Assembly: GCA_025055755.1 (NCBI GenBank)
Contig: JANWWF010000008.1
Span: forward strand, 1-55,191
Length of the DNA stretch: 55,191 nt
Reading direction: 5' to 3'
From: Candidatus Kapaibacterium sp.
GTDB lineage: Bacteria; Bacteroidota; Ignavibacteria; Kapaibacteriales; NICIL-2
In this document: in pieces, positions 1 to 55,191 of the stretch
Layout of the letters: each line of letters opens with the position of its first letter
Position numbering within the stretch: position 1 is the stretch's first letter
Made by a program: the position numbers and the translations under genes
Notes under the pieces: generated by a model
What the model saw: the letters and a program-made list of their open reading frames with translations, nothing else
The model's database searches: none
What the model was told of the DNA's origin: nothing

Positions 1-132
1 CTTGTTGAACCTAACGATGCAGCTATCGCCCGCTATGAACGCCGCACCGCAGCAGCAGAATTGGCACGAACGTTTGATATGCTTGCAGACAATGGAACCC
101 GATGTCGTCTCGCTGGCGCGAGCACTGTCTAA
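1..132 (+). CDS. C-terminal end of an unidentified protein (5' end outside window)
   Basis: An open frame runs from the first base to a TAA at 130-132 and encodes 43 residues rich in Ala and Arg, ending in AGASTV. No family is recognised. It overlaps the preferred start of the downstream pseudouridine synthase (ATG at 92) by 41 bases, so the two would be translationally coupled if both are real. The downstream gene's own frame is also open to the edge, but its upstream residues do not resemble an S4 domain, which makes this frame the better candidate for the preceding gene. Too little is present to name it. Confidence 0.35.
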   Translation, partial: LVEPNDAAIARYERRTAAAELARTFDMLADNGTRCRLAGASTV

Positions 133-859
133 GCTCGGCTATTGCTCACGCACCAATGCCGCTGCCCTCATTAGAGCAGGGCGTGTTACGGTGGATGGAG
201 TCGTCATCCGCAACCCTTTCTACCGACTTTCTCTCCGGAAGGCAACAATTGCTGTTGACGGACAGCGGATCGAACCACGCTGTACGCACCTGTACTTAAT
301 GCTCAACAAACCTCGCGGCTATGTCGTATCGCACCGGGATGAACGAGGACGGCAGACAATCTACGACCTCATCGAACTTGCCAGCCAGCACCACCTTGTG
401 CCTGTCGGTCGGCTCGATAAAGCCAGCGAAGGATTGCTCTTGCTGACAACCGACACTGCATGGGCAGATAAACTCACGCGCCCCGACAGCCACATTCCTA
501 AAGTGTACCACGTGCATATTCGCGGAAAACTCCGCCCAGAAGATCGCGATCGCCTGCTCACAGGAATTGCTGACCGTGGTGAGTTACTCCGTGCTGCGGA
601 AGTAGAGGTGCTCCGCGAGGGGCCACGGAATCAGTGGCTCTGCATCGTCCTAACGGAGGGAAAAAACCGTCAGATTCGTCGCATGCTTTGCGCTCTTGGC
701 TATTCGATACAGCAACTTGTGCGTGTGCAATTCGGTATGCTAGAGCTTGGCTCCCTTCCCAAAGGGAGATGGCGTCTGCTTACCCCGGAGGAATGTCACC
801 GTGCCGAGATGCCGTATGATCACATGGCAATCGAATTGTCCCATCCGCCTCGTGCATAG
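92..859 (+). CDS. RsuA/RluB-family pseudouridine synthase
   Basis: Predicted rRNA pseudouridine synthase of 255 residues that isomerises a specific uridine in ribosomal RNA. The N-terminal 50 residues form an S4 RNA-binding domain (LARALSKLGYCSR, then AGRVTVDG). The catalytic motif GRLDKASEGLLLLTTD follows, with the active Asp near residue 109. The C-terminal motif GKNRQIRRML is typical of the RluB/RsuA/RluE/RluF group. ATG 92 is chosen because it lies just ahead of the S4 domain; the frame upstream has no family similarity. Length fits the family. Which rRNA position is modified cannot be told from sequence alone, so no symbol is given. The 3' end overlaps the likely start of the next gene. 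Confidence 0.9.
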   Translation: MEPDVVSLARALSKLGYCSRTNAAALIRAGRVTVDGVVIRNPFYRLSLRKATIAVDGQRIEPRCTHLYLMLNKPRGYVVSHRDERGRQTIYDLIELASQHHLVPVGRLDKASEGLLLLTTDTAWADKLTRPDSHIPKVYHVHIRGKLRPEDRDRLLTGIADRGELLRAAEVEVLREGPRNQWLCIVLTEGKNRQIRRMLCALGYSIQQLVRVQFGMLELGSLPKGRWRLLTPEECHRAEMPYDHMAIELSHPPRA

Positions 860-2423
860 CGCGCTGCAAAAGGTATTGCTTTGCCTTGTTGCTGTGTTCT
901 GCGGCTGTAGGTCTGTCCCAGCGGATGCTTTTTTCGGCAGCGTTATCAACTCTTCTGCCGATGAAATCGCTGCCTGCCGTGCTGGAGATGCATTGGTTTT
1001 CTTGCGCGTAGGGCAGGATAGAACCGAAACGCTCCTCACAACCCGGCAATGTACTGACGGCAGTTGGACCACCCCCACAAAGTTGGACTTTGAGCCCCTG
1101 CACCGCTGGCGTGCAGGCAAGCCGGCAATCGCATCCCTCGGAGATGGACGACTCCTCACCGTATTCCCCGCTAACCGCACTGCATCGAATGTGGACCTTG
1201 CAGAAGCATTTTTCGATGGTATTCGCTGGAGCACGCCTGTATGGCTCGATTTGCTCAACTCCTCTTCGTGGGATTCGCAGCCTACGCTTTCCGCCGATGG
1301 GACGCTCTTAGTGTTTTGCTCTGACCGAGAAGGAAACAGAAACCTCTACCTTTCTGTGCGTACAGCACAAGGATGGTCCGCGCCTCGCCCGCTTAGTATC
1401 AACACTGCCGATGATGAGATTACTCCTGCACTCTTGCCGGATAGCTCACTTTTATTTGCTCGGCGTACGGAAAACAGGAGCTATGACCTTTATCGTGCGG
1501 TGCAATCAGCACCGCTTGAATGGACATCTGCCGAGCGCTTGCCGCCTCCAATCAATTCGAATGCCGACGACCTCGCTCCTGTCGTGTGGGATTCGCTGGT
1601 GATTATCAGCTCCAATCGGAATGGCAGTTTCGACCTTTTTAGTTTTATGCTCTGCGGACCGGTGACGCTTCGCATCCAGGTATATCCCTCTGCTTCGGTC
1701 CAGCTACTCGATGGTGTACTCACCGTTGCTTCGAAGACAGCGATAACCACCGTCCCCATTGAAGCGGATGGGAGTGCGATAGTGCCTCTTAAGGCAACAG
1801 AGTACACCATCGTCCGCTACACCAATCAGTGCAGCGGCTTTTCTTGCCAATGGCAATTTTCTGTTCCATGTGACATGCAGCAACATGTTGTGCTGGAGCT
1901 CCCCATCCAGCTACCTGACAGCAGCATCATTTGGCAAGAAACTTTCTCTGCTGCCTTCGCCCCTGAGGATTACCTTCCCGCGACCGTGGAACACCATACC
2001 GCTCTCCAGCTTTTGGCTCGGTACAACTTGGACAGGGCCACCAGAACCAAAAGCACAGCAGAATTGGACAGCACCATGATTAGCGCCGTAGCAGGATCAC
2101 TTGTGTCGGTGTTTCGTTGTGCTCCTTCTGCCCATGTAGAGGTAACTATAGCTGCATCGCTCCCTTCGCGGCCCATCCTATACACTGGAGCACCCCTGGA
2201 TCTTGCCCAGAGTGGTTATCGCCGCACTATACTGCCTGGAAGTATGCTAACGCCTGCCGATGCTGCCCTGCTCCGTGGAATAGCGCTGGAGCACTACCTC
2301 CGTACTACCCTCAGCCAGCATGCAGAGCTTCGCCCCTTTTTACGCCAAGTGCACTGGCGCACACTTAGCAGTGCATCCGATAACGATAAGGTGACAATTA
2401 CCTTGTCTATTACTTCGCCGTAG
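816..2423 (+). CDS. PD40 beta-propeller surface protein with degenerate C-terminal domain
   Basis: A 535-residue envelope protein of unknown role. The N-terminus has a hydrophobic stretch (VLLCLVAVFCGC) that could be a signal peptide or a poor lipobox. Residues of about 60-270 hold PD40 (WD40-like) blades, for example PTLSADGTLLVFCSDREGN and SSNRNGSFDLF. The C-terminal third is a diverged domain that may correspond to the OmpA-like end of the paralogue at 35263-37314. PD40/OmpA proteins are common in Bacteroidota envelopes and some serve type IX secretion; that role here is only possible. The start is uncertain: ATG 816 gives a signal peptide but overlaps the preceding gene by 44 bases; GTG 852 would also work. 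Confidence 0.7.
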   Translation: MITWQSNCPIRLVHSALQKVLLCLVAVFCGCRSVPADAFFGSVINSSADEIAACRAGDALVFLRVGQDRTETLLTTRQCTDGSWTTPTKLDFEPLHRWRAGKPAIASLGDGRLLTVFPANRTASNVDLAEAFFDGIRWSTPVWLDLLNSSSWDSQPTLSADGTLLVFCSDREGNRNLYLSVRTAQGWSAPRPLSINTADDEITPALLPDSSLLFARRTENRSYDLYRAVQSAPLEWTSAERLPPPINSNADDLAPVVWDSLVIISSNRNGSFDLFSFMLCGPVTLRIQVYPSASVQLLDGVLTVASKTAITTVPIEADGSAIVPLKATEYTIVRYTNQCSGFSCQWQFSVPCDMQQHVVLELPIQLPDSSIIWQETFSAAFAPEDYLPATVEHHTALQLLARYNLDRATRTKSTAELDSTMISAVAGSLVSVFRCAPSAHVEVTIAASLPSRPILYTGAPLDLAQSGYRRTILPGSMLTPADAALLRGIALEHYLRTTLSQHAELRPFLRQVHWRTLSSASDNDKVTITLSITSP

Positions 2424-2716
2424 GGAAAGCAGCAAAGGAAGGGAAGCTTCTATGGAGCACCTCCCGCAATGCTACTGAAAGATTCGTTCACAAAGAGCTA
2501 TTACAAAGTCCTCCTTCGACACCCTGCACTTTATCGCTACTGCTGACGCGGTACTGCCCTGCCACTGCAACGAACAGTTTCCAATCCTCTTTTGAGACCT
2601 TTGCTTCCGTCAGCCAAAGATACCTGCGCTGGCAGAAACAGCCGAATTTTCGCAAATGCTGCACCCAACCAGCAAATGTCGTATTTTTGCAACCCAACCG
2701 TCTATTGAAACGCTTT
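2424..2716. other. Intergenic leader of rplU
   Basis: A stretch of 293 bases between the PD40 gene and rplU. I see no convincing gene. The only feature noted is a TAnnTTTG box at 2682-2689, close to rplU, listed separately. No strong hairpin with a T-run was found, so the upstream gene has no obvious terminator. Confidence 0.6.
2682..2689 (+). promoter_or_regulatory. TAnnTTTG -7 promoter box for rplU-rpmA
   Basis: TATTTTTG matches the Bacteroidota -7 consensus TAnnTTTG exactly and ends 27 bases before the rplU ATG at 2717. A clear TTTG -33 box is not visible. The same box stands at similar distances ahead of seven other genes here. Confidence 0.5.
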
Positions 2717-3031
2717 ATGCAGGCAATTGTTGAAATTGCAGGTAAGCAGTACCGCGTTGCTCCTAACCAGCGGCATGTTGTGCCGCATTTGAAAGCAGAT
2801 GTCGGACAAACGCTCGAGTTTCGTACTGTGCTGGCAACGCTCGACGGCGATGCTATTCAGGTCGGCACGCCGTATGTGAATGCCACAGTCACCGCTACTG
2901 TCGTTGCACACGGCAAGGGCGAAAAGGTGCTTGTGTTCAAGAAAAAGCGCCGCAAAGGCTACAAAAAACTCCGTGGCCATCGCCAGCAGTACACAGAAAT
3001 TGAAATCACTGGTATCACACTTGGCACGTAA
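2717..3031 (+). CDS. rplU: 50S ribosomal protein L21
   Basis: Ribosomal protein L21, 104 residues, a large-subunit protein that binds 23S rRNA. The start MQAIVEIAGKQYRV is typical, and the C-terminal half carries the conserved basic segment FKKKRRKGYKKLRGHRQ. ATG 2717 is chosen because L21 proteins begin at this methionine; an in-frame ATG 30 bases upstream would add ten unrelated residues. No Shine-Dalgarno sequence is evident. rpmA follows 3 bases after the stop, the standard rplU-rpmA order. Confidence 0.97.
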   Translation: MQAIVEIAGKQYRVAPNQRHVVPHLKADVGQTLEFRTVLATLDGDAIQVGTPYVNATVTATVVAHGKGEKVLVFKKKRRKGYKKLRGHRQQYTEIEITGITLGT

Positions 3032-3034
3032 GCT

Positions 3035-3301
3035 ATGGCACACAAAAAAGGCGGCGGTTCGACAAAAAATGGTCGAGATTCCAATTCCAAACGGCTTGGT
3101 GTGAAGCGCTTTGGCGGTCAATTTGTTCGTGCAGGCAACATCATAGTTCGCCAGCGTGGCACTCGGTGGCATCCCGGCCAAAACGTGGGATTGGGGCGGG
3201 ACTATACGCTCTTTGCCCTCGTTGATGGCATCGTCAAATTCGAGCGCTATGGCCGCAATCGTCAGAAAGTCTCGGTCTATCCTGTCGAAGCAGTAAACTG
3301 A
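3035..3301 (+). CDS. rpmA: 50S ribosomal protein L27
   Basis: Ribosomal protein L27, 88 residues, whose N-terminal tail reaches the peptidyl-transferase centre. It begins [16 protein letters not shown], the canonical mature-type N-terminus without the cleaved leader found in Firmicutes, and continues with LGVKRFGGQ and [11 protein letters not shown]. It forms a two-gene unit with rplU, 3 bases apart, and is followed by an intrinsic terminator at 3324-3359. Confidence 0.98.
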
Positions 3302-3323
3302 CAATGTAACGCCAATCCTCAAG

Positions 3324-3359
3324 CGCCCGCATCGGTGATAGCAAGTGCGGGCGTTTTTT
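3324..3359 (+). terminator. Intrinsic terminator after rplU-rpmA
   Basis: An 8-bp GC-rich stem (CGCCCGCA at 3324-3331 pairing with TGCGGGCG at 3346-3353) with a 14-base loop is followed by six T residues. It lies 22 bases past the rpmA stop and 40 bases ahead of mdh. Confidence 0.85.
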
Positions 3360-3398
3360 GTTTCACTACATGTCAAACCATTGCACCGGAGAACTCCA

Positions 3399-4331
3399 AT
3401 GAAGATCACTGTCATTGGCGCTGGAAATGTTGGCGCAACAGTGGCCCATCAGCTTGCCTTAGCGGAACTCGCAAATGAAGTTGTCCTTGTGGACATTGCC
3501 GAAGGTATCCCCCAGGGCAAGGGATTGGACCTTCTGGAGGCAATGCCTGTTGTTGGCTCAGACACGTATGTGCATGGCACCAATTCCTACGAGCCAACGG
3601 CAAACTCGGACATCGTCATCATCACTGCTGGTCTTGCCCGTAAGCCTGGAATGAGTCGCGATGATCTACTGGCTGCTAACGCGAAAATTGTCTCCTCTTG
3701 CGCTGAACAAGCATTTGCCCAGTCGCCCAATGCCCTATTCATCGTGGTGTCCAATCCACTCGATGTCATGACCTATCTTACGCTCCGCGTTACCAAGCTA
3801 CCCCGTCATCGCGTTGTTGGCATGGCGGGAGTGCTCGATACGGCACGCTACCGTGCCTTTATTGCCATGGAATTAGGCTGCTCGGTCGAGGATATCCAGG
3901 CATTACTGCTGGGCGGTCATGGAGACTCGATGGTACCACTGCCCCGTTACACCACGATTGCAGGCATCCCACTGGCACAACTTCTCTCGAAAGAGCGCAT
4001 TGATGCAATCGTCCAGCGCACCAAGGACGGCGGTATCGAAATCGTCAACTATCTCAAAACTGGCTCGGCGTACTACGCTCCGGCTGCCTCGACAGTCGAA
4101 ATGGTAGAGAGCATTGTCAAAAACAAGCGGCGCATTCTCCCCTGCTCTGCGTTATGCAATGGCGAATACGGGCTCGATGACGTCTGCATTGGCGTGCCGG
4201 TCAAGCTTGGCGCAAATGGCATAGAGCAAATCATCGAGATTGAACTGAGCGACGACGAACGCACTTTGCTTGCAAAGTCTGCCGACGACGTCAAGAAGAA
4301 CATCGCGAAGCTAGTCGAACTCGGCTACTGA
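3399..4331 (+). CDS. mdh: Malate dehydrogenase
   Basis: NAD-dependent malate dehydrogenase of the LDH-like type, 310 residues, interconverting malate and oxaloacetate in the TCA cycle. The dinucleotide-binding motif [10 protein letters not shown] is at the N-terminus. The substrate-binding segment [12 protein letters not shown] carries the Arg residues that distinguish MDH from [13 protein letters not shown] follows, and the catalytic His is in [13 protein letters not shown] 3399 sits at the start of the Rossmann fold and has a GGAGAA Shine-Dalgarno-like sequence at 3388-3393. The polX-like gene begins 5 bases after the stop. Confidence 0.96.
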
Positions 4332-4335
4332 TGCC

Positions 4336-6009
4336 ATGCACAGCCGCGATGCTGCGCACATGCTAGACCGCTATGCGCTGTTGCTGGAGATAGCCGGCGA
4401 AAATCCATTTAAAGCACGCGCATTTGCCGCTGCGGCGGAGATGCTGGCCCAGCATGACCAATCGCTCCACGATCTCATCGAGAGCGGTTCTCTTCACCAT
4501 GTGCGAGGCATCGGCGAAGGTATTCTGGCTGTGCTCGAAGAGCTCGACCGCACTGGCACAATCTCCCATCTTGCTGCACTCGAGCAGCAGATACCACCGG
4601 GAGTAATTCAGCTGACCGAGCTGCGAGGCGTAGGTCCAAAAAAGGCGCGGCAACTTTGGTTGGACTACGGTATCACCAGCATCGAGCAGCTCGAGCGTGC
4701 ATGCCAGGAGCAGCGCGTTGCCACCTGGAAAGGATTCAGTGCAAAAACGCAAGCCGCACTGCTGGAAGCAATCGCCTTCTGGCGCTCAACACGCGGACGT
4801 ATCCAGCGCCATAAGGCATGGCGCTACGTCCGTGCATTGCAGGAAGTGCTCCAGCAGCACGGCGCTATGCAAGTTTTTGCTGCTGGTCCTTTGCGTCGCG
4901 GTGCAGAAGTAATCGAGGAAATTGTGCTGGTGGCTGTTGTTCTCAATCCAAGCACTTTCCAGCCACCGGAAGGATTCCAGGCAGCAGGTTCATTCCGCTA
5001 CCGTCATCTCACCGCTGATGTCCCTATCACGCTTATCGTAAGCGAGCCGGAATCTGCGGGCACTGCCCTATTCTTTGCCACAGGCAGCGAAGAGTTCATC
5101 GCCGCTGCAGTAGCGTCTATGCCCGTGCCTCCACTGCCTCGAGAAGAGGATGTATTCGCTGCGCTGAACTTACCTTTCATCCCCCCAGAATTGCGCAACG
5201 ATGCTGCGATCGTGCAGCAAGTACGTGCTGGCGCGAGTCTTCCGTCGCTGATTACTCTTGGCGACATGCGTGGAATGATTCACGTGCACACCACTTGGAG
5301 CGACGGACAAAACACCATCGAAGAAATGGCACTCCACGCGCGCCAGTTGGGATTTGAGTACATCGTCATTTGCGATCACAGCCAGAGCGCAGCGTATGCA
5401 GGTGGTTTAACCGTCGAACGTGTGCTCCAGCAAAAAGCAGAAATCGAAGCTCTCAACAAACGCCTGCAAGGCATCACTATACTGCACGGTATCGAAAGCG
5501 ACATTCTCCCCGATGGTTCACTCGACTATCCCGACGAGGTCCTTATCCATTTCGACGTCGTAGTTGCCTCTGTGCACACTCACTTCAATCTTTCGCGTCA
5601 TGAGCAGACAGCACGCATCCTCCGCGCGATAGCGAATCCATACACAACAATTCTCGGTCATCCAACGGGACGGCTGTTGCTGCGGCGTAGCGGCTACGAT
5701 GTGGACCTTGACGCAATCCTTGCTGAGGCAGCTCGCACAGGTACAGTCATCGAGTTCAACGTCAATCCGTATCGGCTTGATCTGGACTGGCGCCACCATC
5801 GGACTGCTACTGCGAAAGGCGTTCGCTTCGCCATTGATCCCGACGCACACAGCATCGAAGGCATGGCGGAAATAACCGATGGCATCACTGTTGCCCGTCG
5901 AGGTGGACTCACCGCTGCAGATGTGGTCAACACCCTTTCTCTCGAGCAGTTTCGTGCTTTTACCACCCAGCTGCGACATAGCAAGCACCATCGTGTCTCT
6001 GCTCTATGA
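4336..6009 (+). CDS. PolX-family protein with intact PHP domain and degenerate polymerase site
   Basis: A 557-residue protein with the architecture of bacterial PolX: helix-hairpin-helix regions (about residues 1-150), a Pol-beta palm (about 160-260) and a C-terminal PHP domain (about 310-550). PHP metal-binding motifs look complete: HVHTTWSDG (316-324), CDHS, GIESDI, SVHTHF, GHPTG and DPDAHS, so a 3'-5' exonuclease or phosphoesterase activity is plausible. The palm motif normally reads GS-x-RRG followed by D-x-D; here it is GPLRRGAEVIEEIVL, with Glu195 and Val197 where the two metal-binding Asp are expected. A candidate third Asp (228) remains. Polymerase activity is therefore doubtful. It overlaps lspA by the ATGA at 6006-6009. 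Confidence 0.88.
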   Translation: MHSRDAAHMLDRYALLLEIAGENPFKARAFAAAAEMLAQHDQSLHDLIESGSLHHVRGIGEGILAVLEELDRTGTISHLAALEQQIPPGVIQLTELRGVGPKKARQLWLDYGITSIEQLERACQEQRVATWKGFSAKTQAALLEAIAFWRSTRGRIQRHKAWRYVRALQEVLQQHGAMQVFAAGPLRRGAEVIEEIVLVAVVLNPSTFQPPEGFQAAGSFRYRHLTADVPITLIVSEPESAGTALFFATGSEEFIAAAVASMPVPPLPREEDVFAALNLPFIPPELRNDAAIVQQVRAGASLPSLITLGDMRGMIHVHTTWSDGQNTIEEMALHARQLGFEYIVICDHSQSAAYAGGLTVERVLQQKAEIEALNKRLQGITILHGIESDILPDGSLDYPDEVLIHFDVVVASVHTHFNLSRHEQTARILRAIANPYTTILGHPTGRLLLRRSGYDVDLDAILAEAARTGTVIEFNVNPYRLDLDWRHHRTATAKGVRFAIDPDAHSIEGMAEITDGITVARRGGLTAADVVNTLSLEQFRAFTTQLRHSKHHRVSAL

Positions 6010-6668
6010 AGCGCTTTTGGACTTTCATCATTGCTGCGATGCTTGTGCTTTTTGACCAAGCAACAAAGCTTGCGGTCAAGGGCTTTTCTCTGTTCGGCAT
6101 CGAGCACCACGGCATGCAGCTTGGACAGTCATTTCGGCTGTTAGGAGAAACAGTCCGCATAACGTTTGTGGAAAATCCGGGCATGGCATTTGGTATCGAA
6201 TTTGGGGCAGCGAAAATTTTTCTGAGCCTGTTCTCCCTGACTGCAGCTGGTGCAATTGCATTCCTGCTTTGGCGCATGCAGCAGCACAAGGTAGCGTGGT
6301 ATGTGCAGCTTGCGTTTGCTCTCATCTTGGGTGGTGCTGCGGGGAATTTGATCGATCGCATCTTCTATGGTGTGCTCTATGGCGATGCACCACTATTCTA
6401 CGGGCGAGTAGTGGACTTTTTGGATGTCGATATCCCCGATGTGCGAATTGGCACGTTCGTGCTCGAGCGATGGTGGGTGTTCAACATTGCTGATGCTGCT
6501 GTCTCGTGTGGATTGATCCTGCTGCTTATAGTGGGGCATCACATGCCGCCTTTGCACTCTCTGCTGCGCCAACCATCAGCAACAGTACCATCGAACGACA
6601 CGCAGAGCGTCTCTGAGATATCCACGCAAACTTTCTCCGCATTCCCCGATCGAGAAGGAACCGGGTAG
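6006..6668 (+). CDS. lspA: Lipoprotein signal peptidase (signal peptidase II)
   Basis: Inner-membrane aspartic protease that removes signal peptides from prolipoproteins. It has about 220 residues, longer than the usual 160-170 because of a 45-residue polar C-terminal tail. Family motifs are visible: FDQATK near the N-terminus, VENPGMAFG, GGAAGNLIDRI with the first catalytic Asp, and FNIADAAVSCG with the second. Four membrane segments are apparent. The start overlaps the preceding stop as ATGA, suggesting coupled translation. Several predicted lipoproteins in this window would be substrates. Confidence 0.95.
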   Translation: MKRFWTFIIAAMLVLFDQATKLAVKGFSLFGIEHHGMQLGQSFRLLGETVRITFVENPGMAFGIEFGAAKIFLSLFSLTAAGAIAFLLWRMQQHKVAWYVQLAFALILGGAAGNLIDRIFYGVLYGDAPLFYGRVVDFLDVDIPDVRIGTFVLERWWVFNIADAAVSCGLILLLIVGHHMPPLHSLLRQPSATVPSNDTQSVSEISTQTFSAFPDREGTG

Positions 6669-6722
6669 CCATTCCCTGCCGTTTGGTGATAGACTCAATG
6701 AGCATGGATTTCGCTACCGGTA

Positions 6723-7433
6723 ATGCAACGAGTGGTCGGCGTTGATGGGTACCGAAGTGGATGGATCGCAGTAGAGTTGCACGTTGAGCATACTCACCTC
6801 CTTACCGTAACCGCCCGCCATGCATCCCATGTTAGTCATCTTCTCTACGACTATGCCGATGCCGCAGCAATTGCAGTAGATATGCCCATTGGGCTATGGG
6901 ACGACGGCCGAGCACGAGCGCGCCCCTGCGACACAATTGCTCGCAACATACTTGGCTTGCGCGCCAGCACAATCTTTTCTCCTCCCACTCGGGCAATGCT
7001 CTCTGCATCGAGCTATGAATCGCTTCGGGGCGCTGGATTGAGCATTCAAGCATTCCATCTTATTCCTTCGATTCGCCAGCTTGATGAGCTGCTCACGCCA
7101 GCAATGCAAGAGCGCATTTGGGAATCGCATCCGGAGCTAAGCTTTACAGCAATTACAGGAACGCCAATCTGTGCCTCCAAGCACACGCGCAAGGGCAGCA
7201 TGCAACGCATCGCAGCACTATCTCACGCATTTGGACTTTCCCCCGCTGCGATGGAAACGCTGGTTGACGATTTGCGTCGAATGCTGCACATGCCAACAGC
7301 AGCAACCCGCGATATCATCGATGCATTTGCCCTGGCATGGAGTGCATGGCGTTCCGTTCGCGGTTGTGCAGAGGTGTGCACAGGCGAGCCCGCAACCGAT
7401 TCGCGTGGTCTTTTTATGGCTATTCGCTACTGA
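6723..7433 (+). CDS. DUF429 family protein (predicted RNase H-like fold)
   Basis: A 236-residue protein of the DUF429 family, whose members are predicted to have an RNase H-like fold; no activity is established. The N-terminal strand VVGVDGYRSGWIAVEL and the following AVDMPIGL carry the conserved acidic residues. SHPELSF and DDIIDA-like segments (here RDIIDAFALAW) occupy the usual C-terminal places. It stands alone between lspA and a gene-free stretch. Function is unknown. Confidence 0.8.
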   Translation: MQRVVGVDGYRSGWIAVELHVEHTHLLTVTARHASHVSHLLYDYADAAAIAVDMPIGLWDDGRARARPCDTIARNILGLRASTIFSPPTRAMLSASSYESLRGAGLSIQAFHLIPSIRQLDELLTPAMQERIWESHPELSFTAITGTPICASKHTRKGSMQRIAALSHAFGLSPAAMETLVDDLRRMLHMPTAATRDIIDAFALAWSAWRSVRGCAEVCTGEPATDSRGLFMAIRY

Positions 7434-7595
7434 ACCAGTCTATATGCACTCTGCGTCTCTTAATGCGGAGGCGGCAGAATGCAAAACAAAAGACGCGCAA
7501 GAAAAAACTGTGCCATTATGGAAGGAAAAAATTCTTGTAACCATCGACAAAAAAAGTGCTTGCATGCGCGGAGGTGCCATATTATTTTCGCGCTG

Positions 7596-7690
7596 GGAGA
7601 GAGTACGTGATGCCTCCTTTCGTTGTGGTGGTGAAAGGTCTCCGGGGAGTGCCCCTCGATGTTGTGGTGCGTCGAGGGGCATTTCTTTTT
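7596..7690 (+). ncRNA. Candidate small RNA: two hairpins with identical GTTGTGGTG loops, second one a terminator
   Basis: Hairpin 1 has an outer stem GGAGA (7596-7600)/TCTCC (7639-7643) and an inner stem CCTTTC (7616-7621)/GAAAGG (7633-7638). Its loop contains GTTGTGGTG (7622-7630). Hairpin 2 has a perfect 9-bp stem GCCCCTCGA (7651-7659)/TCGAGGGGC (7672-7680), and its loop again contains GTTGTGGTG (7661-7669). A T-rich tract follows, so hairpin 2 looks like an intrinsic terminator. A TATTTTCG box at 7583-7590 (one mismatch to TAnnTTTG) sits 5 bases before hairpin 1. Because the downstream gene has its own box at 7701-7708, a free RNA is favoured over a leader. The strand is inferred from the T-run. 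Confidence 0.45.
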
Positions 7691-7700
7691 CAAGACAGAG

Positions 7701-7708
7701 TATCTTTG
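7701..7708 (+). promoter_or_regulatory. TAnnTTTG -7 box for the amidohydrolase-like gene
   Basis: TATCTTTG matches the consensus exactly and ends 31 bases before ATG 7740. It lies downstream of the terminator hairpin, so the gene is probably transcribed independently of the RNA candidate. Confidence 0.5.
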
Positions 7709-7739
7709 AATTGTTTCACTACTGTCTCCGATATGCAGA

Positions 7740-9035
7740 ATGATTCTGCTCGTTGCCCTTTTCGTGTTCGTCTCGATTGAAGCGGTAGCGCATACAGAAA
7801 CGCCGGGACAGCCGCAGCAACAGCCTATTGCGTTGGTCGGTGGGCGCATCTATACAATCTCCCACGGGATTATCGAAGAAGGCACTGTTGTATTCGACCG
7901 TGGGAAGATTATCGCAGTGGGCACAAACGTCCCCATTCCTGCCAACGCATACCGCATTGACTGCCGAGGGAAGCACATCTATCCAGCCCTGTTTACATCC
8001 CATTCGACCATTGGGCTGATTGAAATCGAGGCAGTCCGCGCCACCCGCGATGCAGCGGAAGTTGGGCAATTCAACCCGAATGTCCGTGCTGATGTTGCCT
8101 ACAATCCCGACAGTGAAGTTATCCCAACGGTTCGCTCCAATGGGATTTTGCTTGCCACTGTTGCCCCCGAGGGCGGGTTTGTTAGCGGCATTGCCTCAGT
8201 TATGCAGCTGGATGGATGGACGCGGGAAGATATTGCTCTGCGCCCCCAGGCAGCCTTGGTAGTCAACTTCCCAGCACTGGCAACGTACCGTGCACCGTGG
8301 ATTCGACGCTCCGCTCCAGAGCAGCGCCGAGATGCAGAACGCCAAATTGATGCACTCTATGACTTTTTCCGTCGCGCCCAGATGTATGCCCGTGCAGCTG
8401 CAGCAGGGCTTGCCGACTCGAAGAAAGACCTTCGCTTCGAGGCACTGCGCCCCGTTTTCGATGGCACTATGCCGGTGATGATTCGTTGCTGGGAGTACAA
8501 GCAAATTCTTCGTGCAATTGAATTTGCCCAGCATTTTCAGCTGCGCGCAATCCTTGTCGGTTGCAGTGATGCATGGCGATGTCTCGACCAGATCAAGCAG
8601 AGTGGTTTCCCCGTTATCATTGGCCGGGTCCACAGCTTGCCTATGCGCGATGAAGAAGATTACGACATTGCTTACCGTTTACCCGCTATTCTCGATAGCG
8701 CCGGCATTCCTTTCGCTATCAGCGATGCGGGATTCTGGCAGCAGCGCAATCTTCCCTTCCAGGCTGGAACTGCTGTCGCATTTGGACTTCGCCACGACGC
8801 CGCTCTCCGAGCAATCACGCTTTCGCCAGCAGAAATTTTCGGCGTTGCTGATCGAGTCGGTTCAATCGAGGTCGGCAAGGATGCCACACTGATTGTCTCC
8901 AGTGGCGATATTCTCGACACTCCGACCAGTCGCGTCGAGATGGCATTTGTGCAGGGACGTCGCGTCTCTCTTGAAAGCAAGCACACGCGACTTGCCGAAA
9001 AGTACCGCACTCGTTACCGCCAAATGGCGCGATGA
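7740..9035 (+). CDS. Secreted amidohydrolase-like protein lacking the usual metal motif
   Basis: A 431-residue protein with a signal peptide (MILLVALFVFVSIEAVAH). It resembles the imidazolonepropionase-like branch of the amidohydrolase superfamily: an N-terminal composite strand region (ALVGGRIYTISHG), a central barrel and the C-terminal signature GSIEVGKDATLIV. In active members the first strand reads P-G-L-I-D-x-H-x-H. Here the place is taken by IYPALFTSHSTIGL, with only one His, so the binuclear metal site appears lost or altered. It overlaps the next gene by ATGA. It may be a non-enzymatic or altered family member; the substrate is unknown. Confidence 0.75.
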   Translation: MILLVALFVFVSIEAVAHTETPGQPQQQPIALVGGRIYTISHGIIEEGTVVFDRGKIIAVGTNVPIPANAYRIDCRGKHIYPALFTSHSTIGLIEIEAVRATRDAAEVGQFNPNVRADVAYNPDSEVIPTVRSNGILLATVAPEGGFVSGIASVMQLDGWTREDIALRPQAALVVNFPALATYRAPWIRRSAPEQRRDAERQIDALYDFFRRAQMYARAAAAGLADSKKDLRFEALRPVFDGTMPVMIRCWEYKQILRAIEFAQHFQLRAILVGCSDAWRCLDQIKQSGFPVIIGRVHSLPMRDEEDYDIAYRLPAILDSAGIPFAISDAGFWQQRNLPFQAGTAVAFGLRHDAALRAITLSPAEIFGVADRVGSIEVGKDATLIVSSGDILDTPTSRVEMAFVQGRRVSLESKHTRLAEKYRTRYRQMAR

Positions 9036-9934
9036 GCTTCCCTCCTGACGGAACTCTTCTGGCAGCACAGCCAGTGCCAATGCCCGCAAGCACGCGGAGC
9101 ATTATGCGGCGTCGTCTGTCGGCTGAAGAATTTGCTCGGTATGAGCAAGTGCAGATGTACGCCATCACCTACGTCAGCGAAGGGCTGCGCATTTGCGGCT
9201 ATCTGGCGGTGCCTCCTGCTGGACCGCAGCCGTATCCGGCGATTATCTTCAACCGTGGCGGTGCAGGTCCACGGGCTGCATTGCAGCCGGAAGGTGCCTT
9301 CCAGTACATTGCTCCGCTTGCAAGCTGGGGCTATGTCGTAGCAGCCAGTAACTACCGAGGACAGGGAGGCAGCGAAGGCATTGAGCAATGGGGCGACGGC
9401 GACGTCCGCGATGCTCTCAACTTGCTCCCGTTGCTACATCAGCTGGGATACGTGGACACCGATCGCATCGGGCTTGTCGGAGGAAGCCGAGGCGGGATGA
9501 TGGCGTTCATGATGCTTCGCCGCACCGATGTCTTTCGTGCTGCAGTTACCATCGGTGCACCAACGATGCTCCATCGCTGCTCACCGCATTCTCACATTCG
9601 CCGAACCTTTAACCGCTTTCTCGATCCCCAGCGCGACATTGAGCAGCAGCTCCGAGAGCGTTCCGTGCTGGTGTGGGCAAACGAGCTTCCCCGCACAACA
9701 CCCCTGTTGATTCTCCATGGAACCGGCGACCGACGAGTTGAACCTGAGCAAAGCCTCCATTTGGCCCTTGAACTTCAGCGTCTGCAGATGCCGTACAAGC
9801 TCATCATGTATGACAACGCAGACCACATCCTTGCTGGTCGCCGTGCTGAAAGCGATCGGGATATTCGCTGGTGGCTGGACCACTATGTTTACAACCGTGC
9901 TCCTTTGCCGAAAACAGGTCCTCACGGGGCATAA
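9032..9934 (+). CDS. Alpha/beta hydrolase, prolyl oligopeptidase (S9-like) family
   Basis: A 300-residue serine hydrolase of the dipeptidyl aminopeptidase/acylaminoacyl-peptidase type. The nucleophile elbow is GGSRGG (Ser152). The acid is probably Asp233 in LHGTGDRRV, and the His is His265 in DNADHIL. No signal peptide is visible, although the preceding coupled gene has one. Starts further downstream (for example at MRRRLSAEEF) are possible. Coupling by an ATGA overlap suggests the two proteins work in one degradative process; the substrate cannot be inferred. Confidence 0.85.
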   Translation: MSFPPDGTLLAAQPVPMPASTRSIMRRRLSAEEFARYEQVQMYAITYVSEGLRICGYLAVPPAGPQPYPAIIFNRGGAGPRAALQPEGAFQYIAPLASWGYVVAASNYRGQGGSEGIEQWGDGDVRDALNLLPLLHQLGYVDTDRIGLVGGSRGGMMAFMMLRRTDVFRAAVTIGAPTMLHRCSPHSHIRRTFNRFLDPQRDIEQQLRERSVLVWANELPRTTPLLILHGTGDRRVEPEQSLHLALELQRLQMPYKLIMYDNADHILAGRRAESDRDIRWWLDHYVYNRAPLPKTGPHGA

Positions 9935-9939
9935 TGCCG

Positions 9940-9947
9940 TAACTTTG
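9940..9947 (+). promoter_or_regulatory. TAnnTTTG -7 box for the ftsE-like/dapB unit
   Basis: TAACTTTG matches the consensus exactly and ends 25 bases before ATG 9973. This supports the ATG over the upstream in-frame GTG at 9961. Confidence 0.45.
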
Positions 9948-9972
9948 TCTGGCGATTTTCGTGCGTCACTGC

Positions 9973-10653
9973 ATGCAGTTTGAGCTTCAGAACGTCACAG
10001 TGCAGTTCGAGGGCATCCCTGCACTTCATAGCGTGAGTGCGACCATTTCCAGTGGCAGCATGGTATTGGTCACCGGTCCAACAGGATCAGGCAAGACAAC
10101 CCTGCTGCGATTGCTCTACGCCGACATACTGCCCACCAACGGTGCAGTATTTATCAACGGTCAGCGAACGAGCACGCTTTCCCCGCGCCAGCTTCGTCGT
10201 CTTCGACGCCAGATGGGCATTGCATTTCAAGACGTCCGTTTGCTCGAAGAGCTCACCGTGTATGACAACGTCCTTCTGCCGTTGCTCTACCGTAAAGTCC
10301 CCCTGGAAGATGCACGACGCCGCACACTCGATGTCCTGGTTCGCTTGGGCATCAGTTACGTGCGTGAAAAATTCCCATCCCAATGCTCGATGGGAGAACG
10401 GCACTTGGTAGGGATAGCCCGAGCTATCGCCGTGCAACCGCAGTGCATCATTGCCGATGAACCGACAGGCAATCTCGATGTGGATACCACTGCCCTTGTT
10501 GCAGAAGAACTGCGCAAAGAACATGAGCGTGGCGCAACTGTTATCGTTGCTACCCACGACCCGTTCTTTGCGGCACACTTTGCAGCTACCGAGCGACTTG
10601 CGCTCTACGAGGGGAATCTTGTGGGAACAGAAACGGCAGTACCTAACCCATGA
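9973..10653 (+). CDS. FtsE-like ABC transporter ATPase
   Basis: A 226-residue ABC ATPase most like FtsE, which with FtsX links cell division to peptidoglycan hydrolysis. Walker A is GPTGSGKTT (from residue 35), the Q-loop is AFQDVRLLEELTVYDNV, Walker B is CIIADEPTGNLD and the switch His is in ATHD. The signature is CSMGERHLVGIARA instead of LSGGEQQRV, a notable departure. No ftsX-like permease gene is next to it; dapB follows with an ATGA overlap. It could be FtsE with a distant partner, or a LolD-type ATPase. ATG 9973 is preferred over GTG 9961. Confidence 0.8.
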   Translation: MQFELQNVTVQFEGIPALHSVSATISSGSMVLVTGPTGSGKTTLLRLLYADILPTNGAVFINGQRTSTLSPRQLRRLRRQMGIAFQDVRLLEELTVYDNVLLPLLYRKVPLEDARRRTLDVLVRLGISYVREKFPSQCSMGERHLVGIARAIAVQPQCIIADEPTGNLDVDTTALVAEELRKEHERGATVIVATHDPFFAAHFAATERLALYEGNLVGTETAVPNP

Positions 10654-11405
10654 ACTCACTGCGCATTGCCCTGCTCGGCTACGGACGGATGGGGAAAACA
10701 ATTGAGGAGCTTGCCCAGCGACGAGGGCATGCAATTATTCTCCGCGCTACGCGCCACTCTCCTGCCACAGCTGCAGCACTTAGCGGCGCCGATGTAGCAA
10801 TGGATTTTTCTTGCGCCGAGGCAGTTGCCCATCACGGAGCACTCTGCAGCGAAGTCGGTATTCCCCTGGTCATTGGCACGACTGGATGGAATCTCGATGA
10901 CGCCTTCATCCGCTCAGTTGCTGAGCGCATTCCAGTAGTGATTGGGGCAAACTTTTCAGTGGGCATTGCGATAGTTAGCCGACTGGCGGCAGAGCTGGCA
11001 CAGATGCTCCATCCGCCCCTGGAGTACCAGATTCATGTGCACGAGATGCACCACCGCGCCAAACAAGATGCACCCAGCGGCACTGCACTCCTTCTTGCCC
11101 GCACTATCGCGGAGCATTCAGCTATTGAGCGCCCAATTCTCCCGGCACCACACAAGCTGCCGCCACCCTCGGAGGCGATCACAATAAGCTCTGCGCGCGT
11201 GGGCTTGGTTGCTGGGACCCATACGATCGTCGCTGATTCCGAAGCCGACACCATTGAACTTACCCATCGCGCGAAATCGCGGCATGGATTTGCACTGGGT
11301 GCTATCCTTGCTGCGGAGTGGATTCGGGGCAAACAGCCCGGCATTTATCACTTTCCTGCGATCGCATTCGACGTGTTCGCAGCAGCATGGCACCAGAGAA
11401 CATAA
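10650..11405 (+). CDS. dapB: 4-hydroxy-tetrahydrodipicolinate reductase
   Basis: Enzyme of the diaminopimelate/lysine pathway that reduces hydroxy-tetrahydrodipicolinate with NAD(P)H; 251 residues. The N-terminal nucleotide-binding motif is LLGYGRMGKTIE. VIGTTGW and the catalytic region EMHHRAKQDAPSGTA are diagnostic. The start overlaps the ftsE-like stop as ATGA, and its own 3' end overlaps the glycosyltransferase start by 19 bases, so the three are probably co-transcribed. The product feeds peptidoglycan cross-links. Confidence 0.95.
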   Translation: MNSLRIALLGYGRMGKTIEELAQRRGHAIILRATRHSPATAAALSGADVAMDFSCAEAVAHHGALCSEVGIPLVIGTTGWNLDDAFIRSVAERIPVVIGANFSVGIAIVSRLAAELAQMLHPPLEYQIHVHEMHHRAKQDAPSGTALLLARTIAEHSAIERPILPAPHKLPPPSEAITISSARVGLVAGTHTIVADSEADTIELTHRAKSRHGFALGAILAAEWIRGKQPGIYHFPAIAFDVFAAAWHQRT

Positions 11406-12331
11406 CGTTCGACATCATCGTCCCCACCTACGAGAATCCCGATGAGCTCCGTGCCTGCCTTGCGGGGCTGGGAATGCAGACATTCCGCTTGTTTCGCGTG
11501 TTCATCTGCATCGATGGAGAAAGTAACAATGTTCGACGCTTGCTCACAGAAATAGACTTGCCTTTCCCGCACTGTATCCTGAGCCATATGCACAATGCTC
11601 ACCAAGGACGCAATGCGACGCGAAACTTAGCACTGCCGTACGTAGCAGCCCCCTTTCTTGCGATGCTGGATTCGGATATTGTCCCAGAGCCCACCTGGCT
11701 GGAGGAACATTACTGCTTGCTTCGGCAGCAGCCATGCGTGTCGGTGGGAGATGTGCGTTATACGAACGCCGACGAGAACATTTGGGCACGCTACATCCAA
11801 ACCCGCGGCAAAAACAAGTACCGACACGGGGAGCATATTCCTGCGTACTACTTCACCACAGGAAATGTTGCCCTCCCAACAGCAGTATTTGTTGCCCTTG
11901 GCGGTCAGGATGCCCGCATGCATAGCTACGGCGGTGGCGACACAGAATTTGCTCTGCGCTTGGAGAAGCACTTTGCTTTGCCGGTCCTCTTCAACGCTCG
12001 AGCAGTGGGAAATGCCCGCATGAATAAATCCCTTGCGCAAGCATTAGCGCAGTACGAGCAGTTTGGCGCGGAGAATTTGCCCTACATTCTGTCGAAGCAT
12101 CCTGGAGAGCAGCGCATATTCGGCGTGCAGTACCTGCAGGGGCAGCGCTGGCGGGACCGAATGCTCCGCCTGTTGGCATTATCACCGTTGTCGCAGTGGC
12201 TTTTGCAACTGGTTCCTCTGCCAATACGTCCACTGGAGCGTGCGATCGTACACTTTGCAGTATTCAGTGCGATTGCTCGGGGCTGGACTCGACGGAAGCA
12301 TTGGGAGGCACAGGAGGTGGCAGCGCAATAA
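11387..12331 (+). CDS. Family 2 glycosyltransferase
   Basis: A 314-residue GT-A fold transferase that would move a sugar from a nucleotide donor to an envelope glycan or lipid. The N-terminus FDIIVPTYENPDEL is the standard nucleotide-binding start, LDSDIVPEP carries the DxD-type metal motif, and YGGGDTEFALRLE is the acceptor-side acidic motif seen in GT2/GT7-like enzymes. ATG 11387 is chosen because the fold begins there; it overlaps dapB by 19 bases. The 3' end overlaps the convergent membrane-protein gene by 68 bases. Donor and acceptor are unknown. Confidence 0.85.
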   Translation: MAPENITFDIIVPTYENPDELRACLAGLGMQTFRLFRVFICIDGESNNVRRLLTEIDLPFPHCILSHMHNAHQGRNATRNLALPYVAAPFLAMLDSDIVPEPTWLEEHYCLLRQQPCVSVGDVRYTNADENIWARYIQTRGKNKYRHGEHIPAYYFTTGNVALPTAVFVALGGQDARMHSYGGGDTEFALRLEKHFALPVLFNARAVGNARMNKSLAQALAQYEQFGAENLPYILSKHPGEQRIFGVQYLQGQRWRDRMLRLLALSPLSQWLLQLVPLPIRPLERAIVHFAVFSAIARGWTRRKHWEAQEVAAQ

Positions 12332-13238
12332 ACATGCGCAGTAGCTTCTCTGCATAGCGAACCGAGGCAAGGGGACTGCTTGTTGCGTTACTGAAGCCAA
12401 AGAGCGTTTCCATCTCTGCCTTGTTCGATGGCGCTACCTCTTCTGGTCGGGAGAACATAAGCGTCACTGCATAAGCAATCAGCAGCACAAATTCCAATGA
12501 GATAGCAAAAAGCACCAGCGACGGGCGCTCCTTGGGGATGAACTGCAATCCTCGCAAGCCAATTATGATGATGAGCACAGCAGCACCAACGTAAATACTC
12601 CCCAACACTGCTTGCTCATACTCGATGGTGAAGTGGTTACGCAGATACAAGCGAAATGCGGACCCAAGGTGAAGGAATCGGCGTATGCCGCCATCCATCC
12701 AGAGCACACAGCGCTGCAACAAGAGCACTTCATCAGAGGAAACCAGCAGCTCTTCCTCGAGTATCGAGAGCTGTTCTGGAGTAGCCTCGGCAAGACGTGC
12801 CCGCAGGGCAGCAACATCTGAGGCATTCACCACGCCATATTCCCGCTCAGCCAAGTGCTCAAGCGCTTCGGTAATCTCGCGCTCTAAGTTTTTTCGTACC
12901 AACCCGACCGAAAGCGGAAGGAGAGCACTGACGACTGCAGCAAACCCAAAGCCTGCTGCACCAATAAGTGGCAGCAGGGAAAGAAAAGGATTGAACAAGT
13001 ACACTTTCGCTTCTGTCTCCTGATACACTCCTCCGCCATTGACTACAAGCATCCATTCAAACCAGCGACTGGTACACTGAACCTTGGCACCTAACGAATC
13101 GCGGAAAATTGCCTCCAGGACTGGCACTGCAATGATCTCGAAGAATGCCAGGGCACCAATGCCGACAAGCCCACCGAAGACTACTATCTGGGGAAGAGTT
13201 GTCCGTCTCCGTATCTGGGGGTGTATGCGCGCGTTCAT
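12264..13238 (-). CDS. Multi-pass membrane protein of unknown function
   Basis: A 324-residue protein with no recognised family. The first hydrophobic segment (IVVFGGLVGIGALAFF) leads into an extra-cytoplasmic loop of about 50 residues. Then come FLSLLPLIGAAGFGF, a charged helical middle section that includes EREITEALEHLAERE, and two late membrane segments (YVGAAVLIIIIGLRG and FAISLEFVLLIAYAV). The tail is Pro/Ser-rich. The start at 13238 is chosen because an upstream in-frame extension of 79 residues looks non-coding and crosses a terminator-like hairpin. Its end overlaps the glycosyltransferase by 68 bases. Confidence 0.65.
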   Translation of the reverse strand: MNARIHPQIRRRTTLPQIVVFGGLVGIGALAFFEIIAVPVLEAIFRDSLGAKVQCTSRWFEWMLVVNGGGVYQETEAKVYLFNPFLSLLPLIGAAGFGFAAVVSALLPLSVGLVRKNLEREITEALEHLAEREYGVVNASDVAALRARLAEATPEQLSILEEELLVSSDEVLLLQRCVLWMDGGIRRFLHLGSAFRLYLRNHFTIEYEQAVLGSIYVGAAVLIIIIGLRGLQFIPKERPSLVLFAISLEFVLLIAYAVTLMFSRPEEVAPSNKAEMETLFGFSNATSSPLASVRYAEKLLRMFIALPPPVPPNASVESSPEQSH

Positions 13239-13276
13239 TGATTTCTGTGTTTGTTTGTCCAATGGGAAATTACAGC

Positions 13277-13318
13277 AAAAAAGGCAAGGGCGCACTGCGT
13301 GTGGACGTGCGCCCCGCC
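13277..13318 (-). terminator. Intrinsic terminator reading leftwards
   Basis: On the minus strand an imperfect stem of 11 bp (outer GGC/GCC, inner GGGCGCAC/GTGCGCCC) with an 11-base loop is followed directly by six T residues (A-run 13277-13282 on the plus strand). It lies just upstream of the membrane-protein start, so it would end a transcript coming from 13320-13453. Confidence 0.6.
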
Positions 13319-13425
13319 CTATCCCGGAGTTAAGAGCCCCCTCTATACACTGGTTGATACCCTCACACACAGCGCAACTTAGCCACCTGTCCGCAGGCTT
13401 GCTATCCGTACTTCTACGGATTTTT
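13319..13425. ncRNA. Possible small RNA between two outward-facing terminators
   Basis: The 107-base stretch up to the plus-strand terminator contains a CCTG/CAGG mini-hairpin (13386-13397) and is flanked by a leftward terminator (13277-13318) and a rightward one (13404-13425). No protein gene fits. Either strand could yield a structured RNA of about 150 bases ending at one of the two terminators. No known RNA family was recognised, and orientation is undecided. Confidence 0.3.
13404..13425 (+). terminator. Intrinsic terminator or attenuator upstream of pta
   Basis: A perfect 7-bp stem ATCCGTA (13404-13410)/TACGGAT (13415-13421) closes a CTTC loop and is followed by a T-run to 13425. It lies 28 bases before the pta start, so it either ends an upstream RNA or attenuates pta. 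Confidence 0.6.
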
Positions 13426-13453
13426 GTGTATCTATCAATTCTCCACGTAACCA

Positions 13454-14497
13454 ATGACTGAATTTCAGGCTGCATTTTTAGCGCAGTTAGAACACCGCGC
13501 TGCCCAGATTGGCGGTCGCATTGCCTTCCCCGATGCTACTGACCATCGCACGTTAGTAGCTGCACAAGAGTTAGTGATGCGCTCGATTGCACAGCCTATC
13601 TTGATTGGCTCTCCCACAGCAATTGCCGATGAAGCCCACAAAGCAGGGATCATGCTCGACCCTGCGATCACGATTGTTGACCCCACCGACCGCGCTCACG
13701 AATGGGCGGAACTGTACTGCCAACTCCGTCCTACTGAGCAGATAAGCCTGGCTGAGGCAATCGATCGCCTGCAAAATCCGCTCTATGCTGCAGGACTAAT
13801 GCTCCGCCAAGGCGAGGTTGATGCCGTTGTGGCTGGCTCTCTTTCGACTACCAGCAATGTACTGCGTGCTGCGTTGGCAACGGTTGGCTTAGCGCCAGGA
13901 ATGAGCATTGCCAGCAGCTTTTTCATCATGGTGCTCCCAGCGCAGGTGCTCTTCTACGCCGATTGTGGCGTTGTGCCTGATCCGAGCGCAGAACAACTGG
14001 CAGAAATCGCGATCGCAACGAGCCAAAACTACCGCCAGATAATGGGACAGGAGCCTTTCGTTGCATTCCTTTCGTTTTCGACCAAAGGGAGCGCTCGCCA
14101 CCGGCGCGTAGAAAAAGTGCAGCAAGCAGTTGCCCTCACGCAGCAGCGTGCTCCATGGCTTGTCTGTGATGGCGAACTGCAGGGCGATGCCGCTCTTGTT
14201 CCGGACGTTGCCCAGCGGAAAGCGCCTGGCTCCCCAGTGGCAGGAAGGGCAACAGTGCTGATTTTCCCAGACCTCGACGCAGGAAATATCGCGTACAAAC
14301 TAACGGAACGACTCGCAGGAGCAGTCGCACTTGGTCCTATCGTCCAGGGATTAGCCCAGCCTTACTGCGATTTATCTCGGGGTTGTTCTGCTCGTGACAT
14401 CGTGTGGATAGCATGCGTTGCCTTACTTATGCGCTCTCGGGACGGTAGTGGTACACCACCTGCACCGGCTGCGACTGCGGCAAGCGGAAATGAATGA
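13454..14497 (+). CDS. pta: Phosphate acetyltransferase
   Basis: Short-form Pta (347 residues), which interconverts acetyl-CoA and acetyl phosphate. The conserved features of the PTA_PTB family are present: [10 protein letters not shown] near the N-terminus, [29 protein letters not shown], and the C-terminal block [20 protein letters not shown] followed by [10 protein letters not shown]. The protein ends with about 20 unusual residues ([17 protein letters not shown]), encoded in the 71-base overlap with the convergent TonB-domain gene. No ackA is nearby. A terminator-like hairpin directly upstream could regulate it. Confidence 0.9.
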
Positions 14498-14810
14498 CCA
14501 AGTCCATGTGCGAGGTTACCTTGACTCCTCGGTTACGGACAGGTTTGTATCGAAGCAGCGACACCAGGCGGAGCGCTTCTTCATCGCAACCATAGCCAAT
14601 TCCCCGAACTACCCGCGGGCGGTGCACCATGCCCTCTTCGTCCACCTCGAAGGCAACGTGCACATCGCCCTCAACACGACGCACCAGTGCTTCTGTTGGA
14701 TAGCGTAAATGCTGACGGATGAACGCTTCGAGCGCTTTCGTCCCTCCCGGATAGCTGGGAGTACGCAGAAACTGTTTTTTGCGCTGGGGCTTCTGGGATT
14801 TCTGTTTCAT
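14427..14810 (-). CDS. Stand-alone TonB C-terminal domain protein
   Basis: A 127-residue protein that is almost entirely a TonB C-terminal domain: [19 protein letters not shown], then [16 protein letters not shown] and [14 protein letters not shown]. Classical TonB has an N-terminal membrane anchor and a Pro-rich spacer; here there are only about 17 basic, polar residues ([12 protein letters not shown]), with no signal peptide or membrane segment visible. How it would reach the periplasm is unclear. It is translationally coupled to msrA (4-base overlap). Its last 15-20 residues lie antisense to the end of pta. Confidence 0.75.
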
Positions 14811-15475
14811 TGGCTCCGGCGCAGCTTATCCCGAAAAATTGCTTCGAACTTCTCCACCTTCGGGCGGATAACAAAAGCGCAGTAGGCTTTGTCCGGATTT
14901 CGCTCAAAGTACCGATGGTGGTATTCCTCCGCCGGATAAAAGGCACCAAAGGGCACAATTTCGGTTACAATCGGCGCCGGGAAAATGCCGCTGCTATCGA
15001 GCAAACGCTTGTAGTGCTCGGCGCGCTCCCGTTGATACTCGTTGTGGTAGAAAATCACCGAGCGATACTGCGGACCAACATCATTGCCCTGCCGATTCGG
15101 TGTTGTTGGATCGTGTGTTTTCCAGAACACCTCCAGCAGCTCGTCGTAGCTAATGCGGCGTGGATCGTAGGTAATCTGGCACACCTCTGCATGTCCTGTA
15201 GTGCCCGTGCAAACTTGCTCATAGGTGGGATTGGGCACTGTTCCTCCGCTATAGCCCGGTACGACCTGCACCACACCCTCCAAGCGAGAGAAAATTGCTT
15301 CGGTGCACCAAAAGCATCCCGAACCAAAGGTTGCCACTTCCAGTGAATCGTTCATAGTCCTGTTGACAGATGGTACTACGGAAACATGCGAAGTACTGGG
15401 CGGCTGGGTCCTCCCATCGCAGCAGACCAGGAGCACCAGCACACCGTACAGCGTTCCGCGCCATGCCTTTCTCAT
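14807..15475 (-). CDS. msrA: Secreted or lipoprotein peptide-methionine (S)-S-oxide reductase
   Basis: MsrA repairs methionine-S-sulfoxide in proteins. The catalytic motif GCFWCTEA puts the nucleophile at Cys54, and the family segments GYSGGTVPNPTYEQVC and HAEVCQITYDP follow. The N-terminal 20 residues form a signal sequence with a lipobox-like LVCC, so the enzyme is predicted to act in the periplasm, probably membrane anchored. Length is 222 residues, the core domain plus this leader. It overlaps the DppB-type gene upstream and the TonB-domain gene downstream by 4 bases each, making a tight metG-permease-msrA-tonB row. Confidence 0.92.
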   Translation of the reverse strand: MRKAWRGTLYGVLVLLVCCDGRTQPPSTSHVSVVPSVNRTMNDSLEVATFGSGCFWCTEAIFSRLEGVVQVVPGYSGGTVPNPTYEQVCTGTTGHAEVCQITYDPRRISYDELLEVFWKTHDPTTPNRQGNDVGPQYRSVIFYHNEYQRERAEHYKRLLDSSGIFPAPIVTEIVPFGAFYPAEEYHHRYFERNPDKAYCAFVIRPKVEKFEAIFRDKLRRSQ

Positions 15476-16422
15476 GCAGACGAGCGGCGAAGTTCGACCC
15501 GTGGATCGAGCACGGCGTATAAGACGTCTGACGCAAAATTGACAAGAACAAACACAATGGCGGTAAAGAGCACGGTCCCCTGAATCATCGGATAGTCGAG
15601 CTTTGTGATGGCATCGAACGCTGCGCTCCCAATGCCGGGCCAGTTGAAAATGTACTCAACAAAGTACGCCCCTGCCAGCAAACCTGCAAACCACGTTCCC
15701 ACTGTTGTCACTACAGGATTGAGTGCATTCCGCAGCGCGTGGACAATATTGACCCGCCAGTCCGGCAGTCCTTTTGCGCGGGCGGTGCGGATGTAGTCCT
15801 GCCCAAGGACATCCAGCATGCTTGCGCGCGTCACCCGCGCAATGATAGCCAGCGGGCGAATCCCCAGCGTGACCGCAGGCAACACCAAATACGCAATGCC
15901 TCGGTCCACATACCCTGCAATCGGGAACCACGGCAGCACCTCCCCAAAAAGCACCGCCAAGAAAATTGCCATCACAATCGAGGGCACTGAAATACCAAAC
16001 TGCGCTATCGCCATCGTTGCACTATCAATCCACGTGTTTGCTCGAAGGGCTGAAACCACACCCAGCGCAATACCAAGCACTGTTGCAAGTACCATCGCAA
16101 CGGTTGCTAATAATGCCGTTGCAGGCAGTCGATCGGCAATAACTTCCAGCACTGGACGATTCGATGCAATCGAGCGTCCCCAATCGCCGGCAAGCAGCCG
16201 TTCGAGATAGCGCCAGTACTGCACGTAGAGCGGCTTGGTGAAGCCGTACTGCTCACGGAGAGCTTGGAGTGTTGCTTCATCGGCACGTTGCCCAAGCATC
16301 ACGCGGGCGGGATCGCCGGGAATAGCACGGATGAGAAAAAAGGACACCGTCACAACACCCAACAGCATCAACACCGTGTACCCAAGCCGTCCGAGGATGT
16401 AGCCGACCATCGCGCGTGTCAA
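15472..16422 (-). CDS. DppB/OppB-type ABC transporter permease
   Basis: A 316-residue inner-membrane permease of the dipeptide/oligopeptide/nickel importer family. It begins with the typical segment GYILGRLGYTVLMLLGVV, has the post-TM1 motif IPGDPARVMLGQRA and carries the EAA-type loop RTARAKGLPDWRVNIVHALRNAL that contacts the ATPase. Six membrane segments fit. Partner permease (DppC), ATPases and binding protein are not adjacent, so the rest must lie elsewhere. The start may be ATG 16410 (MVGYILG). It begins 20 bases after the metG stop. Confidence 0.88.
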   Translation of the reverse strand: MTRAMVGYILGRLGYTVLMLLGVVTVSFFLIRAIPGDPARVMLGQRADEATLQALREQYGFTKPLYVQYWRYLERLLAGDWGRSIASNRPVLEVIADRLPATALLATVAMVLATVLGIALGVVSALRANTWIDSATMAIAQFGISVPSIVMAIFLAVLFGEVLPWFPIAGYVDRGIAYLVLPAVTLGIRPLAIIARVTRASMLDVLGQDYIRTARAKGLPDWRVNIVHALRNALNPVVTTVGTWFAGLLAGAYFVEYIFNWPGIGSAAFDAITKLDYPMIQGTVLFTAIVFVLVNFASDVLYAVLDPRVELRRSSA

Positions 16423-16442
16423 CTATTCGACTGAAGGCGAAT

Positions 16443-18644
16443 TTACTTCACCACTGATCCTGGCGGAATAGGTCCTCGCGGCGATACGAGCACTAACTGC
16501 TCGCCACTATTTGCTGCAAGAAGCATTCCGTGTGATTCCACGCCCATCAAGCGTGCAGGCTTCAGATTTGCAACGACGACCACGTCAAGCCCAATCAGCT
16601 CTTCCGGCGCATAGTGCTTCCCAATGCCTGCTACAATTTGCCGTTGCTCATCGCCGAGATCAACAACCAGCCGCAGGAGCTTCTGGGACTTGGGAATACG
16701 CTCTGCTGCAATCACCCGCGCTGTCCGTAACGCGATGCGTCCAAACTCCTCGATGGTAATCTGTGGTGTTGAAGGCTCGTCCTTATGCGTGTCAGTTGCA
16801 GCAGAAGTGGTTTCCTGCTGCACGCCAAGCTTTGCCTTTTGTGCCGCGATGGTAGCATCCGGGATAGGCTCAATAAGCCGCTGTGGCGGACCGGTAGGTG
16901 TACCTTGCTCGACAAGGGGCAGTGGAATAGTGCTCCATACGTTGTCCCCTGCCTGTCCATCGTTTGCTTTGCCCGTGATTGGCTGAGTAATTCCACACAG
17001 CCGCTGGATGCTCTCCGATAGATTCGGCGTCACCGGCGCAAGAGCAATGCCAATGGCACGCAGCACCTGCACGCAGGTAAAGAGTGTTCGCGCACATTGC
17101 GCAGGATTGTCCGTAAGCGTCTTCCACGGAGCAGCGTCGTTGAAAAACTTATTTGCAGCACGAGCCAAATTTATCGTCTCGCTAACAGCATCCCGAAAGC
17201 GGAATGCATGGTAGTGCTGGGCAATCGTGCGCGTGCCGTTGATGACAGCAGCAATGACTGCGCGTTCTTCCGCAGAGAAATACTCGGTGGCAGCGGCAAT
17301 CGTGGCAGCTACTTGTGAGGATGGTTGGCTTGCTGCCTGGCGTGCAACCTGCTCCCAGCGAGCCGGAAATTCAGCATCAGCAGCATCGAGCACTGGCACG
17401 CGCCCCTGGAAATTCCGTGCCAGGAAGGCAATAACACGGTTGGCGTAGTTGCCTACAATTGCTGCCAGCTCGTTGTTGGTTCGGGCTTGAAAATCGCTCC
17501 AGGTAAAATCGGCATCGCGTGTTTCGGGAAGATTCATCGCCAGTGCATAGCGCAGCGCATCACGATGGTGCGAATGGGGAAAATCCGCCAGTGCATCTTG
17601 CAGGTCAATGCTCCAATTGCGGGACTTGGAAAACTTCTGCCCTTCGAGATTGAGAAACTCATTGGCGGGAACATTCTCCGGCAGGATATAGCCATCCCGC
17701 GCCATGAGCATGGCGGGGAACATCAACGTGTGAAAGACGATGTTGTCCTTGCCGATAAATGCCGCATAAAACGTGTCATGCTCGCTTGAGCGGAGCCACC
17801 ACTGCTGCCACGCATCGGGCGTTCCGCGCTCGCGTGCCCACTGCTGCGTTGCGCTGATGTATCCCAGCAGCGCCTCAAACCACACGTAAAGCACTTTTCC
17901 CTCGGCATTGGGAAGAGGAACAGGCACTCCCCACTGCAAATCCCGCGTAATTGCGCGATCTTCAAGCCCCTGCTTAAGCCACGCCCGTGCCTGCTGGAGA
18001 ACGTTTTCTTTCCACGTATGCTCCCGCGCTGCAATGTACTGCTCGAGCGCTTTCTGAAATTGGCTAAGCCGAAAGTACCAGTGCCGCGTTGGACGCACCG
18101 ACGGCGCCTTGCCACTGATGAGCGACCGCGGATTTTTCAGCTCCAGCTGGTTGTAGTAGGCGCCGCATTGCTCGCATTGATCCCCTCGCGCGCGGTCGTA
18201 GCCACAATACGGACACGTTCCCTCGACGTAGCGATCTGGCAAAAACATGCCTGCATCATCGTCGAAAAATTGTAGCTCTTCGCGTTCGTCGAGCAAGCCG
18301 CGGTGGTAGAAGTCCAAAAACCACTCCTGGGCAAGCTGATGATGCTCGGGGCTGGAGGTTCGTCCATAGACGTCGAAGCTCATGCCAAACTGCTCGAAGG
18401 CAGCTCGATTGGCGTGGTGGTAGTGGTCCACGATCTGGCGCGGGGTTTTGCCTTCTTGTTCGGCTCGAATCGTGATTGCAACCCCGTGTTCATCTGAACC
18501 GCAGACGTAAAGCACTCGCTCGCCGCTCAGGCGCAAAAAGCGCGCGAACATATCGGCAGGTAAATAAGCACCAGCAACGTGACCAAGGTGAATGTAGCCG
18601 TTTGCGTAGGGAAGTGCCGCCGTGATGAGGTATTGTCGAGCCAT
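16443..18644 (-). CDS. metG: Methionyl-tRNA synthetase with C-terminal tRNA-binding domain
   Basis: Charges tRNA-Met. The 733-residue protein starts MARQYLITAALPYANG and has the HIGH-equivalent YIHLGH, a zinc knuckle with four Cys (CPYCGYDRARGDQCEQCGA), the KMSKS-equivalent KFSKS, an anticodon-binding helical domain and a C-terminal Trbp111/EMAP-like domain (FGRIALRTARVIAAERIPKS onwards). The start at 18644 is supported by homology and by a TAnnTTTG box 25 bases upstream. It is divergent from the TamB-like gene, with a 72-base shared control region. Confidence 0.97.
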   Translation of the reverse strand: MARQYLITAALPYANGYIHLGHVAGAYLPADMFARFLRLSGERVLYVCGSDEHGVAITIRAEQEGKTPRQIVDHYHHANRAAFEQFGMSFDVYGRTSSPEHHQLAQEWFLDFYHRGLLDEREELQFFDDDAGMFLPDRYVEGTCPYCGYDRARGDQCEQCGAYYNQLELKNPRSLISGKAPSVRPTRHWYFRLSQFQKALEQYIAAREHTWKENVLQQARAWLKQGLEDRAITRDLQWGVPVPLPNAEGKVLYVWFEALLGYISATQQWARERGTPDAWQQWWLRSSEHDTFYAAFIGKDNIVFHTLMFPAMLMARDGYILPENVPANEFLNLEGQKFSKSRNWSIDLQDALADFPHSHHRDALRYALAMNLPETRDADFTWSDFQARTNNELAAIVGNYANRVIAFLARNFQGRVPVLDAADAEFPARWEQVARQAASQPSSQVAATIAAATEYFSAEERAVIAAVINGTRTIAQHYHAFRFRDAVSETINLARAANKFFNDAAPWKTLTDNPAQCARTLFTCVQVLRAIGIALAPVTPNLSESIQRLCGITQPITGKANDGQAGDNVWSTIPLPLVEQGTPTGPPQRLIEPIPDATIAAQKAKLGVQQETTSAATDTHKDEPSTPQITIEEFGRIALRTARVIAAERIPKSQKLLRLVVDLGDEQRQIVAGIGKHYAPEELIGLDVVVVANLKPARLMGVESHGMLLAANSGEQLVLVSPRGPIPPGSVVK

Positions 18645-18669
18645 GCTGCACTGAGGAAAACCGTGGGCG

Positions 18670-18677
18670 CAAAGATA
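18670..18677 (-). promoter_or_regulatory. TAnnTTTG -7 box for metG
   Basis: On the minus strand TATCTTTG, followed by CGC, lies 25 bases before the metG start. The same TATCTTTGCGC stands ahead of gcvT. An imperfect box in the other direction (TAACTTG, 18702-18708) may serve the TamB-like gene. Confidence 0.5.
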
Positions 18678-18716
18678 CGGGAGCATGCACAGCCGAAGTA
18701 GTAACTTGCAACGTCT

Positions 18717-21700
18717 ATGGCTGCGATGGAACAACACACGCAACTTCCCCCGCGCGCGCGACAGCAGCGCACACGTATCTCCATGCTGCAGCTTTCCGTA
18801 CTGCAGCGCGTCGCGCGAGCAGCAGCGCTACTGCTGAGCGCAAGTGGCGCTCTTGTGCTGATAGCGGGAGTAGCACTCTATGCCCTTGCGCATACTGCTG
18901 TGTTCAATCGCTGGCTTGCCCAGGTTGTAACTGCGTTGGTGCGAGATCAGCTCAATGCAGAGCTTTCGATTGGGAGCGTGCGCGTGGACATCTTCCAGGG
19001 CGTCCAGCTTGATTCGGTCTTGCTTGTTGCCGATGGCGATACAGTGGTGTTTAGTCCACACATTGAACTCCGCTACACCCCCGAAGCGTTGTTATTCCGC
19101 ACCGTTGCAATTACGGCTCTCCGCATTGAATCGCCTCGGTTGTTGCTGGTACGCGGTGCTGATAGCACATGGAACATCAGCCGCATCATTCGCCCATCGA
19201 GTGAGCCTGCTGGCGAGCCGCCATCGCTGCTGATCTATCTGCGGTTGTTCGAAATCAGCGATGGTGCAATCGCTATTCACGATGCCTTAAGCCCAAGCGA
19301 CACCACTGGACGCTTCGACCCCTTCCATGCCGAGCTGGAGAACGTGCAACTGCGGGCAACAGGACTTGTGCATCTTCGCCAGCAGCGATACACGTTGGCG
19401 ATTGACGCGCTTTCCTGGCGCGACCATCGAAGCGGCTGGGGATTAGCCCATCTTCAAGGCATTGTGGAAGCAGACACCACAGCGCTCCGCATTCCAGCGC
19501 TTCGCGTCGCATTGCCCCAATCCCACGTGCACGTCGAACAGGCAGTGCTTGACTATGCCGGACCGCACCTATCCTACCGCGGCCGCATACGTGTTGATTC
19601 CCTCGCACCAGCAGACTGTTGGCATCTCCTCCCGCCGGACATTGCAGTAGGGAAAACGCTGGCATTGGAAGCATCACTCGACGGCACAGACACCAGCATG
19701 CAGATTGACCTTGCCGAACTGACCACTGGAGCATCACGTCTTCGTGGCAGAGTACAACTGGCTGGGCTTGCTGCCGATAGCACGCTCCGGTGGAAAGTAG
19801 CCATCAGCAATGCATTCATCACCTTCTCCGATCTCAAGGCGTTGCTTCCCCAGCTTGCCCTGCCGCAGCTGCCTGCTGTTTCTACCTGTCGCATAGACCA
19901 GCTTTGGGCAAACGGTGCGGGCGAAAAGGTCGCAACACAGCTCCGTGCCATGCTACCTGTTGCAGAGCTGGACATCCGCGCCCAGCTCCGTTTTGCCCGT
20001 GTCCTTGAGTACACCTTCAGGGGGACGGTGCGGAATGCCAATCTTTCCCTGCTCGATTCAACGCTGCCCCAAAGTGTCCTCCATGCGCAGGTGCAGATGG
20101 AAGGACGCGGAACAGACCCTTCCCGTGCTACAGCGCGTGTTTTGCTCCAGCTTGACTCAAGCCGAATCCGGACGGCACCAATAACCCACGCCACCATCGT
20201 AGCGCATTTGGCAGGAGGAATTGTCACTCTCGACACTCTCGAGGCGCTCCTTCCCTCGAGCGAGGGCGACGCACCTGCCCGGATTTCCGCGCATGGATCG
20301 CTGGCACTCCACCCGCCGCATCACCTTACTCTTGAGCTCGTGACAGAGCATCTATCGCTTTCCCAGTTGCTCGACGACCCGCTGCAGCCAGAGTTACTTT
20401 CAGCCGCGATCCACCTTCGGAGCAGCGGTGGCACCCTTGATTCACTGGTCGGGTCGCTTGAGGCAGATATTTCCGAGCTGGTCTTTCGCGATCGCGCGGT
20501 GTTTCCCTTTCACCTGCACGCCCATGTGGGATATGACGGCAATGGAAAGCGTGCTATAGTCCTGCAATCCCCTCAAATCGAAGCGGAAATTACAGGCAAT
20601 TTCACCCTTAGCGGGCTGGCACGCATGGTTAGTGCTCACACTACTCTCGCTGACACTCTTCTTGCCAGCATTCAGAACGAAGCACTCGGTGGTAGCTATA
20701 CCGCTCTTCCCCCTGTGGCGCTCGGCGATACTCTCGATGCAACGGTACACATCCGAGTCCAGAGTCTTTCGCTGCTAAGTCCACTTCTTTCCCCTTTGGT
20801 GCTCGAAATGCAAGGCTTGGTCCACGGACAGCTACGCAGCGATGGCACCAGCAGCCATATCAGTTTCGACACTATCGCGATCAGTCGTCTGGTGGCAGCA
20901 ACACCGGGCGGTTTCTACCTTGCCTCGATGCCGCTCGATGGCGCATTGTCCATCCAATGGCGTGACCTTCGGACTGCACCCCAGGTTGCAGCAGCCTCGA
21001 TTCGCGTCGCCATAGACTCAGTTCTCCGGATTGGCGCTCTGCGGATCGTCCGTCCTCAGCTGCAATGGCTGTGGGATGGCACCCATGCGGTTGTTGAAAC
21101 CGGTACTGCCTGGATTGAGAACACGATGCCGTTTGCATTCCGTGCACGCATCATTCCCCACACCGAACGCAGCTTTACTCTGCGCCTTGAGAAGCTCCGC
21201 GTCGGTGTATCGCCAACGTTTACGTGGAGATTGGCAGAACCATTCGACTTACGCGAAGATGCAGGGCTCTATGCCATCACAGCTGCACATTTTGTGCATG
21301 AGCAGAGCCCTGCACAACTCGACGTTGATGGCACAGTGAGCGCAGACGAATGCCACTTGCACGTCTTGCTGCGGTCGTTTGACCTACCTCAGCTGGAAGC
21401 CATCCCCGCACTGGCATCGGTGGAACTTGTCCAGCAAATCGGTGGGCAGATTGATTCGCTGCTATGTGAGATAAGCGGCCCGTGGAAACGGCCACATCTA
21501 TCGCTTACCGGCAGAATTGTTGGTCTTGCATACGGCACTATCTCAGTCGGCGAGCAGGACATCACACTCAACTACGATGGCACTACTCTTCGCGGTGGCA
21601 CAACGCTGTTTATCCCTGCTGGGCTCAGCAAGCGCACCGCACTCGATCTGCGCGTTGAATCGCTTCCGCTGACGCTTTCGCTCGTCCCTTTCGAAAGCTC

Positions 21701-23330
21701 AATACGTCAGCACGAGCTGATTTCGATCTACCTCCACGCCACAGATTTGCCAATGGCAACAATCGAGCCATTTTTGCCTGCCCTATCGCAGCTTCACGGC
21801 ACAATCAATGCGACAGCGAACATTTACGGCACGTTGCCTGGCACTCTTGGCTTCAAGGGAACTGCCCGCTACGACCACGCGGAGTTTCTTGTCACCGCTA
21901 CCAACATTCGCTACCGCAGTCGGGGAGTGATCTCGCTGGAGAACAACGTTCTCCGCTTGGACACCTTAGAGCTGTACAACGATCCAGCAGACCTCATTGG
22001 AGGATTTGCCCAGATAAGCGGTGCAGTGATATTTAGCGGCTTTCAGCCGGACTCGCTCGACATTAGCGTTCGCATCCCAGGCTCGCGCGGCTTGCTGGTG
22101 ATGAGTAATGCAACCGCCGCTGTCAACAGCACGATGTACGGTCGAGTGGTACTCTCGACCGAAGAAGGGGGACAGTTGCGCCGCTTGTGGTTGCATGGTA
22201 CTATTGACCAGCCACGTCTTGATGGCTTTGTCAGCTTAGAAGATGCGGACGTGACGTTTCCTCCCTCGACTGATGTGACGGTACAAACATCCAGCTTTCG
22301 CTACCTTCGTGCAGGGGAAGGGTATCTCGTCACAGACCTTGTCACTACTGCCCCCCGCGAGGATACAACATTTGGTGGCGATCTGCCACCACGGAGTGAG
22401 CAGGAACGCGCACCAGTACGCCTGAGCCTATCTCCGGGCTTTTCCGAGCGACTATACACGGCAGTGGATGTAAAAATTCGCCGCCAAATGCGAGTCAAAA
22501 TGGACTTTTCCAGCGTTGAGCAGCTTGTTGCATTTGTTGAGCAGGAAAATCGTGCCGACTATCTGCGTTTTATTCGCGAGGGGAACCGGCGCACTGAACT
22601 GCGCGGCACGCTCGTTGTCGATCCCAGCTCCACCTACAAGTTCTATAGCACCTTTGCCGCCGGCGGGCGATTGCGCTTTGTGACCGGCGCAATTGACAAT
22701 CCAGAAGTGGATTTGCGGGCAGTCTATGACGGCGAGCGTGTAATTGGCAGCGATAACCGGCGAGAGCAGTACCGCATCGTGCTCTACATCACTGGCACCA
22801 AGCGCCAGCCACGTGTCCGCATGACCTACTACCTCAATGGCGAGGAAGCGCCGGGCACTCACGGCGATTCAACACGTATCATGACCAACGCGCTGCTTTT
22901 ACTGCTCTTTGGGCGCACGCAAGAAGAACTCACCGGGGGCGGCAGCGGTAGAATTGCCACCACTGCTCTCGACCAGAGCGTCAATGCAGCGCGCTCAGCT
23001 GCCGTTTCCGCATTTTTGACCAACGCGCTGCAGGGTGGTGTTATCAAGAACGTCAACATTGACTTTGGATCGAGCGATGTAACAAGCCTCTCCCAAGCAC
23101 GCATTATGCTTACTGGCCAGCTTTTTGGGGCTAACGTCACCATTGGCGGATCGGTGGCTGACTTAGCGCAAAACAGCCAAATCATGCTGGACCTTTCTAT
23201 CGGCAATGCCCTCGGCATTGAGTGGCTGCGCAATCTTATTGCCCAATTTCAGGCAACGGCAAATCCCGGCCAAAGCCTATCACGACAGCAGAAGCAGTGG
23301 GAATTTCGGCTTGGCTGGAGGGTGCCATAG
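18717..23330 (+). CDS. TamB-like (DUF490) giant envelope protein
   Basis: A 1537-residue AsmA/TamB-type protein. One N-terminal membrane segment (ALLLSASGALVLIAGVALYA) anchors it. The body is a very long series of short beta-strand repeats expected to form a lipid-carrying groove across the periplasm. The final 300 residues match the TamB C-terminal (DUF490) region, with elements such as GTLVVDPSSTYKFYSTF and GGRLRFVTGAIDNPEVDLRA. TamB-type proteins take part in phospholipid transport or outer-membrane assembly. No tamA/BamA-like gene is adjacent. Start choice is open: ATG 18717, 18726 or 18783 are all in frame before the membrane segment. Confidence 0.85.
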   Translation: MAAMEQHTQLPPRARQQRTRISMLQLSVLQRVARAAALLLSASGALVLIAGVALYALAHTAVFNRWLAQVVTALVRDQLNAELSIGSVRVDIFQGVQLDSVLLVADGDTVVFSPHIELRYTPEALLFRTVAITALRIESPRLLLVRGADSTWNISRIIRPSSEPAGEPPSLLIYLRLFEISDGAIAIHDALSPSDTTGRFDPFHAELENVQLRATGLVHLRQQRYTLAIDALSWRDHRSGWGLAHLQGIVEADTTALRIPALRVALPQSHVHVEQAVLDYAGPHLSYRGRIRVDSLAPADCWHLLPPDIAVGKTLALEASLDGTDTSMQIDLAELTTGASRLRGRVQLAGLAADSTLRWKVAISNAFITFSDLKALLPQLALPQLPAVSTCRIDQLWANGAGEKVATQLRAMLPVAELDIRAQLRFARVLEYTFRGTVRNANLSLLDSTLPQSVLHAQVQMEGRGTDPSRATARVLLQLDSSRIRTAPITHATIVAHLAGGIVTLDTLEALLPSSEGDAPARISAHGSLALHPPHHLTLELVTEHLSLSQLLDDPLQPELLSAAIHLRSSGGTLDSLVGSLEADISELVFRDRAVFPFHLHAHVGYDGNGKRAIVLQSPQIEAEITGNFTLSGLARMVSAHTTLADTLLASIQNEALGGSYTALPPVALGDTLDATVHIRVQSLSLLSPLLSPLVLEMQGLVHGQLRSDGTSSHISFDTIAISRLVAATPGGFYLASMPLDGALSIQWRDLRTAPQVAAASIRVAIDSVLRIGALRIVRPQLQWLWDGTHAVVETGTAWIENTMPFAFRARIIPHTERSFTLRLEKLRVGVSPTFTWRLAEPFDLREDAGLYAITAAHFVHEQSPAQLDVDGTVSADECHLHVLLRSFDLPQLEAIPALASVELVQQIGGQIDSLLCEISGPWKRPHLSLTGRIVGLAYGTISVGEQDITLNYDGTTLRGGTTLFIPAGLSKRTALDLRVESLPLTLSLVPFESSIRQHELISIYLHATDLPMATIEPFLPALSQLHGTINATANIYGTLPGTLGFKGTARYDHAEFLVTATNIRYRSRGVISLENNVLRLDTLELYNDPADLIGGFAQISGAVIFSGFQPDSLDISVRIPGSRGLLVMSNATAAVNSTMYGRVVLSTEEGGQLRRLWLHGTIDQPRLDGFVSLEDADVTFPPSTDVTVQTSSFRYLRAGEGYLVTDLVTTAPREDTTFGGDLPPRSEQERAPVRLSLSPGFSERLYTAVDVKIRRQMRVKMDFSSVEQLVAFVEQENRADYLRFIREGNRRTELRGTLVVDPSSTYKFYSTFAAGGRLRFVTGAIDNPEVDLRAVYDGERVIGSDNRREQYRIVLYITGTKRQPRVRMTYYLNGEEAPGTHGDSTRIMTNALLLLLFGRTQEELTGGGSGRIATTALDQSVNAARSAAVSAFLTNALQGGVIKNVNIDFGSSDVTSLSQARIMLTGQLFGANVTIGGSVADLAQNSQIMLDLSIGNALGIEWLRNLIAQFQATANPGQSLSRQQKQWEFRLGWRVP

Positions 23331-23357
23331 CATGTTGCACTACCCCGAAGGCAGCAG

Positions 23358-24485
23358 ATGAAACTTATTCGCCTTGATCCCGCAAACCGTCGCGACCGAC
23401 TTCGCTTTATCAAAGCGCAGTGGCGGTTCTATGTCAACGACCCTTTGTGGGTGCCACCCTTGATTTTCGACCGGATGAAGTTGCTCGACGTCCGCCGCAA
23501 TCCCTTTTTCCAGCATAGCAAGATTGCTCTCTTTTTAGCGATGGAGGGGAGCACCCCTGTTGGACGCATTGCTGCTATCATCAACGACAACCACAACCGT
23601 ACCCACAACGATCGCGTTGGCTTTTTCGGCTTCTACGAGAGCATTGCTTCGCCGGTGGTGACTTCTGCACTGCTTGATGCTGCCAGCGAGTGGCTTGCGC
23701 TCCACGGCATGACTCACATCCGCGGACCGGTCAACCCTTCGATGAATGACGAATGTGGACTGTTAGTAGAAGGCTTCGATCGGCCCCCTGTTATCCTGAT
23801 GCCCTACAATCCGCCATACTATGCGGAGCTCCTCGAAAGCTGGGGCTTGACAAAAGCGATGGACCTTTACGCCTACCTTCTCGACAGCAACACCTACCGT
23901 TCTGAAAAGCTCGATCGCTTGCTCGAGGTAGTGCGCCAGCGCACAGGAGTACAGATTCGCTCGATGAACTTCCGCGACCGACAGCAGTTCCGCCGCGATG
24001 TCACAACGCTCAAAGAGCTGTACAACACCGCCTGGGAGAAAAACTGGGGTTTTGTGAAAATGACCGATGCGGAGTTCGACTTTCTCGCTGCCGATCTCAA
24101 GCAAATTGCCGATCCCAACCTTGTCCTCATTGCCGAGGTAGAAGGCAAACCAGTAGGGTTTGCTCTTGCTCTTCCCGACATCAACCAGTGCCTTATCCAC
24201 AATCGGAGTGGACGGCTGCTGCCGGGTCTATGGCATATTCTCACCAAGCGCCATCGCATCACAACGGTGCGGATTATCGTACTTGGTGTTCTTGCAGAGT
24301 ACCGTCGTACCGGCATTGATGCTGTACTCTACTCCGAAGTTGGTAAGCGGGCGCAAGCACGCGGCGCACAATGGGGAGAAGCCTCTTGGGTACTTGAAAC
24401 CAATGATGCCATGAATTTCGCCCTCAAGCACACGATTCGGGCACAGCGCTACAAAACCTACCGCCTCTATGAACGCCCCCTGTAG
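23358..24485 (+). CDS. GNAT-like acyltransferase of unknown substrate
   Basis: A 375-residue protein that looks like two GNAT-type folds. The start IRLDPANRRDRLRFIKAQWR and the segment VNDPLWVPPL are typical of a conserved but uncharacterised group. In the N-terminal half, PVGRIAAIINDNHN is a beta4-like strand. GPVNPSMNDECGLLVEGFD and MPYNPPYYAELLESWGL follow. In the C-terminal half, VILVAEVEG-like strands (here LVLIAEVEGKPVGFALALPD) precede LGVLAEYRRTGIDAVLY, a plausible acyl-CoA-binding segment. It starts 27 bases after the TamB-like gene and may be co-transcribed. Substrate is unknown. Confidence 0.75.
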   Translation: MKLIRLDPANRRDRLRFIKAQWRFYVNDPLWVPPLIFDRMKLLDVRRNPFFQHSKIALFLAMEGSTPVGRIAAIINDNHNRTHNDRVGFFGFYESIASPVVTSALLDAASEWLALHGMTHIRGPVNPSMNDECGLLVEGFDRPPVILMPYNPPYYAELLESWGLTKAMDLYAYLLDSNTYRSEKLDRLLEVVRQRTGVQIRSMNFRDRQQFRRDVTTLKELYNTAWEKNWGFVKMTDAEFDFLAADLKQIADPNLVLIAEVEGKPVGFALALPDINQCLIHNRSGRLLPGLWHILTKRHRITTVRIIVLGVLAEYRRTGIDAVLYSEVGKRAQARGAQWGEASWVLETNDAMNFALKHTIRAQRYKTYRLYERPL

Positions 24486-24650
24486 CATGGCAGTGTACGT
24501 TGCTTTTGGGAAAGATTGTGATCGTGCGGCAATAGACCGCTTCTGCCCCCTTAGGACAGGAGGACAAAATTTTGTGCTCTCCCAATCGTTACCGTACTTG
24601 TGCCGAATAGCTTCTCCGCATGCCATGTTGAACTACTTGCGAAAGCAGGA

Positions 24651-25022
24651 ATGCGCATGGGAATCGTCATTGCGCTCATGGTAGTTGCGCTCGTGCCCCA
24701 ATGGGCACAAGAGACACCTACTCCTCAATCATCAGTGATGGTGACGCGAACCTTTACTGTCTATGGCAATTGCAACACCTGCAAAAAGAATATTGAGCGC
24801 CCATTCAAGAGCATGGAAGGCGTTGAATCAGCTCGGTGGGATAAAAAGACCAAGCAGTTTACCATCACGTTCGATACGACAAAACTAACCGAGCGGCGCA
24901 TCAAAGAGCTTATCGCCGAACAGGGCTACGATACCGACGACGTCAAAGCCAGCGATGAGGCGTACAATCGCCTTCCTAAGTGCTGCCGCTATCGAGAGGG
25001 TAATCCTCACAACCACCACTAA
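24651..25022 (+). CDS. Secreted heavy-metal-associated (HMA) domain protein
   Basis: A protein of about 123 residues with a signal peptide (MGIVIALMVVALVPQWAQ) and one HMA domain. The metal-binding loop is GNCNTCKKNIE (CxxC), followed by the usual GVESARWDKKTKQFTITFD strand. The C-terminus adds KCCRYREGNPHNHH, rich in Cys and His. It probably binds Cu(I) or a similar soft metal in the periplasm. ATG 24651 is chosen; ATG 24657 has a better-spaced AGGA and is also possible. It is 6 bases ahead of a Cys-rich protein and then a TonB-dependent receptor, an arrangement also seen in Bacteroidota. Confidence 0.82.
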   Translation: MRMGIVIALMVVALVPQWAQETPTPQSSVMVTRTFTVYGNCNTCKKNIERPFKSMEGVESARWDKKTKQFTITFDTTKLTERRIKELIAEQGYDTDDVKASDEAYNRLPKCCRYREGNPHNHH

Positions 25023-25028
25023 TTCCCA

Positions 25029-25427
25029 ATGGCAGAGCGAATTCGACCGTGGCTGAGTGCACTGGTAGTGACAACGCTCGTTGTTGCCAGCGAGGGCATT
25101 ATGCTCAGTTTGCACTGGTGCTGCGGTACAGTCGAATCGGTTACATTCTACACAACTGATGACAATTGTTGCTGCCAATCAGAGGAAGCTTCTGGTTGCT
25201 CCATCACCGAGGGCGAAGACTGCTGCCACACCACCGCTGCATACTTTCTCCTCCCCGTTGGAGGTAATCGTACCGACGAGGGCATTCCTTTTCCACCGAT
25301 AGCACTTCGCTCGGTACACCGTCTTCCCCTCCAATCCCTGCAACAGATTTCTCCCTTCTTGCGCACTATTCCCACCGAAGTGCCTCTTGACTGCTCCCTC
25401 TATCGTCTCCGGCGTCTCCAGCTATAG
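25029..25427 (+). CDS. Small secreted Cys-rich protein, HYC_CC_PP-like
   Basis: A 132-residue protein with a signal peptide or N-terminal membrane segment, then LSLHWCCG, a run NCCCQSEEASGCS and EDCCHTT. The pattern of an early His-x-Cys-Cys followed by paired Cys and a Pro-rich tail recalls the HYC_CC_PP proteins found next to TonB receptors in Bacteroidota; assignment is by pattern only. The Cys and His content suggests metal binding. It sits between the HMA protein and the TonB-dependent receptor, and probably acts with them. Confidence 0.6.
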   Translation: MAERIRPWLSALVVTTLVVASEGIMLSLHWCCGTVESVTFYTTDDNCCCQSEEASGCSITEGEDCCHTTAAYFLLPVGGNRTDEGIPFPPIALRSVHRLPLQSLQQISPFLRTIPTEVPLDCSLYRLRRLQL

Positions 25428-25451
25428 TCCACTGTAGGAGGAACAAACACT

Positions 25452-25470
25452 GCTCCCTCAAAAAGGGAGC
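25452..25470 (+). other. Hairpin between the Cys-rich gene and the TonB receptor
   Basis: GCTCCC (25452-25457) pairs with GGGAGC (25465-25470) over an AAAAA-containing loop. Two copies of the palindrome CTGCAG follow within 20 bases. No T-run follows, so this is more likely an RNA-processing or stability element, or an attenuating structure, than a terminator. Confidence 0.35.
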
Positions 25471-25529
25471 TATGCTGCAGGCTCTTGCTGCAGCGGTTGT
25501 TGATGTTTCACTTTCTGCAGTGGATGTTT

Positions 25530-27746
25530 ATGAAACAGCTCGTCCTATTAACTGCTTTGGCACTCGAGCTGAGTGCACAAGTGCTAGTAGGTACTCTTCG
25601 GGGGCGTGGTGCCGATGGTACACTTACACCAATTGAAGGCGCGCGGCTCCACTGGAAAGGGAGCCAGTATGGAGCACTTACCCGTAGCGACGGTAGCTTC
25701 GCTATTGAGCGCCCTACCGCGGGGCATTCCTTCGATACCCTTATCATCACCGCCATTGGCTACCGAGGCGATACCGTTGCCGTTGCGCGGACTCTTCCCC
25801 GCTTCGACCACATTCTTGAGGCAGACTACATTGTCCCTCCTATTCAGGTGGAGGCGGACGCTCCGTCCATTGCAGCGGCAGAACCAATCCGTACCGAGCT
25901 TGTCACTCGACGTCAATTGGAACAATCTGCGTGCTGCACCCTGGCGGAGTCCTTCGAACGAAGCGCCTCGGTCGAAGTGCAACTGTCCGATGCCGTGCTC
26001 GGGGCAAAGACCATTCGTTTGCTGGGGCTGCGGGGCATTTACACCAGTGGGCTCATCGAGGCAATTCCCTTGCTCCGCGGTGTTACGGGAGCATTTGCGC
26101 TCGATGATGTACCAGGACCATTTCTCGACTGCATCAGCATCTCGAAAGGCGCCGCCTCGATTTTAAGCGGCTACGACGGCATCACCGGGCAAATCAACGT
26201 CGAATTCAAAAAGCCAAACCGCGATGTGCCCTTTTTCGGCAATCTGTTCGCCAACCATCTTGGCCGCACAGAGCTTAATCTAACCAGTGCCCAGCAGCTG
26301 AGCCCCACGCTGTTTTCAATGGTCATGCTCCACGGACGCATGTTTCAACGCGACGTAGATGCCAACGGCGATGGCTTTATGGACATGCCCCGTTTTGGGA
26401 ACCTCAACGGGATCGCCCGCATACTGTGGCAGGAAGGTGACATCGAAGCGCAACTTGTCGTGCGTCCAACCTGGGGCAACTACCGTAGCGGTACAATGGG
26501 TGCCTGGACTAACGGTGTCACAGGGTACCGCATCGAAACTACCACCGAACGCGCCGAAAGCTACGCCAAAGTAGCCTTCAATAGCCCGCGCAGTCCCCTG
26601 GCTGACCGCCTGGGATTTCAGGCTGCAGTCTCCTGGCAACGACTGGTAATGACCGCTGGTGATCGTCGCATCAGTGCTCGGGAGCACTTCGCCTTTGCCA
26701 AATTGATTGCTGCCGTCGAGCCCAATGAAAGTGTCAAACTGCTCTATGGTACCTCCCTGTTGATTGATGCACCCACCGAACGGCTGGATTCCCTGGTCCG
26801 TGAGCGCAGCGAGGTTGTTCCCGGCATCTTCGCTGAAGCAACCTGGACTCCATCACCAGCACTAGTGGCAACGCTCGGTGTGCGGCACGATTGGCACAAC
26901 CTTTTTGGTGCACAGCTGACGCCCCGTATGCACATCAAGTATTCCCCCACGGAGCTTATCACGCTGCGCCTGTCGGCCGGAACAGGAATGCGCGTTCCAC
27001 TGATGATTGCAGAGAATGCTGCTGCCTTCCTCAATAACCGCCAGGTGCTCCTCGATTCGGCCATCCTGCCTGAACGAGCATTCAACGGAGGCGGGGGAAT
27101 AACCGCAACCCTTCTCATTGCTGGCCGGGCAGTAACCTTCGACGGAGAGCTGTACTACACGCGATTTTCGCGTCAATTGGTCATCGACTTCGATCGCTCT
27201 GCCCGCCAGCTTGCGATTGTTTATGCACCGGAGGGCTATGCTACCAGTGCTCTGCTGCAGGCCTCCACGACTCTGTTCCCACGTTTTGAGCTTACGGTAG
27301 CCTACCGTTTGCTCGATACCTACGCCTACACGGGCGGCATGCTCCGGTTGCAGCCATTGGTTTCGCCCCACCGGATACTAATCGCCGCAAGCTACATGAG
27401 TGCTGACAGAGTGTGGGAAATCAACCCCCTACTTGTGTGGTACAGTGGTGGTCGCATTCCCACAACTGACGACAACCCTGTGGTCTACCGTTTTGCCGAT
27501 CACTTTCCCGCTTATGTGCGGGCTTCCTTGCAGGTGAACTACCGCCCCATTGGCTCCCCCCTTGAATTCTACGCAGGAATCGAGAACATTCCAAATGTCC
27601 TGCAACCGGTTGCCGTGCTGGCTGCGGACAATCCGCGCTCATCCTATTTCGATGCCTCGCTTGTGTGGGGACCGCTCGAGCAACGCACCGTGTACGGCGG
27701 AGTTCGGCTCCGCCTGGGCGAGCCGTTCCAACCGGAGTGCCCATAA
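25530..27746 (+). CDS. TonB-dependent outer-membrane receptor, probably metal-related
   Basis: An outer-membrane receptor of about 738 residues. It has a signal peptide (MKQLVLLTALALELSAQ), an N-terminal carboxypeptidase-like regulatory domain (about residues 20-110), a plug domain (about 120-230) and a beta-barrel. The plug contains ACCTLAESFERSASVEV, close to the ACCNLSESFE-type motif in Bacteroidota receptors that neighbour HMA proteins, and GLRGIYTSGLIEAIPLLRG. With the HMA and Cys-rich genes just upstream, copper or another transition metal (or its chelate) is the likely ligand. Other in-frame ATGs lie at 25485, 25506 and 25524; 25530 best fits the signal peptide. Confidence 0.88.
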   Translation: MKQLVLLTALALELSAQVLVGTLRGRGADGTLTPIEGARLHWKGSQYGALTRSDGSFAIERPTAGHSFDTLIITAIGYRGDTVAVARTLPRFDHILEADYIVPPIQVEADAPSIAAAEPIRTELVTRRQLEQSACCTLAESFERSASVEVQLSDAVLGAKTIRLLGLRGIYTSGLIEAIPLLRGVTGAFALDDVPGPFLDCISISKGAASILSGYDGITGQINVEFKKPNRDVPFFGNLFANHLGRTELNLTSAQQLSPTLFSMVMLHGRMFQRDVDANGDGFMDMPRFGNLNGIARILWQEGDIEAQLVVRPTWGNYRSGTMGAWTNGVTGYRIETTTERAESYAKVAFNSPRSPLADRLGFQAAVSWQRLVMTAGDRRISAREHFAFAKLIAAVEPNESVKLLYGTSLLIDAPTERLDSLVRERSEVVPGIFAEATWTPSPALVATLGVRHDWHNLFGAQLTPRMHIKYSPTELITLRLSAGTGMRVPLMIAENAAAFLNNRQVLLDSAILPERAFNGGGGITATLLIAGRAVTFDGELYYTRFSRQLVIDFDRSARQLAIVYAPEGYATSALLQASTTLFPRFELTVAYRLLDTYAYTGGMLRLQPLVSPHRILIAASYMSADRVWEINPLLVWYSGGRIPTTDDNPVVYRFADHFPAYVRASLQVNYRPIGSPLEFYAGIENIPNVLQPVAVLAADNPRSSYFDASLVWGPLEQRTVYGGVRLRLGEPFQPECP

Positions 27747-27920
27747 GTGTGTCTCCGCTTTCCGAAAAACCAATGTTATGCACTCTTTACGCACACAACA
27801 TGCCGACAGAGAGGAAATTTGCGTTCAACTAACCACTAAGACATCCCGTCGTCTGCACTTGTCGGCGGAAAAGGATAATTGCATGCGTTGAAGTTGTTGA
27901 ACTGTTCATTTAGGCAACCT

Positions 27921-28910
27921 ATGAAAGCGTTGGTCCGATTTGTTGTTGGCATCTGGTGTGTCGTCATTGTTGCAAGTGTTGATCGGTGGAGCACTCCTGC
28001 CGTAGCAGACATTCCCGAACCGCCAGAGCCACCGGTGTTAGTCTCGCCAGCAGATGGTGCAACAAATGTTCCGCTCGACCCAACGCTGCGATGGAATCCA
28101 TCGCGTCGGGCACGGACGTACCGTCTCGAGGTTGCGCTCGACTCTGGCTTTACGACCATGGTTACTGTGCAGGAGGAACTTGCTACGACCGAGTACCAGC
28201 TGCGCAATCTCAATGAGAACACGCGCTACTACTGGCGCGTCAATGCGTCGAACGAGGGAGGAACAAGCCCGTATTCGAGTACCTTCAGCTTCACCACCTT
28301 GCGACGCATTCAACCGCCAGCACCGCCGATTCTGCAGTCCCCTCCGCGTGGTGCTCGGGGAGTGGAACGGAACGTAACCTTGCGCTGGAATCCAGTCGAG
28401 AATGCGGAATTCTACACGCTTCAGGTTGCAACCGATTCAGCATTTGCCACAAAGGTGCTCGACACTACTTACCTGCGGAACACAACGCTGCAGCTGCAAG
28501 GGCTTGCCTACCAGACCCGCTACTATTGGCGTGTTCGGGGGTCCAACGCTGCGGGTGATGGCCAGTGGTCTGCTACCTGGTGGTTTGAAACGGAAGAGGA
28601 AGTCACTGTCTCTGTGGGCGAGGAGGTTCAGTCAGCAGTTACTGTCACCAGCAGCCATCGCGATGGGAGCACCTACTTTGCCTTTACTCTCCCCGAGGCT
28701 GCAATGGTCACTCTCCGCATCTTCGACGCGATGGGCAGAGAAGTTGCGGTCTTGATTGCCGAGCAGCTCTCAGCAGGCATGCATCAATGCCAGTGGAGCC
28801 ATAGCACCGTCGCCGGCGGAGTGTACTACTACCGATTCGACGCAACCCCTCTGGTGCACGCAGCACACCCGACAACCGTCGAAGCAAAGCCATTTGTTGT
28901 GCTCAAATAG
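27921..28910 (+). CDS. Secreted FN3-repeat protein with type IX-like C-terminal sorting domain
   Basis: A 329-residue secreted protein. A signal peptide (MKALVRFVVGIWCVVIVA) is followed by two fibronectin type III domains (about residues 35-125 and 130-225), both with the YYWRV strand and preceded by Pro-rich linkers. The last 90 residues contain VTLRIFDAMGREVAVLI and a late GGVYYYRF strand, the pattern of type IX secretion C-terminal (FlgD-like) sorting domains. It would be exported and possibly surface-attached. ATG 27921 is chosen for the signal peptide. It is monocistronic to my eye. Confidence 0.82.
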   Translation: MKALVRFVVGIWCVVIVASVDRWSTPAVADIPEPPEPPVLVSPADGATNVPLDPTLRWNPSRRARTYRLEVALDSGFTTMVTVQEELATTEYQLRNLNENTRYYWRVNASNEGGTSPYSSTFSFTTLRRIQPPAPPILQSPPRGARGVERNVTLRWNPVENAEFYTLQVATDSAFATKVLDTTYLRNTTLQLQGLAYQTRYYWRVRGSNAAGDGQWSATWWFETEEEVTVSVGEEVQSAVTVTSSHRDGSTYFAFTLPEAAMVTLRIFDAMGREVAVLIAEQLSAGMHQCQWSHSTVAGGVYYYRFDATPLVHAAHPTTVEAKPFVVLK

Positions 28911-28937
28911 TCCCTCTTCTCCCTCGAAGCCTTTTTG

Positions 28938-28963
28938 CAGGGCAGCCACACTGGGCTGCCCTG
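28938..28963 (+). terminator. Strong hairpin after the FN3 gene
   Basis: A perfect 10-bp stem CAGGGCAGCC (28938-28947)/GGCTGCCCTG (28954-28963) with a six-base loop, 27 bases past the stop codon. The following sequence is only moderately T-rich (TGTTGTGTT), so termination may be partial. Confidence 0.5.
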
Positions 28964-29107
28964 TGTTGTGTTAAGGGGCAATGCAGGCGAGTAATTTTGC
29001 CCCTACTTTTACATACGATTGCATCCGTTCGCAACGGTGCCACTTTCTGCATTTTGTCTTGCACATCAATGATCCATTTGCATGTTCACCATGCAAACGG
29101 GTAACAA

Positions 29108-29455
29108 ATGTCGAAACGACTGAAAAAGAAAAAGCAACGAACCAAACCATGCAACGATTAGCTTCGAAGCCCAGCTCTAGCAAATGGCTGATGCACTCCG
29201 CGGTTCGATGGATGCTGGCAAATACCACGCATTCCCAACTTCTGCAAGAGTGCGACGCTGGAGGAAATCTGCATGCATGGCTATGTGCTCACGCTAGGTC
29301 GTTATGTCGGAGCCGAAATAAAAGAAGACGACGCCGAACCTTTCGCGGAGAAGATGCAGCGCCTTGTGGCTAAGCGGCGCCGGCAGCAGGCTGAGGGCTT
29401 GAAACTGTGTGGTGGAATTGTTGATACTCTCAGTGGATTTAGGTATGGAGGATAA
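29108..29455 (+). pseudogene. hsdM: Decayed hsdM (type I restriction-modification methyltransferase)
   Basis: Both ends of an HsdM are visible but the middle is gone. From ATG 29108 a frameshift in the A-rich tract (29123-29134) leads into a frame reading ISFEAQL, then TAG (29178-29180) where HsdM has Trp, then QMADALRGSMDAGKY. At about 29225 this stops matching HsdM. In another frame the C-terminal end appears: PNFCKSATLEEI, HGYVLTLGRYVGAE and DDAEPFAEKM, ending at TAA 29455. Roughly 1.2-1.3 kb is missing, including the SAM-binding and NPPF catalytic motifs. The final 11 bases overlap the start of the helicase-nuclease gene, as expected of a former operon. Confidence 0.85.
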
Positions 29456-32400
29456 GGGAAAGAGTTTACTTGCCTTCTTGCAGGCAGTGGCAAGTATTAG
29501 GCGAAAGCGCATTAGCTCGTACGGCTCTACAGACAAAATCCTCTGGATCGCAGACATCCCTAAAGGACGTGCTGAGTGCCGCTCGCCCTTCCTGACCGAC
29601 AAGCCGGACGATTTGGGAGAAATCTGGCTGGAGGTCCGAAAAAAGCGTATGCCGGTGCGACCGCCAGTGCCGCAAGTTGTTGCGGACTGGGTGCGTGTCG
29701 AGGACTTAGACCATCCAGAAGGACAGCCTAAACTACTGCCTGAGATCAAGGTGATCGTAAAGCGGAAAGTACCGGGCTCTGATGCAGGTGAAGAGGTGAT
29801 CGAGTTGCATCGACTGGTGGACCATCCGGAGGTTGAGAAAGCCTGGTACGAGTATTTGGTCGAGAAGTGGGAGCCGTGGGCACAGGAGATGCGCCAATGG
29901 CAGGAGGTGCAAAAGGTCTACGAAAACCTCGACTTCATGCGGCGCCGACTCGAAGAGGCAGAAGAGCGGTATGAACTTGTGCTTGCAATCGGGTTCCTGC
30001 AGTGGCGTGATCCAACCGGCACGAATGTTGCCCGCCACGTTCTCACCGCACCTGCAGAAATTACGCTCGATGCAGCACGAGGTGTGCTCACTGTCCAACC
30101 TTCTGCCTCGTTTGATAGTTTCTGCGTCGAACTCGACATGCTCGAGCTTCAGGACCGCCCTCCCCTGAACAAGGATAGTATCAACGAAAAACTCGAGACA
30201 CTCGACATCCAAGCATGGAATATCGAACTCGTCGCTCCCCTTCTGCATGAAATCGCGAATAATCTTCGCGCCAATGCCCAAGTCGACGAGGGGTTCGAGC
30301 ATGCCGACCGCATCGAGGACCATCCGCGCCTATCGTTCGCACCTGCGCTCGTCTTGCGCGAGCGACGACAAATAGCGTATGATGAGCTGATTGGCAAGTT
30401 TCTCAACACTGCTACTACAAATGGATTAAGAGCCACAGCACCATGGCTTCGTCTTGTCCAAGAGGGCAGGTCTTCGCATGATGGTCCGGCTGAGCCGATT
30501 GCTGCTCCTGAGAACAATGCATCTAGCTTCGAGGAAGATCGCCTCCTCTTTCCGCTACCGACTAATGAAGAACAGCGACAGATTGCCAATCGCCTTAGAA
30601 CCCATCCCTGTATCCTTGTCAAAGGACCGCCAGGGACAGGAAAGAGCCACACGATTGCGAACTTAATCTGTCACCTCCTTGCAAGAGGCGAGCGGATTTT
30701 GGTGACCGCGCACGCTCCGAAAGCGCTCATAGTGCTGCGTGCTTTGCTCCCTCCTGACATAAGGGACCTTTGTGTGACAGCACTCGGCTCCTCACAAGAG
30801 GACCAACGTCTTCTCGAAGAAAGTGTCCGCGGAATCCTGAGGCGCTGGAATGACTGGTGCGAGCCGGAGGCTGCACAGCAAGAGATCGAGAAGGCAGAGC
30901 GTGATCTCCGAGAACTTGAGGATGAACTAGCCCGGGTAGAGCGGGACTTGCGGATCTTCCGAGAGGTAGAGACGTACTTGCATAAGTTACCCGGCGGCTA
31001 CTCGGGAACGGCTGCGCAAATCGCGCGCCTATTGAGCGAACGCGAGCATGAATTCGGCTGGTTCTCTGAACTGTTTCCGAATGCCGAATTCCCCCTTGAC
31101 CCCTCAGAAAGCGACTTCCTCGTGGAAGCCCACAGCTTCTTCACTGCCGATGTTTGTACCTCGCTGCAAATTGAGGTCGGAGAAGCAGATCTTCCAAGCC
31201 CAGATGAGTTCGCAGTGCTGATCAAGCGGCTGTCAGATGCGAAAGAGTTAGCACAGTGCGCACAGCAGGGAGTGGAAAACTCCAAAGTAGGGTTTCTTCA
31301 GCAGGTTGGGACAGAGCAGCTCCGCCAATTGCGTCAAGCTTTGAAGGCACTTGATGATCACGCCTTCCGAGCCAGCCGAGTCTTAGGCGAAGGGTTGTTG
31401 GGGATCATTCTCCAGGACCTATTAGCCTCTGCGGAATCAAAGTGGGCTCGCCGTGCAGCGTATTCCGAAGCTCTGTTGGAGGATGCAACACGTCTTCTTA
31501 AAGTCATCGGCTCGGCACAGGTTGAAATTCCAGATCGCATCCCAGAAAATCAGCTCGCAACGGACGTCCAGCGACTTCTGGCACACTTTGAGGCAGGCGG
31601 TTGGAAGGGCTTCTCTGTTTTTGTTCCACGAGTCGTGCGAGAAACTCGCTACATCGTCAACAGTTGTCGGGTTGACGGGAAGAAGGTCGCACATGTCGAG
31701 CAGCTTCGGTGCATTCACGCCCATTTGGAGCTACAGCGCAAGGTTCGCAAGCTGCAAGAGCTGTGGGACATGTTATTGAAGCGGGTGCCAAGCTATAGGG
31801 ATACCATATCGCAGGCAGCAGAGCTTACAGCTGAGCTGAAGAAACTGTTGCAGTTTTTCAAGCCCGAACCAGCAGGCGTGCTGGTAAGTGTTCTGGGGTC
31901 AAACTGCGCAGCACTGGTGGCTACTGCTGAGAGCACCCGTTGGCTGATGGCTATCGACGCAGTATTAGCTCTGCGCGAAGCTCGTGAGGCGCAGCAAGAG
32001 CTTGATCAGCTTCTCCAGGCTGTGCGCACACATTACAACACAAATCCCCATCCCTGCATGAGCGCTTTAGAGAGCGCCATTCAAACGTGCGATGTCGATG
32101 CCTGGCGCACCGCTTGGCAGGAGCGAGAGCGCATCAGGCGGGAGAAGCAACGTCTTACACGCTACCAAGCCTTGCTTGAGAAGCTTGATAGAGCATGCCC
32201 AGGTCTTGCGAAACTCCTCCGCGGCAGCGGTGGCGAACCGATCTGGCGGGATCGTGTCCGAAAGCTTCAGGAAGCGTGGAACTGGGCAATTGCCCGCGCA
32301 TGGGTACAGCAGTTCTCCAATCCATCAGCTTACGAGGAGCGCGTGAAGGACTATCACCGTCTGCAGCAGAAGATTGAGAAAGCAACCGAACGTCTTGCTT

Positions 32401-33881
32401 CGCTTCGAGCCTGGAAGGCGTTCTTCGATCGGCTTGATGATAAAACCGTCCAAAGCCTGATTGCTTGGACACATGTTGTGAACAGGATCGGGAAGGGTAC
32501 AGGGAAATACGCCCATCGTCACCGGCGCACAGCCCGCCAATATCTTATGGATTGTATCCCGAGCATTCCGGCATGGATTATGCCGCTTCACAAGCTCTGG
32601 GACTCCGTCGATGCAGTGCCTGGTCTCTTTGATACGGTCATCGTTGACGAGGCGTCGCAGGCAGGCATTGAGGCTTTAGTGCTGCTCCTCCTCGCCAAGC
32701 GTGTTGTCGTAGTAGGGGATGATAAACAGAACAGTCCTGAGGCAGTTGGTATTGCAGAAGACGACATCGGACGGCTTATCCAAAAGCATTTGGGAGCATT
32801 TCACTTCCGAGAGGAGTTCCGCCCGGACGCTAGCCTTTTTGATCATGCGGATCGAACATTTCGGAGCCGTATCGTCCTTCGCGAGCACTTCCGCTGCGTG
32901 CCTGAGATCATCCGTTTTAGCAATGACCTTTGTTACCGCGACACCCCACTGATTCCGCTGCGCCAAGTGCCTCCCGAAAGACTTCCGCCTCTCCGCTCAC
33001 GTTTCATTGCCGAAGGTGCTTGTGAGGGAGACGGTCCAAGGATCCGAAATCGTGCGGAGGCTGAAGCCATTGTCGATACTATTGTGAAGCTGATCGACGA
33101 CGACGCTTACAAAGGAAAGAGTATGGGCGTCATTACGCTGCAGGGACACTCGCAGGCTCAGCTTATCGAGACCCTCCTTGCCCGAAGGCTGGATCCCAAG
33201 ACAATCGAAGAACGCCGCTTGCGGTGCGGTGAACCTGCTACTTTCCAAGGTGACCAGAGAGATGTTATCTTCCTTTCGTTAGTGATCGCCCCGAACGTAA
33301 ACTTTAAATCCCTCACGCGCCTCCCAGACCAACGCCGTTTCAACGTGGCGATGAGCCGGGCGCGGGATCAGGTGTGGCTCTTTCACAGTGTCAGGCTGGA
33401 AGACCTTAGTCCCAACGACCTGCGCTACCGGCTGATCAGCTTTTTTGAGAATCCCCAAGGGGTCAATACCTTTTTTGAGGAGCTTGAGCATCTCGAACGT
33501 CAAGCAAGAGTTCCCCGGCGTCAGGGCAACCAACCTAAACCCTATGAGAGTTGGTTCGAGGTAGACGTCGCACTCGAGCTTTTGCGACGAGGGTACAGGG
33601 TCCGGCCACAGGTCGAGGTGGCACAATACCGAATCGACCTGGTTGTTGAAGGGCTCAATACTCGACTTGCCGTCGAGTGCGACGGTGACCAGTGGCACGG
33701 TCCGGAACAGTATGAACGCGATATGGCGCGCCAGCGTCAACTCGAACGGGCTGGCTGGAGATTCGTACGAGTGCGTGAGTCGGACTTCTACATAGATCGG
33801 CAGCAAGCTTTAGCCGCAGTGATACAGGCATGCGAAGAGCTTAGAATCCGACCTATGGAATTCTCCGAAAAGTCTCGATAG
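29445..33881 (+). CDS. SF1 (UPF1-like) helicase fused to a PD-(D/E)XK nuclease; candidate defence protein
   Basis: A 1478-residue protein. Residues 1-370 match nothing I recognise. Walker A is KGPPGTGKSHTIANLI (about 394-401), followed by a coiled-coil-rich insertion of about 650 residues. Walker B is TVIVDEASQAG (about 1067), then VVVVGDDKQNSP. Late helicase motifs are FQGDQRDVIFLSL and RRFNVAMSRARDQ. The C-terminal 110 residues are a Vsr/DUF559-like (MTES_1575-type) nuclease: WFEVDVALELLRRGY, YRIDLVVEG and LAVECDGDQWHG. Fusions of an SF1 helicase with a Vsr-like nuclease are known among phage-defence proteins. No internal stops or frameshifts are seen. It overlaps the hsdM remnant by 11 bases and is followed at once by an hsdR remnant. 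GTG 29409 is an alternative start. Confidence 0.85.
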   Translation: MEDKGKSLLAFLQAVASIRRKRISSYGSTDKILWIADIPKGRAECRSPFLTDKPDDLGEIWLEVRKKRMPVRPPVPQVVADWVRVEDLDHPEGQPKLLPEIKVIVKRKVPGSDAGEEVIELHRLVDHPEVEKAWYEYLVEKWEPWAQEMRQWQEVQKVYENLDFMRRRLEEAEERYELVLAIGFLQWRDPTGTNVARHVLTAPAEITLDAARGVLTVQPSASFDSFCVELDMLELQDRPPLNKDSINEKLETLDIQAWNIELVAPLLHEIANNLRANAQVDEGFEHADRIEDHPRLSFAPALVLRERRQIAYDELIGKFLNTATTNGLRATAPWLRLVQEGRSSHDGPAEPIAAPENNASSFEEDRLLFPLPTNEEQRQIANRLRTHPCILVKGPPGTGKSHTIANLICHLLARGERILVTAHAPKALIVLRALLPPDIRDLCVTALGSSQEDQRLLEESVRGILRRWNDWCEPEAAQQEIEKAERDLRELEDELARVERDLRIFREVETYLHKLPGGYSGTAAQIARLLSEREHEFGWFSELFPNAEFPLDPSESDFLVEAHSFFTADVCTSLQIEVGEADLPSPDEFAVLIKRLSDAKELAQCAQQGVENSKVGFLQQVGTEQLRQLRQALKALDDHAFRASRVLGEGLLGIILQDLLASAESKWARRAAYSEALLEDATRLLKVIGSAQVEIPDRIPENQLATDVQRLLAHFEAGGWKGFSVFVPRVVRETRYIVNSCRVDGKKVAHVEQLRCIHAHLELQRKVRKLQELWDMLLKRVPSYRDTISQAAELTAELKKLLQFFKPEPAGVLVSVLGSNCAALVATAESTRWLMAIDAVLALREAREAQQELDQLLQAVRTHYNTNPHPCMSALESAIQTCDVDAWRTAWQERERIRREKQRLTRYQALLEKLDRACPGLAKLLRGSGGEPIWRDRVRKLQEAWNWAIARAWVQQFSNPSAYEERVKDYHRLQQKIEKATERLASLRAWKAFFDRLDDKTVQSLIAWTHVVNRIGKGTGKYAHRHRRTARQYLMDCIPSIPAWIMPLHKLWDSVDAVPGLFDTVIVDEASQAGIEALVLLLLAKRVVVVGDDKQNSPEAVGIAEDDIGRLIQKHLGAFHFREEFRPDASLFDHADRTFRSRIVLREHFRCVPEIIRFSNDLCYRDTPLIPLRQVPPERLPPLRSRFIAEGACEGDGPRIRNRAEAEAIVDTIVKLIDDDAYKGKSMGVITLQGHSQAQLIETLLARRLDPKTIEERRLRCGEPATFQGDQRDVIFLSLVIAPNVNFKSLTRLPDQRRFNVAMSRARDQVWLFHSVRLEDLSPNDLRYRLISFFENPQGVNTFFEELEHLERQARVPRRQGNQPKPYESWFEVDVALELLRRGYRVRPQVEVAQYRIDLVVEGLNTRLAVECDGDQWHGPEQYERDMARQRQLERAGWRFVRVRESDFYIDRQQALAAVIQACEELRIRPMEFSEKSR

Positions 33882-33885
33882 AAGA

Positions 33886-34242
33886 CGATCGAAGGAACTG
33901 ATCGCGTTGTCAAAGGAGATGCGGTAGGCAAACGCCCACGGCGAAAAACTCGGGCTTACCGAAGAGGAACTCGCCTTCTACGACGCTCTGGAGACAAACG
34001 ACAGCGCAGTGAAAGTGCTGGGCGACGAGACGCTCTGCACCATCGCCCGCGAACTGGTTGAGACGGTGCGGAAGAACGTCACCATTGACTGGACGCTGCG
34101 CGAAAACGTCCGCGCTCAACTGCGCGTGCTCGTCAAACGCATCCTGCGCAAACATGGCTACCCGCCCGACAAGCAGGAGAAGGCGACACAGACAGTGCTC
34201 GAGCAAGCTGAGCTACTGTGCACAGAGATTCTAACCGCGTGA
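33886..34242 (+). pseudogene. hsdR: C-terminal stump of hsdR (type I restriction endonuclease)
   Basis: Beginning about 5 bases after the helicase stop, a frame encodes SKELIALSKEMR, then TAG at 33925-33927, then [30 protein letters not shown]-like sequence ([19 protein letters not shown]) and [19 protein letters not shown], ending at TGA 34242. This is the C-terminal region of HsdR. The remaining 85-90 percent of the gene, with the nuclease and translocase motors, is absent, and the in-frame TAG breaks even the stump. No hsdS is seen. A short product from GTG 34009 is conceivable but unlikely to be functional. Confidence 0.85.
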
Positions 34243-34607
34243 GGCCGGCTTTGTGCCCGGATATTTAAGAGCGGCTTGGTTTTTCGAGGGTATTCTCTAC
34301 CCACATGCTAGCTAAATTCGAGCTTGGTAAAGATGCCGAGTGACCTTGGTCACCACATAAACTGCTTGACCACGAAGAAAGTTGTTCTCTGCATCCCGGC
34401 AGGATGCACCGTGATAAATACGCTGGCTGATAAAATGTTAGGGGAAATCGCTGAATTAGGTTCAACTACCTGGAGAATATCGCACTGAGTGGACACTATG
34501 CCAAAACGGGGATGCACGCACAATTGCACCCACTTGTTAGGTGCTTCCACTGCTGCTCTGCACTCGCTCACACGCGGCCGAAGGACTCCCCCCACCACGC
34601 ACGTAGC
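34243..34607. other. Gene-free spacer at the right edge of the accessory island
   Basis: A stretch of 365 bases with no convincing gene; reading frames are short and unlike any family I know. It holds a perfect dyad GTGACCTTGGTCAC (34340-34353) and a small hairpin GCATCC/GGATGC (34391-34407). The dyad could be an operator or a relic; nothing decides this. Confidence 0.5.
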
Positions 34608-35213
34608 CTACTTTTTCCGCCACTTGATCGTGCAGCCAATGGCTTTTGTGAAAGTGGGGTCTATTTTACTGCCGCTTTTGAGTGCTTCGATAGCGTTGCG
34701 GACGTACTCCTGCTCGACTGCCTTTGGATCATCTGGATTGTCATCAATAGCGCCGATGTACGCAACACGGAATTTGCCATCCTCTCCCCGGTGGAGCAAG
34801 AATACATGCGGCGTCCGGGTCGCTCCGAAGCGGCGAGCAACTTCCTGCGTTTCATCGAACAGATACTCGAAAGGATAGTTCTTCTCTTTGGCACGCTTGA
34901 CCATGTTCTCAAAGGAGTCCTCGGGCACTTGAGCGGGGTCGTTCGGGTTGATCGCAACAACGGGATAGCCCTCGGGGGCGTAATCATCGTGCAGGGCTAT
35001 GATGCGGTCTTCGTACTTTTTTGCATACGGACAATGGTTGCAGGTAAAAATCACAATCGCGCCACGAACATTCCCCAGCGACGCCAGCGAAACCGACCGC
35101 CCACTTGTCGAGCGAAGGGAAAAATCTTCGACAGCGTCGCCAACGCGGTAACCTTGCGCTGCAAGGCTACATACCACTACACCTATCGCTACTGCGAGAC
35201 TCGCTGCACGCAT
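34608..35213 (-). CDS. Secreted AhpC/TSA-type thioredoxin-like protein
   Basis: A 201-residue thioredoxin-fold protein with a signal peptide (MRAASLAVAIGVVVCSLA). The start of the fold is VGDAVEDFSLRSTSGRSVSL, and the active-site region is FTCNHCPYAKKYEDRI with a CxxC motif, a pattern common in redoxin family proteins. TPHVFLLHRG supplies the cis-Pro loop. A periplasmic thiol reductase or peroxidase-like role is likely; the partner is unknown. The start at 35213 is supported by the signal peptide and by a TAnnTTTG box 35 bases upstream. Confidence 0.87.
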   Translation of the reverse strand: MRAASLAVAIGVVVCSLAAQGYRVGDAVEDFSLRSTSGRSVSLASLGNVRGAIVIFTCNHCPYAKKYEDRIIALHDDYAPEGYPVVAINPNDPAQVPEDSFENMVKRAKEKNYPFEYLFDETQEVARRFGATRTPHVFLLHRGEDGKFRVAYIGAIDDNPDDPKAVEQEYVRNAIEALKSGSKIDPTFTKAIGCTIKWRKK

Positions 35214-35248
35214 GAAACCACCACTTGAAAAGTTCAACAGCAGTGGAG

Positions 35249-35256
35249 CAAAAATA
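35249..35256 (-). promoter_or_regulatory. TAnnTTTG -7 box for the thioredoxin-like gene
   Basis: On the minus strand TATTTTTG matches the consensus exactly, 35 bases before the start at 35213. It lies just past the stop of the PD40-OmpA gene, so the thioredoxin-like gene can be transcribed independently of the surface operon. Confidence 0.5.
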
Positions 35257-35262
35257 CAGCCA

Positions 35263-37314
35263 CTATCTACGGTGAGCACACTGGAGGGGGCAAAGCGAGA
35301 GAAACGTCCCCGGCACCGGGACAATCCCCGCTACTACTCTACGCTCCGGCATGGGAACAGACACCCGAACCTCAATTGAACGGCGCTCGCTGTAGTCGCG
35401 ATTCTCTTGGGAAATGGCTTTGCCCACCGCGATAACCTCCAGCTGCCCTCGCTCAACTAAGTCCGCATAGGCAGGGACATGAGTCCGCCATAACCGATCC
35501 AACATCAGCGCGGTGTAGTATGCTCGCAGCTGGGAAAGAAGGTAGTTCCCCCCTGCTTTAGAGCGCACAAATGGGACACGACCATTCCCCGGCAGAGAAT
35601 CACCCACAAGGTAGGGACTATCCTTTGTGTCCATACGAACAACGCCCTGTTGCACGGGAATAGTCGGTCCGGTGTAGCTACATGTGGGATCCAACGGCCG
35701 CGGATCAGTCCAACCGGTAACTGTCACGGTGACTTTTTTCCCTTCGGCAACCGCTCGTTGCAAGCAGGGAGCTTGGAACGCTGAGGCCATCGATTGCAAG
35801 ATGCGTTCAATGGCAGCATCTACTTCTTGAGCAAATTCTGGTCCCTTGCTTTGTGCTTCTGCCATATCAATGCAGGCACTGCCCTCGCGCCTTCCTCGTT
35901 CAACGGTGGGAGGAGTAAACACAAGCCGATAGCGGAAGATTTCGTTATCCGAACAGGGAAGACGGGGTCGCTCGTAGGCTACTGCCCCACAACTATCGAG
36001 CGTGAGAATTGGGGTGCAGGAGAGCCACGAGATGTATCGCCGCGTTGTCGGACACCAATAGCCCGTTATGAAAAAACGCACGTTTTTGACGGGAAAGTCC
36101 TGGATGCACTCGGGCGAGATGATTGCTGCAGTGTCCCAAACCACCAGCGTATGGACAGGTGGCTCCGAGCACCGGCTACTGATTTCCACGGTATCGCGGG
36201 AGGAAACGTAGCGGGGAGAATGCACCTGGGCTTCCAATTCCCATCGGACTGATGCCACCGACGGCAAAGGTAGCCGCACCTGGCCTTTGCTATCGGTGGT
36301 GTAGAGCATAATCTGCCCACTTAGGAGATCGCGCACCTGAAGCGGACGCCGAGGATAGACGCTGATTGAATCCTCCATCGCGCCACTAAGCCAATCGACC
36401 ACGCGAGTGCGGATAACTACCTGCACTGTCAACGAATCCCGCGCTGCGGCTGGCAACCGAAGGGCGAACACATCATAATCCCGCCGCAAGGTTCGGTCAC
36501 TGGTGAACAAAAAAATTGTCCCACGCTCGGCAAAAGCAGGACTTCCCTCATTCGAGCCCCGACGATTGACGTCGGGGAAAGGAACGGGCTCAGGCATGCC
36601 GACGGTGGCTCCACTTGCAGGATCATAGGCAACACGCCAAATGTCGTAGTCTCCACTCCGATCGGTTGCATAGTAGAGATAGCCATCTGCTGCAGCAAAG
36701 GGAGACTGCTCATTCCACCGCTCGGTGGAGATGGCAAGTTTTACTGGCTCGCTCCAACCTGTGTCGAGCCACCGACTGACAAACAAATCCGTCAGCCCTT
36801 TGTCGTGTCCCTCGCGGTCAGAAGCAAAATACAGGAGCCGACCATCGGGAGAAAGCGAGGGCGTATCTTCCCACCAAGGGGACGATACCGCATCCAGCCG
36901 CCGCACGCTCCAGCCAGTAGCGGTCCATTCCATCTGGTAAAGATCGTTGTCGAAATCTTTTCCGCCGACCAGCCGATTCGACACAAACACTCCGTACCCC
37001 GAGGTGCAAAGGGAAAACGTTACACATCCATTGCGAAGAGTATGGCGGGATGTCTCCCCTTCAATTACTGGACCGAGCGCGGAGGAAGTTTCTATCCACC
37101 GTCCATCCATAAACCGAAAGACCTTCAACGCCCGTGCCAGAGGACGCGAAGGTACTGAGGTTGTTACCCATAGCTCCGTGCCTGCGCTGTCAACTCGCAC
37201 GCCAACTGCACGTTCATCCCCTGGAGTGTTGATGGCGGTTACCGGCTCAACCTGTGCCCAAGCACATTGAAGCGCTATTGCAAGCGCCAAGAGTCTCAAT
37301 TGAACGGATAGCAT
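35263..37314 (-). CDS. PD40 beta-propeller protein with OmpA-like C-terminus
   Basis: A 683-residue envelope protein with a signal peptide (MLSVQLRLLALAIALQCAWA). PD40 repeats follow: PSLSPDGRLLYFASDREGH, YLYYATDRSGDYDIW and LFTSDRTLRRDYDVF. After a middle domain the last 130 residues resemble a diverged OmpA domain: VTVTVTGWTDPR, LSQLRAYYTALML and ENRDYSERRSIEVRV correspond to the peptidoglycan-binding pattern. The layout recalls PorE-type proteins that link type IX machinery to peptidoglycan; this is only an analogy. It is the third gene of a three-gene surface operon and a paralogue of the gene at 816. Its start overlaps the upstream lipoprotein gene by 19 bases. Confidence 0.75.
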   Translation of the reverse strand: MLSVQLRLLALAIALQCAWAQVEPVTAINTPGDERAVGVRVDSAGTELWVTTSVPSRPLARALKVFRFMDGRWIETSSALGPVIEGETSRHTLRNGCVTFSLCTSGYGVFVSNRLVGGKDFDNDLYQMEWTATGWSVRRLDAVSSPWWEDTPSLSPDGRLLYFASDREGHDKGLTDLFVSRWLDTGWSEPVKLAISTERWNEQSPFAAADGYLYYATDRSGDYDIWRVAYDPASGATVGMPEPVPFPDVNRRGSNEGSPAFAERGTIFLFTSDRTLRRDYDVFALRLPAAARDSLTVQVVIRTRVVDWLSGAMEDSISVYPRRPLQVRDLLSGQIMLYTTDSKGQVRLPLPSVASVRWELEAQVHSPRYVSSRDTVEISSRCSEPPVHTLVVWDTAAIISPECIQDFPVKNVRFFITGYWCPTTRRYISWLSCTPILTLDSCGAVAYERPRLPCSDNEIFRYRLVFTPPTVERGRREGSACIDMAEAQSKGPEFAQEVDAAIERILQSMASAFQAPCLQRAVAEGKKVTVTVTGWTDPRPLDPTCSYTGPTIPVQQGVVRMDTKDSPYLVGDSLPGNGRVPFVRSKAGGNYLLSQLRAYYTALMLDRLWRTHVPAYADLVERGQLEVIAVGKAISQENRDYSERRSIEVRVSVPMPERRVVAGIVPVPGTFLSLCPLQCAHRR

Positions 37315-39383
37315 GTCAACACCTCCACTTGGGGAAGCGCTTGGGGACTTCGATTGCTCCACGAAAGTTTCTTGACCCACAGGATACCATACGAGCTCCC
37401 AAAGCGAAATAGCAAGATATCACCTTCCCGCACAGTCGGCTGCAGTGTCCACTGCGTCGGGTCAAAAGAGCAGCCATATTGGTTGAAAAGCTGGCAAATG
37501 TCCTGCGGCAGAGCTGCTATGTTTCGGGCAACAATGTTGAACTCCACCTGCGATGCTCTCCCGGTTGCTAAAACTGCCGTGGTAATGTTTGCATCGTTGG
37601 GCGGCGGACCTACGGTTGTAATCCGCAGAACGTAAATCTCCACTGAGTCGGTTTGACCGTCGAGCTGTTCGTTGATAAGCAACGTGTTGTCTTGCTGGCT
37701 CTGCACAATGTTGATAGTGATGTAGTACCGCGTGCCATTTGCATCCTGGGCACCGAACTCGTAGAGTGCTGCAGTTGCTTTGCTTGCACAGGCAACGTCC
37801 AGCTCTGCGTAGCCGTACACAGGAACCTGCACTAACTGGCTACCTTGCCGCAGTGTAAGAGTTGCTTGGAAATTCCGCTGAGCGGGATTACATCGCCCAC
37901 GAGGATAGACTGCTGCAGCCGTTGGAACAAAAGCCACCGTAAGACACGTATCCTCGCCCGGAGGAAGTTGAATTGTAGCTGAGTTTCTTCCCTCTAACGA
38001 AAATACTCCTCCGGCTCCCTGCAGCTCTGCCCCAAGCTCCACTGTGCAAGGACTTGTATTCCGAATGCAGAGGGTACCGCGGCTGGAGCGGGGGTCATTG
38101 CGCGTTGCGCAGTTTTCCAGGGTATCGGACACATATCCGTTTTGCTGCTGCCGAAACAGCGTCGATCGGGCAGTGTCAATCGCAAACGTTGCAGCAGCAC
38201 TTATAGCGGTCACATTGATGAGAACAGCGCTGTCACAGGGCTGAAGCCCCCGTGCGGTTTCCCGGAAAATCTGGAGCACAAAGGTTTCGCGATACACACG
38301 AGCACGCTGCGGCGCAAAACGAATACGTACCGAATCAAGTCGTCCTCCTGGCGGCACCACTACTGATTGCCCTGGGACTGTATTGAGTGCGACAATGCTA
38401 AGCTCAGCCGGGTCTTCCGTTCGGTTGGGCTGGACCTGTATGCGATAGCTACACTGCTGATTGGGATTGACTAGCCCAATCCGCACAGTAGTATCGCGGA
38501 CTGTTCCTAAGCATGCACTCAGCTGGGCATCCACACGTATCGCTCGCTGCGGACAATCACAGATAGCCAAAGGACGCACCTCAAGACTCATATCAAACGT
38601 ACACTGCCAGCAGGGAGTACCATCCCGCTGCACAACCACGATGGTCACCTGCACCGTTGCGTTGGTCGCTGGGGCGCTGCGATCCACACTGACATTAAAC
38701 TCGATTCGGTACGGCTGTCCTTGCGGCACGGTCACCGGTGGCTGCTGAGGCGCTTGATTCCCCACGCGCACACGGGCAACCACTTGCACCCCTGGCGGTA
38801 GAGCACCCACGCGCACTTGCTCGACTCTCACCTCCGCATCGTTTTGGACAAAATCGCCCTGGGCAACAACGACCGTTTGTCCTGGAGCACATTGCACTCG
38901 CACGTCAGAACAAGGTGCCGGCTGTCCACACACTACAGCGTACTGCCGAATAAGCTGCACATCCACCCGAGTCGGACCGCAGGGCACAATCGTATCGAGC
39001 CGAAAGTCCCCATTCTTTTGACGACCACGATAGGCAGGATCGAGGGGCGGTGTTGTTCGTAGCAAAATGAGAGCTTGCTCATCAGCAACCGGAACAGGGA
39101 TGTCGAAGCTTACAACTCCCGGCGTCCCGCCGCTGCCCGTATAGCCTTCTTGTGCTCCACTGGCACGGGCAAATGCGGCATCAATTTGCTCTGCAGTAGC
39201 ACCACGCCGCGTAATCACCCATTGGACGCGAGCTCCATCAACGGGCTGCCCTCGCTGGTCATGGACAAAAACCACCACTGGCGTGGAAACAATCTCTGCC
39301 GTCGGCTCTACTGCTGTCTGGCATGACCACTGTACCACACCCCAAGCGCCCAGTAGAATAAGCCACCAGTAGCACCATCGCAT
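37296..39383 (-). CDS. Large Cys-rich lipoprotein with Ig-like repeats
   Basis: A 695-residue protein with a signal sequence ending in VVQWSC, a possible lipobox. The body is rich in beta strands and in regularly spaced Cys. It appears to contain several immunoglobulin-like modules of the type in abnormal-spindle/choice-of-anchor proteins (for example CLTVAFVPTAAAVYPRG and IRFAPQRARVYRETFVLQIF, each with the FxP/RxxxYxxxL pattern). The function is unrecognised; surface display or scaffolding is plausible. It lies between an outer-membrane protein gene and the PD40-OmpA gene in one minus-strand operon. Confidence 0.65.
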   Translation of the reverse strand: MRWCYWWLILLGAWGVVQWSCQTAVEPTAEIVSTPVVVFVHDQRGQPVDGARVQWVITRRGATAEQIDAAFARASGAQEGYTGSGGTPGVVSFDIPVPVADEQALILLRTTPPLDPAYRGRQKNGDFRLDTIVPCGPTRVDVQLIRQYAVVCGQPAPCSDVRVQCAPGQTVVVAQGDFVQNDAEVRVEQVRVGALPPGVQVVARVRVGNQAPQQPPVTVPQGQPYRIEFNVSVDRSAPATNATVQVTIVVVQRDGTPCWQCTFDMSLEVRPLAICDCPQRAIRVDAQLSACLGTVRDTTVRIGLVNPNQQCSYRIQVQPNRTEDPAELSIVALNTVPGQSVVVPPGGRLDSVRIRFAPQRARVYRETFVLQIFRETARGLQPCDSAVLINVTAISAAATFAIDTARSTLFRQQQNGYVSDTLENCATRNDPRSSRGTLCIRNTSPCTVELGAELQGAGGVFSLEGRNSATIQLPPGEDTCLTVAFVPTAAAVYPRGRCNPAQRNFQATLTLRQGSQLVQVPVYGYAELDVACASKATAALYEFGAQDANGTRYYITINIVQSQQDNTLLINEQLDGQTDSVEIYVLRITTVGPPPNDANITTAVLATGRASQVEFNIVARNIAALPQDICQLFNQYGCSFDPTQWTLQPTVREGDILLFRFGSSYGILWVKKLSWSNRSPQALPQVEVLTCYPFN

Positions 39384-39402
39384 GGATGCATCCTCCCAGA
39401 TG

Positions 39403-40449
39403 TTAGAACCGCAGGTGAAGTCCAAGTTTGAGCATAAGCGCATGGACCACTGCCGTATTGACAACGTAGTTGTCCGGTGCTGCGCTTCCCGGAGGGCATA
39501 CTGCACACGGCGTGCGCACGTTGAGTCGCTGGTATCGGTACCCGACAGCAATCATGAGCACATCCCATGCTGTTGTTCCCGCCCCTGCGCTAAAAAACCA
39601 TTGGCCGTACTCTTCAGGATTGAGCGAAGGATTCTGCCCTGCACCATCGAAGCCAGTATTGAGCAGCATTCCTCCTTCGAGGAAAACAAACGGCTGCCAT
39701 CCTATTCCCCGTTCGACATAGTCTGTCACCCATGCTGCCGATGGATCGAGCCGTGGATAGGGCACCTCCTGCTCGCGATATTCATCGCCCAATACCACCG
39801 ATGTTGGTTCATTGAACGTGCATGAATCGGGCACGTAGCGCTGCTGGCGGTAGAGTTCTCCTTGCGGGGCAAACCAATAGCGCATTTGCCCGCCCACCGG
39901 AATACGCCATCGCGTTCCATCGGAATAGGCACCGGTGAGAAAGCCCAGCGACCATCGCTGCCCCAGCAGATTGCCAAAGGGCGCAATCAGAATTTCACCA
40001 CCAGGGAATAGCGGAGAAGAGCCAATACGACGCTGCGATTGGTCCTTCGCTGTTGCACCTCCGAGAAGAATTCCTTCGATAAATGACGCGCTTGGATCCG
40101 GGGGACGCTTACGACGCTCGTATTCACGGACCGGCAGAATAGGAATGACACGAGGCTGACCATCCAGCCCTAATCCCACTGTTCCTGCTTCCACAACGGC
40201 TGCTATCGGCACTATTGTGTCGCGGCACATGCCCTCGCGGACAAAGTGGATGCGCACAGCTTGTACATTTGTCCCCGGCAGAAATGTCCGCACAATCGAG
40301 CAGCATTGCTCCAACCGAACACGCCCTGCCAGAAGCACATACACTGCACTATCTGCCCCCTTAAGCCGAGACGGCAAAGGACAATCCTGGCATTGCTGCG
40401 CTGCCGACACACTCGCCCATCCCATCAGCAGAAGCAGAACCCACTGCAT
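39403..40449 (-). CDS. Putative outer-membrane beta-barrel protein
   Basis: A 348-residue protein with a signal peptide ([18 protein letters not shown]), followed by a Cys-rich first domain ([15 protein letters not shown]). The C-terminal two-thirds read like an outer-membrane barrel, with alternating aromatic strands ([35 protein letters not shown]) and a terminal Phe (LHLRF). No specific family was recognised. It is the first gene of the surface operon and has a TAnnTTTG box 28 bases upstream, which supports the start at 40449. It is divergent from selD. Confidence 0.65.
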
Positions 40450-40477
40450 GGAGCTATCTTTATCCTCGCACCCTACC

Positions 40478-40485
40478 CAAAGATA
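40478..40485 (-). promoter_or_regulatory. TAnnTTTG -7 box for the surface operon
   Basis: On the minus strand TATCTTTG is an exact match, 28 bases before the start at 40449. A shorter box TAATTTG at 40521-40527 on the plus strand, 35 bases before selD, may be its divergent counterpart. Confidence 0.5.
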
Positions 40486-40561
40486 CACAGGTGCCGGCTC
40501 CCCATGCAAGCCTTTTACCGTAATTTGCGCTTGTGCAGTGAGTCTTTCTGAGCCAATCCAA

Positions 40562-41725
40562 ATGGCCACCGAGCGACCGACTATTCGCCTGACCGAATAC
40601 AGCCATGGTGCGGGCTGCGGCTGCAAGCTCAGTCCCCGTGTGCTCGACGATATCCTCCGCGGTCAAACAATCACACGCCGCCATTATCCCCGTTTGCTTG
40701 TCGGTAACGACACCCGCGATGATGCCGCTGTGCTCGATCTGGGCAATGGCACAGGTTTGGTGAGCACGACAGACTTTTTTATGCCGATTGTTGACGATCC
40801 CTACCAGTTCGGGCGCATCGCATCTGCAAATGCCATAAGCGATGTGTACGCAATGGGCGCAGAGCCAGTGCTGGCTATTGGTATCCTTGGCTGGCCAATT
40901 GAAAAGCTCAGCCCAGACATTGCTGCTGAGGTCGTCCGCGGCAGTCGTGACCTGTGCGACGAGGCGGGAATTCCTCTCGCAGGCGGCCACAGCATTGATG
41001 CACCAGAACCCATCTACGGACTTGCCGTCAATGGGCTGGTCGAGCTGGCATATCTGAAACGCAATTCAACCGCACGCGCCCAGGATGCAGTGTTCTTGAC
41101 CAAACCGCTTGGCATCGGGATCATTACCACCGCCCACAAACGCGGAATTGCCCGCACGGAGGATGTTGAAACTGCCATCCGCTGGATGACAACCCTCAAC
41201 CGCATCGGACCAGAACTGGCACGCACCGATGGCGTTACAGCAATGACCGATGTTACCGGCTTTGGCTTGCTCGGGCATCTTATCGAGATTGCACGCGCAA
41301 GTCGCGTGCGCTTTCGTCTTGTGTGGAATGCTGTGCCTACCTTGCCGTGGGTCGATGCATACATTGGCATGGGTGCACTGCCAGGTGGCACAAAACGCAA
41401 CTGGTACAGCTACGGACAAGACGTTCTCTTCGACGAGCCAGGGAAAACGCCCGAAGAGCAACAGCGTCTGTCGCTCGATCAAGCTTGGGAGCGCTACAAG
41501 CAATACATTGCCATTCTGTGCGATCCGCAAACAAGCGGTGGCTTACTGGTCTGCGTTGATAGCGAATTTGACGCTACTGCAGAAGTTGCAGATAAGCTGC
41601 GCTCTTTCCGTCTGGCAGCACTTGCAGAACCTATCGCCTACGGCGAAGGACACACCGAACAACCACCATACGTTGTGGTGGACCTTAGCGGTACATCACC
41701 ACTGTCGGAGACAGCACGCCTATGA
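40562..41725 (+). CDS. selD: Selenide, water dikinase (selenophosphate synthetase), Cys form
   Basis: Makes selenophosphate from selenide and ATP for selenocysteine or selenouridine synthesis. The 387-residue protein begins [20 protein letters not shown] and continues CKLSP, so the catalytic position is Cys (Cys19), not Sec, followed by the essential Lys22. [41 protein letters not shown] and DPQTSGGLL are family hallmarks, all close to the E. coli protein. Upstream in-frame ATGs would overlap the divergent gene and look non-coding. No selA, selB or selenoprotein gene is in the window. It overlaps pntAA by ATGA. Confidence 0.96.
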
Positions 41726-42834
41726 TTGTCGGTATTTGTGCAGAACACCAGTGGAATCCGGTCGAGCGGCGTGTCGCGCTCGTGCCGGATTCTGTTCGTC
41801 GCCTGGTCGAAAAGGGCTTCCGGGTTATCGTGCAAGCAAGTGCAGGAACGGCAGCATCGTATGCTGACGACGACTACACCCGCGCCGGAGCAGCTGTTGT
41901 GCCGACAGCGGATGACGTTCTTGCCTCTGCCGATGTCCTTTGCACGCTGACCTATCCCCTGCCAATCGCATCACAATTGCGGCAGGGACAGGTTTTGATC
42001 ACGCTTGTTCAGCGCTGGAAACACGCTCAATCTGTTGACGAGCTTCTTGCAAAGGGTGTACGAATCCTTGCGCTGGAAAACATTCCGCGCACTAGCCGTG
42101 CGCAAGCAATGGATGTGCTCTCTTCGATGGCAACAGTGGCAGGATATCGAGCGGTCATTCTTGCTGCAGAGCGGCTTCCCCGCTTTTTCCCTATGCTCGT
42201 CTCTGCGGCGGGGACTATTCCTCCGGCGGAATGCCTTGTCATTGGCGCCGGCGTAGCAGGGCTGCAAGCAATTGCCACCGCACGCCGACTGGGAGCGCAA
42301 GTATCTGCCTACGATGTACGCCCTGCCGCACAGGAACAAATTGCGAGTCTCGGCGCTCGCCCCATAGCAATAGACATCGGCACAACGGAAACAGAAACTG
42401 CTGGCGGCTACGCACGCCAGCTTGCTCAGGAACAGCTCCAGCGCCAACGCGAAGGACTTGCACCCTATGTTGCAAAAGCGGACATCGTTATCACAACAGC
42501 GGCAGTACCCGGCACCCGCGCCCCACTCTTGATTAGCCGCACCATGATAGCAGCAATGAAACCCGGTGCAGTCATCGTGGACCTTGCAGCGGAAAGCGGT
42601 GGGAATACAGAACTCACCGAACCAGGATGCGACATCACAACAGACGAAGGTGTCACCATTCTGGCACCGTTGCTCCTTCCGGCACAACTTCCCCAGCATG
42701 CCTCGGTGATGTTTTCGCGCAATCTTGCGAACCTTTTGCTCCTATTTGCAACCCGCGATGGGATTGTGTTCCACACCGACGACGAGATTCTCCGGGCGAT
42801 GCTGCTTGAGCAGACAGAGGCAAAGGATGCATAA
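41722..42834 (+). CDS. pntAA: NAD(P) transhydrogenase alpha-1 subunit (PntAA-like)
   Basis: The NAD-binding soluble subunit of proton-translocating transhydrogenase, 370 residues. It starts [20 protein letters not shown] and has [20 protein letters not shown] for NAD binding, [15 protein letters not shown] and [15 protein letters not shown]. The alanine dehydrogenase family is related, but the GGYA(R)QL segment and the ending favour PntAA. The membrane subunits (alpha-2 and beta), which usually follow, are absent here: yebC comes next. Either they are elsewhere or this is a solitary homologue. It is coupled to selD by ATGA. Confidence 0.85.
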
Positions 42835-42836
42835 GG

Positions 42837-42880
42837 GGACGTTCTGCAACGTCCTGCAGTAACTTTGCATTTTGCAAAGT
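42837..42880. repeat. Two adjacent inverted repeats overlapping the yebC promoter box
   Basis: GGACGTT (42837-42843) pairs with AACGTCC (42848-42854), then ACTTTGCA (42862-42869) pairs with TGCAAAGT (42873-42880). The second dyad overlaps the TAACTTTG box at 42860-42867. The first may be the remains of a terminator for pntAA, although it lacks a T-run; the second could be an operator. Confidence 0.5.
42860..42867 (+). promoter_or_regulatory. TAnnTTTG -7 box for yebC
   Basis: TAACTTTG is an exact match and ends 40 bases before ATG 42908. It lies within an 8-bp inverted repeat, so a repressor binding there would block it. Confidence 0.45.
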
Positions 42881-42907
42881 CTCTTGTTGTGTGCGATACA
42901 AGCGCCT

Positions 42908-43621
42908 ATGGGCAGAATCTTTGAAAAGCGTAAGGAGCGAATGTTCGCCCGCTACGACCGAATGGCAAAAACATTTACGCGTATCGGGCGGGAAATCACT
43001 ATTGCGGTCAAACTTGGCGGTCCAGACCCTGCAGGGAATCCACGCCTGCGAGCAGCTTTGCAAGAAGCACGCGCCAACAACATGCCTAAAGATCGCATTG
43101 AAGCAGCGATCCAGCGTGCTCTCGGACGCCAAGCGGAAAATCTCCAGGAGGTTCTCTACGAAGGCTATGCCCCCCACGGCGTTGCCCTCATGATTGAAGC
43201 AGCAACCGATAACCCCACGCGGACAGTGGCAAATCTGCGCAGCTATTTCAACAAGTACGGAGGCTCACTGGCACAAAACGGTGCTGTGGAGTTTCTCTTC
43301 CAACGGCGAGGAGTGTTCAAAGTGCCACTCAAAAGTCGCAGTCGTGAGGAGCTTGAACTTGCCCTTATCGAGGCAGGAGCAGAAGACATCGAGTTCGATG
43401 AAGACGAAAATCTCCTTATCGCGTACACAACATTCGAAGACTTTGGGCGCATGCAACGCGCGTTGGAAGACCAGCAGATTGAGCTATCGCTGGCGCAGCT
43501 GCAATGGATTCCCCTTTCGACAATTACCCTCACCGAGGAACAGATGGACGACGTCGCGCGGCTTATCCAGCACATCGAAGCCGACGACGACGTCCAACAC
43601 GTCTATCACAACATCGCCTGA
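42908..43621 (+). CDS. yebC: YebC/PmpR-family protein (TACO1-like)
   Basis: A 237-residue member of the YebC/PmpR family, whose members act as transcription regulators or as ribosome-associated factors aiding translation of difficult sequences. The start MGRIFEKRKERMFARYDRMA, GGPDPAGNPRLRAALQEARA, NNMPKDRIEAAIQRA and YEGYAPHGVALMIEAATDN are diagnostic. ATG 42908 fits the family; an upstream in-frame ATG would add 12 unrelated residues and sit on the promoter box. ruvC, often next to it, is not here. Its 3' end overlaps convergent kdsB by 16 bases. Confidence 0.94.
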   Translation: MGRIFEKRKERMFARYDRMAKTFTRIGREITIAVKLGGPDPAGNPRLRAALQEARANNMPKDRIEAAIQRALGRQAENLQEVLYEGYAPHGVALMIEAATDNPTRTVANLRSYFNKYGGSLAQNGAVEFLFQRRGVFKVPLKSRSREELELALIEAGAEDIEFDEDENLLIAYTTFEDFGRMQRALEDQQIELSLAQLQWIPLSTITLTEEQMDDVARLIQHIEADDDVQHVYHNIA

Positions 43622-44361
43622 CCCCGAAGAACAGCACGTACACGCTCAGCGTCGGCGGGAGTGTCCACAGCAAGGAGAGTCGCCTGCGTCGGCACGCACA
43701 CGAACGTTGCTCCATCGAGGAGTAAGCGCAGCTGCTCCAGTGACTCTGCCCGTTCGATGGGATGAGGCGGCAGCTCCGCAAAGCGCAGAAGTGCTGCACG
43801 CCGGTATGCATAAATGCCGATGTGGCGATAGTAGAGCGAGAGCTCCCCTACACCACGATCGCGGTCATAAGGAATGGGTGCCCGCGAAAAAAGGAGAGCA
43901 GTGCCATCGGTGCGGCAAACAACTTTGCACACCATTGGATTGCGAACTTCGTCCGCACTCTCCAACGGTGCAATGGGAGTTGCAACATCAGCGTGGGGCA
44001 TGTGGTCGAGAGCGGAGCGAAGCTGCTCAAGCAGTCGAGGAGGCACAAGCGGCTCATCTGCTTGAAGATTGACGATGATTTCGGCATCGTGAAACCATTG
44101 GCGCACCGCATACGCTATGCGATCGGTTCCACTGGGCAACGCCGAAGGAGTCATGCACCATTGGGCACCGATACGGGCACATTCCTGCGCGATTCGGTCG
44201 TCATCGGTCAGCACAACGACAGCATCAAATCCCTTTGCTGCAATAGCAGCTCGCCAGACGCGCTCAAGCATTGTTTGCCCTTCCAGGTCACAGAGTACCT
44301 TGCCGGGAAAACGCTCAGAGCCATAGCGTGCAGGGATAGCGATCAACGCGCGCACTGCCAT
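43606..44361 (-). CDS. kdsB: 3-deoxy-manno-octulosonate cytidylyltransferase
   Basis: Activates KDO with CTP for lipopolysaccharide inner-core synthesis; 251 residues from ATG 44361 (ATG 44370 would add three). The nucleotide-binding start is IAIPARYGSERFPGK, with PSGTDRIAYAV, NLQADEPLVPP and YYRHIGIYAYRRAAL in the expected order. The presence of kdsB shows that the organism makes KDO-containing LPS. It lies downstream of gcvT on the same strand, 23 bases after its stop, without a functional link. Confidence 0.95.
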   Translation of the reverse strand: MAVRALIAIPARYGSERFPGKVLCDLEGQTMLERVWRAAIAAKGFDAVVVLTDDDRIAQECARIGAQWCMTPSALPSGTDRIAYAVRQWFHDAEIIVNLQADEPLVPPRLLEQLRSALDHMPHADVATPIAPLESADEVRNPMVCKVVCRTDGTALLFSRAPIPYDRDRGVGELSLYYRHIGIYAYRRAALLRFAELPPHPIERAESLEQLRLLLDGATFVCVPTQATLLAVDTPADAERVRAVLRGQAML

Positions 44362-44384
44362 TGCAAGCACCGTGCATTTGCATG

Positions 44385-45482
44385 TTATTGCGGCGGATAA
44401 AAGGGCAGTGCAACCACGCGAGCAGGACTACTGCGCGTGCCTGCGATTATTTCGAGAGGAGTGCCCACTTCTGCAAAGGCAGTGGGCACATAGCCAAGCC
44501 CAATAGGTACACCCAAAGAAGGAGAAATCGAGCCACTGGTTACGCGCCCGACAGCGGTACCATTGTACGCAATCGTATAGCCTCCCCGAGGAATAAACCG
44601 CTCTGCTTCGACAACAAAGCCAACAAGCTTTCGCTCAACGCCGCGCTGCTTTTGCTCCAAGAGAGCATCCCGCCCGATGAACTCCCCTTTCTGCAGCTTC
44701 GTGATCCATCCCAGTCCTGCTTCCAGAGGCGTTGTTGTTTCATCAATGTCGTTGCCGTAAAGGCAGTATCCCTTCTCCAGCCGAAGAGTATCGCGGGCGC
44801 CAAGCCCGACCGGCTCTATTCCGTAAGGGCGCCCTGCCTCCATGAGCGATGTCCACACGTGCTCGGCGGTTTGCTCATCTCCCCGGAAGTACAGCTCAAA
44901 ACCCAGTTCGCCTGTGTAGCCTGTGCGCGATAGCACCATCGGCACCGACGCCAATTCCCCCTCGACAAAGGAGTAGTAGGCAATAGCACTTAGGTCCACT
45001 GGCGTAAGCGGCTGCAGAGCTTCGATTGCGCGTGGACCTTGCACTGCCAGCAAATTGATAGCCTCGCTGATGTTTTCAAGCTGGACGTCGAAACGTTGTG
45101 CATGCTGCTGGATCCACTGCCAATCCTTTTCTTCACACGCCGCATTGACCACCAGCATGAAGCGGTCCGTTGCCAGCCGATAAACAAGCAAGTCGTCAAT
45201 GATGCCTCCATGCTCGTTGCACATTACCGAATACTGCGCTTTGCCCGGAACAAGCTTGGAAGCATCGTTGACGGTGATGTACTGAACAAACTCAAGTGCC
45301 TGCGGTCCCCGTATCTCAAACTCTCCCATATGGGAAACATCGAAAACTCCCACTGCGGTTCGAACAACAGTGTGCTCATGCAGAATGCCGCGAGGGTAGT
45401 GGATCGGCATTTCAAATCCCGCAAAAGGCACAATCTTAGCACCAAGGCGTTGGTGGAGAGAATAAAAGCGCGTGCGACGCAT
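44385..45482 (-). CDS. gcvT: Aminomethyltransferase, glycine cleavage T protein
   Basis: The T protein transfers the aminomethyl carbon of glycine to tetrahydrofolate, releasing ammonia. It has 365 residues. The sequence shows IVPFAGFEMPIHYPRGI, VFDVSHMGEFEI with the catalytic Asp region, LLAVQGPRA and RTGYTGELGFELYF, followed by LGARDTLRLEKGYCLYGND and the C-terminal barrel. gcvH and gcvP are not in the window. A TAnnTTTG box lies 29 bases upstream, supporting the start. Confidence 0.96.
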   Translation of the reverse strand: MRRTRFYSLHQRLGAKIVPFAGFEMPIHYPRGILHEHTVVRTAVGVFDVSHMGEFEIRGPQALEFVQYITVNDASKLVPGKAQYSVMCNEHGGIIDDLLVYRLATDRFMLVVNAACEEKDWQWIQQHAQRFDVQLENISEAINLLAVQGPRAIEALQPLTPVDLSAIAYYSFVEGELASVPMVLSRTGYTGELGFELYFRGDEQTAEHVWTSLMEAGRPYGIEPVGLGARDTLRLEKGYCLYGNDIDETTTPLEAGLGWITKLQKGEFIGRDALLEQKQRGVERKLVGFVVEAERFIPRGGYTIAYNGTAVGRVTSGSISPSLGVPIGLGYVPTAFAEVGTPLEIIAGTRSSPARVVALPFYPPQ

Positions 45483-45511
45483 TCGGTGTTCTCATAAGGT
45501 GACAAAGTGCG

Positions 45512-45519
45512 CAAAGATA
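45512..45519 (-). promoter_or_regulatory. TAnnTTTG -7 box for gcvT-kdsB
   Basis: On the minus strand TATCTTTG followed by CGC, 29 bases before the gcvT start and identical over 11 bases to the metG box. Confidence 0.5.
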
Positions 45520-45589
45520 CATGCACTCTTGACCGAGGCGCTGCCGTCACATAAATTGCGGTGGTTTCAGCTTGCTTGTTGTTTTCTTT

Positions 45590-46141
45590 ATGCGCCTGGT
45601 GTTCTTCGCTGCAGCTATTGCTGTGCTGGGACATGCTACAACGCCATACCAGCAGCTTGTTGAGCGCCTTCGTACAGCTCGTGCAATTGAGTGTCGTGCG
45701 CGAACAGCAAGTGGCGAAAGCGTTCGCATCCTTGCAGCCCGCGGGGGCAAGCTTCGTCTTGAAAGTCCCCAGCGCACTATCGTAAGCAACGGCTCTGTTG
45801 TCTGGAACTATGTGCCAGCCCAGAAAACCGTCACGATTTCTTCCTATGCTCCGGGCAGCGGCGCCACATTCGATCGCATCGCCTTTGAGCTTCTTGACCA
45901 ATACCAACCGGTGCAAGAAAGCATTAGCCATGTCACTGTGCGACCACGCAGCGAGCCGTTGTACGGCGTCCGCAGCATCACGCTGGAATTTCACCGCTCG
46001 TCTCTCCGTGCCCTCACTGTGGATCATATCAGTGGCACCGAGCGCTGGCAGATTCAATCGCTGCGATTTGATCCGCAACTCTCCCAAGCATCCTTCGAAT
46101 TCACCGTACCGCCGAACGTTGAGGTAATGGACATACGGTGA
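45590..46141 (+). CDS. LolA-like outer-membrane lipoprotein carrier
   Basis: A protein of about 183 residues with a signal peptide (MRLVFFAAAIAVLGHA). It has the LolA/LolB-like pattern of an open beta-barrel with hydrophobic interior: QLVERLRTARAIECRAR, GKLRLESPQRTIVSNGSVVW, NYVPAQKTVTISSY and the late SLRALTVDHISG. LolA ferries lipoproteins across the periplasm. Sequence identity in this family is low, so the call rests on the strand pattern and on the G-x-V-W-x-Y motif. Divergent from gcvT. An ATG 18 bases upstream is an alternative start. Confidence 0.75.
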   Translation: MRLVFFAAAIAVLGHATTPYQQLVERLRTARAIECRARTASGESVRILAARGGKLRLESPQRTIVSNGSVVWNYVPAQKTVTISSYAPGSGATFDRIAFELLDQYQPVQESISHVTVRPRSEPLYGVRSITLEFHRSSLRALTVDHISGTERWQIQSLRFDPQLSQASFEFTVPPNVEVMDIR

Positions 46142-46809
46142 GTGCGACCCGTTTTCTAACACCATTGCGATAGAAGGTGGTACCCTTCACATCATTGATT
46201 CCACACTTGATTCAAATGTGCCGTAAATATCTCCCTGTGCCAATCTCGACATGTGGAAACACAGTAACCTACATGGAAAACTGTGGACCGAGCGTAGATA
46301 CCCTGTCCCTAAACACCATCGGTGATACCCATTAGTGAATTTACTCATCCGTTGTCATAGCAAGTGCCCAATTACTGATTCTCATTCCTATTTCAGGATG
46401 AATTCAACTACTACGCACAGCTATCTAATCACGTTTTGTCCCCTCGTCGCCCCGTACCTGACTTAGCTGAGCGTCTAGAATATCACGATATCACGCCATA
46501 TGGAGCATTGGATGTATCTGTCAGTGCATGCATGCACCAGGGGAAGGTTTTCCCCTTGCAACCGCGCCATTGGTCCTCCCATGGTGCTCCACTTGCCCTC
46601 TGTATTCGGTGTACCTCTATTACCATATTGAAGAGCAAGCTCTCCACACATCAGCAGCAACAGTTACTGCTCAATTTCCTTCTACCTTGCAGCTAATACC
46701 AGCGAGTATTCTCTTCCCCTATGTGCATGCATACAAACCTAATGTTTTTCGGTTGATAGACGATACATTAGCCTGGCGCACATATGTCCCACTACGATGT
46801 CTTCAACCA
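46142..46809. other. Long AT-richer gene-free region upstream of the chemotaxis genes
   Basis: A stretch of 668 bases without a recognisable gene. A near-repeat ACATGTGGAAACACAGT (46249-46265) and ACATGGAAAACTGT (46271-46284) includes an inverted repeat CACAGT/ACTGTG (46260-46285). A tandem pair ATATCACG ATATCACG lies at 46480-46495. An open frame continuous with the receptor extends back to 46528 but has no family similarity before MPKTTARS. No TAnnTTTG box lies 25-40 bases before the receptor, so the chemotaxis genes may use another promoter type. Confidence 0.55.
46480..46495. repeat. Tandem 8-bp repeat ATATCACG x2
   Basis: Two perfect head-to-tail copies of ATATCACG in the leader region of the chemotaxis genes. 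It could be a regulator binding site or chance; no further copies were noticed nearby. Confidence 0.4.
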
Positions 46810-47847
46810 ATGCCCAAGACTACAGCACGGAGTGTAACAGAGAAAAACGGCACAGTAAACCATGCTACCACAGCAGGTAAGAATGCTGAGTACACACAAG
46901 ATTTTTACCGGGTACTGGCGCAGTATGGCGACTCGATTAAGGCTATTCAGGAAACCCTGATTCGAGTTGCCCAGCATACCGAAGGTGAGCAGCAACAAGC
47001 AAATCGTATAGCTGTTGAGGCAGAACAAGCAAAGGACCTGCTGGGTATGATTTCTGCCAATCTCAACACAATGGGCTTTACGATTGAGCAAGCCGCACGT
47101 TCTATTGAAGAGCTTTCTGCACGGGCTGGGCAAATAGGCGGAATCGTACAGATGATCAAAGAAATTGCAGATCAAACCAACCTTTTGGCACTTAATGCTG
47201 CGATCGAGGCAGCACGCGCTGGGGAACAAGGTCGTGGATTTGCTGTTGTTGCTGACGAAGTGCGTAAGCTCGCCGAACGTACGTCAAATGCAACCCGCGA
47301 GATCTCTGCGCTCGTTTCTGGCATTCAAACAGAGATTCAACATGCACGAGGACAGATGGAGCAGTCAGCAAAACAGTCTGCGCGGTTCAGTAGCGAAGGT
47401 GACGCAGCAATGGAGAAAGTTATCAAAATGATGACATACGCAAAGGATATCGGTAAAACAATGGCAAGTGTAGCGCTTCGCTCATTTATCGAGCTGGTCA
47501 AGATTGACCATTTAGTCTGGAAGTACGAGGTGTATAAAATCTTCTTGGGTCATTCATCAAAGAGCGCTGATGAGTTTGCGCTCCATACCACCTGTCGCTT
47601 AGGGAAATGGTACTATGAAGGGCAAGGGCGACAACAGTTTTCTCACTTACCAGGCTATGTGGAATTGGAAGAGCCTCATAAACAGGTTCATCACAATGGC
47701 GTCGCGGCTATCAATGCCTTCCGAGAGGGCAAGCTAAGCGAAGCAGTGCTTGCCCTTAGCAAAATGGAGCAAGCGTCTATGCAAGTACTCGAGCACTTAG
47801 AGCGCATGGCACAAGCATCTATCGCTTCGGTTGCAGCTCAAGGCTAA
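46810..47847 (+). CDS. Soluble chemoreceptor with C-terminal zinc-binding (CZB) domain
   Basis: A 345-residue methyl-accepting chemotaxis-type receptor without membrane segments. Residues of about 40-225 form the coiled-coil signalling domain; the tip [20 protein letters not shown] and [18 protein letters not shown] binds CheA and the adaptor. The C-terminal 115 residues are a CZB domain, with likely zinc ligands in [21 protein letters not shown] and [11 protein letters not shown] (three His, one Cys). Cytoplasmic CZB receptors such as Helicobacter TlpD sense internal redox or zinc state. It heads a run of cheV, cheV, cheY, cheZ, cheA. ATG 46810 is chosen because the sequence before it looks non-coding. 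Confidence 0.88.
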
Positions 47848-47863
47848 CGCGGAGTATCGGACA

Positions 47864-48850
47864 ATGTCAGAACTACTCCGTATTATTGATGCGCGGACAA
47901 AGCTCGCCGGAACTAACAAAGTGGAAATTTTACTGTTCCGGTTAGGTACCGATCCTACCAGTGGTGCCAACGAACTTTTTGGCATCAATGTGTTCAAAGT
48001 CCGTGAAATCATGGTGAGACCCCAGCTACATCATCCTCCTCATCGCCAACCAGGGGTTGAAGGAATTTTCAGCTTGCGTGGTACCCTGATACCCGTTATC
48101 AACCTGCCTGCTTACTGTGGGCTGCAAACCCAAGAGCCACCCAACGTGTTGATTGTTACCGAGTACAACAACCACACGCAAGGATTTCTGGTTGAGTCTG
48201 TCGAGACAATACTGCGATGTGATTGGACACAGGTTCGCACACCACCTCCCGCCTTTGGTTCCAGTGCGCAGCGCGGACTAATCACTGCCGTTGTTCAAAC
48301 GAACGATTACGGCTTGGTGCTTCTTCTCGATGTAGAGAAGATTTTACTTGAAACGGTTGCTCCACCCCATGATGACCACGCTTACACCGCAGTCGAACCT
48401 ATTTCCAGTGCTTACCCTCTTCACGTGGTTTACTGTGACGATTCGCTGGTTGCCAGAAAACAAATCGAGCGAACGCTCCAGCACCTAGGGGCCAATGGTA
48501 CCGGATTTACTAATGGTAAAGATGCATGGGTCTACTTGAAAAAATGTGTGGGAACAGCATTGGAGCAAAACGTTCCTATATCGCGCTTGATTACTGCTGT
48601 CCTTAGCGATATCGAGATGCCAGAAATGGATGGATTTGCATTGACACGAGCTATCAAGTCCGATCCTAATCTGCAAGCGATACCGGTTATTATTCACTCA
48701 TCACTCAGTGGGGCGGCGAATGAACAGTTGGCAAAGTCTGTTGGTGCAGATGGATACGTATCCAAATTTGAGCCTTTTCGTCTGGCCGATACCCTTCGTG
48801 CAGTAATTGCGAACACTACCGACAATGTCTATGCAAGTAATACAGCATAG
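47864..48850 (+). CDS. cheV: CheV-type coupling protein (CheW domain plus receiver)
   Basis: A 328-residue adaptor with an N-terminal CheW-like domain (MSELLRIIDARTKLAGTNKV to about residue 165) and a C-terminal receiver (about 185-310). The CheW part contains FGINVFKVREIM and GIFSLRGTLIPVINL. Receiver residues are the acidic pair in YCDDS, the phospho-acceptor Asp in [11 protein letters not shown], the Ser in IIHSSLS and the Lys in YVSKFEP. It links receptor to CheA and can be phosphorylated. Starts 16 bases after the receptor gene; its end overlaps the next cheV. Confidence 0.92.
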   Translation: MSELLRIIDARTKLAGTNKVEILLFRLGTDPTSGANELFGINVFKVREIMVRPQLHHPPHRQPGVEGIFSLRGTLIPVINLPAYCGLQTQEPPNVLIVTEYNNHTQGFLVESVETILRCDWTQVRTPPPAFGSSAQRGLITAVVQTNDYGLVLLLDVEKILLETVAPPHDDHAYTAVEPISSAYPLHVVYCDDSLVARKQIERTLQHLGANGTGFTNGKDAWVYLKKCVGTALEQNVPISRLITAVLSDIEMPEMDGFALTRAIKSDPNLQAIPVIIHSSLSGAANEQLAKSVGADGYVSKFEPFRLADTLRAVIANTTDNVYASNTA

Positions 48851-49775
48851 CTCAACAGAGTGGATTGCCGAAATAGATAGCCGCTCTCGCCTTGCAGGCT
48901 CGAACATGATGGAGGTTCTCCTGTTCAGCCTGGGCACCAATGAGACTTTTGGAATGAACGTGTTCAAGGTTCGAGAAGTCCTCCACGCACCCGCAATTAC
49001 TCCTCTTCCTAATAGTCCTCCGTCGGTTCGCGGGGTTGTAAGCCTTCGGGGAAGCATTCTCCCTGTTATTTCCCTGCGCGATATTCTCGATCACCCAGCT
49101 GCACCGGAACATGAACGGATATTGATTGTGGCAGAATTTGCACGGCACCTTCAGGCTTTCTTAGTCTCTCGTGTTATCCAAATCGTTCGAGTACCCTGGG
49201 ACATTGTTCACCAGCCTAATCCCGCACTTGCAGAGCACAATACATACCTAACAGCACTTTTTCGCTGGGATAATACGGTAGTATCTCTGCTCGATGTTGA
49301 AATGATTCTTTCCACCGTCCTGGGAGAGCAATCTTCAATTCCTGCGATAGAGCGACTCAATCAATCAGCAACAGTGTTCTTCGCTGATGACTCGGCAATT
49401 GCACGAAAAGAAATCATTCGTGTCCTTGACAGCATGGGCATACGCTACCATTACGCCTCCTCAGGAAAAGAAGCGTGGGCGAAGCTTAACTCCTTAGCAC
49501 AATCGGCAACATTAGAAGGTACCCCCCTTCATTCAACGCTTAACGCCATTTTACTCGACATTGAAATGCCAGAAATGGACGGCTATACTTTGGCGCAGAC
49601 TATCAAAGCGGATCATCGTTTTGCAGGCATTCCGATCATCATGCATTCATCTTTGTCGTCCCAGACAAATCGCACAACGGGCTTCCGGGCAGGAGCAGAT
49701 TATTACGTGGCCAAATTTGATCCAATAGAATTATCTCAAACAATTCGCGCAGCATTGTCCCACACTCTGCCGTAA
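48831..49775 (+). CDS. cheV: Second CheV-type coupling protein
   Basis: A 314-residue paralogue of the preceding gene with the same CheW-receiver order. Marks include [63 protein letters not shown] and YYVAKFDP. All receiver residues are present. The start overlaps the end of the first cheV by about 20 bases (ATG 48825 or 48831). The two copies are clearly diverged, so this is an old duplication with possible specialisation, for example to different receptors. Confidence 0.92.
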
Positions 49776-49779
49776 TGCA

Positions 49780-50190
49780 ATGCCTATCAATGCACCACCA
49801 ACTACAACTTTTCTGGTTGTCGATGACTCACCGACTATGCGTCGCATTGTTCGTAACGTTCTCCAAGACAACGGATTCGAAAATATCGTTGAAGCAGACG
49901 ATGGAACCACTGCTATTGAGATGCTCAAGGCAAAAAAAGTGGATGTAGTAATCACGGACTGGAATATGCCAACAATGACGGGGCTCGAGCTTCTAAAAGT
50001 AATTCGCTCTTTTCCCCAATGGAGTGCCCTCCCGGTGCTCATGGTTACCAGCGAAGCACGGAAAGAGAACATCATTGCTGCCGCCCAAGCAGGAGCAACC
50101 GGTTATATCGTCAAGCCATTTACACCTGAAACCCTGGTAGAAAAGCTCAACAAGGTTTTTGAACGCATTAGTGTCACTACTGGAGCATAG
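49780..50190 (+). CDS. cheY: Chemotaxis response regulator
   Basis: A single-domain receiver of 136 residues that would bind the flagellar switch when phosphorylated by CheA. Key residues are Asp15-Asp16 ([11 protein letters not shown]), phospho-Asp60 ([11 protein letters not shown]), Thr90 (MVTSEA) and Lys112 (YIVKPF). It begins 4 bases after the second cheV and is followed 2 bases later by cheZ. The location between CheV, CheZ and CheA makes it the main CheY of this pathway. Confidence 0.95.
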
Positions 50191-50192
50191 CT

Positions 50193-50930
50193 ATGCAAGA
50201 CTCTCCAGAATTAGAAGCTCTGTTCGACCAAGTCTATGCTGAACTGCATCAACACAATCGCTCCTCTGAGCAATCAAGCGGTAATATTCATGACCTCTCT
50301 TGCGAACAGAATGAATGTATTCCTGAGCCATACTATTCTCAGTTGGGTAGTCTGCTCCGTCGCCTTCATTCTACGCTGCAAGAACTCGGATATGATCGTT
50401 CCATCGAGTATGCGGTAGGGGATGCTCTGCCCGACACCGTTGAGCGATTAGACTTTGTGCGGAAAGTAACAGCTGAAGCTGCCACAAAGGTCCTGGATGC
50501 CACCGATTCAATCAAACCGATCCACCAACGCCTGCGTGCAGAGATGCAGCAGTTTGCTCAGCAATGGCAGCGTTGCGCCCAAGGCAGCTTGTCCCTTGAA
50601 GAATTCAAACAATTAGTCAATGACACACTCATTTTCTTTCAAAATGCACCATCCACTCTTGACCTCCTGCAACAACACCTGACTCAAATTGTAATGGCAC
50701 AAGACTTTCAAGATAGAACCAATCAAGTACTCGGACGCGCCATAGAAATCACCAAAACAGTCGAGTCCGAGCTTGTCAAATTACTCGTCAATGGTATCCC
50801 CCCAGATCGGAAAGCAACTATCAACAACGATTTGCTTCAGGGCCCGGTCGTAAATCCTGATCGGGAAGGTGATCGCGCACTTATCAACCAAGCACAAGTG
50901 GATGCATTATTAGAAAGCCTTGGTTTTTGA
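50193..50930 (+). CDS. cheZ: CheY-P phosphatase CheZ
   Basis: A 245-residue CheZ that would dephosphorylate CheY-P and so terminate the signal. The catalytic helix segment VMAQDFQDRTNQVLGRA carries the Asp174 and Gln178 equivalents of the E. coli active site. The C-terminal CheY-binding helix is QAQVDALLESLGF, strongly like the proteobacterial tail. Residues 40-170 are helical, fitting the long four-helix bundle. CheZ is best known from Proteobacteria; its presence in this otherwise FCB-like window is notable. cheA follows, with its SD sequence directly after the stop. Confidence 0.92.
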   Translation: MQDSPELEALFDQVYAELHQHNRSSEQSSGNIHDLSCEQNECIPEPYYSQLGSLLRRLHSTLQELGYDRSIEYAVGDALPDTVERLDFVRKVTAEAATKVLDATDSIKPIHQRLRAEMQQFAQQWQRCAQGSLSLEEFKQLVNDTLIFFQNAPSTLDLLQQHLTQIVMAQDFQDRTNQVLGRAIEITKTVESELVKLLVNGIPPDRKATINNDLLQGPVVNPDREGDRALINQAQVDALLESLGF

Positions 50931-50947
50931 TTCCTGGAGGTATTTCT

Positions 50948-52759
50948 ATGTCAATGGATTACAGCAGCGAACTGCTCCACGATTTTGTCATCGAAGCACG
51001 TGAGCTAATCACCAATGTTGATCACGCCCTTGTTGAGCTCGAACGAGACCCAGCCAATATAGATTTACTCAACAAGGTATACCGTTGGTTTCACACTATC
51101 AAAGGAGGGGCAAGTTTTGTCAATGCCTCACCGTTGGTTGACATATGCCATACAACGGAAAATGTCTTCGATAAGTTGAGAAATCAGCAATTACACCTTA
51201 CCCCTGCTGTGCTCGACATAGTGCTTCAAGCAACAGCGGTGGTGCATAGCATGCTTGAGCAACTCGCAAACGGTGAGCACCTTGGAGATGTTCCAGAGGA
51301 CCTTATTCATCATCTTCAAGCGTTGGTACAAAGTGACTTAGAGTCTCCACTGGCACTTCAACCACAGAACACTGGTTCGCTTCAACTTGAGCAGTACTAC
51401 ATGGCACTGCAATCATCAGTAGAAGGTACAGCCATCCTTTCTCGAAGTAATAGCTCGTCTTCGGCAAATGTCTCGCGAGAACCCTCCCCAAGCAACCCAT
51501 CACCACCAAAGCAGCGGCATGGTACATCAACTTTGCCATCAGGAACAGAAACTACTATGCGAGTTGATACAGCACGCTTGGATTACGTGCTGAACCTTTC
51601 AGGAGAAATTGGTCTGGTCCGAAACCGGCTCAATAGCATCCGAACAGAGCTATTGAGCAATCGCATAACCGCTGAAACCTTAAAAGCGCTCGATGAAGCG
51701 GTTGGGCTGCTGGACGTTTTGGTGACCGATCTTCAAAATGCTGTCATGAAAACGCGGATGCAGCCGATCGGGCGCTTATTCCAGAAATTTCCGCGTATTG
51801 TACGCGACACTGCCCGACAGCTTAACAAGGAGGTAGAACTGGTCATTGAGGGAGCAGAAACAGAGCTGGATAAAACAATGATTGAGGAGCTGAACGACCC
51901 CCTTATTCATCTCCTCCGTAACGCAATTGACCATGGCATTGAATCTCCAGAAGAGCGACGCGCTCATCGCAAGCCTATCAAGGGAACAATAGTGCTCAAA
52001 GCAGAGCAAACTGGGGATCAAGTACACATTACTCTCCGCGACGATGGTCGCGGTATAGATCCTGAAGCACTTCGCAAAAGCGCTGTCAAGAAAGGGTTGC
52101 TCAGTTACGATGCTGCCAACGCCCTCGATGATCGTCAAGCGCTCCATCTGATTTTCATGCCAGGATTTTCTACTAAAGAGCAAGTCAGTGATATTTCTGG
52201 GCGGGGAGTTGGCATGGATGTAGTGCGAACCAATATTGCAAAACTCAACGGCAAAATCGACATTGAATCAAGTGTAGGACAGGGAACAACGTTTCATATC
52301 ACTCTTCCCTTGACCCTGGCTATTCTTCCCGTACTCATCATCAAATCCAACGGTTATCCTATTGCCCTGCCTTTGACCGTCGTGCGTGAAATCCTTCCTC
52401 TGTCAGATGGTATCCTCTACGAAGTTGGAGGTAAAGTAACCGTTAGCGTACGGGACGAGCTTCTTCCCCTGCTACCAATTGCATTACTCCTTGGATGGGA
52501 GTGTATCCAACCACCGCGGTATGGCATTGTTGTACATGTCGGCGAGCAAAAGCTGGTGCTAGGTATCGAAGCATTTGTTGGGCGTGATGATGTCGTCATC
52601 AAGCCAATCGAGGGATTAAAAGTCAATGGTATCGCTGGTGCAACACTCTCAGGAGAAGGAGAAGTTATTCTTATCGCGGACATTGAAGGACTTCTCCATG
52701 CTCGTCCCCGCTCGATAAAAATGAGTCATTTCCGTAGCACCGTCCTACCGACGACCTAA
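50948..52759 (+). CDS. cheA: Chemotaxis histidine kinase CheA
   Basis: A 603-residue kinase. The HPt domain (residues 1-110) carries the phosphorylated His49 in RWFHTIKGGASF. A Ser/Pro-rich linker of about 85 residues stands where a P2 (CheY-binding) domain is often found. The dimerisation helices start at MRVDTARLDYVLNLSGEIG, and MKTRMQPIGRLF follows. The ATPase domain has DPLIHLLRNAIDHGIE, RDDGRGIDP and SGRGVGMDVV. The C-terminal CheW-like domain ends at IADIEGLL. ATG 50948 has a GGAGG Shine-Dalgarno 7 bases upstream; an earlier in-frame start at 50927 would overlap cheZ. Confidence 0.95.
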   Translation: MSMDYSSELLHDFVIEARELITNVDHALVELERDPANIDLLNKVYRWFHTIKGGASFVNASPLVDICHTTENVFDKLRNQQLHLTPAVLDIVLQATAVVHSMLEQLANGEHLGDVPEDLIHHLQALVQSDLESPLALQPQNTGSLQLEQYYMALQSSVEGTAILSRSNSSSSANVSREPSPSNPSPPKQRHGTSTLPSGTETTMRVDTARLDYVLNLSGEIGLVRNRLNSIRTELLSNRITAETLKALDEAVGLLDVLVTDLQNAVMKTRMQPIGRLFQKFPRIVRDTARQLNKEVELVIEGAETELDKTMIEELNDPLIHLLRNAIDHGIESPEERRAHRKPIKGTIVLKAEQTGDQVHITLRDDGRGIDPEALRKSAVKKGLLSYDAANALDDRQALHLIFMPGFSTKEQVSDISGRGVGMDVVRTNIAKLNGKIDIESSVGQGTTFHITLPLTLAILPVLIIKSNGYPIALPLTVVREILPLSDGILYEVGGKVTVSVRDELLPLLPIALLLGWECIQPPRYGIVVHVGEQKLVLGIEAFVGRDDVVIKPIEGLKVNGIAGATLSGEGEVILIADIEGLLHARPRSIKMSHFRSTVLPTT

Positions 52760-52767
52760 ACCATTAC

Positions 52768-52794
52768 ACTGCGAACAGGTGTTATGTTTGCAGT
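52768..52794 (+). other. Hairpin after cheA
   Basis: ACTGCGAACA pairs with TGTTTGCAGT (10 bp with one G-T pair) over a 7-base loop, just past the cheA stop. There is no T-run, so it is a weak terminator at best or an RNA-stability element between cheA and the next gene. Confidence 0.35.
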
Positions 52795-52821
52795 AGCTCC
52801 TGATGTGCAAAAGGCCCTTCT

Positions 52822-53871
52822 ATGAAACGTCCCCGTCGCATTCTTCTTTTTGGCATATTTGGCACAATGGTTCTAATGGGGATCATACTTTTCAGCAGAA
52901 AGCCGCAGCGTGCTATTGTGGTTATTGCTTCGGATGTTGCACTCGACTCGATTGCCTCTCCAATTGCTACTGCGCTCGTGCAGTCGATTCAACAGAATCG
53001 AGCACTGGAACTTGCTGTTGTGAGCAAAGAGAGCACCTACGGGCTGCGTCTTGCTGCTGGCAACCGCCTCCGCCGCCACCCTATCACAGCGCAGCGCATC
53101 ACAGAGGAGTTAAGTTCCAACCTACCAGCTCAGCTGCATGCTGCATTCGTCCAGCAAATTGCCTCTGCAGTGCGCCCTCCCCAGGATATTCTCGTCATTG
53201 TCAATACCAGCTTCTCGTTAGCACAGCCGACGCTAACAAGCTCCCAAATACCAAAACAGGTCATATGGATTGGTGCTCCTTCCGAGCATATGGACCGCGT
53301 CAAAAGATTAGTCCAGGGGAGACAGCACAGCTTCTCGTTTTTTCCGATTGTCACCGCCAGACCAGATGTCGCTACCAGCCCTGATACTGTACCTGCTCCA
53401 CCGCCTACCCCTCACCCGCCGGTGGAAGCTGCACCACCACCCCCTGTGCTTGACATTTACGCGGTGTCGTCTCCCTCTACAGGACTGTATCCTCAATTGT
53501 GGAAACATCTCGATCGCATGTTTGAACGGCGCCCTATCGTTTTCATCTACCGAGCAGACACAACGATTATCATGGACTCGGCAGATGCTACGTCTGTCTT
53601 GCATGTTGTTCTTGCAGCTCCTCAAGCAACACCGGATAGCTACAGTCGCTTGTTTGCTCCTATGCAGAGACACTGCAAGGGACAACGTCCAGCACACATT
53701 ATCATCACTGGCTCGATGAATGTTCTCACCCCTCGCCCAATTGTGGATTTATCCTGCCTTCGCTCCCGTTCTCATATTTCCCTTACGATAGCAGTTGAAC
53801 GAGGAATAGGACGGCAGCTGTGGGAGGATGTTGCCACGACGTTGAATCTGCAAACGTATGTCCTACCGTAA
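52822..53871 (+). CDS. Membrane-anchored two-lobed protein of unknown function
   Basis: A 349-residue protein with a basic N-terminus and one membrane segment (ILLFGIFGTMVLMGIILF), so most of it is probably periplasmic. Two globular parts of about 150 residues are separated by a Pro-rich hinge (about residues 188-213, APPPTPHPPVEAAPPPP). Each part begins with a strand-helix unit (RAIVVIASDVALDSIAS and LDIYAVSSPSTGLYPQ) and contains a second hydrophobic strand (DILVIVNTSF and AHIIITGSM), which may reflect an internal duplication. No family recognised. It follows cheA by 62 bases on the same strand and precedes a lipoprotein. Confidence 0.6.
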   Translation: MKRPRRILLFGIFGTMVLMGIILFSRKPQRAIVVIASDVALDSIASPIATALVQSIQQNRALELAVVSKESTYGLRLAAGNRLRRHPITAQRITEELSSNLPAQLHAAFVQQIASAVRPPQDILVIVNTSFSLAQPTLTSSQIPKQVIWIGAPSEHMDRVKRLVQGRQHSFSFFPIVTARPDVATSPDTVPAPPPTPHPPVEAAPPPPVLDIYAVSSPSTGLYPQLWKHLDRMFERRPIVFIYRADTTIIMDSADATSVLHVVLAAPQATPDSYSRLFAPMQRHCKGQRPAHIIITGSMNVLTPRPIVDLSCLRSRSHISLTIAVERGIGRQLWEDVATTLNLQTYVLP

Positions 53872-53885
53872 CGGAGGAAACGTCG

Positions 53886-54509
53886 ATGTCTGCAGCTTTG
53901 CTCTTTTCTCTCCTTAGCATTGCATCAGCCCTGACCATTTGGAGCGGGTGCGCTACTCCGTATCAGCTTCCCCACATGGTATCAGACTCAATCAATGTGC
54001 AAATCACTGGCGATAATGTTGTCATCCAAACTAATGCACCACCGAAGTACCGTCTGGTATTCCGGCAACCAGGCGATAGTTACACGATTCCGCGGAATGA
54101 GCCATTCGAATTAGTGTACGACAATGCTGACATTGCAAACACAATGCTTGTTATCACAGGCACCGAGGGACAAAACAGCATTACCCTAACGCTTCAAGAT
54201 AAGTTCAATCCCGTCCGCCTCACAAGTAAATGCCAGTTTGTGGACTTACTCGGTATTGATAAAATCCCCCCCATTGAGGTCCAGGGCAATGACATGCTCA
54301 AGCAGCAGGTCATTATTACTCCCATCATAAGTGAAGACTGTAAGAGCATCACAGGATACGAAGTCCGCTATGGAAGCATACAGCAGGGCTGTACCACCAC
54401 GGCGCAGCGAGTAGAGCTTCTGAACAAATGCCGAGGGGGACGCACTACCACTACCACTCGGAATGTGTATTCGATCCTAACTCTCCGGAAGCTTTTATTC
54501 AACCTATGA
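53886..54509 (+). CDS. Putative lipoprotein of unknown function
   Basis: A 207-residue protein with a signal sequence and lipobox (IWSGC, Cys22), therefore a likely substrate of LspA. The mature part is a small beta-rich domain: INVQITGDNVVIQTNAPPKY, YTIPRNEPFELVYDNADI and a C-terminal segment with three Cys and a Thr run (RTTTTTRN). No family recognised. ATG 53886 has a GGAGG Shine-Dalgarno 8 bases upstream, which decides the start. It follows the two-lobed membrane protein by 14 bases. Its 3' end overlaps the convergent coiled-coil gene by 11 bases. Confidence 0.65.
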   Translation: MSAALLFSLLSIASALTIWSGCATPYQLPHMVSDSINVQITGDNVVIQTNAPPKYRLVFRQPGDSYTIPRNEPFELVYDNADIANTMLVITGTEGQNSITLTLQDKFNPVRLTSKCQFVDLLGIDKIPPIEVQGNDMLKQQVIITPIISEDCKSITGYEVRYGSIQQGCTTTAQRVELLNKCRGGRTTTTTRNVYSILTLRKLLFNL

Positions 54510-55191
54510 GGGCATAAACGAGCAATCCAACTGCAATAGCAGCAAGTGCTATGCTCCACCGGGTGGAGGCATAGTTCTTCTCTAGCAGCATGTGGAGAGT
54601 GGACTCTAACTCGCCTACTTTTTTCGTATACGTCTCAAGCTGGTTTTCTAACCCCGCAATATGTTCTGCCGTTTCGTGTAAAAGAGTTCCAACAGCATTG
54701 TGGTATCGCGTCAGGAGCTGGTGGGTCTCGTTTACTCGATTTGCGGTATTTTCCGCAATAGCCACCAGCATATTATTCCGCGCATTTATTTCATTTTCAA
54801 TCTGGTCAAATCGCCTGCGAATGTCCCTGTACTGCGTCACCTGAATATCCTCCATGGTCCGCAGATGCTCATAGCTATTGCGAACAGTATCTCCCAAGTC
54901 TGCATTGATGCGACGGAGAATTTCTTCTCGTATACTAGCGAGCAACTCGCGAATAGGTTGGGTGTGTTGCTGAATACTTTGGGCAAGCTCTTGCTTTGCC
55001 TCTTGCTGGGAATCGACGATAGCTTGCTGTTGGCTGGTTAGCTGAGAGGAAAGAGCAGTGGATACTTTCTCAATCCGTTCATGAAGAGAAGTTAACAGCT
55101 GCTCGACAGCATTGCGAATAGCAGGTACTGTCTGCTCTAACGCTTGTTGAGTTGAGCGAATAGCAGTAGTTACCTCCGCCAGCTCTCTCTG
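54499..55191 (-). CDS. Tail-anchored coiled-coil protein (5' end outside window)
   Basis: An open frame enters from the right edge and runs to TGA at 54499, giving at least 230 residues. Almost all of it is heptad-like and rich in Gln, Glu, Leu and Ala (for example QALEQTVPAI and EAKQELAQSIQQH). It ends in a single membrane segment, WSIALAAIAVGLLVYALIG, at the very C-terminus. This is the layout of a C-tail-anchored filament or spacer protein. No family can be named without the N-terminus. It lies convergent to the unknown lipoprotein. Confidence 0.65.
   Translation of the reverse strand, partial: QRELAEVTTAIRSTQQALEQTVPAIRNAVEQLLTSLHERIEKVSTALSSQLTSQQQAIVDSQQEAKQELAQSIQQHTQPIRELLASIREEILRRINADLGDTVRNSYEHLRTMEDIQVTQYRDIRRRFDQIENEINARNNMLVAIAENTANRVNETHQLLTRYHNAVGTLLHETAEHIAGLENQLETYTKKVGELESTLHMLLEKNYASTRWSIALAAIAVGLLVYALIG

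Follow-up and report, generated by a model that had tools for sequence, protein, structure and literature searches.

In Listeria, the small RNA LhrC displays one motif twice, in an upstream loop and in its terminator loop, each of which can bind the Shine-Dalgarno region of a target, and Hfq is dispensable (PMC4132741). In Neisseria, NmsRA and NmsRB repress metabolic mRNAs by anti-Shine-Dalgarno sequences located in a loop and in a single-stranded linker (PMC5362039). Here, we describe a predicted small RNA of ~95 bases (7596-7690; all features are on the + strand) from a window of 55,191 nt of Candidatus Kapaibacterium sp., the whole stretch of DNA that was analysed. Like LhrC (PMC4132741), it repeats a short motif in its upstream and terminator loops, and this motif should be able to pair with a target's Shine-Dalgarno sequence, from which we infer a related mechanism. 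The LhrC motif is CU-rich (UCCC), whereas that of the Kapabacteria RNA is GU-rich, with its CCUCC part placed in the stem arm and ahead of it. LhrC is encoded in multiple copies, whereas the Kapabacteria RNA is single-copy and showed no sequence relation to it in Rfam searches. The likeness to NmsR (PMC5362039) lies in the anti-Shine-Dalgarno sequence and in the predicted repression of a metabolic mRNA, but NmsR consists of two sibling copies in another phylum and the Kapabacteria RNA of a single gene, and their sequences differ.

Two further systems are close in architecture or in host. Cyanobacterial Yfr1 (PMC2190773) is likewise a short, lineage-wide RNA with two stem-loops, an ultraconserved exposed sequence and secondary losses; its ultraconserved element ACUCCUCACAC, however, is unpaired between its hairpins, and it has no known sequence relation to the Kapabacteria RNA. 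FopS and GibS of Bacteroides, studied with the protein RbpB (PMC11697453), resemble it in the Bacteroidota promoter type, the terminator hairpin, the regions of translation initiation at which they pair, and hosts that carry RRM proteins, whereas FopS forms a family of 14 copies whose 5′ seed GTGTTTTTCATAG... is single-stranded, and is unlike the Kapabacteria RNA in sequence, copy number and structure. A literature search retrieved no paper that links Kapabacteria with small RNAs. Judged from its sequence and conservation, the RNA defines a new family of small RNAs whose general type is known, and for the window's genus it has a good candidate target.

Architecture of the RNA gene

The initial annotation drew attention to two copies of GTTGTGGTG 39 bases apart (start to start), the second within a terminator, and we confirm both at 7622-7630 and 7661-7669. 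Taken alone, this repeat is weak evidence because 9-mers repeated less than 60 bases apart are not rare in the window (38 against 16 expected); it becomes meaningful through its conservation. The fold of positions 7570-7700 reaches z = −4.2 relative to shuffled sequences. The first copy lies in the loop GTTGTGGTGGT of hairpin 1 (7616-7638), in which CCTTTC (7616-7621) pairs with GAAAGG (7633-7638). In the window, this hairpin is weak (about −5 kcal/mol) and other pairings compete with it. The region TGCCTCCTTTCGTTGTGGTGGTG (7611-7633), which is complementary to the Shine-Dalgarno region of an oxidoreductase mRNA, covers the 5′ arm and the loop of this hairpin. The segment GGGGAGTGCC (7644-7653), invariant in the alignment columns, runs into the stem of hairpin 2, a strong, GC-rich intrinsic terminator stem-loop TGCCCCTCGA ... 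TCGAGGGGCA (7650-7681) that is supported by compensatory changes. Its arms are formed by 7650-7659 and 7672-7681, its loop holds the second GTTGTGGTG copy, of which six of nine bases (7663-7668) are unpaired according to the partition function, and it is followed by the U-tract TTTCTTTTT (7682-7690).

A promoter-like box had been proposed upstream, and the box TATTTTCG (7583-7590) is indeed present; it is, however, a −7 box of the Bacteroidota type (consensus TAnnTTTG) accompanied by a TTG rather than a sigma-70 element. TTG-N20-TAnnTTTG is the promoter type of Bacteroidota, and the −33 TTG of the window (7560-7562) is separated from the −7 box by a spacer of 20 bases, a length kept in nearly all members. 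The −7 box is conserved in all five genus loci (L001-L005). Among 55 members, the full promoter is perfect in 20, with 0.4 expected from shuffles, and scores 8-9 of 9 in 34, with 3.5 expected. Placing the start 6-7 bases past the −7 box and the 3′ end at the U-tract, we expect from the TTG and TATTTTCG an RNA that starts at ~7596 and ends at ~7690, in agreement with the length of ~95 bases that had been suggested. Several lineages have a short U-tract, and intrinsic termination is therefore less certain there.

An exact TAnnTTTG box, TATCTTTG (7701-7708), stands between the terminator and the next gene in all five loci L001-L005. The amidohydrolase gene (PF01979; 7740-9035), a neighbour outside the RNA, therefore probably has a promoter of its own in the window's genus. 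In family f16, four loci (L151-L154) carry a long conserved 5′ extension, CAGGAAAGCCTCTCTATGATG ... TTCTCTCTCA, ~100 bases upstream of the core, and lack the usual promoter box; there, the RNA may be longer or transcribed differently. A short coding gene was rejected for the locus: insertions and deletions of one and two bases between close members disrupt every frame.

Distribution and conservation

In a blastn search with 7540-7760 against 60 relatives, four of the genus's five other members matched with E values of 1e-52 to 1e-61, and many further families of the order showed ~80% identity over ~80 bases. According to covariance model matches, which correspond to 7613-7693, 60 of 123 genomes in the order (Kapabacteria) carry the element, nearly always as a single copy; it was found in none of the f3 family genomes that were searched. 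A second covariance model recovered it also in another family of the class, f16, CTCCTTTCGTTGTGGTGGTGAAA included. Matches of the covariance search in f14, f17-f20, f59 and others turned out on inspection to be GC terminators of the usual sort, lacking both the loop and the GGGGAG segment, and were discarded. Among ~85,000 genomes, the exact core pattern matched 31 contigs, all of them MAG records, whose titles name Kapaibacterium, Kapabacteria, Ignavibacteria(e), Chlorobiota, Bacteroidota/Bacteroidetes or an unclassified bacterium. Pattern searches across the phylum returned order members only, apart from a single sequence outside the class (G229:C16:836523-836541; L164) that fits the 19-base loop-1 pattern TTTCGTTGTGGTGGTGAAA with one mismatch, probably by chance. 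Viral contigs gave no match, and a phage origin was dismissed.

No Rfam family matched in the window at the gathering score, and a relaxed search of 7400-7800 yielded chance-level matches only, the best of them rnk_pseudo with 21.7 bits (cut-off, 55). A search of 31 genomes for 6S RNA gave no match above the cut-off. One partial 6S-RNA-like match (G027:C12:14235-14322; L174) scored 39.7 bits, slightly under the Rfam cut-off, in a group for which 6S RNA was not detected otherwise.

The two hairpins are conserved in different ways. The initial annotation had proposed to check for loops that stay constant on varying stems, and the terminator hairpin shows this pattern: computed over the alignment, 10 of its 15 pairs show compensatory changes, 98.0% of the cells in the extended helix are paired, and the loop retains GUGGUG in 51 of 57 members while the stem varies. 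In hairpin 1, the stem (CCUUUC/GAAAGG) has no covariation support and the loop, with GUGGUG in 41 of 57 members, has been lost in several lineages, namely in all f2-g4 members, in f4 and in part of f2. In f5 and f6, another sequence stands in place of loop 2. In a core of 33 members, loop 1 is invariant or almost so, and GTTGTGGTGGTGAAAGG, located upstream, and GGGGAGTGCC hardly vary. The claim that both hairpins display the same 9-base loop is thus correct for the window's genus, to which the five of 57 members with the 9-mer in both loops belong; the element common to both loops throughout the order is GUGGUG, not the 9-mer. In addition, the GAG of the GGGGAGTGCC segment pairs with a CTC-like strand 3′ of the terminator stem. 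This strand has alternative pairings, either with the GAG just 5′ of the stem or with a UGAG further upstream, of which the window's genus retains the GAG pairing only.

A candidate target in the genus

In the window's genus, the GTTGTGGTG of both loops is complementary to CACCACAAC. A genome scan for CACCACAAC near start codons, proposed in the initial annotation, revealed no enrichment of the 9-mer (42 sites, compared to 43 with the reversed control), but it did uncover one site with extended complementarity. This site, which stands out among the 40 outside the RNA gene, is located at G000:C70:67143 and reads CATCACCACAACGAAAGGAGGCA-ACT-ATG. It forms 23 uninterrupted pairs (22 Watson-Crick, one G-U) with positions 7611-7633 of the RNA and spans the Shine-Dalgarno sequence of a Gfo/Idh/MocA oxidoreductase of 340 residues (Pfam PF01408; start codon at 67166 of G000:C70). 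The RNA is thus complementary to the mRNA of another locus at its ribosome-binding site, as predicted for a trans-acting RNA, and the 23-base complement supports the suggestion that the RNA may base-pair through its loop region. We scored targets by contiguous helices, since RNAduplex energies are too permissive to discriminate. The helix score of the target is 56.5, compared to 40.5 for the next best of 3616 background segments.

Within the genus, G001 and G004 likewise have 23 uninterrupted pairs, and G002 and G003 have 22 of 23, with a single mismatch in the Shine-Dalgarno sequence. The shortest uninterrupted complement, 14 pairs in a row, is that of G005, a genome in which the covariance model search did not find the RNA. 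Comparison of the six leaders of the genus shows a mean pairwise identity of ~0.25 for the columns 5′ of the block, whereas the block that extends from CAC to GGAGGC shows little variation. This conserved block stops where the complementarity stops, and the footprint reaches well past the Shine-Dalgarno sequence. The GAAAGGAGG part of the complementarity would pair with any strong anti-Shine-Dalgarno stretch, so that the specific part comprises ~14 bases.

In the other genera that were checked, the same oxidoreductase gene lacks the complementary block. The target is therefore genus-specific, and the order-wide conservation of loop 1 is not explained by it. A search for a universal target with a long complement gave ~20 matches outside the RNA at up to two mismatches, compared to 19 with the reversed-pattern control; at up to one mismatch, only the genus target and one site in a G007 3′UTR were left. 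The latter (L250:3198-3218), CACCACAACGAAAGTAGGCAT, is a one-mismatch complement of the RNA; it directly follows a 153-residue ORF, past the stop codon, and precedes a terminator, and might possibly act as a 3′UTR sponge site. The tmRNA 3′ trailers of f5 (L253, L254, L287-L290, L320) contain TTTCACCACCACAAC or near variants, a complement of 14-15 bases to loop 1; this might be a sponge or, as it occurs in one close genus only, chance. Matches of 15 bases at the start of an ECF-sigma gene in G058 and in a response-regulator leader in G013 could not be told apart from chance and were rejected. The target gene itself is preceded by sigma-54-like −24/−12 elements in the genus (L336-L341; TGGCACnGTATTCGCC) and at L348 and L356 (G050 and G046; GGCACGATTCTTGCT in G050), which suggests that its transcription may be regulated.

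Proposed mechanism and alternative readings

We favour, with some confidence, the reading that the locus encodes a small RNA of ~95 bases acting in trans, which pairs with the ribosome-binding site of the oxidoreductase mRNA and represses its translation. The RNA would be transcribed from its own housekeeping promoter and end at its own terminator hairpin. Its 5′ half would offer an anti-Shine-Dalgarno stretch, CCUCCUUUC, that continues into the exposed loop GUUGUGGUGGUG. Docking on the target leader would be initiated by loop 1, perhaps also by the matching terminator loop, whereupon the weak stem 1 would open, CCUCCUUUC would mask the Shine-Dalgarno sequence and translation initiation of the oxidoreductase would be blocked in the cell. 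The GTTGTGGTG copy of the terminator loop could make the same 9-base contact, and we infer that it probably serves as a second docking site, comparable to Listeria LhrC. Across the order, the constant loops must presumably also serve another partner, either further targets recognized by short seeds or an RNA-binding protein.

The strongest competing explanation, which we regard as possible but rather unlikely, starts from this second option: the GUGGUG loops would bind an RNA-binding protein, for example the single-RRM protein present in nearly all genomes of the order, the RNA acting as a sponge or as a chaperone-dependent small RNA, and the oxidoreductase pairing would be a later, genus-specific addition. 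The persistence of GUGGUG in loop 2 despite the changing stem fits this explanation, as does the finding that long complementary targets are not common to different genera; an RRM protein is encoded in 59 of 61 genomes of relatives, and Bacteroides RbpB does bind small RNAs (PMC11697453). The distribution of the partners, in contrast, speaks against it, as the f3 family, which yielded no match to the RNA, has RRM proteins equally and there is no co-loss, and so does the replacement of loop 2 in f5 and f6. The protein classes to which the initial annotation had compared the loops do not apply. No Hfq gene was found above the cut-off in any of the 61 genomes, with positive controls, which speaks against an Hfq-dependent RNA, and a CsrA sponge of the CsrB/RsmZ type is rejected because the loops carry GUGGUG without the repeated GGA. 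More tentatively still, we consider an ancient Kapabacteria RNA whose loops are fixed by a universal partner and onto which individual lineages graft their own mRNA targets. In this Hfq-less group, the partner would probably be an RNA-binding protein. In the window's genus, the terminator loop would have grown from AGUGGUGA to GUUGUGGUG, and both loops would thereby match the new target.

A cis-acting leader of the amidohydrolase gene downstream, in the form of a riboswitch or attenuator whose regulated terminator is hairpin 2, is improbable. An amidohydrolase gene does follow the element in 20 of 34 loci, and the GGGGAG and UGAGA strands compete for the CUC strand, which could constitute a switch. 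Such a leader requires a constant type of downstream gene, however, and at the other loci the element is followed by an alpha/beta hydrolase, Obg or a CcsA-like gene, or by genes on the opposite strand such as convergent ATP-synthase subunits. A TAnnTTTG box, moreover, separates the terminator from the gene in the window's genus and in f2-g4. Since the neighbouring genes change across the order while promoter and terminator sequences are conserved, as predicted for an independent transcription unit, the sequence evidence identifies the locus as a real, stand-alone RNA gene and not the leader of one gene. That hairpin 2 with its U-tract, a good terminator, merely ends the upstream DUF429 gene in a window where 9-mer repeats are common is hardly credible and already contradicted by the order-wide conservation of ~80 bases including unpaired segments, by the RNA's own promoter and by the different upstream genes of other lineages.

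The trans-acting RNA that we propose combines a compact, conserved RNA with a specific and testable mRNA target in bacteria without detectable Hfq. The footprint of co-conservation between small RNA and mRNA, a 23-base block within an otherwise randomised leader, is unusually clear. The family may thereby provide an entry point into how base-pairing RNAs operate in RRM-carrying Bacteroidota.
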